A stretch of 45,877 nt of DNA from Bacteroidales bacterium (GTDB taxonomy: Bacteria; Bacteroidota; Bacteroidia; Bacteroidales; Bacteroidaceae). The translations under genes and the position numbers were made by a program. The first letter of the stretch is position 1. Each line of letters starts with the position of its first letter. Positions 1 to 45,877 of the stretch are shown piece by piece. Where the stretch lies: positions 1-45,877 of the forward strand of contig JALEZQ010000040.1 in NCBI GenBank assembly GCA_022772475.1, written 5' to 3'. Under the pieces are notes generated by a model. That model saw only the letters and a list, made by a program, of their open reading frames with translations, ran no database searches and was not told where the DNA came from.

Positions 1-138
1 GAGGTTGAGCATCGGGATGAGGGTCATGAACGAGAACACGTTGAGCACGGCGGACAGCAGGTTGAACACGAGCGATCCGACCAGATACTTCTTGTAGGGC
101 GCGACATACTGCCGCATCACGTGGAAGAACTCTCTCAT
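1..138 (-). CDS. ABC transporter permease/ATP-binding protein, N-terminus only
   Basis: Only the first 46 codons are present; the gene runs off the left edge. The start is the ATG at 138-136 and the peptide begins MREFFHVMRQYVAPYKKY, followed by a hydrophobic segment (about residues 19-45, LVGSLVFNLLSAVLNVFSF) that would be the first transmembrane helix. This opening is typical of Bacteroidales MsbA-type ABC exporters, in which a six-helix membrane domain is fused to an ATPase. That assignment comes from family resemblance; no Walker motif is visible here. It lies 51 bp downstream of the RNase H gene on the same strand and is probably the last visible member of the leftward unit that starts with the DUF2723 gene. 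Confidence 0.7.
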   Translation of the reverse strand, partial: MREFFHVMRQYVAPYKKYLVGSLVFNLLSAVLNVFSFMTLIPMLNL

Positions 139-189
139 AATGGATGGTTCTGGTGAGGGTGGTGATTGCTGAAGGGGGAGTGGCAGGCG

Positions 190-936
190 TTATTTCCGTC
201 CGAAGTCGGCGGGAATCTCGCCCCACAGATGGGTTTCCCATTTCCGCAGGGGAAAGGGCTTGACGTCGTGGCTCTGCAGCCACGCGACGGCGCGTTCGAT
301 GAGTTGCCATGCCTGTTGGCTTCGGGCATTCTGCTCCAACTTGCTCTTGCAGCACCGTTGCTTGACCCACGACATGGCGTTGACGCTGTCGGAGTAGATG
401 GTACGGCGCTCGCCGCGCTGCGTCATGAGGGCCATGGCGTGGACGATGGCCAGGAACTCGCCGATGTTGTTCGTGCCGTAGATGGGTCCGAAGTGGAATA
501 CGACGGCGCCGGTGCGCAGGTCGATGCCGCGATACTCCATGGGCCCGGGGTTGTGTGCGCAGGCGGCATCGACGGCCCAGGCGTCGGCCGTCACGGCGGG
601 GGGCAGGGGCAGGACGGTGTCGTGGCGGTAGGCAGGCGGAGGCGGCGGACAGCCGGCAGGGCCTTTGGGCGGACATCCCGACGGCCTTCCGGCCGGACCT
701 CCGGCCGGACCTCCGGCAGCGTTGTTGGACGGCTGCACAGCGCTGTCGCGGCGCTGCCCGATGTAGTCGTAGGGGTTGCCGGCAAAGGCGGCCTCGGCTT
801 CCTGTGGCGTGCTGAAGGCTTTGTAGAGCGAGGCTTGCGCACCCTTCACCTGGGCCTCACAGTCGGCCCAGGTGGTATAGATGCCGGGCTGCTTGCCCCG
901 CCATACCACATACCATTTCTGCTTGGCCTTGGCCAT
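190..936 (-). CDS. Ribonuclease H family protein (viroplasmin-like domain plus RNase H)
   Basis: A 248-residue protein expected to cut the RNA strand of RNA-DNA hybrids. Residues about 8-55 (KWYVVWRGKQPGIYTTW, then QVKGAQASLYKAF) form the caulimovirus viroplasmin/RNase H1 N-terminal hybrid-binding domain. A low-complexity Gly/Pro linker (about 68-100, PAGGPAGRPSG and a run of prolines) leads to the RNase H fold. Candidate acidic active-site residues are in AVDAACAHNPG, NNIGEFLAIVHA and YSDSVNAMSWV, with a last Asp in GEIPADFG at the C-terminus. The start lies 7 bp after the argS stop, so the two are almost certainly cotranscribed. The linker is encoded by CCGGACCT-type tandem repeats (about 660-720), so its length may vary between strains. 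Confidence 0.9.
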   Translation of the reverse strand: MAKAKQKWYVVWRGKQPGIYTTWADCEAQVKGAQASLYKAFSTPQEAEAAFAGNPYDYIGQRRDSAVQPSNNAAGGPAGGPAGRPSGCPPKGPAGCPPPPPAYRHDTVLPLPPAVTADAWAVDAACAHNPGPMEYRGIDLRTGAVVFHFGPIYGTNNIGEFLAIVHAMALMTQRGERRTIYSDSVNAMSWVKQRCCKSKLEQNARSQQAWQLIERAVAWLQSHDVKPFPLRKWETHLWGEIPADFGRK

Positions 937-943
937 CTGCCTC

Positions 944-2761
944 TTACATGCGCTCGGGCATCTCGATGCCCAGCAGGTTCATGCCCAGACGTACCACCTT
1001 GGCCACGTTGCGCGAGAGCACCAGACGGAAGGCGCGCTTGTCGGCGTCTTCCTCGCGGAGGATGGGGTAGTCGTGGTAGAACTGGTTGTACTCCTTGACC
1101 AGGTCGTAGCAGTAGGCGGCGATGGTCGAGGGCGAGTAGGCCTGACCGGCAGCCTGCACGACGGCCTTGAAGTCGGCGATGTGCTGGATGATGTCCTCCT
1201 CCTTGTCGCTGAGGGCAATGTGGGTGGGCAGGGTATCGGGCAGCACGATGCCGGCGTCCTGGGCCTTGCGCAGGACGGAGCGGATGCGGGCGTAGGTATA
1301 TTGAATGAAGGGGCCGGTGTTGCCGTTGAAGTCGATGCTCTCCTCGGGGTTGAACATCATATTTTTGCGGGCATCCACCTTGAGCAGGAAGTACTTGAGG
1401 GCGCCCATGCCCACGATGCGTGCCACCTCGTTCTTCTCGTCCTCGGTCATGTCGGCAAACTTGCCGTTCTCGTCGGCCGTGGTGCGGGCCTGGGCCACCA
1501 TCTCGGCCACCAGGTCGTCGGCATCGACGACGGTGCCTTCGCGGCTCTTCATCTTGCCCGTGGGCAGTTCGACCATGCCGTAGGAGAAGTGGACCAGACT
1601 CTTGCCCCACTCGAAACCGAGTTTGTCGAGGAGGATGGAGAGCACCTGGAAGTGGTAGTTCTGCTCGTTGCCCACGACGTAGATCATCTTGTCGATGGGG
1701 TAGTCGCGGAAACGGAGTTTGGCCGTGCCGATGTCCTGCGTCATATAGACGCTGGTGCCGTCGGAGCGGAGGAGGAGTTTTTCGTCCAGACCTTCGGCGG
1801 TGAGGTCGGCCCATACCGAGCCGTCGGGACGGCGGTAGAAGATGCCTTTTGCCAGACCTTCCTCCACCTTTTCCTTGCCTTCGAGGTAGGTGTCGCTCTC
1901 GTAGTAGATTTTGTCGAACGAGACGCCGAGGGCCTTGTAGGTTTCGGCGAAGCCCTCATAGACCCATTCGTTCATGCGGCGCCAGAGGGTGCGCACCTCT
2001 TCGTCGCCCTGCTCCCACTTGACGAGCATGGCGCGGGCCTCCTGCATGAGCGGGGCCTCCTCCTTGGCGCGGGCAATGGCCGTCTCTTCGTCAATGCCTT
2101 CGGCGATGAGGCGTGCGGTGATGTCCTGAACCTGTGCCTTGTAGTGCTTGTCGAAGGCCACGTAGTAGTCGCCGATGAGGTGGTCGCCCTTCTTGCCGGA
2201 CGATTCGGGCGTCTCGCCGTTGCCATACTTGAGCCAGGCGAGCATCGACTTGCAGATGTGGATGCCGCGGTCGTTGACGATGTTGGTCTTGACCACGCGG
2301 TTGCCGCAGGCTTCCTGTATCTGTGCCATGGACCAGCCCAGCAGGTTGTTGCGCACATGGCCCAGGTGAAGAGGCTTGTTGGTGTTGGGCGAGGAATACT
2401 CGATCATCACCAGGGGCGACTTCTCCGTCGGCGCGGTGTAGCCGTAGGTGGCGTCGGCGTCGATGTCGGCGAGCATCTTCACCCATTCGGCGGGGGCGAT
2501 GACCAGGTTGAGGAAGCCCTTGACCACGTTGTAGGCGGCGACAGCCTCGGTGTGCTCCTTCAGATAGCGGCCTATCTCTTCGGCCGTCTCCTCGGGTTTC
2601 TTGCGCGAGATGCGCAGCAGGGGGAAGGCCACGAGCGTCAGGTGTCCTTCAAACTCGCGCTTGGTCTTTTGCAGTTGTATCTGTTGCGGCGTGATGTCCT
2701 GGCCGTAGAGGGCTTTGACGGCGGCCTGTACGTCGGCGGTGAGCGTTTGTTCTAATGTCAT
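944..2761 (-). CDS. argS: Arginyl-tRNA synthetase
   Basis: A 605-residue class I aminoacyl-tRNA synthetase that charges tRNA-Arg in the cytoplasm. An ArgS N-terminal additional domain (about 1-100) precedes the catalytic domain. The HIGH signature appears as HLGH in SSPNTNKPLHLGHVRNN (about 132-135), and the KMSKS-equivalent loop is GKMKSREGTVVDADDL (about residue 390), as is usual for ArgS, which lacks a canonical KMSKS lysine pattern. The C-terminal anticodon-binding DALR domain ends in RLGMNLLGIEMPERM. Length and ends match the family, and the ATG at 2761 is the obvious start. It lies 49 bp downstream of the deacetylase gene and 7 bp upstream of the RNase H gene in the same leftward unit. 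Confidence 0.98.
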   Translation of the reverse strand: MTLEQTLTADVQAAVKALYGQDITPQQIQLQKTKREFEGHLTLVAFPLLRISRKKPEETAEEIGRYLKEHTEAVAAYNVVKGFLNLVIAPAEWVKMLADIDADATYGYTAPTEKSPLVMIEYSSPNTNKPLHLGHVRNNLLGWSMAQIQEACGNRVVKTNIVNDRGIHICKSMLAWLKYGNGETPESSGKKGDHLIGDYYVAFDKHYKAQVQDITARLIAEGIDEETAIARAKEEAPLMQEARAMLVKWEQGDEEVRTLWRRMNEWVYEGFAETYKALGVSFDKIYYESDTYLEGKEKVEEGLAKGIFYRRPDGSVWADLTAEGLDEKLLLRSDGTSVYMTQDIGTAKLRFRDYPIDKMIYVVGNEQNYHFQVLSILLDKLGFEWGKSLVHFSYGMVELPTGKMKSREGTVVDADDLVAEMVAQARTTADENGKFADMTEDEKNEVARIVGMGALKYFLLKVDARKNMMFNPEESIDFNGNTGPFIQYTYARIRSVLRKAQDAGIVLPDTLPTHIALSDKEEDIIQHIADFKAVVQAAGQAYSPSTIAAYCYDLVKEYNQFYHDYPILREEDADKRAFRLVLSRNVAKVVRLGMNLLGIEMPERM

Positions 2762-2810
2762 GAGTGTGTTGGGAATAGGAGGTTAGGTGTTTGGGCGGGA
2801 GGGTACGCCT

Positions 2811-3422
2811 TCAGTCGAAGACGCGGAACGCGTAGCCTTGGTCTCTGAGCCATTCTATGGCGCGCGGCAAGGCGTAGAGCAGTTTGTCGTGGCTTTTCAG
2901 CGAGTCGTGGAAGGTGATGATGCTTCCCGGGCGGGCAAAGCGCTGGACGTTGCGCAGCACGTCGCGGCCGTTGAGGCGTGTGGAGTAGTCGCGGGTGACC
3001 AAGTCCCACATGACCACGCGGTAGCGTTTCCTCACCGCGGCATACTGTTCCCACTTCATCCAGCCGTGGGGCGGGCGGAACAGGTCGGTGTGCAGGTAGT
3101 AGTTGGCCTTATCGACGTTGCGCACATAACTGCTGATGCCGTGGCGGAAGCCGCCGATGTGGTTGAAGGTATGGTTGCCGAGGCGGTGTCCGCGGGCCTT
3201 GACCATCTCAAATTCGCGGGGGTGCTTGCGTATGTTGTCACCCACCATGAAGAAGGTGGCGCGTATGCCGTAGTGGTCGAGGACGTCGAGCACCCATGGC
3301 GTCACTTCGGGGATGGGCCCGTCGTCGAAAGTGAGGTAAACCGCTTTCTTCGTGGGGTCCATCCGCCATAGGGCGCCGGGGTATAGCCAGCGTAGGAATT
3401 TCGCAGGTTGCTCGATGATCAT
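2811..3422 (-). CDS. Polysaccharide deacetylase (NodB-type) family protein
   Basis: A 203-residue single-domain protein of carbohydrate esterase family 4, which removes acetyl groups from amino sugars such as those in peptidoglycan or surface glycans. The motifs are clear: YLTFDDGPIPE (catalytic Asp and metal Asp), GNHTFNH (His-x3-His metal ligands) and RPPHGWMKW (active-site groove). A later DLVTRDYS and a C-terminal ITFHDSLKS motif complete the set. No signal peptide is evident: the N-terminus MIIEQPAKFLRWLYPG is only weakly hydrophobic, so a cytoplasmic or membrane-peripheral site is possible. It sits between the DUF2723 gene (44 bp upstream) and argS (49 bp downstream). The true substrate cannot be read from sequence. 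Confidence 0.92.
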   Translation of the reverse strand: MIIEQPAKFLRWLYPGALWRMDPTKKAVYLTFDDGPIPEVTPWVLDVLDHYGIRATFFMVGDNIRKHPREFEMVKARGHRLGNHTFNHIGGFRHGISSYVRNVDKANYYLHTDLFRPPHGWMKWEQYAAVRKRYRVVMWDLVTRDYSTRLNGRDVLRNVQRFARPGSIITFHDSLKSHDKLLYALPRAIEWLRDQGYAFRVFD

Positions 3423-3466
3423 AGGCTGCGGTGAGGGGGGCTTGCAGAGGATGCCTCGGGGCGCGC

Positions 3467-6400
3467 TTATTCGTCGTAGCCTTCGCCGTAGTCGCCAAGG
3501 TCGGCGTCCAGACCGCCACTCTGCTGCATGTGCTGCATTTGCAGATAGTTGTACAGCATGTTGATGACGGGCAGTGTCTCGACGGCCTTCACCTTCATTT
3601 CAAAGGCTTGCGCCTTGGCCGAGTCGGCCTCGGTCAGGATGTCGGCAGCGTTATAGACGGTCGAAACCTGCTTGTGGCAGTCGCTGAGCGTGTGGCTCAT
3701 CTGGCCCTCTCGGAGCGACGAGGCCCATTTCAGGTACTGTAGGGCGCGGTTGCCGATAATCTCGGCCACGCGGGCTGCCTCGGCCTTCTTGCCGGCGCGG
3801 AGCCAGAGGCGTGCCAGCTGGATGTCATACTGGTCGTAAGGCGTGTTGCAGTCGGGGATTTCCTTCTTGCAGCGTTCCAACACCTTGAGCGCCTTGGCCG
3901 TCTTGCCCTCGTTGAGCAACTGCTGGGCCAGGATGGTGAACATGTTGCGGTGGGTGGCGGCCATGCGGCGTACCGTCTCGTCGAGATAGACGCCGGGGTC
4001 GTTGACATTGCCGTAGCGGAAGCGGTCCATCATATTGTGGTACATCTTCTCGCTATCCACGGCGCTGGCGCCGGGGCTGAAGAAGGGCGTCAGGCGGTAG
4101 GCCAGACCTTCGAGCACGAGGTAGTCCTGCAGACCGGCATAGTTGCCGTTGCTGTTGTTGGGCGTACCGAGGGTGACGGACATGTAGATGGGGCGCTCCC
4201 AGTTGTTGCGGCCCACCATCTCATAGACCATCATCTGCGACTTGGTGATATGGTCGCGGCCGCGGAAACTGATGGTGATGTACTCGGGAATCTCCTGCCC
4301 GGCGGGCACGGTGATGCCCTGTGCCAGGACGTTGTCGCGGTTGACGCGGACCACGGCCGAGTCGGTAGGCCATACGCCGGGCTGGTCGTTGGCCACGCGG
4401 CCACGGATATAGTGGTCGATAATCCACGACAGTTCGTAGGTGTTGACGCCCGTGCGGGCCTTCTCCTCGTCGAGTTCGTGGCGCAGGCTGGTATCTATCT
4501 CGTAGTAGTCGAAGCCCTTGCCGCGGTTGTCGACGTATTCGTAGCGGTTCCAGGCGATGGGCAGACTCTCCGACTCGTAGGCGGGGCGGCGCATCTGGTC
4601 GGTGTACCAGTCGGTCTGCAGGTACGACAGGTTGCAGACGCGGGCATCGGTGCGCTGTCCTTCCGTTTCCTGGGCGTACCAGAGGGGGAAGGTGTCGTTG
4701 TCGCCGTTGGTGAAGATGATGGGCATGTGCTTCTCCTCCATACTGTTGAGGTAGTTCATGCCGAAATCGCGGCAGGCGTAGCGGCCGCTGCGGTCGTGGT
4801 CGTCCCACGTCTGGCTGACCATCTGCAGGGGCACGATGAGGCCGATGACGGAGGCCAGGCCGATGGCGGCTTTCTCGGGCATGCGCATCTTGCGGGCCAG
4901 CGCCGTCAGCCACTGGGCCAGGGCGGCGACGCCCATGCCAATCCAGATGGCGAAGGCATAGAACGAGCCGGCGTAGGCATAGTCGCGCTCACGCGGCTGA
5001 CTGGGCGTCTGGTTGAGGTAGAGCACGATGGCCAGACCCGTCATGAAGAAGAGGAAGAACACAACCCAGAACTGCTGGATGCCCTCGCGGCCCTTGAAGG
5101 CTTGCCAGAACAGACCCAGCAATCCGAGCAGCAGCGGCAGACAGAAGAAGACGTTGCGGCCGGCATTGTCGCGCACGTCGTCGGGCAGCTCGCTCTGGTC
5201 GCCGTAGAGCAGGTTGTCGATGAAGGGGAAGCCCGTTATCCAGTTGCCCTTGTCCAACTGGCCATGGGTCTGCATGTCGTTCTGGCGGCCGGCGAAGTTC
5301 CACATGAAGTAGCGCCAGTACATGAAGTTAATCTGGTACGACATGAAGAACCTCAGGTTGCTCAGGAACGAGGGCATTTCGCCGCTGGTCGATTCTTCGC
5401 CCATCGGCGTGTCCCACGAGGCGTCGACGTCGTTCATATCCAGATTGTCGCCCAGCCAGCTCTGGTACGAGGCGGTGTGGGCCGAGGCGTACATGCGGGG
5501 GAAGAACATCTTCATGCCCGAGGGGTAGAGCGTGCTGCCGCGCACGGGCAGGATGTCGTAGCGGTCGGGCTCGTTGGGGTCGGCCTTCTCGTGACGCTGG
5601 GTCTGCGTGCTGCTGGCCGACATCACCTCGTAGCGGTAGTAGGCGTTGCCCTGCGCGTCATAGTCGAGCAGGGGCACTTTCTCGCCCGTCACAGGGTCTT
5701 CCTCGTAGGCTTTCTGATAGCAGGGCTTGGACGAGAAGGCCTGGCCGTAGAGCAGCGGCGTCTCGCCATACTGCTCGCGGCCCAGATAGGTGCCCAGGGT
5801 GAAGATGTCCTCGGGCGAGTTCTGGTCCATCGGGGTGTTGGACGTGGAGCGCACCACGATGACGGCGTACGACGAGTAGCCGATCATGAGCATGAGCATG
5901 CACAGCAGCGAGGTGTTCATCAGGCGCTTACGCACAATGTGCTGCCCGTCTTTCTGGTAGAACATCAGGGCCGAAAGACCGCCGATAATCAGGATGCCGA
6001 CGATGATGGCCATCAGGCCGTGGCCCATGAAGAAGGGGATACCCAGCAGCGTCACCGACAGTACATAGAGCACGTTGGCCAGTACGCGGCGGGTTGTGGT
6101 GGTGGCCCAGATGGCGGTGAGCACCACGGCGATGAGCAGCAGGATATAGATGATGAGGCCGGTGTTGAAGCCAAGGCCCAACACGTTGACAAAGAACAGT
6201 TCAAACCAACCGCCCACCTTCACGATGCCCGGCACGACGCCATAGAGCACGGCCACGATGAGCAGCATGGCCACGCCGAGGGCGGCCAGCGAACCTTTGG
6301 CGTTGGCCTGCGGCTTCTTGTGGTAGTAATAGACCAGGACGATGGCCGGCAGGCACAGCAGGTTGAGCAGGTGCACGCCGATGGACAGGCCGGTGAGGTA

Positions 6401-6943
6401 GAAGATAAGCACCAGATAGCGGTCGGAGTGGGGCTCGTCGGCATGCTCTTCCCACTTGAGGATGAGCCAGAATACCAGTGCGGTAAACATCGACGAATAG
6501 GCATACACCTCACCCTCGACGGCCGAGAACCAGAACGTGTCGCTCCACGTATAGGCCAGGGCGCCTGTCACGCCGGCGGCGATGACCGTCACCATCTGCC
6601 CCAGGCTCTGCACCTGGCCGCCGGGACACACCAACTTGCGCGTCAGGTGCGTGATGCTCCAGAAGAGGAACAGGATGCAGAAGGCCGAGAGCAACGCCGA
6701 CATGATGTTGACACAGTAGGCCACGTTGGCCGGGTCGTTAGTAAACTGTGTGAAGAAGTTGGCCGTCAGCATGAAGAAGGGTGCGCCGGGCGGGTGTCCC
6801 ACTTCCAGTTTGTAGCCCGTGGTGATAAACTCGGGGCAGTCCCAGAAGCTCGCGGTGGGCTCCACCGTAAGGCAGTAGGTGATGGCCGCCACCAGGAAGA
6901 CGAGCCAGCCCGAAATGTTGTTGACCAGTTTGTACTGTTTCAT
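3467..6943 (-). CDS. DUF2723 / GT117-type membrane glycosyltransferase with C-terminal TPR region
   Basis: A 1158-residue polytopic membrane protein. I chose the ATG at 6943 (MKQYKLVNNISGWLVFLVAAITY). The frame is open for 102 more codons upstream, but that part spans a good promoter (7006-7013). The first helix is followed by TVEPTASFWDCPEFI, the acidic loop typical of DUF2723/TMEM260-like proteins, and GHPPGAPFFML. About a dozen helices fill residues 1-400 and 580-720, separated by soluble segments. The last 250 residues are soluble and end in helical TPR-like repeats (ILAQQLLNEGKTAKALKVLE). Eukaryotic TMEM260 is a protein O-mannosyltransferase (GT117). In Bacteroidetes a role in extracytoplasmic protein glycosylation is an inference. 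It heads the five-gene leftward unit. Confidence 0.88.
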   Translation of the reverse strand: MKQYKLVNNISGWLVFLVAAITYCLTVEPTASFWDCPEFITTGYKLEVGHPPGAPFFMLTANFFTQFTNDPANVAYCVNIMSALLSAFCILFLFWSITHLTRKLVCPGGQVQSLGQMVTVIAAGVTGALAYTWSDTFWFSAVEGEVYAYSSMFTALVFWLILKWEEHADEPHSDRYLVLIFYLTGLSIGVHLLNLLCLPAIVLVYYYHKKPQANAKGSLAALGVAMLLIVAVLYGVVPGIVKVGGWFELFFVNVLGLGFNTGLIIYILLLIAVVLTAIWATTTTRRVLANVLYVLSVTLLGIPFFMGHGLMAIIVGILIIGGLSALMFYQKDGQHIVRKRLMNTSLLCMLMLMIGYSSYAVIVVRSTSNTPMDQNSPEDIFTLGTYLGREQYGETPLLYGQAFSSKPCYQKAYEEDPVTGEKVPLLDYDAQGNAYYRYEVMSASSTQTQRHEKADPNEPDRYDILPVRGSTLYPSGMKMFFPRMYASAHTASYQSWLGDNLDMNDVDASWDTPMGEESTSGEMPSFLSNLRFFMSYQINFMYWRYFMWNFAGRQNDMQTHGQLDKGNWITGFPFIDNLLYGDQSELPDDVRDNAGRNVFFCLPLLLGLLGLFWQAFKGREGIQQFWVVFFLFFMTGLAIVLYLNQTPSQPRERDYAYAGSFYAFAIWIGMGVAALAQWLTALARKMRMPEKAAIGLASVIGLIVPLQMVSQTWDDHDRSGRYACRDFGMNYLNSMEEKHMPIIFTNGDNDTFPLWYAQETEGQRTDARVCNLSYLQTDWYTDQMRRPAYESESLPIAWNRYEYVDNRGKGFDYYEIDTSLRHELDEEKARTGVNTYELSWIIDHYIRGRVANDQPGVWPTDSAVVRVNRDNVLAQGITVPAGQEIPEYITISFRGRDHITKSQMMVYEMVGRNNWERPIYMSVTLGTPNNSNGNYAGLQDYLVLEGLAYRLTPFFSPGASAVDSEKMYHNMMDRFRYGNVNDPGVYLDETVRRMAATHRNMFTILAQQLLNEGKTAKALKVLERCKKEIPDCNTPYDQYDIQLARLWLRAGKKAEAARVAEIIGNRALQYLKWASSLREGQMSHTLSDCHKQVSTVYNAADILTEADSAKAQAFEMKVKAVETLPVINMLYNYLQMQHMQQSGGLDADLGDYGEGYDE

Positions 6944-7005
6944 TTCGCAGTAAGTGTGTGAGAATATGCAGGGTTGTATTTGTTGCCTGTTCTGACTACA
7001 ATCTG

Positions 7006-7013
7006 CAAAAGTA
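7006..7013 (-). promoter_or_regulatory. Bacteroidetes-type promoter for the DUF2723-deacetylase-argS-RNase H unit
   Basis: Read leftward, TACTTTTG matches the -7 consensus TAnnTTTG, with a TTGG 19 bp upstream at the -33 position. Transcription would begin near 6999, giving a leader of about 55 nt to the ATG at 6943. This also argues against the 102-codon upstream extension of that reading frame. Confidence 0.7.
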
Positions 7014-7340
7014 GGCATTTTTTTTGCGATAGCCAACACCAATCTGCCAAAGAAACAAAATAGGGGGCTGTGCAGGTGGCGGAGGGTATTGTCTGTGCAT
7101 GGTCTCTCTAAGACTTTAGTATCGTCATCGCGGCACAGCGCGATACCGATTTTATTTCTGTGTGCAATCGCCACGTTAACCATCGTTGCTTTCGAGAGTG
7201 CAATGCAGCGCGCTTTCCTTTTTGTTCCAATCATACGCGTTAGTCCCAATCATGCGCGCTGCGGTGCACAACGGAAGCGCTGCGGGACGAAAAGCGGATA
7301 AAATGCGGTCCGCTCCGGGCGCAGACTGAAAAATAATGTT

Positions 7341-7348
7341 TACCTTTG
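7341..7348 (+). promoter_or_regulatory. Bacteroidetes-type -7 element for the serine acetyltransferase gene
   Basis: TACCTTTG fits TAnnTTTG exactly. The -33 region is GC-rich and has no clear TTG. The element lies inside the first codons of a longer reading frame starting at 7336, so the ATG at 7372 is the better start; the leader would be about 17 nt. Confidence 0.6.
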
Positions 7349-7371
7349 TTGGCCAAAGCGCTTTGCCCACC

Positions 7372-8253
7372 ATGACTGCAACCGAAAACTACGTACAACG
7401 CATCGCTGCCACCGCCGAACGGATGTCGGACACGTCGCTGATGAAGGGCCTCTTTCACCAGCACCGCCATGGCGACCCCCTGCCGTCGGCACCGGCGCTG
7501 CAGGAGATTGTGGCGCTCTGCCGCGCCGTGCTCTTCCCGGGCTACTACGGGCGGTCGGCCCTGCACAACGTCACCATCCGCTACCACATCGGTACGGCGC
7601 TCGAGCAACTGTTCGCCCTGCTCACCAGTCAGGTGGAGGCCGGCCTGTGCTTCGACGCCACGTCGTCGGCGGGCTCGCGCCACGACGAGGCGGCCGAGAT
7701 TGCCGCCGCCGTCATCGATCGCCTGCCGCAGGTGCGCCGCACGCTGGCCACCGACGTCGAGGCGGCCTATCTGGGCGACCCCGCGGCGCAAAACTACGGC
7801 GAGGTCATCAGTTGCTACCCCGTCATCAAGGCCCTGACCTGCTACCGCGTGGCCCACGAGCTCTACCAGCACCATGTGCAGCTCATCCCGCGCATCCTCA
7901 CGGAGATGGCCCACAGCGAGACGGGTATCGACATCCACCCCGGGGCGCAAATCGGCGAGCAGTTTACCATCGACCACGGCACGGGCGTGGTCATCGGCGC
8001 CACCTGCGTCATCGGTACGGGGGTGAAACTTTACCAGGGCGTCACCCTCGGCGCCAAGAGTTTTCCCCTCGATGACCAGGGCAATCCCGTCAAGAACATC
8101 CCCCGCCACCCCATCCTCGAAGACGGCGTCATCGTCTATAGCAACGCCACCATCCTGGGCCGCGTCACCATTGGCCGGCAGGCCGTCATCGGGGCCAACG
8201 TATGGCTCACGCGCGACGTGGCGCCGGGCGAAAAGGTCACGAAGGACCAATAG
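7372..8253 (+). CDS. cysE: Serine O-acetyltransferase
   Basis: A 293-residue enzyme expected to transfer acetyl from acetyl-CoA to L-serine, giving O-acetylserine for cysteine synthesis in the cytoplasm. The N-terminal half (about 1-165) is helical. From about residue 180 the left-handed beta-helix of hexapeptide repeats begins: SETGIDIHPGAQIGEQFTID, HGTGVVIGATCVIGTGVKLY, then ATILGRVTIGRQAVIGANVWL. The conserved catalytic His is in IDHGTGVVIG. The insert between the two repeat blocks (KSFPLDDQGNPVKNIPRHP) and the longer length than E. coli CysE are typical of the Bacteroidetes/EpsC-like branch. The ATG at 7372 is preferred over 7336 because a promoter element covers the earlier start. No cysteine synthase gene is nearby. 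Confidence 0.9.
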   Translation: MTATENYVQRIAATAERMSDTSLMKGLFHQHRHGDPLPSAPALQEIVALCRAVLFPGYYGRSALHNVTIRYHIGTALEQLFALLTSQVEAGLCFDATSSAGSRHDEAAEIAAAVIDRLPQVRRTLATDVEAAYLGDPAAQNYGEVISCYPVIKALTCYRVAHELYQHHVQLIPRILTEMAHSETGIDIHPGAQIGEQFTIDHGTGVVIGATCVIGTGVKLYQGVTLGAKSFPLDDQGNPVKNIPRHPILEDGVIVYSNATILGRVTIGRQAVIGANVWLTRDVAPGEKVTKDQ

Positions 8254-8391
8254 CCCCCCCCCGTCGGCAGGCTCTGCGCAAGAATACACACTCCTTATAA
8301 TATAATAGGTATAGGGCGGTCCGCCGCTACATGCCTCGTGTCCTACCCATCCTTTATCTCCCCCTTCCCTCCCTTCCCCTCCACAACGCTA

Positions 8392-9876
8392 ATGGAAGAA
8401 TTTGAACTCATCGCCAAGACTTTCCAAGGTCTGGAAGAAGTGCTGGCCCAGGAACTGACCGAACTGGGCGCCAACAACGTGGCCATCGGTCGCCGCATGG
8501 TGTCGTTTACCGGCGACAAAGAGATGATGTACCGTGCCAACTTCTGTCTGCGCACCGCCGTACGCATCCTCAAGCCCATCAAGCATTTCAAGGCCTCGGA
8601 CGCCGACGACGTATATGCGGCCGTGCGCGCCATCGACTGGAGTCAGTATCTGGACCTCGAGACGACGCTGGCCGTCGATTCGGTGGTCTATTCGCAGGAA
8701 TTTCGCCACAGCAAGTTCGTGGCCTACAAGGTCAAGGACGCCATCGTCGATTACTTCCGCGAAACGACGGGTCAGCGCCCCAACATCCGCCTGACCAATC
8801 CCGATATCCGCCTCAACATCCATATCGCCGAGGACGACTGCACCCTCTCGCTCGACTCGTCGGGCGAAAGCCTGCATCTGCGCGGCTACCGCACGGCATC
8901 GGTCGAGGCGCCCATCAACGAGGTGCTGGCCGCCGGACTGATACGCCTCACGGGCTGGAAGTTCGACACGGACTTCATCGACCCCTTCTGCGGCTCGGGC
9001 ACGCTGCTCATCGAGGCCGCCCTCATGGCGCGCAACATCTACCCCGGCATCTTCCGCAAGAGTTTTGGCTTTGAGAAGTGGAAAGACTTCGACGCCGACC
9101 TGCTGGACCGCATCTATAACGACGACTCGGCCGAACGGCCCTTCGACCACCACCTCTACGGCTACGACATCAACGTCCACGCCCTCGAGGCCACACGCAC
9201 CAATGCCAAGAATGCCGGCGTGGCCGACCTCATCACGGTCGAACAGCGCGACATCCGCAAGTTCGTCCACCCCGAACAGCCCGCCCTCATGGTGACCAAT
9301 CCGCCCTATGGCGAGCGTCTGGTCAGCGCCGACCTGCTGGGCCTCTATCACACGCTGGGCGAACGCCTCAAGCACGAGTTTGCCGGCGGCGAGGCCTGGG
9401 TCATCTCCTATCGTCAGGAGTGTTTCGACGAGATTGGCCTGAAGGCCAGCATCAAGATACCGCTCTACAACGGCTCGCTCGACTGTGAGTTTCGCAAGTA
9501 CCAGATGTTCAGCGGCAAACTGGAGGAGTTTCGCGCCGCCGGCGGCGACGTCAAGAGCGATGACGAGCGCAAGCGCATGGGCGAGAAACGCCGCTTCAAG
9601 ATGAACCGCGGCGACTTCAACGGCCGCACCGCCGAACGCCGCGACAGCCGCGGCGAGCAGGACGACGATACGCCCGAGGGCTACCGCATCCTGCGCAACC
9701 GCCACTTCGAGTTTGAGCGGAAGTTTGAGCGCAAGGAACGCAGCGAACGCCCCGAGCGCAGCGAACGCCCCAAACGCAAGGAGGGCTTCAAGGGCGGCGC
9801 CGGCTTCAAGGGCGGCGGCTTCAAGGGCGGCGGCTCAAAAGGCGGCGGCTTTAAGGGCGGCCGCAACGACCGATAA
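8392..9876 (+). CDS. THUMP-domain class I SAM-dependent RNA methyltransferase with Lys/Gly-rich tail
   Basis: A 494-residue protein of the RlmL-N-terminal/Trm14-like group that methylates guanine N2 in rRNA or tRNA. Residues about 1-50 hold the ferredoxin-like start (FELIAKTFQGLEEVLAQEL), about 50-160 the THUMP domain, and about 165-380 the Rossmann methyltransferase. DFIDPFCGSGTLLIEAAL is the SAM-binding and substrate region and VTNPPYGERL is the catalytic N-P-P-Y motif. The start is the ATG at 8392 (MEEFELIAKTF); an in-frame GTG at 8338 would add a Ser/Pro-rich stretch absent from relatives. From about residue 395 the protein becomes Arg/Lys-rich and ends in repeated FKGGG units, a likely flexible RNA-binding tail. 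The gap after cysE is 138 bp with no promoter match, so it may be cotranscribed. Confidence 0.88.
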   Translation: MEEFELIAKTFQGLEEVLAQELTELGANNVAIGRRMVSFTGDKEMMYRANFCLRTAVRILKPIKHFKASDADDVYAAVRAIDWSQYLDLETTLAVDSVVYSQEFRHSKFVAYKVKDAIVDYFRETTGQRPNIRLTNPDIRLNIHIAEDDCTLSLDSSGESLHLRGYRTASVEAPINEVLAAGLIRLTGWKFDTDFIDPFCGSGTLLIEAALMARNIYPGIFRKSFGFEKWKDFDADLLDRIYNDDSAERPFDHHLYGYDINVHALEATRTNAKNAGVADLITVEQRDIRKFVHPEQPALMVTNPPYGERLVSADLLGLYHTLGERLKHEFAGGEAWVISYRQECFDEIGLKASIKIPLYNGSLDCEFRKYQMFSGKLEEFRAAGGDVKSDDERKRMGEKRRFKMNRGDFNGRTAERRDSRGEQDDDTPEGYRILRNRHFEFERKFERKERSERPERSERPKRKEGFKGGAGFKGGGFKGGGSKGGGFKGGRNDR

Positions 9877-9890
9877 GCGCCGCGCCCCGC

Positions 9891-9959
9891 CCGGATAACC
9901 CGGATTCTCCGGATTCTCCGGAAACTCCGGAACATCCGGAACCTCCGGAAAAGCTCCGG
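9891..9959. repeat. 9-bp tandem repeat, CCGGANNNT type, intergenic
   Basis: Between the methyltransferase and peptidase genes lie about seven consecutive units beginning CCGGA, at 9891, 9900, 9909, 9918, 9927, 9936 and 9945. The first six are 9 bp and the last is 11 bp. The variable part is ATAAC, TTCT, AACT, ACAT, ACCT or AAAGCT. The same 9-bp unit occurs as coding sequence in the DUF349 gene (33960-34045). Confidence 0.85.
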
Positions 9960-9998
9960 CCCCCCCATCCTCACCGACAACCACACACATTCACCGCC

Positions 9999-12179
9999 AT
10001 GTTCAGACATATCCTCAAGGCCGCAGCCCTCTGCCTGCTGCTCCTGCCCAACGCCATGACCGCACAAACCAAAAAGACCTTCACCCTCGACGACCTGATG
10101 TGGGGCGGCTCCAACTACTGGAACCTCATGCCCCGCTCCCACTTCGCCGCATGGTGGGGCAACTGCCTCGTAGAAAACGTCAGCGATGCCGTCAAGCAAA
10201 TCACCGATGCCAAAGGCCGCACCCTCAAGACGCCCGTCACCCTCTTCACCGAAAGCGACGTCCGCGCCGCCCTCGACCAGGCCAAGCACGGACAGCTCCA
10301 CGGCACGGGATCGGCCAGTTTCCCCGAAGCCGGCAGCCCCATCGTGCAACTCAACACCAGCAAGGGCATCGTCCGCTACAACTGGCAGACGCGCACTGTG
10401 ACGGCCTTCGTCCCCACCGAGCGCGGCACGCAGGCCAGCAAGATGGCCGCCAATATGGCCATAGCCTTCGTCAAGGACTATAACGTCTATGTTACCACGC
10501 CCGACGGCACGACGCGTCAGGTGAGCCACGACGGCAACCGCGAACTGCAGTACGGTCTGAGCGTACACCGCGACGAGTTTGGCATCCACGAGGGCCTGTT
10601 CTGGAGTCCCAAGGGCTCGCTCCTGGCCTTCTACCGCATGGACCAGACCATGGTGACCGACTTCCCCTTGGTGGACAACAGTCCCCGCGTGGCCACCCTC
10701 GCCCCCGAGAAATACCCCATGGCGGGCATGACCAGCCACAAGGTGAGCGTCGGCATCTACAACCCCGCCACCGGCCGGACGGTATATCTCAAGACGGCCG
10801 ACCCCACCGACCGCTACTTCACCAACATCGCCTGGAGCCCCGACGAGAAGACGGTGTATATGTTCGAACTGCCCCGCACACAGGACAAGGCCGAACTCAT
10901 CCGCTACGATGCCGCTACGGGCGATTGTCTCGGCACGCTCTACACCGAGACCAACGCCCGCTACGTTGAGCCCATGCACCCCATCGTGTTCCTGCCCTGG
11001 GACGCTACGCACTATATCATGCAGTCGCGCCGCGACGGCTACAACCACCTCTACCTCTGCTCGGTCAACGGCGGCGAGCCCGTGCAGCTCACCCGCGGCG
11101 AGTATGAGGTGACGGAGATGGTGGGCTTCAATGCCGCCAAGCGCAGCATCGTCTATGTGAGCAACGAGGGCAGTCCCATCGAGCGCCATATCTTCAGCGT
11201 CAGCGTCAAGGACGGCAAGCGTCAGCGCCTCTCCGCCGACGGCGGCAGCCACCATCCCAGTCTGTCGGCCGGCGGCACCTACGTCTGCGACACCTGGAGC
11301 AACCCCGGCATGTACCGCCGCTACGACCTGCTCAACACCGCCAAGGCCGGCAGCGCACAGACGCTCTGGCAACTGCCCAACCCCTGGCAGGACTATGACG
11401 TGCCGCAGGTGAAGAACGGCACCATCAAGGCCGCCGACGGCAAGACCGACCTCTACTATCGCATGGTGCTCCCCACCAATTTCGACGCCAACAAGAAATA
11501 TCCCGCCGTGGTCTATGTCTATGGCGGTCCGCACGCCCACAACGTCGAAGCCTCGTGGATGTACATGACGCGCCCCTGGGAGATCTACATGGCGCAGCGC
11601 GGCTACGTCATCTTTGTCGTTGATAACCGTGGCTCGGAAGACCGCGGCTTCGCCTTCGAGAGCGTCACGCACCGCCACCTGGGCGACACCGAGATGGCCG
11701 ACCAGATAGAGGGCGTCAAGTTCCTCAAGCAGCAGCCCTTCGTCGATGCCGACCGTCTGGGCGTACACGGATGGTCGTTCGGCGGCTTCATGACCACCAA
11801 CCTGATGTGCTCCTACCCCGACGTCTTCAAGGTCGGCGTGGCCGGCGGCCCTGTCATCGACTGGAAATTCTACGAGGTGATGTACGGCGAGCGCTACATG
11901 GACACGCCCCAGGAGAACCCCGAGGGCTACAAGTCGTCCAGTCTGCTGAACAAGGCCAAGAACCTCAAGGGCCGCCTGCAGATCATCGTGGGCTACAACG
12001 ACCCCACCTGCGTGCTGCAGCACAGCCTCTCCTTCCTCCGTGCCTGCGAGGATGCCGGCACCCAGCCCGACTACTTCGTCTATCCCGGCCAGGGCCACAA
12101 CATGATGGGCCGCGACATGGTGCACCTCCACGAGCGCATCACCCGCTACTTCGACGACTATCTCAAGGGCGAACGCTGA
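9999..12179 (+). CDS. Dipeptidyl-peptidase IV-like serine peptidase (family S9B)
   Basis: A 726-residue secreted peptidase that should release dipeptides (or tripeptides) with penultimate proline from the N-terminus of peptides. The signal peptide is MFRHILKAAALCLLLLPNAM-TAQ with likely cleavage after TAQ (about residue 24). Residues about 30-480 are the eight-bladed propeller (for example WSPKGSLLAFYRMDQ, WSPDEKTVYMFEL). Residues about 490-726 are the alpha/beta-hydrolase domain. The catalytic triad is visible: Ser593 in GWSFGG, Asp668 in GYNDPT and His700 in GQGHNM. Length and motif spacing match DPP-IV/prolyl tripeptidyl peptidases of Bacteroidetes; which of the two activities it has cannot be settled here. 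It follows the methyltransferase gene after a 122 bp gap and ends before a strong hairpin shared with the converging gene. Confidence 0.93.
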   Translation: MFRHILKAAALCLLLLPNAMTAQTKKTFTLDDLMWGGSNYWNLMPRSHFAAWWGNCLVENVSDAVKQITDAKGRTLKTPVTLFTESDVRAALDQAKHGQLHGTGSASFPEAGSPIVQLNTSKGIVRYNWQTRTVTAFVPTERGTQASKMAANMAIAFVKDYNVYVTTPDGTTRQVSHDGNRELQYGLSVHRDEFGIHEGLFWSPKGSLLAFYRMDQTMVTDFPLVDNSPRVATLAPEKYPMAGMTSHKVSVGIYNPATGRTVYLKTADPTDRYFTNIAWSPDEKTVYMFELPRTQDKAELIRYDAATGDCLGTLYTETNARYVEPMHPIVFLPWDATHYIMQSRRDGYNHLYLCSVNGGEPVQLTRGEYEVTEMVGFNAAKRSIVYVSNEGSPIERHIFSVSVKDGKRQRLSADGGSHHPSLSAGGTYVCDTWSNPGMYRRYDLLNTAKAGSAQTLWQLPNPWQDYDVPQVKNGTIKAADGKTDLYYRMVLPTNFDANKKYPAVVYVYGGPHAHNVEASWMYMTRPWEIYMAQRGYVIFVVDNRGSEDRGFAFESVTHRHLGDTEMADQIEGVKFLKQQPFVDADRLGVHGWSFGGFMTTNLMCSYPDVFKVGVAGGPVIDWKFYEVMYGERYMDTPQENPEGYKSSSLLNKAKNLKGRLQIIVGYNDPTCVLQHSLSFLRACEDAGTQPDYFVYPGQGHNMMGRDMVHLHERITRYFDDYLKGER

Positions 12180-12272
12180 GCCCATCGCCCTTCGCCAAAG
12201 ACCGGAGGGGCCGGCCGTAGCCTTCGCCCCTCTGTGGTCCTCTCCCCTCTTTCTACATACTCAAACAACAAG

Positions 12273-12314
12273 CGAGGCTTCGCCCATCCCTGCGGGGATG
12301 TGGGCGAAGCCTCG
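12273..12314. terminator. Bidirectional hairpin between converging genes
   Basis: Arms 12273-12286 (CGAGGCTTCGCCCA) and 12301-12314 are perfectly complementary over 14 bp, and TCCC/GGGA pairs inside the loop. The hairpin lies midway between the peptidase stop (12179) and the stop of the leftward nucleotidyltransferase (12346). There is no long T-run on either side, so it may act as an mRNA 3-prime stabiliser as well as a terminator. Confidence 0.75.
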
Positions 12315-12345
12315 TCGTTAATAGGTGTTGGGGGTGTGGCGGCTG

Positions 12346-13257
12346 TTAGAACATCTTTTCGGGATATACGCCGTCGGCACCGAGTTTTTCAAACTTGGCC
12401 ACTACCTCGGGACGGTCCTCGGGATAGGTTACGCCGAACCACTTGGACGTGGTGTCGAGCACCTCGCAGGTAGCCGTGCCGTCGTTGATGAGTTTGTCCA
12501 CCATGAGGGGGATGAAGAACTCGCTCTTGAGGTTGGCCATGTTCTTCTCGTCCGAAAGGAAGGTCTTGAAGAATTCGTTGCTGTGAGCGAAGTAGTCGGG
12601 GGTGAAGCCCCAGAAGTTCATCGACACGGGGGTGTTGTCGGGCAGGGCCACCCACTCGTCGTTCTCGTCGAGATACTTCACGACGCCGTCGATGCGCTGA
12701 ATCTTCGTGCGCTCCACAACGGAGGTGAGGTGGTGGTTGTCGTCATACTCGCAGACGCCGCGGCTCACGGTACCGCTTTCAGAGAGGGTGTTGTCCACGC
12801 GGAAGCCGACCATGGCATACTTGCCGGTGCTGCCTTCGGGCAGTTCGCTCAGGAACTTGCCCATTACCTGGAAAGCATCGCGATCGTAGAAGTCGTCGCA
12901 GTTGATAACGGCGAAGGGCTCGTTGATGACGTGCTGGCCCATCATCACGGCGTGGTTCGTACCCCAGGGCTTGGTGCGGCCTTCGGGGCAGGTGAAGCCT
13001 TCGGGAAGAGCGTCGAGGCTCTGGAAGACGATTTCGCAGGGGATGTGGCCCTCATACTTGCTGAGCACCTTGTCGCGGAAGTCCTGCTCGAAGTCTTTGC
13101 GGATGACGAAGACCAGTTTGCCAAAACCGGCGTGGATGGCGTCGTAGATGGAGTAGTCCATGATGGTTTCGCCGTGGGGGCCGAGACCGTCAAGCTGTTT
13201 CAGGCCGCCATAACGGCTGCCCATACCTGCTGCGAGGAGAAAGAGTGTAGGTTTCAT
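12346..13257 (-). CDS. Nucleotidyltransferase family protein (sugar-nucleotide pyrophosphorylase fold)
   Basis: A 303-residue protein with the GlmU/RmlA-type nucleotidyltransferase fold, expected to join NTP and a sugar phosphate. The N-terminal loop LLAAGMGSRYGGLKQLDGLG holds the nucleotide-binding Gly/Arg residues, and AVINCDDFYDRDAF supplies the metal-binding Asp pair (about residue 120). ATG at 13257 starts MKPTLFLLAAGMGSRYGG, immediately the fold's first strand. This compact form is common and conserved in Bacteroidales, but I know no firm substrate for it. It has its own promoter (13298-13305) and converges on the peptidase gene. Confidence 0.85.
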   Translation of the reverse strand: MKPTLFLLAAGMGSRYGGLKQLDGLGPHGETIMDYSIYDAIHAGFGKLVFVIRKDFEQDFRDKVLSKYEGHIPCEIVFQSLDALPEGFTCPEGRTKPWGTNHAVMMGQHVINEPFAVINCDDFYDRDAFQVMGKFLSELPEGSTGKYAMVGFRVDNTLSESGTVSRGVCEYDDNHHLTSVVERTKIQRIDGVVKYLDENDEWVALPDNTPVSMNFWGFTPDYFAHSNEFFKTFLSDEKNMANLKSEFFIPLMVDKLINDGTATCEVLDTTSKWFGVTYPEDRPEVVAKFEKLGADGVYPEKMF

Positions 13258-13297
13258 AGCGTTGTATGTTATTGGGGTGTTATGTTCTAACTATCCG

Positions 13298-13305
13298 CAA
13301 ATCTA
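13298..13305 (-). promoter_or_regulatory. Bacteroidetes-type promoter for the nucleotidyltransferase gene
   Basis: Read leftward, TAGATTTG matches TAnnTTTG, with TTG 20 bp upstream. The predicted transcript start is near 13291, leaving about 33 nt before the ATG at 13257. Confidence 0.7.
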
Positions 13306-13373
13306 CGAATTATTATCTGCCCGCCCAAGGCGTGCGCCCACTTTTTTCTTTGTCGTCGCAAAGGGGAATAATG

Positions 13374-13413
13374 AAGGGCCTGCCGCTCCCTTTGGGGGGG
13401 AGGGCAGGCCCTT
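13374..13413 (-). terminator. Strong hairpin downstream of ddh
   Basis: AAGGGCCTGCC (13374-13384) pairs perfectly with GGCAGGCCCTT (13403-13413), and CTCCC/GGGAG extends the stem inside, leaving a 7-nt loop. It lies 40 bp past the ddh stop. The leftward downstream side is only moderately T-rich, so termination is inferred mainly from position and stem strength. Confidence 0.7.
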
Positions 13414-13453
13414 GGTGATGGCGCCGCGCTCAGGGGGCGCGGAAGTGGGGGAA

Positions 13454-14353
13454 TTATACCAGGTGGGCGATGATGTCTTCGCGGTCGCCGGGGAGCAGGT
13501 CGATGACGGGCACCTCAATCATGGTGTAGCAACCCGGGGCGCGGTGCATGGTGGCGCGGGCCACGCAGACGAGCACCTGGCCGGTGAGGGCGGGGTTGTT
13601 GATGCGCATGTTGAACTCGAAGAGCTGGTTTTGCGTCACGCCGCTCACGCCCTTGCGGGTGAGGTTGACGCCGTGGCCCATGTCGATGACGTCGTTGACA
13701 CAGGGCACCTGCATGACGTGCGTCTCATCGTTGGCAAAGTAGGGGTCGGCCTTGATGGCGGCGGCTACGGTGTTGAAGTCGTGGTCCTCTTCCACCTCAA
13801 TATAGACCATGCGGCGGTGTATGCCCGTGCCGGTGGGGATGGTCATCGAGAGGGCGGCCTTGACGCCGTCGATGGCTTTGACGGCGACGGTGTGGCCCAT
13901 CGACATACCCGGTCCGAAGTTGGTGTAGGTGATGCCCTTGGGAGCGATGGCCTGCAGCAGGGTGCGGACGATGCTGTCGCTGCCCGGGTCCCATCCGGCC
14001 GAGATGATGCTCACGGCACCGGCGGCCTTGGCGGCTTCGCCGAGCGTGCGGCGCAGCTGGGGAATCTGCGTGTGGATGTCGAAGCTATCGACGGTGTTGA
14101 TGCCCAGGGCCAGAATGTCCTTGGCATAGGCCTCGACGCTGCGTGTGGGGGTGCAGAGGATGGCCACGTCGGGCTTCTCCAGTTCGCGGATGTCCTTGAC
14201 GACAGCGTACTTTTTCAGTTCTTCGGGGCAGTCTTCGGCGCCGCGACGGCGCACGATGCCTACGATTTCAAAATCGGGAGCAGCCTGCAGGGCCTGCAGG
14301 GTGTAGTGGCCTATGTTGCCATAGCCCACTACGGCGGCTTTGATTTTCTTCAT
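13454..14353 (-). CDS. ddh: meso-Diaminopimelate D-dehydrogenase
   Basis: A 299-residue NADP-dependent enzyme that aminates tetrahydrodipicolinate directly to meso-diaminopimelate, the lysine and peptidoglycan precursor. The N-terminal Rossmann motif is AAVVGYGNIGHYTLQAL, followed by IVGIVRRRGAE, which would contact the NADP phosphate. SFDIHTQIPQLRRTL, SAGWDPGSDSIVRTL and NFGPGMSMGHTVAVKAI are conserved Ddh segments around the substrate pocket. Length and start (ATG at 14353) fit the family. It follows the POT transporter gene after 51 bp with no promoter match and precedes a strong hairpin, so it is probably the last gene of a uvrA-transporter-ddh transcript. Confidence 0.95.
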   Translation of the reverse strand: MKKIKAAVVGYGNIGHYTLQALQAAPDFEIVGIVRRRGAEDCPEELKKYAVVKDIRELEKPDVAILCTPTRSVEAYAKDILALGINTVDSFDIHTQIPQLRRTLGEAAKAAGAVSIISAGWDPGSDSIVRTLLQAIAPKGITYTNFGPGMSMGHTVAVKAIDGVKAALSMTIPTGTGIHRRMVYIEVEEDHDFNTVAAAIKADPYFANDETHVMQVPCVNDVIDMGHGVNLTRKGVSGVTQNQLFEFNMRINNPALTGQVLVCVARATMHRAPGCYTMIEVPVIDLLPGDREDIIAHLV

Positions 14354-14404
14354 CGTGTGATGTGTGTTATGTGTGGTATGTCTTTCAGGTGAAAAGTTTG
14401 CTTG

Positions 14405-16297
14405 TCAGCACACCTTCTCCAGACGCTTGAGGATGGAGAAGATGAAGAGGGCGGAGATGAGGCAGAGGCAGATGAGAATGCCCCACAGCATCCACAGGTC
14501 AACGGCGCCCCACAGGTAGCCGATGACGGCAACGAGGTAGTTACCGATGGCGGTAGCGGCAAACCAGCCACCCATCATCAGACCCTTGTACTTGGGAGGA
14601 GCCACCTTCGATACGAAGGAGATACCCATGGGCGAGAGCAGCAGTTCGGCGAACGTCAGCACGAGATAGGTGCAGATGAGCCACATCGGCGAGATGCGCG
14701 AGAACGATTCGGCCGCAGCGGCGATGCCGTCACCCTGTCCGACGAGCGGAAGATACTGGTTGAAGAAGGCGCCCCACTGTGCGGCGTCCCAACCGCTGGT
14801 CTGCACGTCGGCGGCCACTTCGGGCTTGGGCAGGCCCATCGAACCGATGGCCATCACCAGGAAGCCCAGGGCGGCGATAATCATACCCAGACCAATCTTG
14901 AAGGGTGCCGAGGGCTCTTTGCCGCGCTTGGCAAGGGCGCCGAAGATGGCCAGCGAAACGGGGGTGAGGAGGACGACGAAGAAGGGGTTGAACTGCTGGT
15001 AGAGTTCGGGACCAACCTTCATCTCTTCGCCCGAGCCGCTACCTACGTAGATGCCCCAGATGGCGAGCATACAGGCCACGATAAGGCCGCCCGAGATGAT
15101 GCGGCTGCGTCCGCTCTTGCTCTGGAATACATTGAACAGGGCGTAGAAAGCCACGATGATGAGCGCCAGGTTGATGACGTTGAAGGCGATGGTGCCGATG
15201 CCGGCGATGCTCTTGGCGGTGTAGTCGCGGGCAAAGAAGGTCAGCGTCAATCCGTTCTGGTGGAACGACATCCAGAAGAAGATGACTACGGCGAAGACCA
15301 GGACGAGGGCGGTGATGCGCTGGCGGGTTTCGCTCTGCGAGAGTTCTTCCAGGCCGGTGGGTTTGTCGTCACCCTTGGCAGCGGTCTTGGGCGCTACGGT
15401 GCTCTTGCCTTCGACACCTCTGAAGGTGCTGCGGCCCAGAACGTAGATGAGCATCGAGATAATCAGCGAGATGCAGGCTACGGCGAAGCCCCAGTGGTAG
15501 GCGCCCGACAGTTCGTTCAGGTACTTGCTTGAGAACTCCGTCAGCGGCTGCAGCATGGCGGCAACGTCGATGTTGCCCACATGCTCGCCCAGTTTTGAAA
15601 TCGGGGCGTTGGCCAGTTGCTCCACGCTGCCGTATTCGTTGCAGAACTTGGTGATGCCTTCCAGCTGCTGGGCATCTACGCCCTGCTTTCCTGCCAGGTC
15701 AGCCAGATTGGCCACCTGCTTCACCGTCATGTTCTCGGGGTCGCGTACCAGAACGTTAGCCAGCGAGGGTATGTCGGGGTCGTAAGTCAGGCCCGATTTG
15801 CCCAGGAAGTAGCCGGCCACCTTGTTGGCAGCCGTCGGGGCGAACAGGGCGCCGACGTTGATGGCCATGTAGAAGATAGAGAAGGCCGTGTCGCGCTTTG
15901 CCGAGTAGCGCGGGTCGTCATACAGGTTGCCGACCATCACTTGCAGGTTACCCTTGAAGAGGCCCGTACCCAGCGATATGGCGAAGAGGGCGATGAACAT
16001 GGGTGCAGCGCCCTCGAACGGGATGGAGAGGAGCACGTAGCCCGCAAACATGACGCAGACGCCGAGCGTCACCATTCGGCCGTAGCCGAACTTGTCGGCC
16101 AGATAGCCGCCGATGACGGGCATGAAGTAAACGCAGGCCAGGAAGCTGGCGAAGATGGTGCTGGTCTCCTTGGCCGTGTAGCCAAATTTCGCTTGTAGGA
16201 AAAGCGTGAAGATGGCCAGCATGGTGTAGTAACCGAAGCGCTCACCGGTGTTGGCGAGGGCAAGGGTGTAAAGACCCTTTGGCTGTCCTTCAAACAT
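14405..16297 (-). CDS. POT/PTR2-family peptide transporter
   Basis: A 630-residue inner-membrane proton-coupled oligopeptide symporter. The N-terminal signature LANTGERFGYYTMLAIFTLF corresponds to the ExxERFxYY motif of POT proteins, and LADKFGYGRMVTLGVC and SIFYMAINVGALFAP are the following family motifs. More than a dozen hydrophobic segments are visible. A long soluble stretch (about residues 175-250, with KQVANLADLAGKQGVDAQQ) is inserted between helices, longer than in E. coli DtpA but seen in Bacteroidetes members. The start is the ATG at 16297 (MFEGQPKGLYTLALANTGE). It begins 39 bp after the uvrA stop. With ddh and the wall-linked enzymes nearby, uptake of peptides, possibly wall-derived, is a reasonable inference. 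Confidence 0.92.
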   Translation of the reverse strand: MFEGQPKGLYTLALANTGERFGYYTMLAIFTLFLQAKFGYTAKETSTIFASFLACVYFMPVIGGYLADKFGYGRMVTLGVCVMFAGYVLLSIPFEGAAPMFIALFAISLGTGLFKGNLQVMVGNLYDDPRYSAKRDTAFSIFYMAINVGALFAPTAANKVAGYFLGKSGLTYDPDIPSLANVLVRDPENMTVKQVANLADLAGKQGVDAQQLEGITKFCNEYGSVEQLANAPISKLGEHVGNIDVAAMLQPLTEFSSKYLNELSGAYHWGFAVACISLIISMLIYVLGRSTFRGVEGKSTVAPKTAAKGDDKPTGLEELSQSETRQRITALVLVFAVVIFFWMSFHQNGLTLTFFARDYTAKSIAGIGTIAFNVINLALIIVAFYALFNVFQSKSGRSRIISGGLIVACMLAIWGIYVGSGSGEEMKVGPELYQQFNPFFVVLLTPVSLAIFGALAKRGKEPSAPFKIGLGMIIAALGFLVMAIGSMGLPKPEVAADVQTSGWDAAQWGAFFNQYLPLVGQGDGIAAAAESFSRISPMWLICTYLVLTFAELLLSPMGISFVSKVAPPKYKGLMMGGWFAATAIGNYLVAVIGYLWGAVDLWMLWGILICLCLISALFIFSILKRLEKVC

Positions 16298-16336
16298 TGG
16301 TTGTAGTGTTTTAGGTTGTGATTAATGATTGTATAT

Positions 16337-19330
<2,994 letters not shown>

Positions 19331-19439
19331 TGTGTGTTCTGAGAGAGGGGGGGTGTGCGGGAGGAGAGGGAAGGGGGTGGAGAGAATAGGGGGTGGAGGG
19401 AGAAGGGGTAGGGGAAAACACCTGCCCTGCCGCCCATGG

Positions 19440-20153
19440 TCATGGCAGGCTGCCGCCGCCCGTGTCCTCGCTATATCCGCGCAGTATGTTGATGGTTTTC
19501 TTGATATTGTAGCGTCGGCCGTCCGCCCCCTGCGCCTTTACCACAAGGTAGTAGGCGCCCGCCGGGCATTCGCTCCCGCCGCTGCGTCCGTCCCATCCGC
19601 CCTCCAGGTCGGTCCACGCGTAGATTTTGCGGCCCCAGCGGCTGAACACCGTGGCCTCAAAACTGATGATGCTCTTATAGCCCTCCTTCACGCGATAGAC
19701 ATCGTTGATGCCGTCGCCGTTGGGGGTGAACACGTTCGGCAGTTCCAGCCGCGATTCGCTGATGCTGACGCTGAAGGGCTCGTCCATGACATATTCTATG
19801 GTGTCGCCCTGCAGGGTGAAGGTCACCATGAGCTCCACCGAAAACTGTCCGCTCTCGGTGAAGGTATAGCTGGTGTTCTCGTCGTAGCGCACCAGGAAGG
19901 GCGTCTCCTGCCCCTGGCGTGTGAAGCGCCATTCGTAGCGGGCCTGATAGGCGCCGACGTCCTGCGGGCGTGCCTCGAAGCGTGCCGTCATCGGCGCCGA
20001 ACCGTCATAGCGCGTCTCGTCCGTCTCCGTGCCGTCGTCCGCCGTGACGTACATGACGGGCGCCGCCGTCTGTGCTGCTGCGGTACCCGCCATGGCGGCT
20101 ATGGCGGTGACGACCGCCGCTATCCGGCCCTTGAGGCTTGAGAAAAGGTGCAT
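19440..20153 (-). CDS. Secreted protein with gliding-motility/T9SS-type C-terminal (CHU_C) domain
   Basis: A 237-residue protein. The ATG at 20153 (MHLFSSLKGRIAAVVTAIAA) is chosen because a consensus promoter sits just upstream; a longer open frame to 20291 would run through it. The signal peptide ends about residue 28 (AMAGTAAAQ). Residues about 30-130 look like a PKD/Ig-like beta domain (YEWRFTRQGQETPFLVRYDE, FTESGQFSVELMVTF). Residues about 140-230 match the CHU_C domain: NVFTPNGDGINDVYRVKEG, FSRWGRKIYAWTDLEGGWDG and CPAGAYYLVVKAQGADG. In Bacteroidetes this C-terminal type is linked to type IX secretion (type B signal). Substrate status is inferred; the PorW-like gene at 38447 suggests the system could be present. 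Confidence 0.88.
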   Translation of the reverse strand: MHLFSSLKGRIAAVVTAIAAMAGTAAAQTAAPVMYVTADDGTETDETRYDGSAPMTARFEARPQDVGAYQARYEWRFTRQGQETPFLVRYDENTSYTFTESGQFSVELMVTFTLQGDTIEYVMDEPFSVSISESRLELPNVFTPNGDGINDVYRVKEGYKSIISFEATVFSRWGRKIYAWTDLEGGWDGRSGGSECPAGAYYLVVKAQGADGRRYNIKKTINILRGYSEDTGGGSLP

Positions 20154-20179
20154 AGGGGTGGATGTTACGAATTTGTTGG

Positions 20180-20187
20180 CAAAGTTA
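20180..20187 (-). promoter_or_regulatory. Bacteroidetes-type promoter for the CHU_C protein gene
   Basis: Read leftward, TAACTTTG matches TAnnTTTG, with TTG 20 bp upstream. The predicted start of transcription is near 20173, about 20 nt before the chosen ATG. Confidence 0.7.
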
Positions 20188-20319
20188 CGGAAATGCAGAC
20201 TGAAATGCAAGGAAAAGGCCCTTTTCTTTTGACAACCGCTTGTTGGCGCCCTCTGCCTTTGAGTGCGCGTCAAAATTTGCATTTTTGACACACCCTCTCA
20301 CGCCCTCTGCCGCCTCGTG

Positions 20320-22506
20320 TCAGTGCTTTCTGACGAACACCAGTCCGGCGGTGTCGTTGCCGCCGTCGCCCGAGGCGATGACCTCGAGGTAGAAAGGCGT
20401 GCCGGCCTCGAAGGCGCTGACGTCGAAGGTGTAGGCCGTGGTGCCGTCGGCCTGCGGCAGCGGCTCGGCCGTGGCCACGCACTCGTCGCGCTTGAGCACG
20501 CGCATCGCGCCGAGGGCCAGGCGGTTGGCGCCGCGCTGCGGGATGAAGGTTACGGTGTAGCGGCCGTTGCTGCCCACCTTACCGGTGCACTCCATGCGCC
20601 AGGGCGAGGGCGTGGGCTGCACCGTCAGCGGTGCCCACTCTGCCGTCAGCGTACCGTAGGCTTTGTAGGCGGAGTAGTCGGGGCGCGTGAGCAGGGGCAG
20701 CGAGTAGTGTGTCGGACTGACCACCTGTATGGCCAGGAAGTCCGACTTGCGGGCCACGGTGACGGGCTCGGTGTAGCGCGGCGAGTGGACCGTGGGCCAT
20801 GTGCCGTCGGTGGTGTAGCGTATCTCAGCGCCCTCGACGTTGGGGGCGAGGGTGTAGGTCACGCCGGCCGCGCTCTCGTCACAGCGCACCACCTCGGGCT
20901 CGGGCACGCGGTAGTTGCAGCCCTTGGCGTCGAGACGTGCATACTGTGCCGCCATGCGCTGCCGGAAGTCGGCGTAGCGGCGGGCGCCCTGCGGCGTCCA
21001 TGCCACCTCCGACAGGGCCACGAGGCGGGGGAAGATGAAGTATTCCACATAGTTTTCCGACCGGTTCTCGTTGATGGGGGCCAGTTCCTGCAGGGCGCGG
21101 CCGTGGATGAACTGGTCGCTCCAGAGGCAGGCCTGCGTGCCGATGACGTGCGAGCGGCCCGGGGTGTAGTCGGGCAGCGGCGTCTCATACACCTTCTTCA
21201 GCGGGATGGGCGGGCACCACGTGGCGTGCTGCGGCTCGCCCGGCGTACTGCTCTCGGGAAAGTCGAAGTAGTTGTAGTAGCACGACGAGATCACGGCCAG
21301 GTGGCCGTCGTTGACCACGTGTGCCGAGTCGGCCGGCTGGTGCCACATCACGGCCACGGCCTGCTCGTTCACCTTGCCGCGCATGACGATTTCCTCCCAT
21401 CCCATGATGGTGCGTCCCTTCTCTTTCATCCATGCCGCCACCTGGTTGGTGAGCCATCCCTGCAGCTGGCTGGTCTTCGTCAGCCCTTCGCGCTTCATGC
21501 GCGCCTGGCATTTCGGGCACTGCTCCCAGCGGGTATAGACGGCCTCGTCGCCGCCGATGTTGATGTAGCGCGAGGGGAAGAGGCTGATGGTCTCGTCGAG
21601 GATGTCGCGCAGAAACTGCATGGCGCTGTCGTTGCCCACACAGAGGATGTCGCGGCTGATGAAGTGCTGCTCGGGCACCTCGTGCTGACGCCCGGTACAC
21701 GAAATCCAAGGATAGGCCACCACGGCCGACAGCAAGTGGGCGGGAAACTCAATCTCGGGCACCACGTCCACGCCGCGCACGGCGGCATAGGCCACGATGT
21801 CGCGGATGTCGTCCTGCGTGTAGTAGCCGCCGATGCGCCGCTCGCCTTTTCCGGCCCAGGCGCCCACCTCCGTCAGGCGGGGATACTTCTTGCTCTCTAA
21901 GCGCCAGCCGCAGTCGTCGATGAAGTGAAACTGCAGTTTGTTCATCTTATACATGGCCATCATGTCGATACACTTCTTGACGAAGGCCTTGTCGTAATAG
22001 TAGCGTGCGGCGTCGAGCATGAATCCGCGCCAGGGGTGGCAGGGGGCATCCTCCATCTCGACGGCGGGGATGGTCCACGTGGCGCCTGCTATGCGCCTGC
22101 TGCCATGGATGTCGGCGGGCATGGTCTGGAGCATGGACTGCACGGCGTAGAAGGCGCCGGCGGCATCGTGGGCGGCAATGCGCACGCCGCGGCGACTGAC
22201 GCTCAGGCGGTAGCCCTCGGCCTGCGGCACGCCGACGGTGTCCATCGCGATGACGATGTCGCCGCGGCGGCCCTCACGCACAGTCAGGTCCCACCCCGTG
22301 GGCTCGGCCAGCGTCTCGGCCAGATAGCGGGCCTGCGGCATCAGCGCCGCGTCGGCAGCGATGACGGTCTTGGCCGTCAGACGGTAGGCACCGCCGTCGG
22401 TCGCGGCATAGTGGAGCGGCAGGGGTACGATGGGACATTCGGCAGCCTGCTGTGCGCCGGCGGTCAGCGTCAGGGCGCAGGCAAGGGAGAGGAGCAATTT
22501 CTTCAT
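20320..22506 (-). CDS. Beta-N-acetylhexosaminidase (glycoside hydrolase family 20)
   Basis: A 728-residue secreted enzyme that removes terminal N-acetylglucosamine or N-acetylgalactosamine. The signal peptide is MKKLLLSLACALTLTAGAQQ. Residues about 25-150 form the N-terminal hexosaminidase domain. Residues about 155-510 are the catalytic barrel, with RGFMLDAARYYYDK at its start and the catalytic Asp320-Glu321 pair in INIGGDEAVYTRW; WGRSHVIG-type residues and QACLWSDQF follow. The C-terminal 200 residues are beta-rich (chitobiase C-terminal-like, YTLAPNVEGAEIRYTTDGTW, then a further domain). It lies 42 bp after the methyltransferase gene with no clear promoter, so it is probably the last gene of the dipeptidase-methyltransferase-hexosaminidase group. 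Host mucin glycans or wall amino sugars are possible substrates. Confidence 0.95.
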   Translation of the reverse strand: MKKLLLSLACALTLTAGAQQAAECPIVPLPLHYAATDGGAYRLTAKTVIAADAALMPQARYLAETLAEPTGWDLTVREGRRGDIVIAMDTVGVPQAEGYRLSVSRRGVRIAAHDAAGAFYAVQSMLQTMPADIHGSRRIAGATWTIPAVEMEDAPCHPWRGFMLDAARYYYDKAFVKKCIDMMAMYKMNKLQFHFIDDCGWRLESKKYPRLTEVGAWAGKGERRIGGYYTQDDIRDIVAYAAVRGVDVVPEIEFPAHLLSAVVAYPWISCTGRQHEVPEQHFISRDILCVGNDSAMQFLRDILDETISLFPSRYINIGGDEAVYTRWEQCPKCQARMKREGLTKTSQLQGWLTNQVAAWMKEKGRTIMGWEEIVMRGKVNEQAVAVMWHQPADSAHVVNDGHLAVISSCYYNYFDFPESSTPGEPQHATWCPPIPLKKVYETPLPDYTPGRSHVIGTQACLWSDQFIHGRALQELAPINENRSENYVEYFIFPRLVALSEVAWTPQGARRYADFRQRMAAQYARLDAKGCNYRVPEPEVVRCDESAAGVTYTLAPNVEGAEIRYTTDGTWPTVHSPRYTEPVTVARKSDFLAIQVVSPTHYSLPLLTRPDYSAYKAYGTLTAEWAPLTVQPTPSPWRMECTGKVGSNGRYTVTFIPQRGANRLALGAMRVLKRDECVATAEPLPQADGTTAYTFDVSAFEAGTPFYLEVIASGDGGNDTAGLVFVRKH

Positions 22507-22548
22507 ATAGTTTGTGTGGATAGTAAGATAAAATCAAAGGGGAAAGGG

Positions 22549-23763
22549 CTAAGGCCGCTGAGGGCTCTCGTCCAAGGCTGTTGCCGCATGGTCCACCTTG
22601 CGGCATACGATGAGGGCGTGGCTGCCGTCGGCCAGCGTCGTGGCAAACCAGTAGTGGTCGCCGCCGTCGCGCAGATGGAAGCGGCGGCGCAGCGTCTCGG
22701 CCGGCGTGGGGAAGTGGCGCACGGCCAGGTTGGCCTGCGGCATGGCGGCCACGAGTTGGCGCACCTCGCGCTTGCCGAAGCCGTGGACGCCCTCGACGGC
22801 GAAGGTGCGGCCGGGGAAGGGCGCCACCAGGCGGTCGGCGGTGTAGAGGTGCGTCAGCGGGTGCAGTTTGTCCAGCCCGTAATGGGCCGATACCCAGCGG
22901 AAAAGGCCCGCCTTGAGCACCGCCGCCGACGGCTCGTAGAGGTACGTCGCGGGGCGCGCGGCCGTGGTCGCCACGCTCTGCGCCTCGGCATCGTAGGGCA
23001 GGGTCAGCCGTTGCCCGCCGTCGGCCACGTAGAGCGTCGGGATGTCCGCGGCGCTGTCGTCGGCGTTGTTGTCGGCGCTGTCGTCGGCGTCGCCGTCTGC
23101 CATTCCGCGGATGACGAGGAGCAGTTCTTTGCACTCGTTGCCGTCGCCTGCCACATGCACCTCCGTCACTGCCGGCAGGGCACGCACGGCGGCGCTGATG
23201 TCGAGCATGGGCGATAGTTTGACCATCACGTGGCGGGCGTGGCGCCGCAGCATGGGCATGAGGCGCTCCACGTCCGGCGTGCAGTCGGCCAGCGCCACCG
23301 TCTTGCGCCCCGTGCCGTCGCGGCGTGCGGGGTCGAGGAAGAGCAGGTCGAGCACGTCGTTCTGCGCCTCGATCCATGCCGTGCCGTCGCCGTGGACGAT
23401 GGTGACGCAGGGGCCGCCGTCGGCCTCGGCGGGCAACAGGCGCGGCAGGTTGTGGCGCGCCGCGCGGACCAGTTCGTCGCGCTGCTCCACATACGTGGCG
23501 CGGGCGAAGACAGGGGCCAGATGGACGAAATCGACGCCCAGTCCGCCCGTCAGGTCGGCCATGCTGCCGCCGCGTCCGCCCGTCAGGCGTCGCACCACCT
23601 CGGCCTTGTAGGCCGCTGCCGCTCCGCCCGAGCACTGCTCCAGCGCCAGACGTGTGGGCAGCACCAGGTCCGCCGCATCATGCCAGGCCGGCACCTTGCG
23701 TTGCAGACGGGCTGCCAGGGCCTGCGCCTCGCGCCGGAGCAGAGGGTCGTGGGGTGTGGACAT
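22549..23763 (-). CDS. Class I SAM-dependent methyltransferase, PG_1098-like with THUMP-like C-terminus
   Basis: A 404-residue protein. The ATG at 23763 (MSTPHDPLLRREAQALAARL) is used; an upstream extension to 23898 would overlap the end of the dipeptidase gene. Residues about 1-80 are helical. The SAM-binding motif is MADLTGGLGVDFVHLAP (about 75-90), followed by ATYVEQRDELVRAARHNL and LLFLDPARRD, the catalytic-loop position typical of the Porphyromonas PG_1098 family. The C-terminal third carries a ferredoxin-like and a THUMP-like domain, suggesting an RNA substrate. An Asp/Ala-rich insertion (GDADDSADNNADDSAAD, about 233-250) is encoded by a GTCGTCGGCGTTG-type simple repeat at about 23050-23095 and is probably a surface loop. 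Confidence 0.85.
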   Translation of the reverse strand: MSTPHDPLLRREAQALAARLQRKVPAWHDAADLVLPTRLALEQCSGGAAAAYKAEVVRRLTGGRGGSMADLTGGLGVDFVHLAPVFARATYVEQRDELVRAARHNLPRLLPAEADGGPCVTIVHGDGTAWIEAQNDVLDLLFLDPARRDGTGRKTVALADCTPDVERLMPMLRRHARHVMVKLSPMLDISAAVRALPAVTEVHVAGDGNECKELLLVIRGMADGDADDSADNNADDSAADIPTLYVADGGQRLTLPYDAEAQSVATTAARPATYLYEPSAAVLKAGLFRWVSAHYGLDKLHPLTHLYTADRLVAPFPGRTFAVEGVHGFGKREVRQLVAAMPQANLAVRHFPTPAETLRRRFHLRDGGDHYWFATTLADGSHALIVCRKVDHAATALDESPQRP

Positions 23764-23834
23764 AGAGGATATGGAGGTAATTTGTAAGTCGTTATATGGG
23801 TTGACGGCAGCGTCTCGCCGGCGTTGAAACCGCG

Positions 23835-24695
23835 TCAGGGGATGACCGCATACCTGCGGCGCGCCTCGGCGCGTGAGCGCAGGTTGAAGTGCCACCATTC
23901 GGTGCGCAGCACGCGGTAGCCGCCGGCAGCCATGACGCGGCGCAGCAGGCGGCGGTTGCTGAGGGCTTCGGCGCTCATCCGTCCGTCGGCCACGAGGGCC
24001 TCTTCTGCATCGGTATGCGCGGCCGGGCCCATGTAGTCGATGACGGTGCCCATGGGCAGGGTGTCGCCCGTGGCGGCATCACAGAGCGAGAGGTCAACCG
24101 CCAGACCGTAGTTGTGCAAACCGCCGCCATTGGCGGGGTTGCTGACGTAGATGGCCTGGTCCGTGCCCTCCACCACGCGGTACATCTCGGCCTGGATGGC
24201 CATCGGCCGCGCGGCGTCATAGACGATGAGCGACAGGTCCGGCCGTTCGCGCCGCAGCGCCCGCTGGGCAGCCACCAAGGCGCGGGCCGCCTCGGGGTGG
24301 AGGAAGGCGCGCGAGAGGTCACGGTAGAGCGTGCGCCCCGTGAAGTTGTCCGCCCGGCTGTACATCAGACTGACGTGCAGACTGCTGTCGAGCGTCAGTA
24401 CGTCCACCATTCCGGCCTCTGCCATCCGCCGTTCCGTCGGCGTCAGCCCTTGCAGGTCAGCATCGGCCATGTCTTGGGCTGCGGCGGTGGTATCGGCAGG
24501 CGCGCCGGCGCGTTCGTCAGCGTCAGCGACCGTAGCCGTGGTGTCGGCCACACCCTCCTCCGTGGCGCCATCGTCGATCATGCTGTCGGCAGGTGCGACG
24601 GACTCATCGCCGGCCGGCTGCCGGCCGCTACCGCCGCACGCCGTCAGGACGAGCGCCACAGACCATATATATAATATGTATCGCATCTTGTTCAT
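23835..24695 (-). CDS. D-Ala-D-Ala dipeptidase-like lipoprotein (VanX-type, peptidase M15D)
   Basis: A 286-residue zinc peptidase of the VanX/DdpX family, expected to cleave D-alanyl-D-alanine or similar wall dipeptides. The lipoprotein signal is MNKMRYILYIWSVALVLTAC with Cys20 as the lipidation site, followed by an acidic, Ala/Asp-rich tether (about 25-85). Zinc ligands and catalytic residues are in GGGLHNYGLAVDLSLCD (His and Asp) and EWWHF (catalytic Glu and His); YDAARPMAIQ is the conserved substrate-side Arg. The ATG at 24695 is preferred over one at 24728, whose codons cover the -7 promoter element; the ATG at 24686 is also possible. A periplasmic membrane-anchored location implies peptidoglycan recycling rather than vancomycin resistance, since no vanHA partner is present. 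Confidence 0.9.
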   Translation of the reverse strand: MNKMRYILYIWSVALVLTACGGSGRQPAGDESVAPADSMIDDGATEEGVADTTATVADADERAGAPADTTAAAQDMADADLQGLTPTERRMAEAGMVDVLTLDSSLHVSLMYSRADNFTGRTLYRDLSRAFLHPEAARALVAAQRALRRERPDLSLIVYDAARPMAIQAEMYRVVEGTDQAIYVSNPANGGGLHNYGLAVDLSLCDAATGDTLPMGTVIDYMGPAAHTDAEEALVADGRMSAEALSNRRLLRRVMAAGGYRVLRTEWWHFNLRSRAEARRRYAVIP

Positions 24696-24703
24696 AGTAT
24701 GGG

Positions 24704-24711
24704 CAAAGATA
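24704..24711 (-). promoter_or_regulatory. Bacteroidetes-type -7 element for the VanX-like gene
   Basis: Read leftward, TATCTTTG matches TAnnTTTG. The -33 region lacks a well-placed TTG. The transcript would start about 24697, giving a very short leader to the ATG at 24695 or about 11 nt to the ATG at 24686. Confidence 0.55.
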
Positions 24712-24787
24712 CACACAATTTTCGCCACGGCCGCCCTGCCGCCGACAAACTTTCACCAAACAACAATATATATGTTATAATTTTAGG

Positions 24788-25373
24788 ACGACAACTTGAA
24801 CAACTTATACAACAAAGAATGTTGTCTCCGTTGTTTTGGTTGTCGTGTTTATTTTTGTGGACGACAACTGGAACAACTTGTACAACCATCAAAGTTGTCT
24901 CCGTTGTTTTGGTTGTCGTGTTTTTATTAGACGACAACAGGAACAACTTATACAACAAAGAATGTTGTCCTCGTTGTTTTGGTTGTCGTGTTATAATTTT
25001 AGGACGACAACTCAAACAACTTGTACAACAAAGAATGTTGTTCTTGTTGTTTTGGTTGTCGTGTTATATTTTTTTGGACGACAACTTGAACAACCTATAC
25101 AACAAAGAATGTTGTTCTTGTTGTTTTGGTTGTCGTGTATTATTTTAGGACGACAACTCAAACAACTTGTACAACAAAGAATGTTGTTCTTGTTGTTTTG
25201 GTTGTCGTGTTATATTTTAAGGACGACAACTTGAACAACTTGTACAACAAAGAATGTTGTTCTTGTTGTTTTGGTTGTCGTGTTTTTATTAGACGACAAC
25301 AGGCACAACTTATACAACATAGCAGGTTGTTCTTGTTGTTATGGTTGTCGTCTCCAAATAATATGGTTGTCGT
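24788..25373 (+). repeat. Tandem palindrome array 1 (eight 59-nt units, ACAAC/GTTGT boxes)
   Basis: Eight units start at 24788, 24861, 24931, 25004, 25078, 25150, 25223 and 25293, a pitch of 70-74 bp. Each is a 59-nt imperfect palindrome: ACG, three ACAAC boxes separated by 4 nt, a 7-nt loop (often AAAGAAT), three GTTGT boxes separated by 4 nt, then CGT. Linkers of 11-15 nt are AT-rich and begin GTGTT or GTGTA. The 4-nt spacers vary while the boxes are nearly invariant, so the ends and boxes pair and the spacers form small internal loops. An extra right half-arm ends at 25373. The frames crossing it give only Leu/Val/Phe repeats and are not genes. It lies between divergent genes. Confidence 0.95.
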
Positions 25374-25379
25374 ATGACA

Positions 25380-25779
25380 TTGCACACTTGTCTGAAAACG
25401 TGAATCTCGTGGTCATAAATATTGACAAACTCCGCCGCGCAAACAGAAGCGAAAAGGCTTTGCGCCGGGCGAAAAACGCTAACCGGCGCCACTGTTAGGG
25501 CGACAGATTTTCCTGTTTGGGCGACAGAAAATCCTGTAACGCTTACAGTGGAGGCCAAATGGCCAACCCTCCACCCCGGCGACGAAGCCCCTTTTCGCGT
25601 GTTTTTCATAGAAAATTCAGTAGATTTAACAAAAGAAGCGAAGGCGACCTAAAAATATAGCAATATACTGTCAAAACCAACCCCTTCATGTTGGCGTTAT
25701 TTTCGTCCGCCCTATTTCCCGTAGATTTCAAGCCCCTTCTCGAGGTTAACGGACGTTAAAAGCCGTTTTGCACACGTCG
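25380..25779 (+). repeat. Conserved tail of composite element, copy 1
   Basis: This noncoding stretch directly follows array 1 and aligns colinearly with 42445-42845. It opens TTGCACACTTGTCTG (25380-25394) and ends with TTGCACACGTCG (25768-25779). Inside are two direct repeats GGGCGACAGA-TTTCCTGT-like (25498-25516 and 25519-25537) and the small hairpin CTGTAACGCTTACAG just after. Landmarks fall at a constant offset of 17065 bp from copy 2 (one nt off in part of it). A reading frame crosses it, but differences between copies are spread over all codon positions. Confidence 0.85.
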
Positions 25780-25824
25780 AAATTCGGAGGTAGAAGTAGC
25801 GGTGATTCATATACTATATATAAT

Positions 25825-26265
25825 TATTGCTGTCCGGTAAAAGTTCTGCGGGGCGGAGGATGGCTGAAGGCCATCCCAAACCCGACGTAGGCGGGTTTGC
25901 TTGTAGCCCGGGGCAAGCGACCGAAGGGAGCGACACCCTGGGTAGGGTCGCCGAGCCCGCCTCGCGCTGTAAGTGCAAAAGCACTAAAAGGGGGCAGCGC
26001 CCCCGGTGGGCGATGGTTCAAAGGGCACATATCCGCTTAGCGAGGGCGTTGCCCTCTACTAAGGCTTTTGCCCTGTCAGGGCGTGGATCGCTCGGGCGGT
26101 CTACCCAGGGTGTCACTCCCTTCGGTCGTTTGCCCTGGGCTACACGCTCTCCCTCCTGCGGAGGTCGAGGGATGGCCTTCAGCCATCCTCATCGCCGCTA
26201 AGAGGCTTGTCGCATTGAAATCGCCTGTGGTATAGAACATAGAGACGGTTTACCGGACAGCAATA
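25825..26265. mobile_element. MITE-like foldback element, 441 bp
   Basis: The ends are 17-bp perfect terminal inverted repeats, TATTGCTGTCCGGTAAA (25825-25841) and its complement (26249-26265). They are flanked on both sides by the same 9 bp, ATATATAAT (25816-25824 and 26266-26274), a likely target duplication. No transposase is encoded. Internally, 25856-25877 and 26169-26190 form a second perfect 22-bp inverted repeat (GAGGATGGCTGAAGG and so on). The segment from about 25912 (TGTAGCCCGGGGCAAGCG) is complementary with few mismatches to the segment ending about 26153, so nearly the whole element could fold on itself. A nonautonomous element moved by a transposase elsewhere in the genome is the natural reading. 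Confidence 0.85.
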
Positions 26266-26274
26266 ATATATAAT

Positions 26275-26410
26275 AGGTGTGGTACCCACAATAGTGGTGG
26301 CGGCGGGCCTCATAATGGGAAAATGTAACATTTTGCTATCTCTGTGTGCAGTTTTGTGTGCGTAACACCCTGTTCTATGCTATGAAAATTAACATAAACA
26401 TAACTAAACG
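26275..26410. other. Intergenic stretch between MITE and susC-like promoter
   Basis: No gene, hairpin or promoter match is apparent apart from a short AAAATGTAACATTTT palindrome near 26320-26335. The sequence becomes AT-rich approaching the promoter. Confidence 0.6.
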
Positions 26411-26441
26411 TTTGGTTAATAAAAATTAAGTGCTACCTTTG
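26411..26441 (+). promoter_or_regulatory. Consensus Bacteroidetes promoter of the SusC/SusD operon
   Basis: TTTG at 26411-26414 and TACCTTTG at 26434-26441, 19 bp apart, match the -33/-7 consensus fully; this is the best promoter in the window. Transcription should start near 26448. Confidence 0.85.
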
Positions 26442-26447
26442 CCGCTT

Positions 26448-26605
26448 GTTGGGAAGCTTATTTACGCCTCGGAAGCCCGCCGGGCCTAAGTGTTGGTGAC
26501 CGGATTGAGATGAAGAAACCCCCTGCGCGGTGTGGCACGAAGTAGCCGCCGCGGCGCCCGACAAATGGAACGAAACATACAAATGTTTAATTTAACGGTT
26601 ATATT
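26448..26605 (+). promoter_or_regulatory. Long, GC-rich 5-prime leader of the susC-like gene
   Basis: About 158 nt separate the predicted transcript start from the ATG. The leader contains small hairpins, GCCC-GCC-GGGC (26475-26485) and GCCGC-C-GCGGC (about 26545-26555), and then an AT-rich stretch before the start codon. I do not recognise a known riboswitch; control by RNA structure or antisense RNA is only a possibility. Confidence 0.45.
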
Positions 26606-29600
26606 ATGAACAAAAAATTAGTGCTCTTGGGAGCAACGATGCTGCTTACGGCAGCCAGTGCTTCCGCCCAGAAGCGCGTGACGGGACGTGTGCTCGACAC
26701 AGACGGCCAGCCCATCATCGGCGCTACCGTACGTGTGGCCGGACACAAGGGCGTAGCTGTGACCGACGGCGAAGGCCGTTTCCAGCTGCAGAACGTGCCC
26801 GCTTCGGCTCAGCACCTGCGCATCACCTACATCGGTAAGGAGGAACAGACGGTGTCTATCTCGGGCAACGTCCGCGTGGTGCTCAAAGACAACGACAACA
26901 CCCTTGACGAGGCCATCGTAGTAGGCTACGGCAAGGTGAAGAAAGGCGATTTCACCGGTTCGGTAACGGCTGTCAAGGGCGACCAGCTCGAGAAGGTGCA
27001 GGTATCGAACGTGACCAAGGCACTTGAAGGTATGATTCCGGGTCTGCAGACCACGTCCTCGACGGGCCAGCCCGGTAGCAGCGCCAGCATCTTTGTGCGC
27101 GGTATCGGTTCGATCAGCGCCAACACCGCCCCGCTCATCATCCTCGACGGTACGCCCTACGAAGGTGCCATGAGCAGCATCAACCCCATGGATATCGAGA
27201 GCATCAACCTGCAGAAGGACGCCTCGGCTACCTCTATCTACGGTGCCCGCGGTGCCAACGGTATCCTCTATATCACCACCAAGAAGGGTCGTGCCGGCCG
27301 TACCCGCGTCACCCTCGACGCCAAGTGGGGCTGGAACGAACGTGGTGTGTCGAAGTATGAGACCATCGAAAATGCCGGCGACTACTACCAGATTGCCTGG
27401 GAGAGCCTCCGCAACCAGTATGCCAACAAGAACGGCATGAGCGACCTGCAGGCACGCATCAGCGCCAGCCGCGACCTGGTCAAGACCCTCGGCGGTTACA
27501 ACGCCTTCAACGTGGCCGACAACCAACTCATCGACCCCCTGACGGGTCTGGTCAACCCCGCTGCCAGTCTGCTCTACGGCAACGAGTGGGAAGACGCCTC
27601 CTTCCACAACGGCATGCGTCAGGAGTATAACCTGGGTATGTCGGGTGGTGACGACCGCACGCAGTACTACCTCTCGTTCAACTACCTCAGCGATAAGGCC
27701 TACGTCAAGAAGTCGGACTTCGAGCGCCTCACCGGCCGTCTGCGCATTGACCACAAGGCTTTCGAATGGCTCAACCTCGGCGCCAGCGTATCGTATGCCA
27801 ACTCTACGACCAACGGTCTGTCGGCAGAGTCGGGTAAGGCTGCCAACCTCTTCAGCTTCACCGACCACATCGCGCCCATCTATCCCGTATATCTGCGCGA
27901 CCAGCAGGGTAACCTCGTGCTCGACGCCAACGGCAACACCCAGTTTGACCTTGGTAACGCCTACGGCCGCACCCGTCTCTTCTCGCTGAGCCAGAACCCC
28001 CTCATCAACGTCTATAACAACCAGGAGGCTACCCGCCGCGACGCCTTCACCGGCCGCGCCTATGCCGAGGTGGCTATCCTTGACGGTCTGACGGCACGCG
28101 TTGACCTGGGTGTGGACAACTTCACCTCGGAGTGGAACTCGTTCACCAGTCCCATCACCGCAGATGCCGCAGCGTCTAAGGGTTATGGCTACAAGGAGAT
28201 GAGCCGCTCCACCGTGGTCAACGCCACCCAGCGCCTCAACTACGACAAGACCTTCGGCAAGCACAGCATCGGCCTCATGGCTGCCCACGAGACCAAGACC
28301 GAGAACAGCGTTGGTCTGGGCGCTTACCGCAAGTACTTCTTCCTGAACGAGAACAACTTCTCCTACTCGCTGCTCAACATGGATGCTCCCTCCAGCAGCG
28401 ACAATAACTACCATCTGGAGAGCTACCTGGGCCGCGCCGAGTACAGCTACAACCACCTGTACAACTTCTCGGCCTCCTATCGTCGCGACCGCTCCAGCAT
28501 GTTCCACCCCGACAAGAACGTAGGCCACTTCTGGTCTGTCGGTGGTGCTTGGAACATCGGTCTGGAAAACTGGTTCAAGCAGAGCCTGGGCCACATCGTC
28601 AGCAACCTCAAGCTCCGCGCCAGCTACGGTACGCAGGGTAACGACGGTATCGGCGTATATGGCGGCTGGCTCGACCACTACAGCGTCTCCAACGCCGGTA
28701 CGGACGACAATCCCGAATTTGCCATTGTGAAGACCTACCTGGGTAACCCCGATCTGACGTGGGAAAAGAGCAAGACCTTCGACGTAGGTCTGGAAGCCGG
28801 CTTCTTCGACAACCGCCTGAACGTTGAGTTCGACTTCTTCGTGAAGAACACCGACGACATGATCGGCTACCACTCGCTGCCCTCCTCGCAGGGTTCGCCC
28901 TCGAGCATCCTGACCAACGAGCAGGCCATGCGCAACACCGGCTTCGAGGCTCAGATCAGCGGTACCATCATCAAGAAGAGCAACATCGTGTGGACCGCAC
29001 AGGTCAACATGACCCACTACAAGAACGAGATGACCCGCCTGCAGGAAGGCCGTCCCGCCGAAGGCTACCAGAGCGGCGACTACTGGCGTAAGAAGGGCAA
29101 CTCCTACTACGACTGGTATATGGTACGCTACGCTGGTGTTGACCCCAACAACGGTGACGCCCTCTACTTCATGGACGTAGAAGTGCCCACCCTCGATGAG
29201 GCCGGCAACCCCATCCTCGACGAGAACGGCGTGGCTATGACCCACACCGAGATGCAGACCACCAACGATGCCAACAAGGCTACGCGCTATGAGCTCGGCA
29301 AGTCGGCCCTGCCCGCCCTCTTCGGTGGTATCAGCACCTCTGTACAGGCTTACGGCTTCGACCTGAGCGTTCAGATGGCCTACTCGCTCGGCGGTTGGAC
29401 CTATGACGGCAACTACGCCGGCCTCATGGGCGACAACATGAGCAACGGTGGTACCTACAGCACCGATATCTACAAGCGTTGGCAGAAGCCCGGCGACATC
29501 ACCGACGTGCCCCGCCTCGAAACGGGCTACCGCATGACCGGTGGCGTAACCAACGACCGCTTCCTCACCCGCTCGGACTACTTCTCCATCCGCAACATCA

Positions 29601-29803
29601 CCTTGGGCTACACCCTGCCGCAGCACATCGTGGCCAACGTGCCCGGTCTGACCTCGGTACGCGTATATGCCATGGGCGACAACCTCTTCCTCGGCAGCAA
29701 GCGTAAGGGTCTCGACCCCCGTCAGTATCTCAGCGGTACCGTCGATAGCCACTCCTACTCGGCACTGCGCACATTCTCCTTCGGTCTGACGCTCAACTTC
29801 TAA
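26606..29803 (+). CDS. SusC/RagA-family TonB-dependent outer-membrane transporter
   Basis: A 1065-residue outer-membrane nutrient transporter. The signal peptide MNKKLVLLGATMLLTAASAS ends at about residue 22 (AQ). Residues about 24-100 form the carboxypeptidase-D-like regulatory domain (VTGRVLDTDGQPIIGATVRV, IGKEEQTVSISG). The TonB box region DEAIVVGYGKVKKGDFTGSV follows, then the plug (about 110-230) with FVRGIGSISANTAPLIILDG and ASATSIYGARGANGILYITT. The rest is the beta-barrel, ending LRTFSFGLTLNF with the C-terminal aromatic residue. It pairs with the SusD-like gene 69 bp downstream. There is no N-terminal STN signalling domain and no anti-sigma/ECF gene beside it. The substrate is unknown: no glycoside hydrolase or peptidase is attached to the locus. 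Confidence 0.97.
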   Translation: MNKKLVLLGATMLLTAASASAQKRVTGRVLDTDGQPIIGATVRVAGHKGVAVTDGEGRFQLQNVPASAQHLRITYIGKEEQTVSISGNVRVVLKDNDNTLDEAIVVGYGKVKKGDFTGSVTAVKGDQLEKVQVSNVTKALEGMIPGLQTTSSTGQPGSSASIFVRGIGSISANTAPLIILDGTPYEGAMSSINPMDIESINLQKDASATSIYGARGANGILYITTKKGRAGRTRVTLDAKWGWNERGVSKYETIENAGDYYQIAWESLRNQYANKNGMSDLQARISASRDLVKTLGGYNAFNVADNQLIDPLTGLVNPAASLLYGNEWEDASFHNGMRQEYNLGMSGGDDRTQYYLSFNYLSDKAYVKKSDFERLTGRLRIDHKAFEWLNLGASVSYANSTTNGLSAESGKAANLFSFTDHIAPIYPVYLRDQQGNLVLDANGNTQFDLGNAYGRTRLFSLSQNPLINVYNNQEATRRDAFTGRAYAEVAILDGLTARVDLGVDNFTSEWNSFTSPITADAAASKGYGYKEMSRSTVVNATQRLNYDKTFGKHSIGLMAAHETKTENSVGLGAYRKYFFLNENNFSYSLLNMDAPSSSDNNYHLESYLGRAEYSYNHLYNFSASYRRDRSSMFHPDKNVGHFWSVGGAWNIGLENWFKQSLGHIVSNLKLRASYGTQGNDGIGVYGGWLDHYSVSNAGTDDNPEFAIVKTYLGNPDLTWEKSKTFDVGLEAGFFDNRLNVEFDFFVKNTDDMIGYHSLPSSQGSPSSILTNEQAMRNTGFEAQISGTIIKKSNIVWTAQVNMTHYKNEMTRLQEGRPAEGYQSGDYWRKKGNSYYDWYMVRYAGVDPNNGDALYFMDVEVPTLDEAGNPILDENGVAMTHTEMQTTNDANKATRYELGKSALPALFGGISTSVQAYGFDLSVQMAYSLGGWTYDGNYAGLMGDNMSNGGTYSTDIYKRWQKPGDITDVPRLETGYRMTGGVTNDRFLTRSDYFSIRNITLGYTLPQHIVANVPGLTSVRVYAMGDNLFLGSKRKGLDPRQYLSGTVDSHSYSALRTFSFGLTLNF

Positions 29804-29872
29804 GCCCGGCGCCAAAAGGAAATACATGCACGGAGAATAATTAACACATCATTCATCCAAACAAACGAATCC

Positions 29873-31402
29873 ATGAAACTTACTAAATATCTTGCCCTCG
29901 CACTCTGCGGAGGCATGGTCAGCGCTTGTAGCGACAGTTTCTTCGATGAGACCTCCTCGACCAGCGTTTCGCAGGACCAGATTGAGCAGGTATCGAAGGA
30001 AGATCCCGAGAAAGTACTCGGTTCGCAACTTAAGGGTTGCTACACCGACTGGAACTACAGACGTGGTACCAGCGCCGGCAATATCAACGACCACATGAGC
30101 GTCGGCTTCGGCGGCATCATGATGCTTTCCGACGCCATGTCGAACGACATCTCGCTCGCTTTGGGTGGCGGCGATCCCTGGCACTTCGACCACGCCCTCG
30201 ACTACGGTGCAGAGCAGTACGTCCGCACCCGTTGGGTCTGGAGTTGGTTCTATGCCATCATCAACGACGCCAACGCCGTGATCGGCGTAGTGAACGAAGA
30301 CGATATGGCCGAATCGGCACGCCCCATGGTCGGTCAGGCCTACGCCTTCCGCGGCATCGCCCTGGCTTATCTGGCACAGTTCTATCAGCGCACCTATATC
30401 AACGACTACAACAACGGCGGTAAGGCCAGCACCGAACTGCCCTGTGTGCCCATCGTGCTCTCCGCCAAGGAAGAAGGCGGCGTGGACGGCCGCGCCACCG
30501 TGGCTCAGGTATATGCTCAGGTGGAGAAGGACCTGCTCAAGGCCATCGACTACCTCGACGGCTTCCAGCGCGACAGCAAGACCGTCATCGACAAGAACGT
30601 GGCTCAGGGTCTCCTCTCTCGCGTCTATCTCGTGATGAACAAGTGGGCCGAGGCTGCGCAGATGGCACACGACGCTCGTCAGGGCTACCCCCTCAACGAC
30701 ATCCAGGAAGCCGAGTACTGGAACTACCAGGATGCCGACAACCAGGAAGTGCTCTGGGCCATGATCCCGACGCCTGAGACCGCCCTCTACTTTGCTTCGT
30801 GGGCTTCTTGGCACAGCATAGATGGCCCCGGTTACGGCGGCACAGACGTCGGCGCCATCCAGCTTATCGACGCTGCCCTCTACAACAGCATCTCCGATAC
30901 CGACGTGCGTAAGACGCTCTTCGTTGCCCCCGGCGACGACAGCATGGGCTTCCCCGCTTATGCCAACGTGAAGTTCCCCTTCGTGTCGCAGTGGCTCGGC
31001 AACGTGGTTTACATGCGCTCCTCCGAGCTCATCCTCACCGAGGCTGAAGGTCTGCTCATGAGCGGCAACGCCCCCCAGGCCATGGCTGTCATGGCCGAGT
31101 ACATGGCCAACCGCGACGCCGCATGGACCGCTCCCGGCGTGCTCACGCAGAACTATATCTACAACCAGCGCCGCGCTGAGCTCTGGGGTGAAGGCTTCGG
31201 CTATTTCGACATGCTCCGCATGCACCAGCCCCTCAAGCGTACCTACGAAGGCACCAACGAGCCCGCCGGCTCGCAGACCAACGTCGATGCCGACGACTAC
31301 CTCTTCATCTACCAACTGCCCAAGTCGGAAATCAACGATAACGAAAACATTTCGCCCGAAGACCAGAACCCCGTCAGCGGCAATGTGTGGACAGGTAAAT
31401 AA
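29873..31402 (+). CDS. SusD/RagB-family nutrient-binding outer-membrane lipoprotein
   Basis: A 509-residue lipoprotein that caps the SusC-like barrel and binds the substrate. The signal peptide is MKLTKYLALALCGGMVSAC with lipidation at Cys19. The helical, TPR-containing fold is visible in FYAIINDANAVIGVVN, GQAYAFRGIALAYLAQFYQR and AQVYAQVEKDLLKAIDYLDG. The C-terminal SusD domain contains RSSELILTEAEGLLMSGNAP and YIYNQRRAELWGEGFGYFDM, a highly conserved family motif. Length is normal. It follows the SusC-like gene closely and precedes a hairpin and a third lipoprotein gene, so the three form one operon from the promoter at 26411. Confidence 0.97.
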   Translation: MKLTKYLALALCGGMVSACSDSFFDETSSTSVSQDQIEQVSKEDPEKVLGSQLKGCYTDWNYRRGTSAGNINDHMSVGFGGIMMLSDAMSNDISLALGGGDPWHFDHALDYGAEQYVRTRWVWSWFYAIINDANAVIGVVNEDDMAESARPMVGQAYAFRGIALAYLAQFYQRTYINDYNNGGKASTELPCVPIVLSAKEEGGVDGRATVAQVYAQVEKDLLKAIDYLDGFQRDSKTVIDKNVAQGLLSRVYLVMNKWAEAAQMAHDARQGYPLNDIQEAEYWNYQDADNQEVLWAMIPTPETALYFASWASWHSIDGPGYGGTDVGAIQLIDAALYNSISDTDVRKTLFVAPGDDSMGFPAYANVKFPFVSQWLGNVVYMRSSELILTEAEGLLMSGNAPQAMAVMAEYMANRDAAWTAPGVLTQNYIYNQRRAELWGEGFGYFDMLRMHQPLKRTYEGTNEPAGSQTNVDADDYLFIYQLPKSEINDNENISPEDQNPVSGNVWTGK

Positions 31403-31425
31403 GACTACAGGACCCTGCGCCTGAA

Positions 31426-31452
31426 CCCCTGCCGCCCGAGCGGCGGCAGGGG
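31426..31452 (+). terminator. Intercistronic hairpin after the susD-like gene
   Basis: CCCCTGCCGCC (31426-31436) pairs perfectly with 31442-31452 around a 5-nt loop. No T-run follows, so partial termination or protection of the upstream mRNA is more likely than full termination. Confidence 0.6.
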
Positions 31453-31496
31453 GACGGCACAGACCTCATGATACACCACAACAAGATTTTACGACA

Positions 31497-32522
31497 ATGA
31501 AGAAACTCAATATTTTCAAGTCGCTCCTGCTCTGCGGCACCATGCTCATGGCTGTGGGCTGCGCCAACGACTACGAGTTTAACGAATACTATCGCCCCAC
31601 CGACGCCAGCGCTGCTGCCGGCGTGAGCGTGACCACGGGCGACGTAAAGGGCTATGGCGTGCTGGCCAAGGCCGAAATGACCGTCAGCGTGCCCGAAGGC
31701 TCGGCAGTACAAGAAGCCGGCTTCCTCTATGGCACCCAGGCTGACCTGGACATTACATCCGATAAGGTCAGCCGTCAGATTATCAAAGGCATTGAAAATG
31801 GTGGCTCGTCGGCCATCGCCCTCAATGGCCTCGAGCCCGGCACGACCTACTACGTACAGGCTTACGCCTACGTGGCCGGCAATTTGGTACGCGGCGAGGT
31901 GAAGCAGGTGACCGGCAGCAATGACTTCGAGCGTCAGGTGATCGAGGAGATTGACATCACCGACGAGAAGGTAATCTCAGTGAACAAATTCGCTCCCTAC
32001 GGCCCCGCAGTAAGAAACATCGGCGCCCCCTTCGAAATCGATTTCTTACCCGCTATCGACTTCACCCTCTTTAACGATGCTTTCGACGACTTCGGCGTAC
32101 CCGTTCTTGAAGGTGTGGCCAATATCAAGGTCGATCTCACTGGCAAGGAATTCGCCGCTGTCCACATCGAAGCCCTCAACCTCGGTGCTGCTTTGGTAAA
32201 TGACTTCTCCATCGGTTCGTCCTACTCCGTCTATCTGGCCGACGCTCCCGTGACCACGGTCGAGGAGATGCAGGCCGCCACGCTCCTGGGCTCGTACAAC
32301 TTCGGTACGCAGAAGAAACTGGCGCAAGAGAAGCAGTTTGACATTCCCCTCGGCGTAACCGGCGAGAAGTACATCGTCATCTACAGCGCTTCGCTCTACT
32401 CCGCCAATTATGCTCAGCATCTCACCCCCTTCGCTCAGCAGAGTACCGGCAAGAACTATGGCCTCTCTATCGACTACATCGGTATCTCCGAACTGGTCAA
32501 GGTCGAGGCTCCCGCTGAGTAA
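31497..32522 (+). CDS. SusE/F-position surface lipoprotein, function unknown
   Basis: A 341-residue lipoprotein with signal MKKLNIFKSLLLCGTMLMAV-GC and lipidation at Cys22. Residues about 35-145 resemble a fibronectin type III-like domain with the typical GLEPGTTYYVQAYAYVAGN motif. Residues about 150-335 are beta-rich (EIDFLPAIDFTLFNDAFDD, ANIKVDLTGKEFAAVHIEA) and I do not recognise them. Its place after susC/susD, the lipid anchor and the domain style fit the accessory surface-binding proteins (SusE/SusF-like) that help capture the ligand; this is inference from position. It lies 94 bp after the SusD-like gene across a hairpin and is followed by a clear terminator. Confidence 0.85.
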   Translation: MKKLNIFKSLLLCGTMLMAVGCANDYEFNEYYRPTDASAAAGVSVTTGDVKGYGVLAKAEMTVSVPEGSAVQEAGFLYGTQADLDITSDKVSRQIIKGIENGGSSAIALNGLEPGTTYYVQAYAYVAGNLVRGEVKQVTGSNDFERQVIEEIDITDEKVISVNKFAPYGPAVRNIGAPFEIDFLPAIDFTLFNDAFDDFGVPVLEGVANIKVDLTGKEFAAVHIEALNLGAALVNDFSIGSSYSVYLADAPVTTVEEMQAATLLGSYNFGTQKKLAQEKQFDIPLGVTGEKYIVIYSASLYSANYAQHLTPFAQQSTGKNYGLSIDYIGISELVKVEAPAE

Positions 32523-32556
32523 GCATCTCGGCACACGCCACGAATAACTTTATTTT

Positions 32557-32595
32557 ATCCCCGTCAGCCTTCCTGGGCCGACGGGGATTTTTTTT
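32557..32595 (+). terminator. Intrinsic terminator of the SusC/SusD operon
   Basis: ATCCCCGTC (32557-32565) pairs with GACGGGGAT (32580-32588) and AGCC/GGCC-type pairing continues inside. Eight T residues follow directly. This is the classic form. Confidence 0.9.
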
Positions 32596-32676
32596 GCGGT
32601 GCTCACCAAGTGCTCACCAAGCCACAGTAAAGCCCGAAAATACGTCCGGACATAGCCCCTATTCCAAAAAAAATAG
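32596..32676. other. Short intergenic stretch with an 11-bp tandem duplication
   Basis: GTGCTCACCAA occurs twice in direct succession (32599-32609, 32610-32620). Nothing else is recognised between the terminator and the corA promoter. Confidence 0.6.
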
Positions 32677-32684
32677 TACTTTTG
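32677..32684 (+). promoter_or_regulatory. Bacteroidetes-type -7 element upstream of corA
   Basis: TACTTTTG matches TAnnTTTG; the -33 region is not convincing. The leader to the ATG at 32827 would be about 136 nt and contains a possible 10-codon reading frame, MDDYYAEHTD (32713-32745). Confidence 0.55.
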
Positions 32685-32826
32685 CCCCCACAAACCAAAG
32701 CCACACCATAAGATGGACGACTATTACGCGGAACATACCGACTGACACGGAGAGCGGCCCACGCATACGGACGTTTCTCCGCCTATCCCTGCACAACGTA
32801 TGCTCCACACAGAGAAACAATGCCCT

Positions 32827-33753
32827 ATGCGAACCTACTGGAACTACAACCGGTCACTGCGCACCATCGACGAATGGGAGCCCAACTGCTGGGTGCAAAT
32901 CACCTGCCCCACGCCCGACGACGAGGACTTCCTCTTCAACACCCTCAAGGTACCCGACTACTTCCTGGACGACATCCGAGATAAGGACGAACGCTCACGC
33001 TACGACTACGACGAGGGCTGGTCGCTCATCATCCTCCGCATACCCTACGTCAAGGAGGTGCGCTCACGCACGCCCCACACCACCATCCCCCTGGGTATCA
33101 TCCTCAACCGCAACATCTGCATCACCGTCTGCAACTACGAGACCAACATGATGATCGACTTCGTCTCGTACCAGCAGAAGCGCAACCTCGGCTTCACCGA
33201 CTCCGTTGATCTCACCTTCCGCCTGTTCCTCTCCTCCGCCGTATGGTACCTCAAGCGCCTGAAGCAAATCAACGTGCTTATCGAAGAGGCCAAGCGCAAC
33301 CTCGACCGCAAGATCGACAACGAAGACCTCGTTGGCCTCTCCCGCCTGCAAGACAGTCTGACTTACTTCATCACCTCCATCCGCGGCAACGAGACGCTGC
33401 TCTCCAAACTGAAATTCAAGTTGCCCGTCGATGAGCTCGATGCCGACCTCATCGAAGACGTCACCATCGAGATGAACCAGGCACGCGAGACCACCAACAT
33501 CTACTCCCACATCCTCGACTCCACCATGGAGACCTACGCCAGCGTCATCAACAACAACGTCTCGCAGACCATGAAGCAGATGACCAGCGTCAGCATCATC
33601 CTCATGTTCCCCACGCTCGTGGCCAGTATCTTCGGTATGAACCTCATCTCCGGCCTCGAAGACCACTGGTGGGGCTTCCCCGCCGTCATCCTGCTCACCA
33701 TCCTCGTGACGGCCTCCTTCTCCCTCCTCTTCCGCCGCAAAGCGTGGATTTAG
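32827..33753 (+). CDS. corA: CorA-family magnesium/divalent-cation transporter
   Basis: A 308-residue inner-membrane channel that would import Mg2+ (or Co2+/Ni2+). The start is the ATG at 32827 (MRTYWNYNRSLRTIDEWEPN), which matches the usual Bacteroidales beginning; an in-frame ATG at 32800 adds nine unlikely residues. A soluble N-terminal domain (about 1-235) ends in long helices (LKRLKQINVLIEEAKRNLDR, TNIYSHILDSTMETYASVIN). Two transmembrane helices follow, with the selectivity signature GMN in SIFGMNLISGLEDHWWGFP, and a basic C-terminal end (FRRKAWI). It stands alone between the SusC/SusD terminator and the DUF349 gene. Confidence 0.95.
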   Translation: MRTYWNYNRSLRTIDEWEPNCWVQITCPTPDDEDFLFNTLKVPDYFLDDIRDKDERSRYDYDEGWSLIILRIPYVKEVRSRTPHTTIPLGIILNRNICITVCNYETNMMIDFVSYQQKRNLGFTDSVDLTFRLFLSSAVWYLKRLKQINVLIEEAKRNLDRKIDNEDLVGLSRLQDSLTYFITSIRGNETLLSKLKFKLPVDELDADLIEDVTIEMNQARETTNIYSHILDSTMETYASVINNNVSQTMKQMTSVSIILMFPTLVASIFGMNLISGLEDHWWGFPAVILLTILVTASFSLLFRRKAWI

Positions 33754-33773
33754 CCATATTTTTTGGAAAAACC

Positions 33774-33804
33774 TTGGCTGTACCAGGAAAAATCGCTTTA
33801 TTTG
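33774..33804 (+). promoter_or_regulatory. Possible promoter of the DUF349 gene
   Basis: TTG at 33774-33776 is followed 20 bp later by TTTATTTG (33797-33804), one mismatch from TAnnTTTG. The position, about 50 nt before the ATG at 33855, is suitable. Confidence 0.4.
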
Positions 33805-33854
33805 CAAGCCGTAAACACGAACATTCCCCTGCCACTACATAGCATCAAGCCACA

Positions 33855-35771
33855 ATGGACGAAACCAAGCAAACCCCCATCGAAGAAAACCAGATAGAGG
33901 CCGCCGCACAGACGGCACCCGAAGCCGTGGAAAGCGTAGCCGACGCAGCAGAAACTGCGGAAGCCCCGGAAACTGCGGAAGTTCCGGCTGCCCCGGAAAA
34001 TCCGGAAGCTCCGGAATCTCCGGAAAATCCGGACGCCCCGGAAACCGCCGAAGCCGCCCCGCGCAAACCCTACGCCACCAAGGCCGAGGTGCTGGAGCGC
34101 CTCAAGGAGATGGTCCTCTCGGGCGAAGTGCCCGAGCGCGCCGAAATGGAGCACCTAAAGCAGGCCTACTACCGCCTGCGCATGGCCGAGACAGCGGCCG
34201 AACGCGACGCCTTCATCGCCGCCGGCGGTGAGGCCGAAGCCTTCATGCCCGCCGCTGACGCCGACGAGGAGTGCTTCAAGGCACAGATGGGACGTCTGCG
34301 CGAAATTCGCGCCAAGGTGCTTGAAGAGCAGGAGAAGGAGCGTCAGGCCGCCCTCGAACGCAAGGAGGCCATCATCGAGCAGATTAAGGCCATGGCCGCC
34401 ACGCCCGAAGATGCCGACAAAAACTACGACGCCTTCAAGGCCCTCCAGGCCGAGTGGAAGGAGATAAAGAACGTTCCTGCCGAGAAGGCCACCGAGCTCT
34501 GGAAGAACTACCAGCTCTACGTCGAGCAGTTCTACGACCAGCTCCGCCTCAACCACGAGTTCCGCGCCTACGACTTCAAGAAAAATCTGGAAATCAAGAC
34601 CCGCCTCTGCGAGAGCGCCGAGAAGTTGGCCGAACTCTCCGACCCCGTCTCCGCCTTCCACCAGCTCCAGCAGCTGCATCAGGAATACCGCGAAACGGGT
34701 CCCGTGGCCAAAGAACTGCGCGAAGACCTGTGGAAGCGCTTCAAGGACGCCTCCACCGTCATTAACAAGCGCCATCAGGAGCACTTCGAAGCCCTCAAGA
34801 GCCGCGAAGAGGAAAATCTGGCCCTCAAGACCGCCCTCTGCGAGAAGGTAGAGGCCATCGACACTGCCGCCCTCAAGACCTTTGCCGACTGGGACGCCAA
34901 GTCGCAAGAGGTCATCGCCATGCAGCAGGAGTGGAAGACCATCGGCTTCACGCCCAAGAAGATGAACACCAAAATCTTCGACCGCTTCCGCACAGCCTGC
35001 GACGCCTTCTTCACCGCCAAGACCGCCTATTTCAAGGCCACCCGCGAAACCCTCTCGGCCAACTACGCCGCCAAGATAGCCCTCTGCGAGAAAGCCGAAG
35101 CCCTGGCAGAAAGCACCGACTGGAACGCCACGACGAATAAGTTTGTCGCCCTCCAGAAAGAGTGGAAGACCATCGGCCCCATCAGTCACAAGCAGAGCGA
35201 AGCCGTATGGAAGCGCTTCAACAACGCCTGCAACGCCTTCTTCGAGAAGAAAAACGCCGCCACCGCCGGCGTGCGGCAGGAAGAGGAGAGCAACCTGGCC
35301 AAGAAAAACGAAATCATCGCCGCCCTCGAGCAGATGGCCGCCGAGCCCGAGAAAGCCGTCATGGCCGACGTCAAGGCTCTGCAGGCACAGTGGAACGAGA
35401 CAGGACACGTGCCCTTCCGCAAGAAGGAACGCATATACAAGCGCTACCGCGAAGCCTGCGACCGCATCTATGGCGCACTGCACAGCCACGCCGGACGCCG
35501 TAACCTCGAAAACTTCCGAAAAGGCGTGGCCGACAAGGGGGGCAACGAACTGCAACGCGAGCTCAACCGCCTCACCGGTGCCCTCGAGGCCAAGAAGCAG
35601 GAGGTGAAAAACTACGAGACGAACCTCACCTTCCTCAACGCCAAGTCGAAGGGCGCCAACGCGCTGGTGGACGACATCAACCGCAAACTGGAGCGCCTCA
35701 AAGAAGACGCCGCCATGCTGCAGGAGAAAATAAAGGCCGTCCGCGAGAAAATGGCCGACGAAAACAAATAA
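33855..35771 (+). CDS. DUF349-repeat coiled-coil protein
   Basis: A 638-residue, highly charged helical protein. Residues about 1-75 are a disordered acidic segment rich in Pro, Glu and Ala with PENPEAPESPENPDAPET-type repeats. From about residue 150 there are several DUF349 repeats of about 70-80 residues, each with a Trp-containing core: FKALQAEWKEIKNVPAEKAT, AMQQEWKTIGFTPKKMNTK, ALQKEWKTIGPISHKQSEA and ALQAQWNETGHVPFRKKERI. The C-terminus is a coiled coil (about 570-635). Proteins of this type are conserved in Bacteroidetes. I know no firm function; a cytoplasmic scaffold or nucleic-acid-related role is guesswork. The N-terminal repeats are encoded by a 9-bp CCGGAANNT unit also found in the intergenic repeat at 9891-9959. 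Confidence 0.9.
   Translation: MDETKQTPIEENQIEAAAQTAPEAVESVADAAETAEAPETAEVPAAPENPEAPESPENPDAPETAEAAPRKPYATKAEVLERLKEMVLSGEVPERAEMEHLKQAYYRLRMAETAAERDAFIAAGGEAEAFMPAADADEECFKAQMGRLREIRAKVLEEQEKERQAALERKEAIIEQIKAMAATPEDADKNYDAFKALQAEWKEIKNVPAEKATELWKNYQLYVEQFYDQLRLNHEFRAYDFKKNLEIKTRLCESAEKLAELSDPVSAFHQLQQLHQEYRETGPVAKELREDLWKRFKDASTVINKRHQEHFEALKSREEENLALKTALCEKVEAIDTAALKTFADWDAKSQEVIAMQQEWKTIGFTPKKMNTKIFDRFRTACDAFFTAKTAYFKATRETLSANYAAKIALCEKAEALAESTDWNATTNKFVALQKEWKTIGPISHKQSEAVWKRFNNACNAFFEKKNAATAGVRQEEESNLAKKNEIIAALEQMAAEPEKAVMADVKALQAQWNETGHVPFRKKERIYKRYREACDRIYGALHSHAGRRNLENFRKGVADKGGNELQRELNRLTGALEAKKQEVKNYETNLTFLNAKSKGANALVDDINRKLERLKEDAAMLQEKIKAVREKMADENK
33960..34045 (+). repeat. 9-bp coding tandem repeat (CCGGAANNT type)
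   Basis: About nine consecutive 9-bp units starting CCGGAA (two degenerate) encode Pro-Glu-X repeats near the N-terminus of the DUF349 protein. The unit is essentially the same as that of the noncoding repeat at 9891-9959. A multiple of 3 lets copy number change without shifting frame. Confidence 0.85.
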
Positions 35772-35793
35772 GCGAGCGCAGACGCCGCACCTC

Positions 35794-35836
35794 CATCCCT
35801 GCCTGTACCAGCCCACGGCCGACACAGGCAGGGATG
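35794..35836 (+). terminator. Hairpin between the DUF349 gene and aroA
   Basis: CATCCCTGCCTGT (35794-35806) pairs perfectly over 13 bp with 35824-35836. The following TTGATTAC is only weakly T-rich. It covers an alternative aroA start at 35834, which supports the later start codon. Confidence 0.7.
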
Positions 35837-35878
35837 TTGATTACAGACAAAAACTTTGCCACAGAACACACGTCAACG

Positions 35879-37144
35879 ATGCAAGCATACCACCTAACCC
35901 TGCCACGCCATATCGACGCCAGCCTTCAGTTGCCGGCGTCGAAGAGCCTTTCCGCCCGCGCCCTGATTCTGTCTGTATTGGCCCACAACAGCCATGTCAG
36001 CGGACTGTCGCAGTGTGACGACACCCGCGTGCTGCTCGACGCCCTCCAACATCGTCCCGACGAAATCAATATCGGCGCCGCCGGCACCGCCATGCGCTTC
36101 CTCACCGCCCTGCTCGCTGCCACCGACAGCGGCTGCCACACCCTGACGGGCACGCCGCGTATGCAGCAGCGGCCTATCGGTCTGCTGGTCGAGGCCCTGC
36201 GCAGCCTCGGCGCCCGCATTGACTACCTCGGGCAGGACGGCTTTCCCCCGCTGCGCATCGAAGGGGGATACATGACCGGCGGCAGCGTCGGCATTCCCGC
36301 CACCGTCAGTTCGCAGTACATCTCGGCCCTCCTCATGGTGGCCCCCATCCTGCCCGACGGCCTGACCCTCACCCTCGAGGGCGACGTGGCCTCCATGCCC
36401 TACATCCACATGACCATGGCCCTGATGGCCCACTTCGGCGCACAGCCCCGGTGGGCTGACGAGCGCACCATCGTGGTGCCCGCCACGGGCTATGCCGACT
36501 GCATCGCGTATGCCGTCGAGCCCGACTGGAGCGCCGCCTCTTATTGGTACGAGCTCGTCGCCCTCAGCCCCGACCCCGCCACCCGCATCGTCCTCAAGGG
36601 CCTGACGGCAGAGAGCCTGCAGGGCGACAGCGCCATCGCCGGCCTTTTCCAGTCTCTCGGTGTCCGGACCACCTTCACCGACGAAGGCGCCGTACTGACG
36701 AAGGCGGACGCCGTGACGAGCATAAAGGAGATGAATTTGGAGGACTGCCCCGACCTGGCCCAGACCATCGTCAGCACCTGTGCCGCCCTGCACATCCCCT
36801 TCCGCATCACCGGACTTCACAGTCTGAAAATCAAGGAGACCGACCGCATTGCCGCCCTTCAGGCCGAGTGGGCCAAGATGGGCGTCACCATGGGCGCCGA
36901 CGGCGACAGCCTGTGGGTGGAAGCCTACAGCCCCGCCGCCGAAGCCGCCGCTGTGGCCGCCGTCCCCACCATCAGCACCTACGACGACCACCGCATGGCC
37001 ATGGCCTTCGCCCCCTGTGCCGCCCTCGTGCCCGGCCTGGGCATCGCCGAACCCGCCGTCGTGAGCAAGTCCTATCCCGAGTACTGGGACCACCTGCGCC
37101 ATGTTGGCGCCGTCATCGACAGTAAGGAGGCCGACCGCGCATGA
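35879..37144 (+). CDS. aroA: 3-Phosphoshikimate 1-carboxyvinyltransferase (EPSP synthase)
   Basis: A 421-residue cytoplasmic enzyme of the shikimate pathway that joins phosphoenolpyruvate to shikimate-3-phosphate. The start is the ATG at 35879 (MQAYHLTLPRHIDASLQLPA); the in-frame ATG at 35834 lies in a hairpin, and AAACTTTG (35851-35858), one mismatch from the -7 consensus, falls between the two. Conserved motifs are LPASKSLSARALIL (N-terminal Lys), GAAGTAMRFLTALLAA, GTPRMQQRPIGLLVEALRSL, EDCPDLAQTIVSTCAAL (catalytic Asp), KIKETDRIAALQAEWAK and STYDDHRMAMAFAPCA. The first motif has Ala where most enzymes have Asn (SNRA). It overlaps the next gene by 4 bp (ATGA), so they are translationally coupled. 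Confidence 0.95.
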   Translation: MQAYHLTLPRHIDASLQLPASKSLSARALILSVLAHNSHVSGLSQCDDTRVLLDALQHRPDEINIGAAGTAMRFLTALLAATDSGCHTLTGTPRMQQRPIGLLVEALRSLGARIDYLGQDGFPPLRIEGGYMTGGSVGIPATVSSQYISALLMVAPILPDGLTLTLEGDVASMPYIHMTMALMAHFGAQPRWADERTIVVPATGYADCIAYAVEPDWSAASYWYELVALSPDPATRIVLKGLTAESLQGDSAIAGLFQSLGVRTTFTDEGAVLTKADAVTSIKEMNLEDCPDLAQTIVSTCAALHIPFRITGLHSLKIKETDRIAALQAEWAKMGVTMGADGDSLWVEAYSPAAEAAAVAAVPTISTYDDHRMAMAFAPCAALVPGLGIAEPAVVSKSYPEYWDHLRHVGAVIDSKEADRA

Positions 37145-37572
37145 TACCCCTGTTGCTCATGATACTGGCCGCCGGCCTCATCGCCGCCGTCGCCGGCCTC
37201 ATCGCCGCCCGCCGGGCCCGCCGCAAGGGCGAAACCCTGCCGCCGCCCCGCGCCGCACGTCCCGACGGCTGCTGCGGACAGCACGAGGTGTGTGAGAAAG
37301 AACTCCTCATCGCCGCCGCCACCGCCACCGAGGCCGACTACTTCGCCGACGAGGAACTCGATGCCTACCGCGGTCGCGAGAGCCATGCCTACAGCCCCGA
37401 CGAGGAAGAAGCCTTCCGCGAAGTGATCTACACCATGCGTCCCGACGAGGTCCCCGCATGGGTCCGTGCCCTTCAGGTGCGTGGCATCGCCCTGCCCGAC
37501 GCCCTCAAGGACGAGGTGCTCATGCTCATCGACGAGGCCGCGCAACACGCCGCCCGGCCCGCCGGCGTTTAA
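37141..37572 (+). CDS. Small single-pass membrane protein, function unknown
   Basis: A 143-residue protein whose ATG overlaps the aroA stop. Residues 1-23 are one hydrophobic helix (MIPLLLMILAAGLIAAVAGL), followed by a basic stretch RRARRKG that favours an N-out/C-in topology. Then comes a Cys/His cluster, DGCCGQHEVCEKELLIAA (about residues 42-60), which could bind a metal ion or iron-sulfur centre. The remainder is acidic and helical (ADYFADEELDAYRG, SPDEEEAFREVIYTMRPDEV). I do not recognise a named family. The genes on either side are aroA and a zinc/manganese-type ABC permease; coupling to metal handling is suggested only by the Cys/His cluster and that neighbour. Confidence 0.85.
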   Translation: MIPLLLMILAAGLIAAVAGLIAARRARRKGETLPPPRAARPDGCCGQHEVCEKELLIAAATATEADYFADEELDAYRGRESHAYSPDEEEAFREVIYTMRPDEVPAWVRALQVRGIALPDALKDEVLMLIDEAAQHAARPAGV

Positions 37573-37605
37573 GTTTCGCCGTTCATCCCTATCGTCCCTT
37601 AGCCC

Positions 37606-38412
37606 GTGTTTCAATATACCTTCTTCCAGTATGCCCTGTGGGGAACGCTGCCGGCCTGTCTGCTCTGCGCCATGGTCGGCACCTACATGGTCACCCGCCG
37701 CACCGTCATTGCCGGCGGCGGCATGGCCCATGCCTCGCTGGGCGGCGTAGGTCTGGGCGCCTACTTCGGTTTTCCGCCCCTGCTCGGTGCCGCCCTCTTC
37801 GCCGTCCTCTCCGGACTCGGCATCAATGCCCTGCAGCGGCAGCGCGTCCGTGAAGACTCCGCCGTGGCCATGCTCTGGACCTTCGGCATGAGCGTCGGCA
37901 TCCTCTTCGCCTACCTCACCCCCGGCTTCATGACCGACCTGCCCGCCTACCTCTTTGGCGACGTCCTCGCCGTCACCCCCGCCGACATCCTCATCACCGG
38001 CATCCTCGCCGCCGTCTGCGGCGTGCTCTACGCCCTGTGTCTGCCCGTGCTCGTCCTCGTGGCCTACGACGCCGAGTTTGCCCGCACCCGCCGCATCCCC
38101 GTCCGCGCCGTCGAGACGGTGATGACCGTCCTCACCGCGCTGACCATCGTGGCCTGCCTCCACACCGTGGGCATCGTCCTGGTCATCTCGCTCCTCACGG
38201 TGCCGCAGGTCACCGCCGCCCTCTTCGTCCGCACCTTCGGCCGCATGGTGGTGCTCTCCGCTGTCCTGGCCTATGCCGCCTGCGTGGCCGGCCTGTGCCT
38301 CTCCTTCATCTTCGGCATACCCAGCGGCGCCACCATCATCCTCGTCTCCATCCTCCTCTACCTGGTCTGTCGCACAATAAAAACCTTGCAGAGCCGTTTC
38401 ATTAAAGTGTGA
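37606..38412 (+). CDS. Metal ABC transporter permease (ZnuB/MntB, ABC-3 family)
   Basis: A 268-residue integral membrane protein with about eight hydrophobic segments. The start is GTG at 37606 (MFQYTFFQYALWGTLPACLL), 33 bp after the small membrane protein gene. Family motifs are TVIAGGGMAHASLGGVGLGA near residues 32-52 and VGIVLVISLLTVPQVTAALF near residues 185-205, typical of zinc/manganese importers. No ATP-binding subunit and no periplasmic binding lipoprotein are encoded nearby, so partners must lie elsewhere. The stop sits inside a 15-bp tandem duplication (CATTAAAGTGTGACC twice) separating it from the next gene. Confidence 0.9.
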   Translation: MFQYTFFQYALWGTLPACLLCAMVGTYMVTRRTVIAGGGMAHASLGGVGLGAYFGFPPLLGAALFAVLSGLGINALQRQRVREDSAVAMLWTFGMSVGILFAYLTPGFMTDLPAYLFGDVLAVTPADILITGILAAVCGVLYALCLPVLVLVAYDAEFARTRRIPVRAVETVMTVLTALTIVACLHTVGIVLVISLLTVPQVTAALFVRTFGRMVVLSAVLAYAACVAGLCLSFIFGIPSGATIILVSILLYLVCRTIKTLQSRFIKV

Positions 38413-38429
38413 CCCATTAAAGTGTGACC
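38400..38429 (+). repeat. 15-bp exact tandem duplication over the permease stop codon
   Basis: CATTAAAGTGTGACC occurs at 38400-38414 and again at 38415-38429. The TGA stop of the permease gene is in the first copy and a second in-phase copy follows, so the protein end is unaffected. It looks like a recent slippage event. Confidence 0.9.
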
Positions 38430-38446
38430 CACCCATTACCCACAGC

Positions 38447-41365
38447 GTGAAACCATCGTATCGCCATCTGCCCCTCATGGCCGTCCTCGCGGCCCTCGTT
38501 GCGGTGCTTGCCTCGTGCTCCACGAAGAAGAACACGGCAAGCACCCGCTTCTGGCACAGTTTTACGGCGCGATACAACACCTACTACAACGGCCACGAAG
38601 CCTACAAAGCCGGCGTCCGCGAAAAGGAGCGCGCCGTCAGCGACAACTACACCGAGCGCCTGCCCCTCTTCATCGCTGCCAACGACAAGGTGAAGAGTGT
38701 GGGAAAGGGAAACTTTGAGACCGCCGTCACCAAGAGCCAGAAGGCCATCCAGCTCCACTCCATCACCCGTCGTCCCAGCGTGCCCGCCGGCCGCTCCCGC
38801 ACGGCCAAGATGCGCGCCTACCTCAACCGCAAGGAGTACAACCCCTTCCTCAAGAACGCGTGGATGCTCATGGGGCAGGCGCAGTTTCAGAAGGCCGAGT
38901 TTCTTGAGGCCGCTTCCACCTTTGCCTACATCACCCGCCGCTATGCCGCCGAGCCCCTCGTTGCCGCTGAGGCCCGCCTGTGGCTGGCCCGCTGCTACGC
39001 CCAGCTCGACTGGTACTACGACGCCGGCGACGCCCTCGCCAAGGCCGCTGCCGACAGCCTGCCCGCCCGTCTGCGCCGCGAGCGCGAAGCCACCGAGGCC
39101 GACCTGCTGCTGCGTCAGGGCCAGTTGGCCGAGGCCCTGCCCCTCCTTGAGCGCACCGCCCGCCGCGAGAAGCACAGCGTGCAGCGCGCCCGCCTCTATT
39201 TCCTCTGCGGACAGGTGCACACCGCCCTGGGACACAGCGACGAAGCCTACCGCGCCTACGGCCGCTGCATACGCCAGAACCCGCCCTACGTCATGGCCTT
39301 CAACGCCCGCATAGCCCAGGCACAGACCGCCGCCGGCAGCAAGCGCGCCAAGAGTATGCTGCGGAGGCTGAACACCATGGCCCATTCGCCAAACAACAAA
39401 GACTACCTCGACCAGGTCTATTACGCCATAGGCAATATCCACCTCGCAGGCGGCGACACCCTCCGTGCCATCACAGCCTACGAGCGCGGCCGTGCCGCCA
39501 GCACCCGCAACGGCATCGACAAGGGCGTCCTGCTGCTCCGCCTGGGCGAACTCTACTGGCAGCGTGGCCGCTACGACCTGGCGCAGCCCTGCTACGGCGA
39601 GGCCGTCGGCCTGCTCGACAAGACCTATCCCGGTCACGACGAGATCGTGCGCCGCTCCGGCGTGCTCGACGCCCTCGTCCCCCATACCTCCGCCATCTAT
39701 TTGCAGGACAGTCTGCTGGCCCTCTCCGTGATGAGCGATGACGACCGCAATGCCGCCATCGACCGCGTCATCGCCGAGGTGAAGCGCCGCGAAGAGGCGG
39801 AGCGTCGCGCCCGTGCCGACTCGCTGGCCGAGGCCCGCCGCAATCAGGGCGGAGATGCCGGCGGCCGTCAGCAGCAGGACAACAGCAAACCCGCCGATGG
39901 GGCAGGGGAGTGGTACTTCTACAACCCGCAGATGGTGCAGCAGGGCAAGACCGCCTTCCGCCGCCTCTGGGGGCAGCGCAAGAACGAGGACGACTGGCGA
40001 CGCGCCAACCGCTCCGTCCTCGCGCTCGACAACGGCCATGACGAATACGACTACGACGCCGATACCCTGGCCCTCGCCGCCGACAGCGCCGGCAATGCCG
40101 CGCCTGCCGACAGCCTTGCCGCCGACAGCGCCGCCGCCGACCCCCACACCCGAGCGTATTATATGGCGCAGATACCCTTCTCGGCCGAGGCCAAGGACGC
40201 TGCCCACGCCATCATTCAGGAAGCCCTCTATCAGGCCGGCATCATCGAGAAGGACCAGCTCGAAGACTTCCCCCTCGCCGCCGCCACCCTGCTGCGCCTC
40301 GAGCACGACTACCCCGACTTCGACAAGCGCGAAGACCTGCTCTACCAGCTCTTCCTGCTCTACTCCCGCTGGCAGCGCACGGCCGACGCCGATGCCTGGC
40401 GCAACCGTCTGGCGCAGGAATATCCCGACGGCGCCCCCACGCGCCTCATCACCGACCCGCAGTATCTCTACAAGGCGCGCCACGGCCGCGAGATAGAAGA
40501 CTCGCTCTACACCAACGCCTATGCCGCCTACCGCCGCCGCGACAATAGCGAGGTGGAGCGCCTCTTCCGCCGCTCTACGGAAGAGTACCCCAACGGCCTC
40601 AACCGCCCCAAGTTTATCTTCGTCCACGCCATGAGCCGCCTGGGCTATGTGCCCACCGACACCGTCGTCGCCGAACTCCGCCATCTGGCCACCACCTATC
40701 CCAAGAGCGACGTCGCCACGCTGGCCGGCGCCATGGTCAAGGGCCTTGAGAGCGGGCGCACCTTCTCCGCCGAGGGCTTCGACCCCACCGGCCTCTGGTC
40801 ACGCCGTACCGCCGTGGCCAATGCCGAGGTCGATGCCGCCGGACGCCAGCGTGCCCTGTCGGACGAGCGCAATGTGCCCTTCGTCTGCCTCATCGCCTAT
40901 CCCACCGACTCGCTGGCTGACGGCAAGGTGCTCTACGAACTGGCCCACTTCAACTTCACCGCCTTCATGCTGCGCAACTTCGAGATACAGCTGGCCCGCG
41001 ACCCCATGCTCACCCAGTTCCGCATCACCGGCTTCCGCTCTTACGACGAGGCCCACGCCTACGCCCAGCGTCTCTATGCCGACCCCGTCATCGCCGCACG
41101 CCTGAAGGGCGCCCGCCTGTTCCTCATCTCCGCGCAAAACCTCGACCTCATCGGCACCGCATGGAGCTTCGACGACTATGCCCGCTTCTACGACGCCCAC
41201 TTTGCGCCCCTCGTCATCGACCCCGCCCTGCCGCTCGACATGCCTTCGCAGCCCGTTGATCAGCACTACGAGGACGAATACACCCCCGAGGAGCTCGACG
41301 AACTTGACCGCAACAAGGACAAGAAGCAGACCGACGACGACGGCGGCGAGTGGTACGTGCCATAG
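38447..41365 (+). CDS. porW: PorW/SprE-like TPR lipoprotein (type IX secretion associated)
   Basis: A 972-residue lipoprotein. It starts with GTG at 38447 (MKPSYRHLPLMAVLAALVAV) and the lipobox ends LASC with Cys24. The segment STRFWHSFTARYNTYYNGHE matches the N-terminal pattern of SprE/PorW proteins. It is followed by TPR helices (NAWMLMGQAQFQKAEFLEAA, EARLWLARCYAQLDWYYDAG, RLYFLCGQVHTALGHSDEAY) to about residue 460. A charged linker (about 440-540) and more helical repeats follow. The end is acidic (EYTPEELDELDRNKDKKQTD). PorW/SprE is a periplasmic lipoprotein needed for type IX secretion in Flavobacterium and Porphyromonas. The assignment rests on the N-terminal motif, architecture and length; a generic TPR protein remains possible. 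Confidence 0.75.
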   Translation: MKPSYRHLPLMAVLAALVAVLASCSTKKNTASTRFWHSFTARYNTYYNGHEAYKAGVREKERAVSDNYTERLPLFIAANDKVKSVGKGNFETAVTKSQKAIQLHSITRRPSVPAGRSRTAKMRAYLNRKEYNPFLKNAWMLMGQAQFQKAEFLEAASTFAYITRRYAAEPLVAAEARLWLARCYAQLDWYYDAGDALAKAAADSLPARLRREREATEADLLLRQGQLAEALPLLERTARREKHSVQRARLYFLCGQVHTALGHSDEAYRAYGRCIRQNPPYVMAFNARIAQAQTAAGSKRAKSMLRRLNTMAHSPNNKDYLDQVYYAIGNIHLAGGDTLRAITAYERGRAASTRNGIDKGVLLLRLGELYWQRGRYDLAQPCYGEAVGLLDKTYPGHDEIVRRSGVLDALVPHTSAIYLQDSLLALSVMSDDDRNAAIDRVIAEVKRREEAERRARADSLAEARRNQGGDAGGRQQQDNSKPADGAGEWYFYNPQMVQQGKTAFRRLWGQRKNEDDWRRANRSVLALDNGHDEYDYDADTLALAADSAGNAAPADSLAADSAAADPHTRAYYMAQIPFSAEAKDAAHAIIQEALYQAGIIEKDQLEDFPLAAATLLRLEHDYPDFDKREDLLYQLFLLYSRWQRTADADAWRNRLAQEYPDGAPTRLITDPQYLYKARHGREIEDSLYTNAYAAYRRRDNSEVERLFRRSTEEYPNGLNRPKFIFVHAMSRLGYVPTDTVVAELRHLATTYPKSDVATLAGAMVKGLESGRTFSAEGFDPTGLWSRRTAVANAEVDAAGRQRALSDERNVPFVCLIAYPTDSLADGKVLYELAHFNFTAFMLRNFEIQLARDPMLTQFRITGFRSYDEAHAYAQRLYADPVIAARLKGARLFLISAQNLDLIGTAWSFDDYARFYDAHFAPLVIDPALPLDMPSQPVDQHYEDEYTPEELDELDRNKDKKQTDDDGGEWYVP

Positions 41366-41595
41366 TTTGGGATAGCCAACCGGCGGCCTTGCGCCCCATC
41401 ACCACGTGTGAGAGGACGCAAGACCGCTGGTTTTTTGTGCAGATTTTTACCCTGCTCCATGCGCCAAAGCCCCCGTTTGTCCCTTGTTTGCCCCCGACGT
41501 CGCCATTAGTCCCGCTGTGGCCGCTTTTCAGTTTTGTTAGTGGGGAAATCCCATTGATTGCTACTTGGACGTGCCAAATCCGTTGCAATCCATGC
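41366..41595. other. Intergenic stretch after the PorW-like gene
   Basis: No gene is supported. A weak stem, CTTGCG with CGCAAG, near 41389-41422 is followed by GGTTTTTTG and could be a poor terminator for the upstream operon. Nothing else is recognised. Confidence 0.5.
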
Positions 41596-41644
41596 AAAAT
41601 ATGTTGCATTTGTCGCGTTTTTGCGCGCCGATGCAACATATTTT
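41596..41644. repeat. 14-bp perfect inverted repeat (terminator-like or operator)
   Basis: AAAATATGTTGCAT (41596-41609) and its exact complement (41631-41644) are separated by 21 nt rich in CG and T. A on the left and T on the right suit a bidirectional terminator for the PorW-like operon. The repeat also ends two bases before the -33 element of the next promoter, so it could equally be a regulator binding site. Confidence 0.7.
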
Positions 41645-41645
41645 C

Positions 41646-41677
41646 TTGCCATCCCCCCTGTTTCACCCCTACCTTTG
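41646..41677 (+). promoter_or_regulatory. Orphan Bacteroidetes-type promoter with no gene behind it
   Basis: TTG at 41646-41648 and TACCTTTG at 41670-41677, 21 bp apart, match the consensus. No substantial reading frame follows before the palindrome array; the first is MNRCRVSVNAAE (12 codons from about 41719). A noncoding transcript starting near 41684 is implied. Confidence 0.6.
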
Positions 41678-41683
41678 CACTCG

Positions 41684-42010
41684 TCAACCCCGGCATACAT
41701 TTTGTAATAGGGTAAATAATGAATAGATGTAGGGTGTCTGTCAATGCAGCGGAGTAGCGACTCCGCTGCATGACATCCAAAAAAAGAAACTGCTTCTCAT
41801 AAAAAGGTAAACTTTTTGCCGGGGTTACCCCATACGGGCGGCCAAGCCACCCGAAAGCCATTAGCCAACAACAAGAACTAGACTTTCGTCTTTTCCTGCC
41901 CGTGAGGGTCGGCAAAGGAACACACCGCGAGCCGGGGTCGAGAGGTGCAAGCCTACTCAACCCCGGCGCGCATTCTGATTGAACGTTCCGTCCTTATGTT
42001 TATAGGGCCG
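41684..42010 (+). ncRNA. Candidate structured noncoding RNA
   Basis: Downstream of the orphan promoter several stems nest in order. A 12-bp perfect hairpin (41744-41755 with 41760-41771, loop AGCG) comes first. Then TTTGCCG (41815-41821) pairs with CGGCAAA (41910-41916), ACGGGC (41834-41839) with GCCCGT (41898-41903), and CGAAAG (41852-41857) with CTTTCG (41883-41888). Finally GCCGGGGT (41931-41938) pairs with ACCCCGGC (41960-41967), extended by GAG/CTC. I compared it by eye with tmRNA, RNase P and SRP RNA signatures and saw none. The 3-prime end is not evident; the transcript may run on into the palindrome array. Confidence 0.4.
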
Positions 42011-42024
42011 CCCTAAAAAAATAC

Positions 42025-42431
42025 ACGACAACAGATACAACTTATACAACATTGTCTGTTGTCCCCGTTGTTTTGGTTGTCGTGTTATAATTTTAGGACG
42101 ACAACTCAAACAACTTGTACAACCAAGAATGTTGTTCTTGTTGTTTTGGTTGTCGTGTTTTTATTAGACGACAACAGGAACAACTTATACAACGTTGTCT
42201 GTTGTCTCCGTTGTTTTGGTTGTCGTTCTAAAATATACACGACAACTCAAACAACTTGTACAACAAAGAATGTTGTTCTTGTTGTTATGGTTGTCGTTCT
42301 AAAATTACACGACAACTCAAACAACTTATACAACAAAGAATGTTGTTCTTGTTGTTTTGGTTGTCGTGTTTATTTTTGGGGACGACAACTCAAACAACGA
42401 GGACAACTTTCTTGGTCGTACAAGTTGTCGT
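42025..42431 (+). repeat. Tandem palindrome array 2 (six units)
   Basis: Units begin at 42025, 42098, 42168, 42239, 42309 and 42382, a pitch of 70-73 bp. They have the same 59-nt plan as array 1: three ACAAC boxes and three GTTGT boxes at a 9-nt period around a 7-nt loop. Unit pairs with their linkers recur between arrays; for example, the AGGAAC-type left arm follows the GTGTTTTTATTAG linker in both. The last unit is degenerate and 50 nt long, exactly one 9-nt box period shorter. The orientation and the following tail are as in array 1. Confidence 0.95.
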
Positions 42432-42444
42432 GATACAACAATTA

Positions 42445-42845
42445 TTGCACACTTGTCTGAAAACGTGAATTTCGCGGCCCAAAACGTGAAGCGCCCTCGC
42501 CCTTCAAATAGACGCCGAAAAGCACGGCGGCGGGCGAAAAACGCAATCGGCCGCCACAGATTGGGCGACAGAAATTCCTGTTAGGGCGACAGAAAATCCT
42601 GTAACGCTTACAGTGACCGCCCAAACGCTTGCCCTTCGCCGCCTTGCCGAGCCCCCTTTTTGGGCGTTTTCTAAAGAAATTTTAGAGGATTTAACTACCC
42701 GATGGGGTAGATATATGGTTTGCGCAGTATTCTGTCAAAATCAAAGGCCGCGTGCTTGCGTTATTTCCGACCGTGGGGGAACGAGGTGGGTTTTGTGGGC
42801 ACTCTCAAAGTTAACATGTGTGAAAGGCGTGATTGCACACTCGTC
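42445..42845 (+). repeat. Conserved tail of composite element, copy 2
   Basis: It opens TTGCACACTTGTCTG (42445-42459), nearly identical to copy 1 over the first 33 bp (two differences), and closes with TTGCACACTCGTC (42833-42845). The distance between the two TTGCACAC motifs is 388 bp, as in copy 1. The paired GGGCGACAGAA repeats lie at 42563-42581 and 42584-42602, followed by CTGTAACGCTTACAG (42599-42613). No gene is supported. Confidence 0.85.
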
Positions 42846-45015
<2,170 letters not shown>

Positions 45016-45112
45016 GGCTGTAGGCCGCACAATTCGCCCCAAAAAACGGCCAAAACAGCACTGGCACAGAAAAATATGCGCCTCGAGTGTGGGCCGTGTG
45101 AAAATAATATCG

Positions 45113-45120
45113 TAATTTTG
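45113..45120 (+). promoter_or_regulatory. Bacteroidetes-type -7 element of the rplU-rpmA operon
   Basis: TAATTTTG matches TAnnTTTG; a GTGTG at about 45096-45100 sits near the -33 position. Transcription would start near 45127. Confidence 0.65.
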
Positions 45121-45208
45121 TCGCCGCTAAGAGTCCGAAGGGGCAAAAGAAGCGGCTGCGGGTGCAGTCCGCCTCTCGGAAAAACCCGTTCAATACATAT
45201 ATATAATA
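45121..45208 (+). promoter_or_regulatory. Structured rplU leader, possible autoregulatory site
   Basis: CCGCT pairs with AGCGG across an A/G-rich loop. TCCGA in that loop can pair with TCGGA near 45176, and a GCGG/CCGC stem lies between, so a pseudoknot-like fold is possible. Ribosomal-protein leaders often bind their own product; whether this one does is inference. Confidence 0.4.
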
Positions 45209-45526
45209 ATGTACGCAATCGTAGAGATTAACGGTCAGCAGTTCAAGGCAGAGGAAGGCAAGAAGCTTTTTGTCAACCACATCGCCGAGGCCGAAGCCGG
45301 TCAGACTGTTGAATTTGAGAAGGTGCTGCTCGTTGACAACAATGGCAGCGTAACCGTAGGTGCTCCCGTCGTTGACGGCGCCAAGGTAGTATGTGAAGTG
45401 CTCTCGCCCCTGGTAAAGGGCGACAAGGTCCTCGTCTTCCACAAGAAGCGTCGCAAGGGCTATCGCAAGCTCAACGGCTACCGCCACCAGTTCACGCAGC
45501 TCACCATCAAACAAGTAATCGCTTAA
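45209..45526 (+). CDS. rplU: 50S ribosomal protein L21
   Basis: A 105-residue ribosomal protein, full length for bL21. It starts [20 protein letters not shown] and contains [19 protein letters not shown] and the conserved C-terminal [20 protein letters not shown], which contacts 23S rRNA. It is first in an operon with rpmA (20 bp gap), the usual rplU-rpmA arrangement. Confidence 0.99.
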
Positions 45527-45546
45527 CTCTTAAAAATTAGAAGAAA

Positions 45547-45810
45547 ATGGCACATAAAAAAGGTGTTGGTAGTTCTAAGAACGGCCGCGAATCGGCTTCG
45601 CAGAGATTAGGCGTCAAGATTTGGGGCGGCCAGACTTGCATCGCAGGTAACATCATCGTGCGTCAGCGCGGTACCGTCCACTATCCCGGCAAGAACGTCG
45701 GCATGGGCAGCGACCACACGCTCTATGCCCTCGTTGACGGCGTGGTAACCTTCAAGCGCGGCCGTCGCGACCGCAGCACGGTTTCCGTAGAGCCCCAGGC
45801 TGAAGCCTAA
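45547..45810 (+). CDS. rpmA: 50S ribosomal protein L27
   Basis: An 87-residue ribosomal protein, full length for bL27, starting [20 protein letters not shown], whose flexible N-terminus reaches the peptidyl-transferase centre. [20 protein letters not shown] and [20 protein letters not shown] are family motifs. No N-terminal extension needing cleavage (as in Firmicutes) is present. It follows rplU by 20 bp and is followed by a terminator. Confidence 0.99.
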
Positions 45811-45839
45811 GCATTCAGTACAGAACCAAAAAGAAACAG

Positions 45840-45876
45840 CAGGGACGCTTCTCCAAGCGAGAGGCGTCCCTGTTTT
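45840..45876 (+). terminator. Intrinsic terminator of rplU-rpmA
   Basis: CAGGGACGCTTCTC (45840-45853) pairs with 45859-45872 over 14 bp with one G-T wobble and a CAAGC loop, followed by TTTT at the window edge. Confidence 0.9.
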
Positions 45877-45877
45877 C

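Follow-up and report, generated by a model that had tools for sequence, protein, structure and literature searches.

The window analysed here, a 45,877-nt stretch of a Bacteroidales draft genome (contig JALEZQ010000040.1), carries two arrays of a palindromic unit of strict geometry, in which boxes of the RACAAC type recur every 9 nt in two inverted arms around a short centre, and the same design occurs in patchy bursts in other Bacteroidales. In gut and rumen Bacteroidales these elements resemble insertion elements of a type not yet described. The units are tentatively interpreted as a dispersed non-coding palindromic insertion element that would act at the DNA level and carry phased recognition boxes; both its recognition by a protein and its mobility are what we infer from the observations below.

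The eight palindromic units of the initial annotation were all recovered in array 1, with 0 mismatches in 288 box positions. Each unit is 59 nt long, starts at position 24788, 24861, 24931, 25004, 25078, 25150, 25223 or 25293, and agrees without mismatch with the pattern ACGACAAC-N4-ACAAC-N4-ACAAC-N7-GTTGT-N4-GTTGT-N4-GTTGTCGT; the unit-to-unit distance is variable (70-74 nt) rather than a single period. With a slightly shortened pattern the window had 13 matches, compared with an average of 0.00 over 100 shuffles, and in the 13 window units the boxes are indeed constant while the spacers vary, as had been proposed, with departures from the column majority at 0/468 box positions and at 63/299 positions of spacers and loops. 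The unit scan of the window tolerated up to 10 substitutions, so that decayed units were detectable, and one such unit was found (starting at 42382). The draft genome of the window (2.38 Mb in 104 contigs, 86.8% complete) contains 89 units at up to 3 mismatches, with 0 for a reversed-pattern control, and several of its arrays sit close to contig ends. Array 2, a repeat of ~396 nt beside both arrays and two arrays of TCCGGA-type boxes with a 9-nt step had been overlooked initially (Table 1). Array 1 is flanked by an M15 peptidase gene on the minus strand and a TonB-dependent receptor gene on the plus strand (SusC-like), followed by a SusD-like gene, and array 2 by a TPR gene and gyrB.

Table 1. 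Features of the window, with positions on the forward strand, and loci of the unit copies that belong to the FKBP-like lipoprotein.
Feature	Position or locus	Strand	Basis
Array 1, eight palindromic units of 59 nt in head-to-tail order, AT-rich linkers of 11-15 nt	24788..25351	+	pattern match
Remnant right-arm end GGTTGTCGT, alone 3' of array 1	25365..25373	+	repeat family D2
~396-nt non-coding repeat adjoining array 1, TTGCACAC at both ends, 388 nt apart	25380..25775	+	
Array 2, five 59-nt units, same family as array 1	42025..42367	+	pattern match
Sixth unit of array 2, shortened and decayed, 8 substitutions against the pattern	42382..42431	+	
~396-nt repeat adjoining array 2, TTGCACAC ends 388 nt apart	42445..42840	+	
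Seven NCCGGN boxes (five TCCGGA), 3-nt variable spacers, between RlmL-like gene (ends 9876) and DPP IV gene (starts 9999)	9890..9949	.	
Seven NCCGGN boxes (four TCCGGA), 9-nt step, N-terminal part of DUF349 protein	33983..34042	+	
FKBP-like lipoprotein unit loci	L052/L243, L078, L093, L201, L077, L085, L255		

The conservation of the boxes acts on sequence and not on covarying pairs. Between loci of the window's genome (75 units from 15 loci, admitting up to 4/36 box substitutions and excluding the units with another loop length on contigs C12 and C15), identity was 0.973 in the boxes, 0.527 in the spacers and 0.485 in the loop. The initial view that conservation acts on the pairing of the blocks was not supported, since opposing spacers pair at the shuffled level (complementarity of 0.246 vs 0.250 +- 0.011 in the window's genome, and of 0.358 vs 0.400 +- 0.021 in 67 units from other genomes) and no covariation between the arms was found at the variable first position of the boxes (122 GC, 40 GT, 32 AC and 7 AT; Fisher p 0.53). 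At orthologous sites outside the window's genome, the spacers differed at 59/222 positions, and all 15 differences among 666 box positions fell on the free first base (111 such positions), the 0/555 differences in the core being so by construction, because the units had been picked by exact boxes.

A loosened pattern of two outer boxes per arm and a variable centre, run on a species-level genome collection, retrieved the RACAAC-box design, with boxes 9 nt apart in inverted arms, from at least 105 stretches of 55 assemblies, so that the array is not restricted to one strain. Titles naming Bacteroidota accounted for 100 of the 105 matches listed; the remaining ones were two titled "bacterium" only, two from a Kiritimatiellae bin and one from Actinoplanes, a palindrome with complementary spacers that looks unrelated. 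One of the two titled only bacterium, L066, agrees in contig number and coordinates with G034, a congener of the window's genome. The genome counts require exact outer boxes and are lower bounds; they include overlapping matches, and copies may be missing from drafts. The element was found in 4/58 species of the genus to which the window belongs, with 97 matches for the window's own genome, 15, 8 and 2 for three congeners and 0 for the other 54, and in 15/200 genomes of the genus of G308 (titled Prevotella; up to 32 matches, the carrier used as the centre of the draw included in the 15). The window's genome was the sole carrier in an order-wide draw of 247 genomes, and also among 61 genomes searched with the stricter three-box pattern. 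Viral contigs contained 0 exact paired units and single three-box arms in at least 120 stretches, and array 1 gave no match by blastn against plasmids and phages.

Outside the window's genome, most units have three RACAAC boxes in each arm, with a step of 9 nt or, in some cases, 10 nt, and unit length overall is about 59-90 nt. Three-box arms without a partner numbered 6/398 in 1.09 Mb of loci, which were mostly chosen for holding paired units and were counted twice where overlapping. In many Prevotella copies the centre forms a short, perfectly paired hairpin, beside an A-rich stretch, whose sequence differs from copy to copy. The longest perfect stem of the centre averaged 5.35 vs 3.55 +- 0.10 in shuffles (71 units, 100 shuffles), with about a dozen of the 71 units reaching a stem of only 3, and at one common junction the stem showed a compensatory change from CTCGACC/GGTCGAG to CTCAACC/GGTTGAG (L181, L211). 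By eye, the box number differs by 9-nt steps between sister copies (L126, L180). Palindromes of heptamers, such as GTTTACA, GAGGTAC and GTGAATA, ~40-55 nt apart, were also observed (L053 1498, L106 3360, L064 5776, L120 2038); those at L053 1498 and L064 have 24-nt arms that are fully complementary, variant boxes included, unlike the GACAAC family.

The 166 non-redundant units outside the window's genome include copies at 13 gene junctions common to several assemblies, so that copies at matching sites, initially named as possible support for function, do exist. The orientation of the centre was readable at 12 of the 13 (one by eye; two both at thyA), and it was opposite between species, relative to the genes, at four of these 12: thyA (L064/L086), L137/L208, L181/L211 and L181/L213. 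Independent insertion in two orientations would equally result in opposite centres. With respect to co-directional neighbour genes, the centre had the same orientation in 34 cases and the opposite one in 21. The gene contexts of the 166 units, which rest on simple open-frame calls, were ++ in 47, -- in 45, convergent in 31 and divergent in 26 cases, the rest being contig ends, and the median gaps between unit and neighbouring open frames were 33.5 and 36 nt. The opposite centres, the lack of a strong strand bias and the contexts favour an element that acts at the DNA level over one that acts when transcribed.

The ~396-nt repeat, found next to box arrays on C8, C20, C23, C30 (both), C55 and C79 as well, has no box arms beside it within the 3-kb stretches from C2 and C46. 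Its TTGCACAC ends are direct, not inverted, and GGGCGACAGAAAATCCTGT repeats lie inside; on C2 the far end is TTGCACAG instead of TTGCACAC. In 8/8 two-ended copies (two in the window and those on C2, C8, C15, C23, C46 and C55) the distance between the end motifs is 388 or 389 nt, and the mean column identity in an alignment of 8 copies, one of them cut, was 69%. Copies were assigned to the loci L016, L018, L024, L032, L033 and L180, and cut copies to L017 and L028. A structured RNA was rejected for this repeat, with a weak consensus fold and an unfavourable covariation term. In the window, no Rfam family reached the gathering score, and the Rfam search of 16 related loci returned tRNAs only; a permissive scan gave weak matches, all below gathering scores, and a known RNA was rejected accordingly. 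Intrinsic terminators (a GC stem-loop plus a T tract) were sought at both window arrays, with 0 terminator-like sites there and 1.0 and 0.7 in shuffles.

Besides the intergenic copies, an open frame passes through 24/166 units and runs at least 100 codons further, some of these frames being spurious. In the window's genome there were 34 strand/frame reads of units, of which that at L027 runs antisense to a gene, and none of the 34 is counted here as an in-frame copy. In seven genomes the unit contributes, in frame, to the signal peptide of an FKBP-like lipoprotein encoded behind glyS (Table 1). Among 30 glyS loci taken from a 60-genome glyS search, 2 hold the unit, one of them being the query genome, and five others hold different repeat palindromes at this place. 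By eye, the leader and the signal-peptide start of the FKBP-like lipoprotein 3' of glyS form inverted repeats whose sequence differs by species (L244-L247, L252), and in some of these the start codon sits between the inverted-repeat arms. In murF, the loop that separates AIVDDKD from IILVDDCLQTFKD is occupied by the unit in three genomes (L210/L273, L182, L214), where the gap measures 93-99 nt; E. coli MurF (1GG4) is shorter in this loop than the unit-bearing MurF, by about 27 residues. Of 30 murF loci taken from a 100-genome murF search, one belongs to a carrier, the loop gap is 18-30 nt in 11 and 33-108 nt in the others, and four of the 30 have gaps of 87-108 nt without a GACAAC unit. Other repeats seen in the murF loop by eye were TCTAGA-type boxes at 9 nt (L297, L301), a CTAGGAAAA repeat (L293), 7-nt repeats (L295, L287, L294) and C-rich palindromes (L280, L299); the long loops of L278 and L286 show no clear repeat by eye.

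Candidates for a gene driving the element were also considered. The Y1 transposase family PF01797 was present in 13/17 carriers vs 10/21 non-carriers, with no match in the carriers G308 (32 element matches), G316, G079 and G034, the absence being weak for G079 (84% complete) and G034 (75% complete); a RAYT/IS200 driver was rejected, as PF01797 tracks the element only loosely. On contig C45 (L022, 1300-2400) a Y1 gene of the IS200 type lies ~180 nt from a solitary unit, which by eye lies within an outer inverted repeat of ~16 nt. This neighbour was taken as coincidence because the other 19 Y1 loci (about 2.0-3.4 kb each) are without a box arm. The idea of the arms as ends of a larger transposon was disfavoured, since solitary arms are rare in the loci studied, and a recurrent neighbour gene was rejected, the open-frame clusters of L034-L138 being housekeeping genes at common sites or broad families. 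No clean alignable empty site with a target duplication was found at the glyS and murF loci.

The same step of six fixed and three free bases occurs with other hexamers. TCTAGA boxes at 9 nt were found in 37/100 genomes of the G308 Prevotella genus, in a scan for three boxes with up to 1 mismatch in which overlapping matches count one array several times, and the matches per genome reached 209 (control 8), followed by 85, 68, 55 and 45 (controls 0 or 1). Arrays of this type (NCTAGN) in 16 loci have up to 13 or more boxes and are intergenic or within open frames; NCTAGN boxes in 9-nt steps, from 3 to 13 or more, were noted in L303-L314, L297, L301 and L091. TCCGGA at 9 nt gave 53 matches in the window's genome, overlaps counted (control 0), and occurred in 14/58 species of its genus; of the window arrays of this type, that in the DUF349 gene may be simply Pro-Glu coding repeats, and L320 has TCCGGA-type boxes at a strict 9-nt step. 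Viral contigs contained four-box arrays of the TCTAGA and TCCGGA types in 4 and 9 stretches, and phased boxes of ACTAGT, ACGGAT and CCCATA were each noted at a single locus. In 58 loci chosen by protein and not by repeat, hexamers present three times numbered 17 at period 7 and 7 at period 9 (expected at most 0.1), with at most 2 at any other period of 8-14. An inverted partner was nearby in 6/24 of these period-7/9 arrays, self-palindromic boxes included, so that tandem phasing is wider than palindromy. For this reason the 17 heptamer arrays were set apart from the GACAAC finding. Between Prevotella genes, heptamers that recur in tandem and vary at one or two bases were observed (L276 2874, L297 1434, L282 1079, L249 697 and others), some of them, by eye, adjoining TAnnTTTG, which we take to be a promoter-like motif; they are possibly slippage-prone promoter spacers.

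The families shown as dispersed are GACAAC, TCTAGA and TCCGGA, and the non-palindromic GACAAC occurs as inverted arms, which makes the whole block reverse-complement symmetric. It is conceivable, though on balance doubtful, that these families represent a Bacteroidales class of dispersed arrays that share a single geometry, in which a hexamer specific to the lineage recurs every nine bases with three left free, and the hexamer alone changes by family. Such a class, if real, would point to an enzyme or modular protein family, with a nine-base step and a six-base specificity able to evolve, by which the arrays are made or kept, also within essential genes.

Each element has two inverted arms around a short centre, and an arm usually holds three RACAAC hexamers, one per 9 nt. 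According to the proposed mechanism, these boxes would serve as recognition sites of a putative protein that reads six bases and skips three, either as tandem dimers or as an element-processing enzyme. The reading of six bases with three skipped is suggested by the boxes being kept as sequence at a fixed step, a two-fold complex or hairpin formation by the inverted arms, and fold-back or cruciform processing by the opposite centres together with the hairpin centres. The centre would be exposed as a hairpin or cruciform and there processed or copied, tandem duplication would then produce arrays like those of the window, and the host would tolerate the copies at harmless places, such as short intergenic gaps, signal peptides and a variable surface loop. 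TCTAGA, TCCGGA and probably ACTAGT would be sister families that share the 6+3 step but differ in specificity. An insertion element is indicated by the patchy bursts and by the in-frame copies. Against it stand the missing empty site with a target duplication at glyS and murF, the search for a driver gene, which found none (the Y1 counts above), and the junctions common across species, which speak for long residence. Most copies within a genome differ in spacers and centre, and thus no recent burst is visible. The in-frame argument is lessened by the murF loop, which is tolerant anyway, as its long gaps without a GACAAC unit show, and the phased tandem repeats without inverted arms that are common near Prevotella genes mean that the pattern may be partly a general slippage habit.

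Of the roles suggested initially, a binding array and a recombination site are both conceivable, the latter also in the form of an insertion element, and an insertion element carrying binding boxes is favoured here. Fixed arrays bound by a host protein, that is, selected and non-mobile operator or nucleoid/partition sites of a tandem-dimer protein, are an unlikely explanation. Ribbon-helix-helix proteins, which bind repeats of 7-11 bp, are an analogue for such box binding, and both the boxes kept as sequence without pair covariation and the copies at the same junctions in several species agree with it; however, the lack of a match in 54/58 species of the genus and in 185/200 genomes of the Prevotella genus would be strange if the boxes served as a basic nucleoid or partition site, copies lie in frame within murF and signal peptides, and the variable hairpin centres are left unexplained. 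That the units are a functionless by-product, left in intergenic DNA by replication slippage together with fold-back template switching and not recognised as sites, appears quite unlikely, in spite of the phased tandem repeats of many sequences in the Prevotella loci (17 at period 7, 7 at period 9), the 9-nt-step differences in box number between sister copies, and the opposite centres and perfect centre hairpins that fold-back events would give. Template switching predicts complementary opposing spacers, which were observed at or below the shuffled level, and the recurrence of one hexamer at many loci per genome and in different families is not explained by it.

The multi-hairpin RNA, also among the initial suggestions, has been weakened by the inverted centres at common junctions, the 34 vs 21 strand split and the in-frame copies. 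A transcribed element acting as a terminator, mRNA stabiliser or small RNA is improbable, even with the six units/strands that fold stably as RNA (z-scores from -4.2 to -9.4), the closeness of the units to genes and the excess of one centre orientation with co-directional genes, because no terminator-like site was found at the two window arrays, 26/166 units lie between divergent open frames, the centre is opposite at 4 common junctions and the arms are without covariation.

The initial impression that the layout has no described bacterial counterpart held, both by Rfam (no family at the gathering score in the window) and by a literature search with few terms in open-access titles and abstract starts, in which no description of the phased-box layout was found. 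The attC sites of integrons are imperfect palindromes with boxes, unpaired spacers, a variable terminal hairpin and an RYYYAAC/GTTRRRY core. The present units are likewise imperfect palindromes with boxes, unpaired spacers and a variable centre hairpin, but by inspection their ends ACGACAAC/GTTGTCGT do not fit this core. MITEs are marked by terminal inverted repeats of a parent IS and by a target-site duplication; in the loci studied, solitary arms that might represent IS ends are few (6/398), and the glyS and murF loci offered no empty site that could be aligned. REPs are described, in the part of PMC3733652 considered, as 20-40 bp elements with a GTAG or CGTC tag; the units resemble REP/BIME arrays in being intergenic, palindromic, patchy and sometimes clustered, but the tag occurs in 0/13 of the 59-nt window units on either strand, and Y1 (RAYT) transposases do not track the element. 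The BrickBuilt MITE of Porphyromonas gingivalis is, according to part of PMC4596501, dispersed and intergenic, with an inner array of 23-nt direct repeats, conserved flanks and terminal inverted repeats; the arrays in the window's genome resemble it in often adjoining the ~396-nt repeat, which differs by its direct TTGCACAC ends in place of terminal inverted repeats. The Rickettsia palindromic elements (RPEs), short palindromes of 105-146 bp, lie between genes and in frame inside conserved protein genes (PMC2229807, in part), as the present palindromes do (murF in three genomes, the FKBP-like lipoprotein in seven), whereas the present units are about 59-90 nt long, have hexamers at a 9-nt step and occur in Bacteroidales; phased hexamers are not mentioned for RPEs in that part of PMC2229807. 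The 250 palindromic RNA candidates from human microbiomes reported in PMC8040213 may overlap with these units.

Dispersed palindromes shape bacterial genomes, and they affect assembly and annotation too, with arrays near contig ends and inserts that alter predicted signal peptides. The strict hexamer-plus-three geometry, common to unrelated hexamers, makes the mechanism testable via a box-reading protein. The element works like RPEs and partly like REP/BIME arrays and BrickBuilt, yet for each of them it lacks defining features among those that could be tested. In-frame insertion into genes, which PMC2229807 (in part) describes for Rickettsia and some further small mobile elements, also occurs in Bacteroidales of the rumen and gut, where the sites concerned carry different repeat families in different species.
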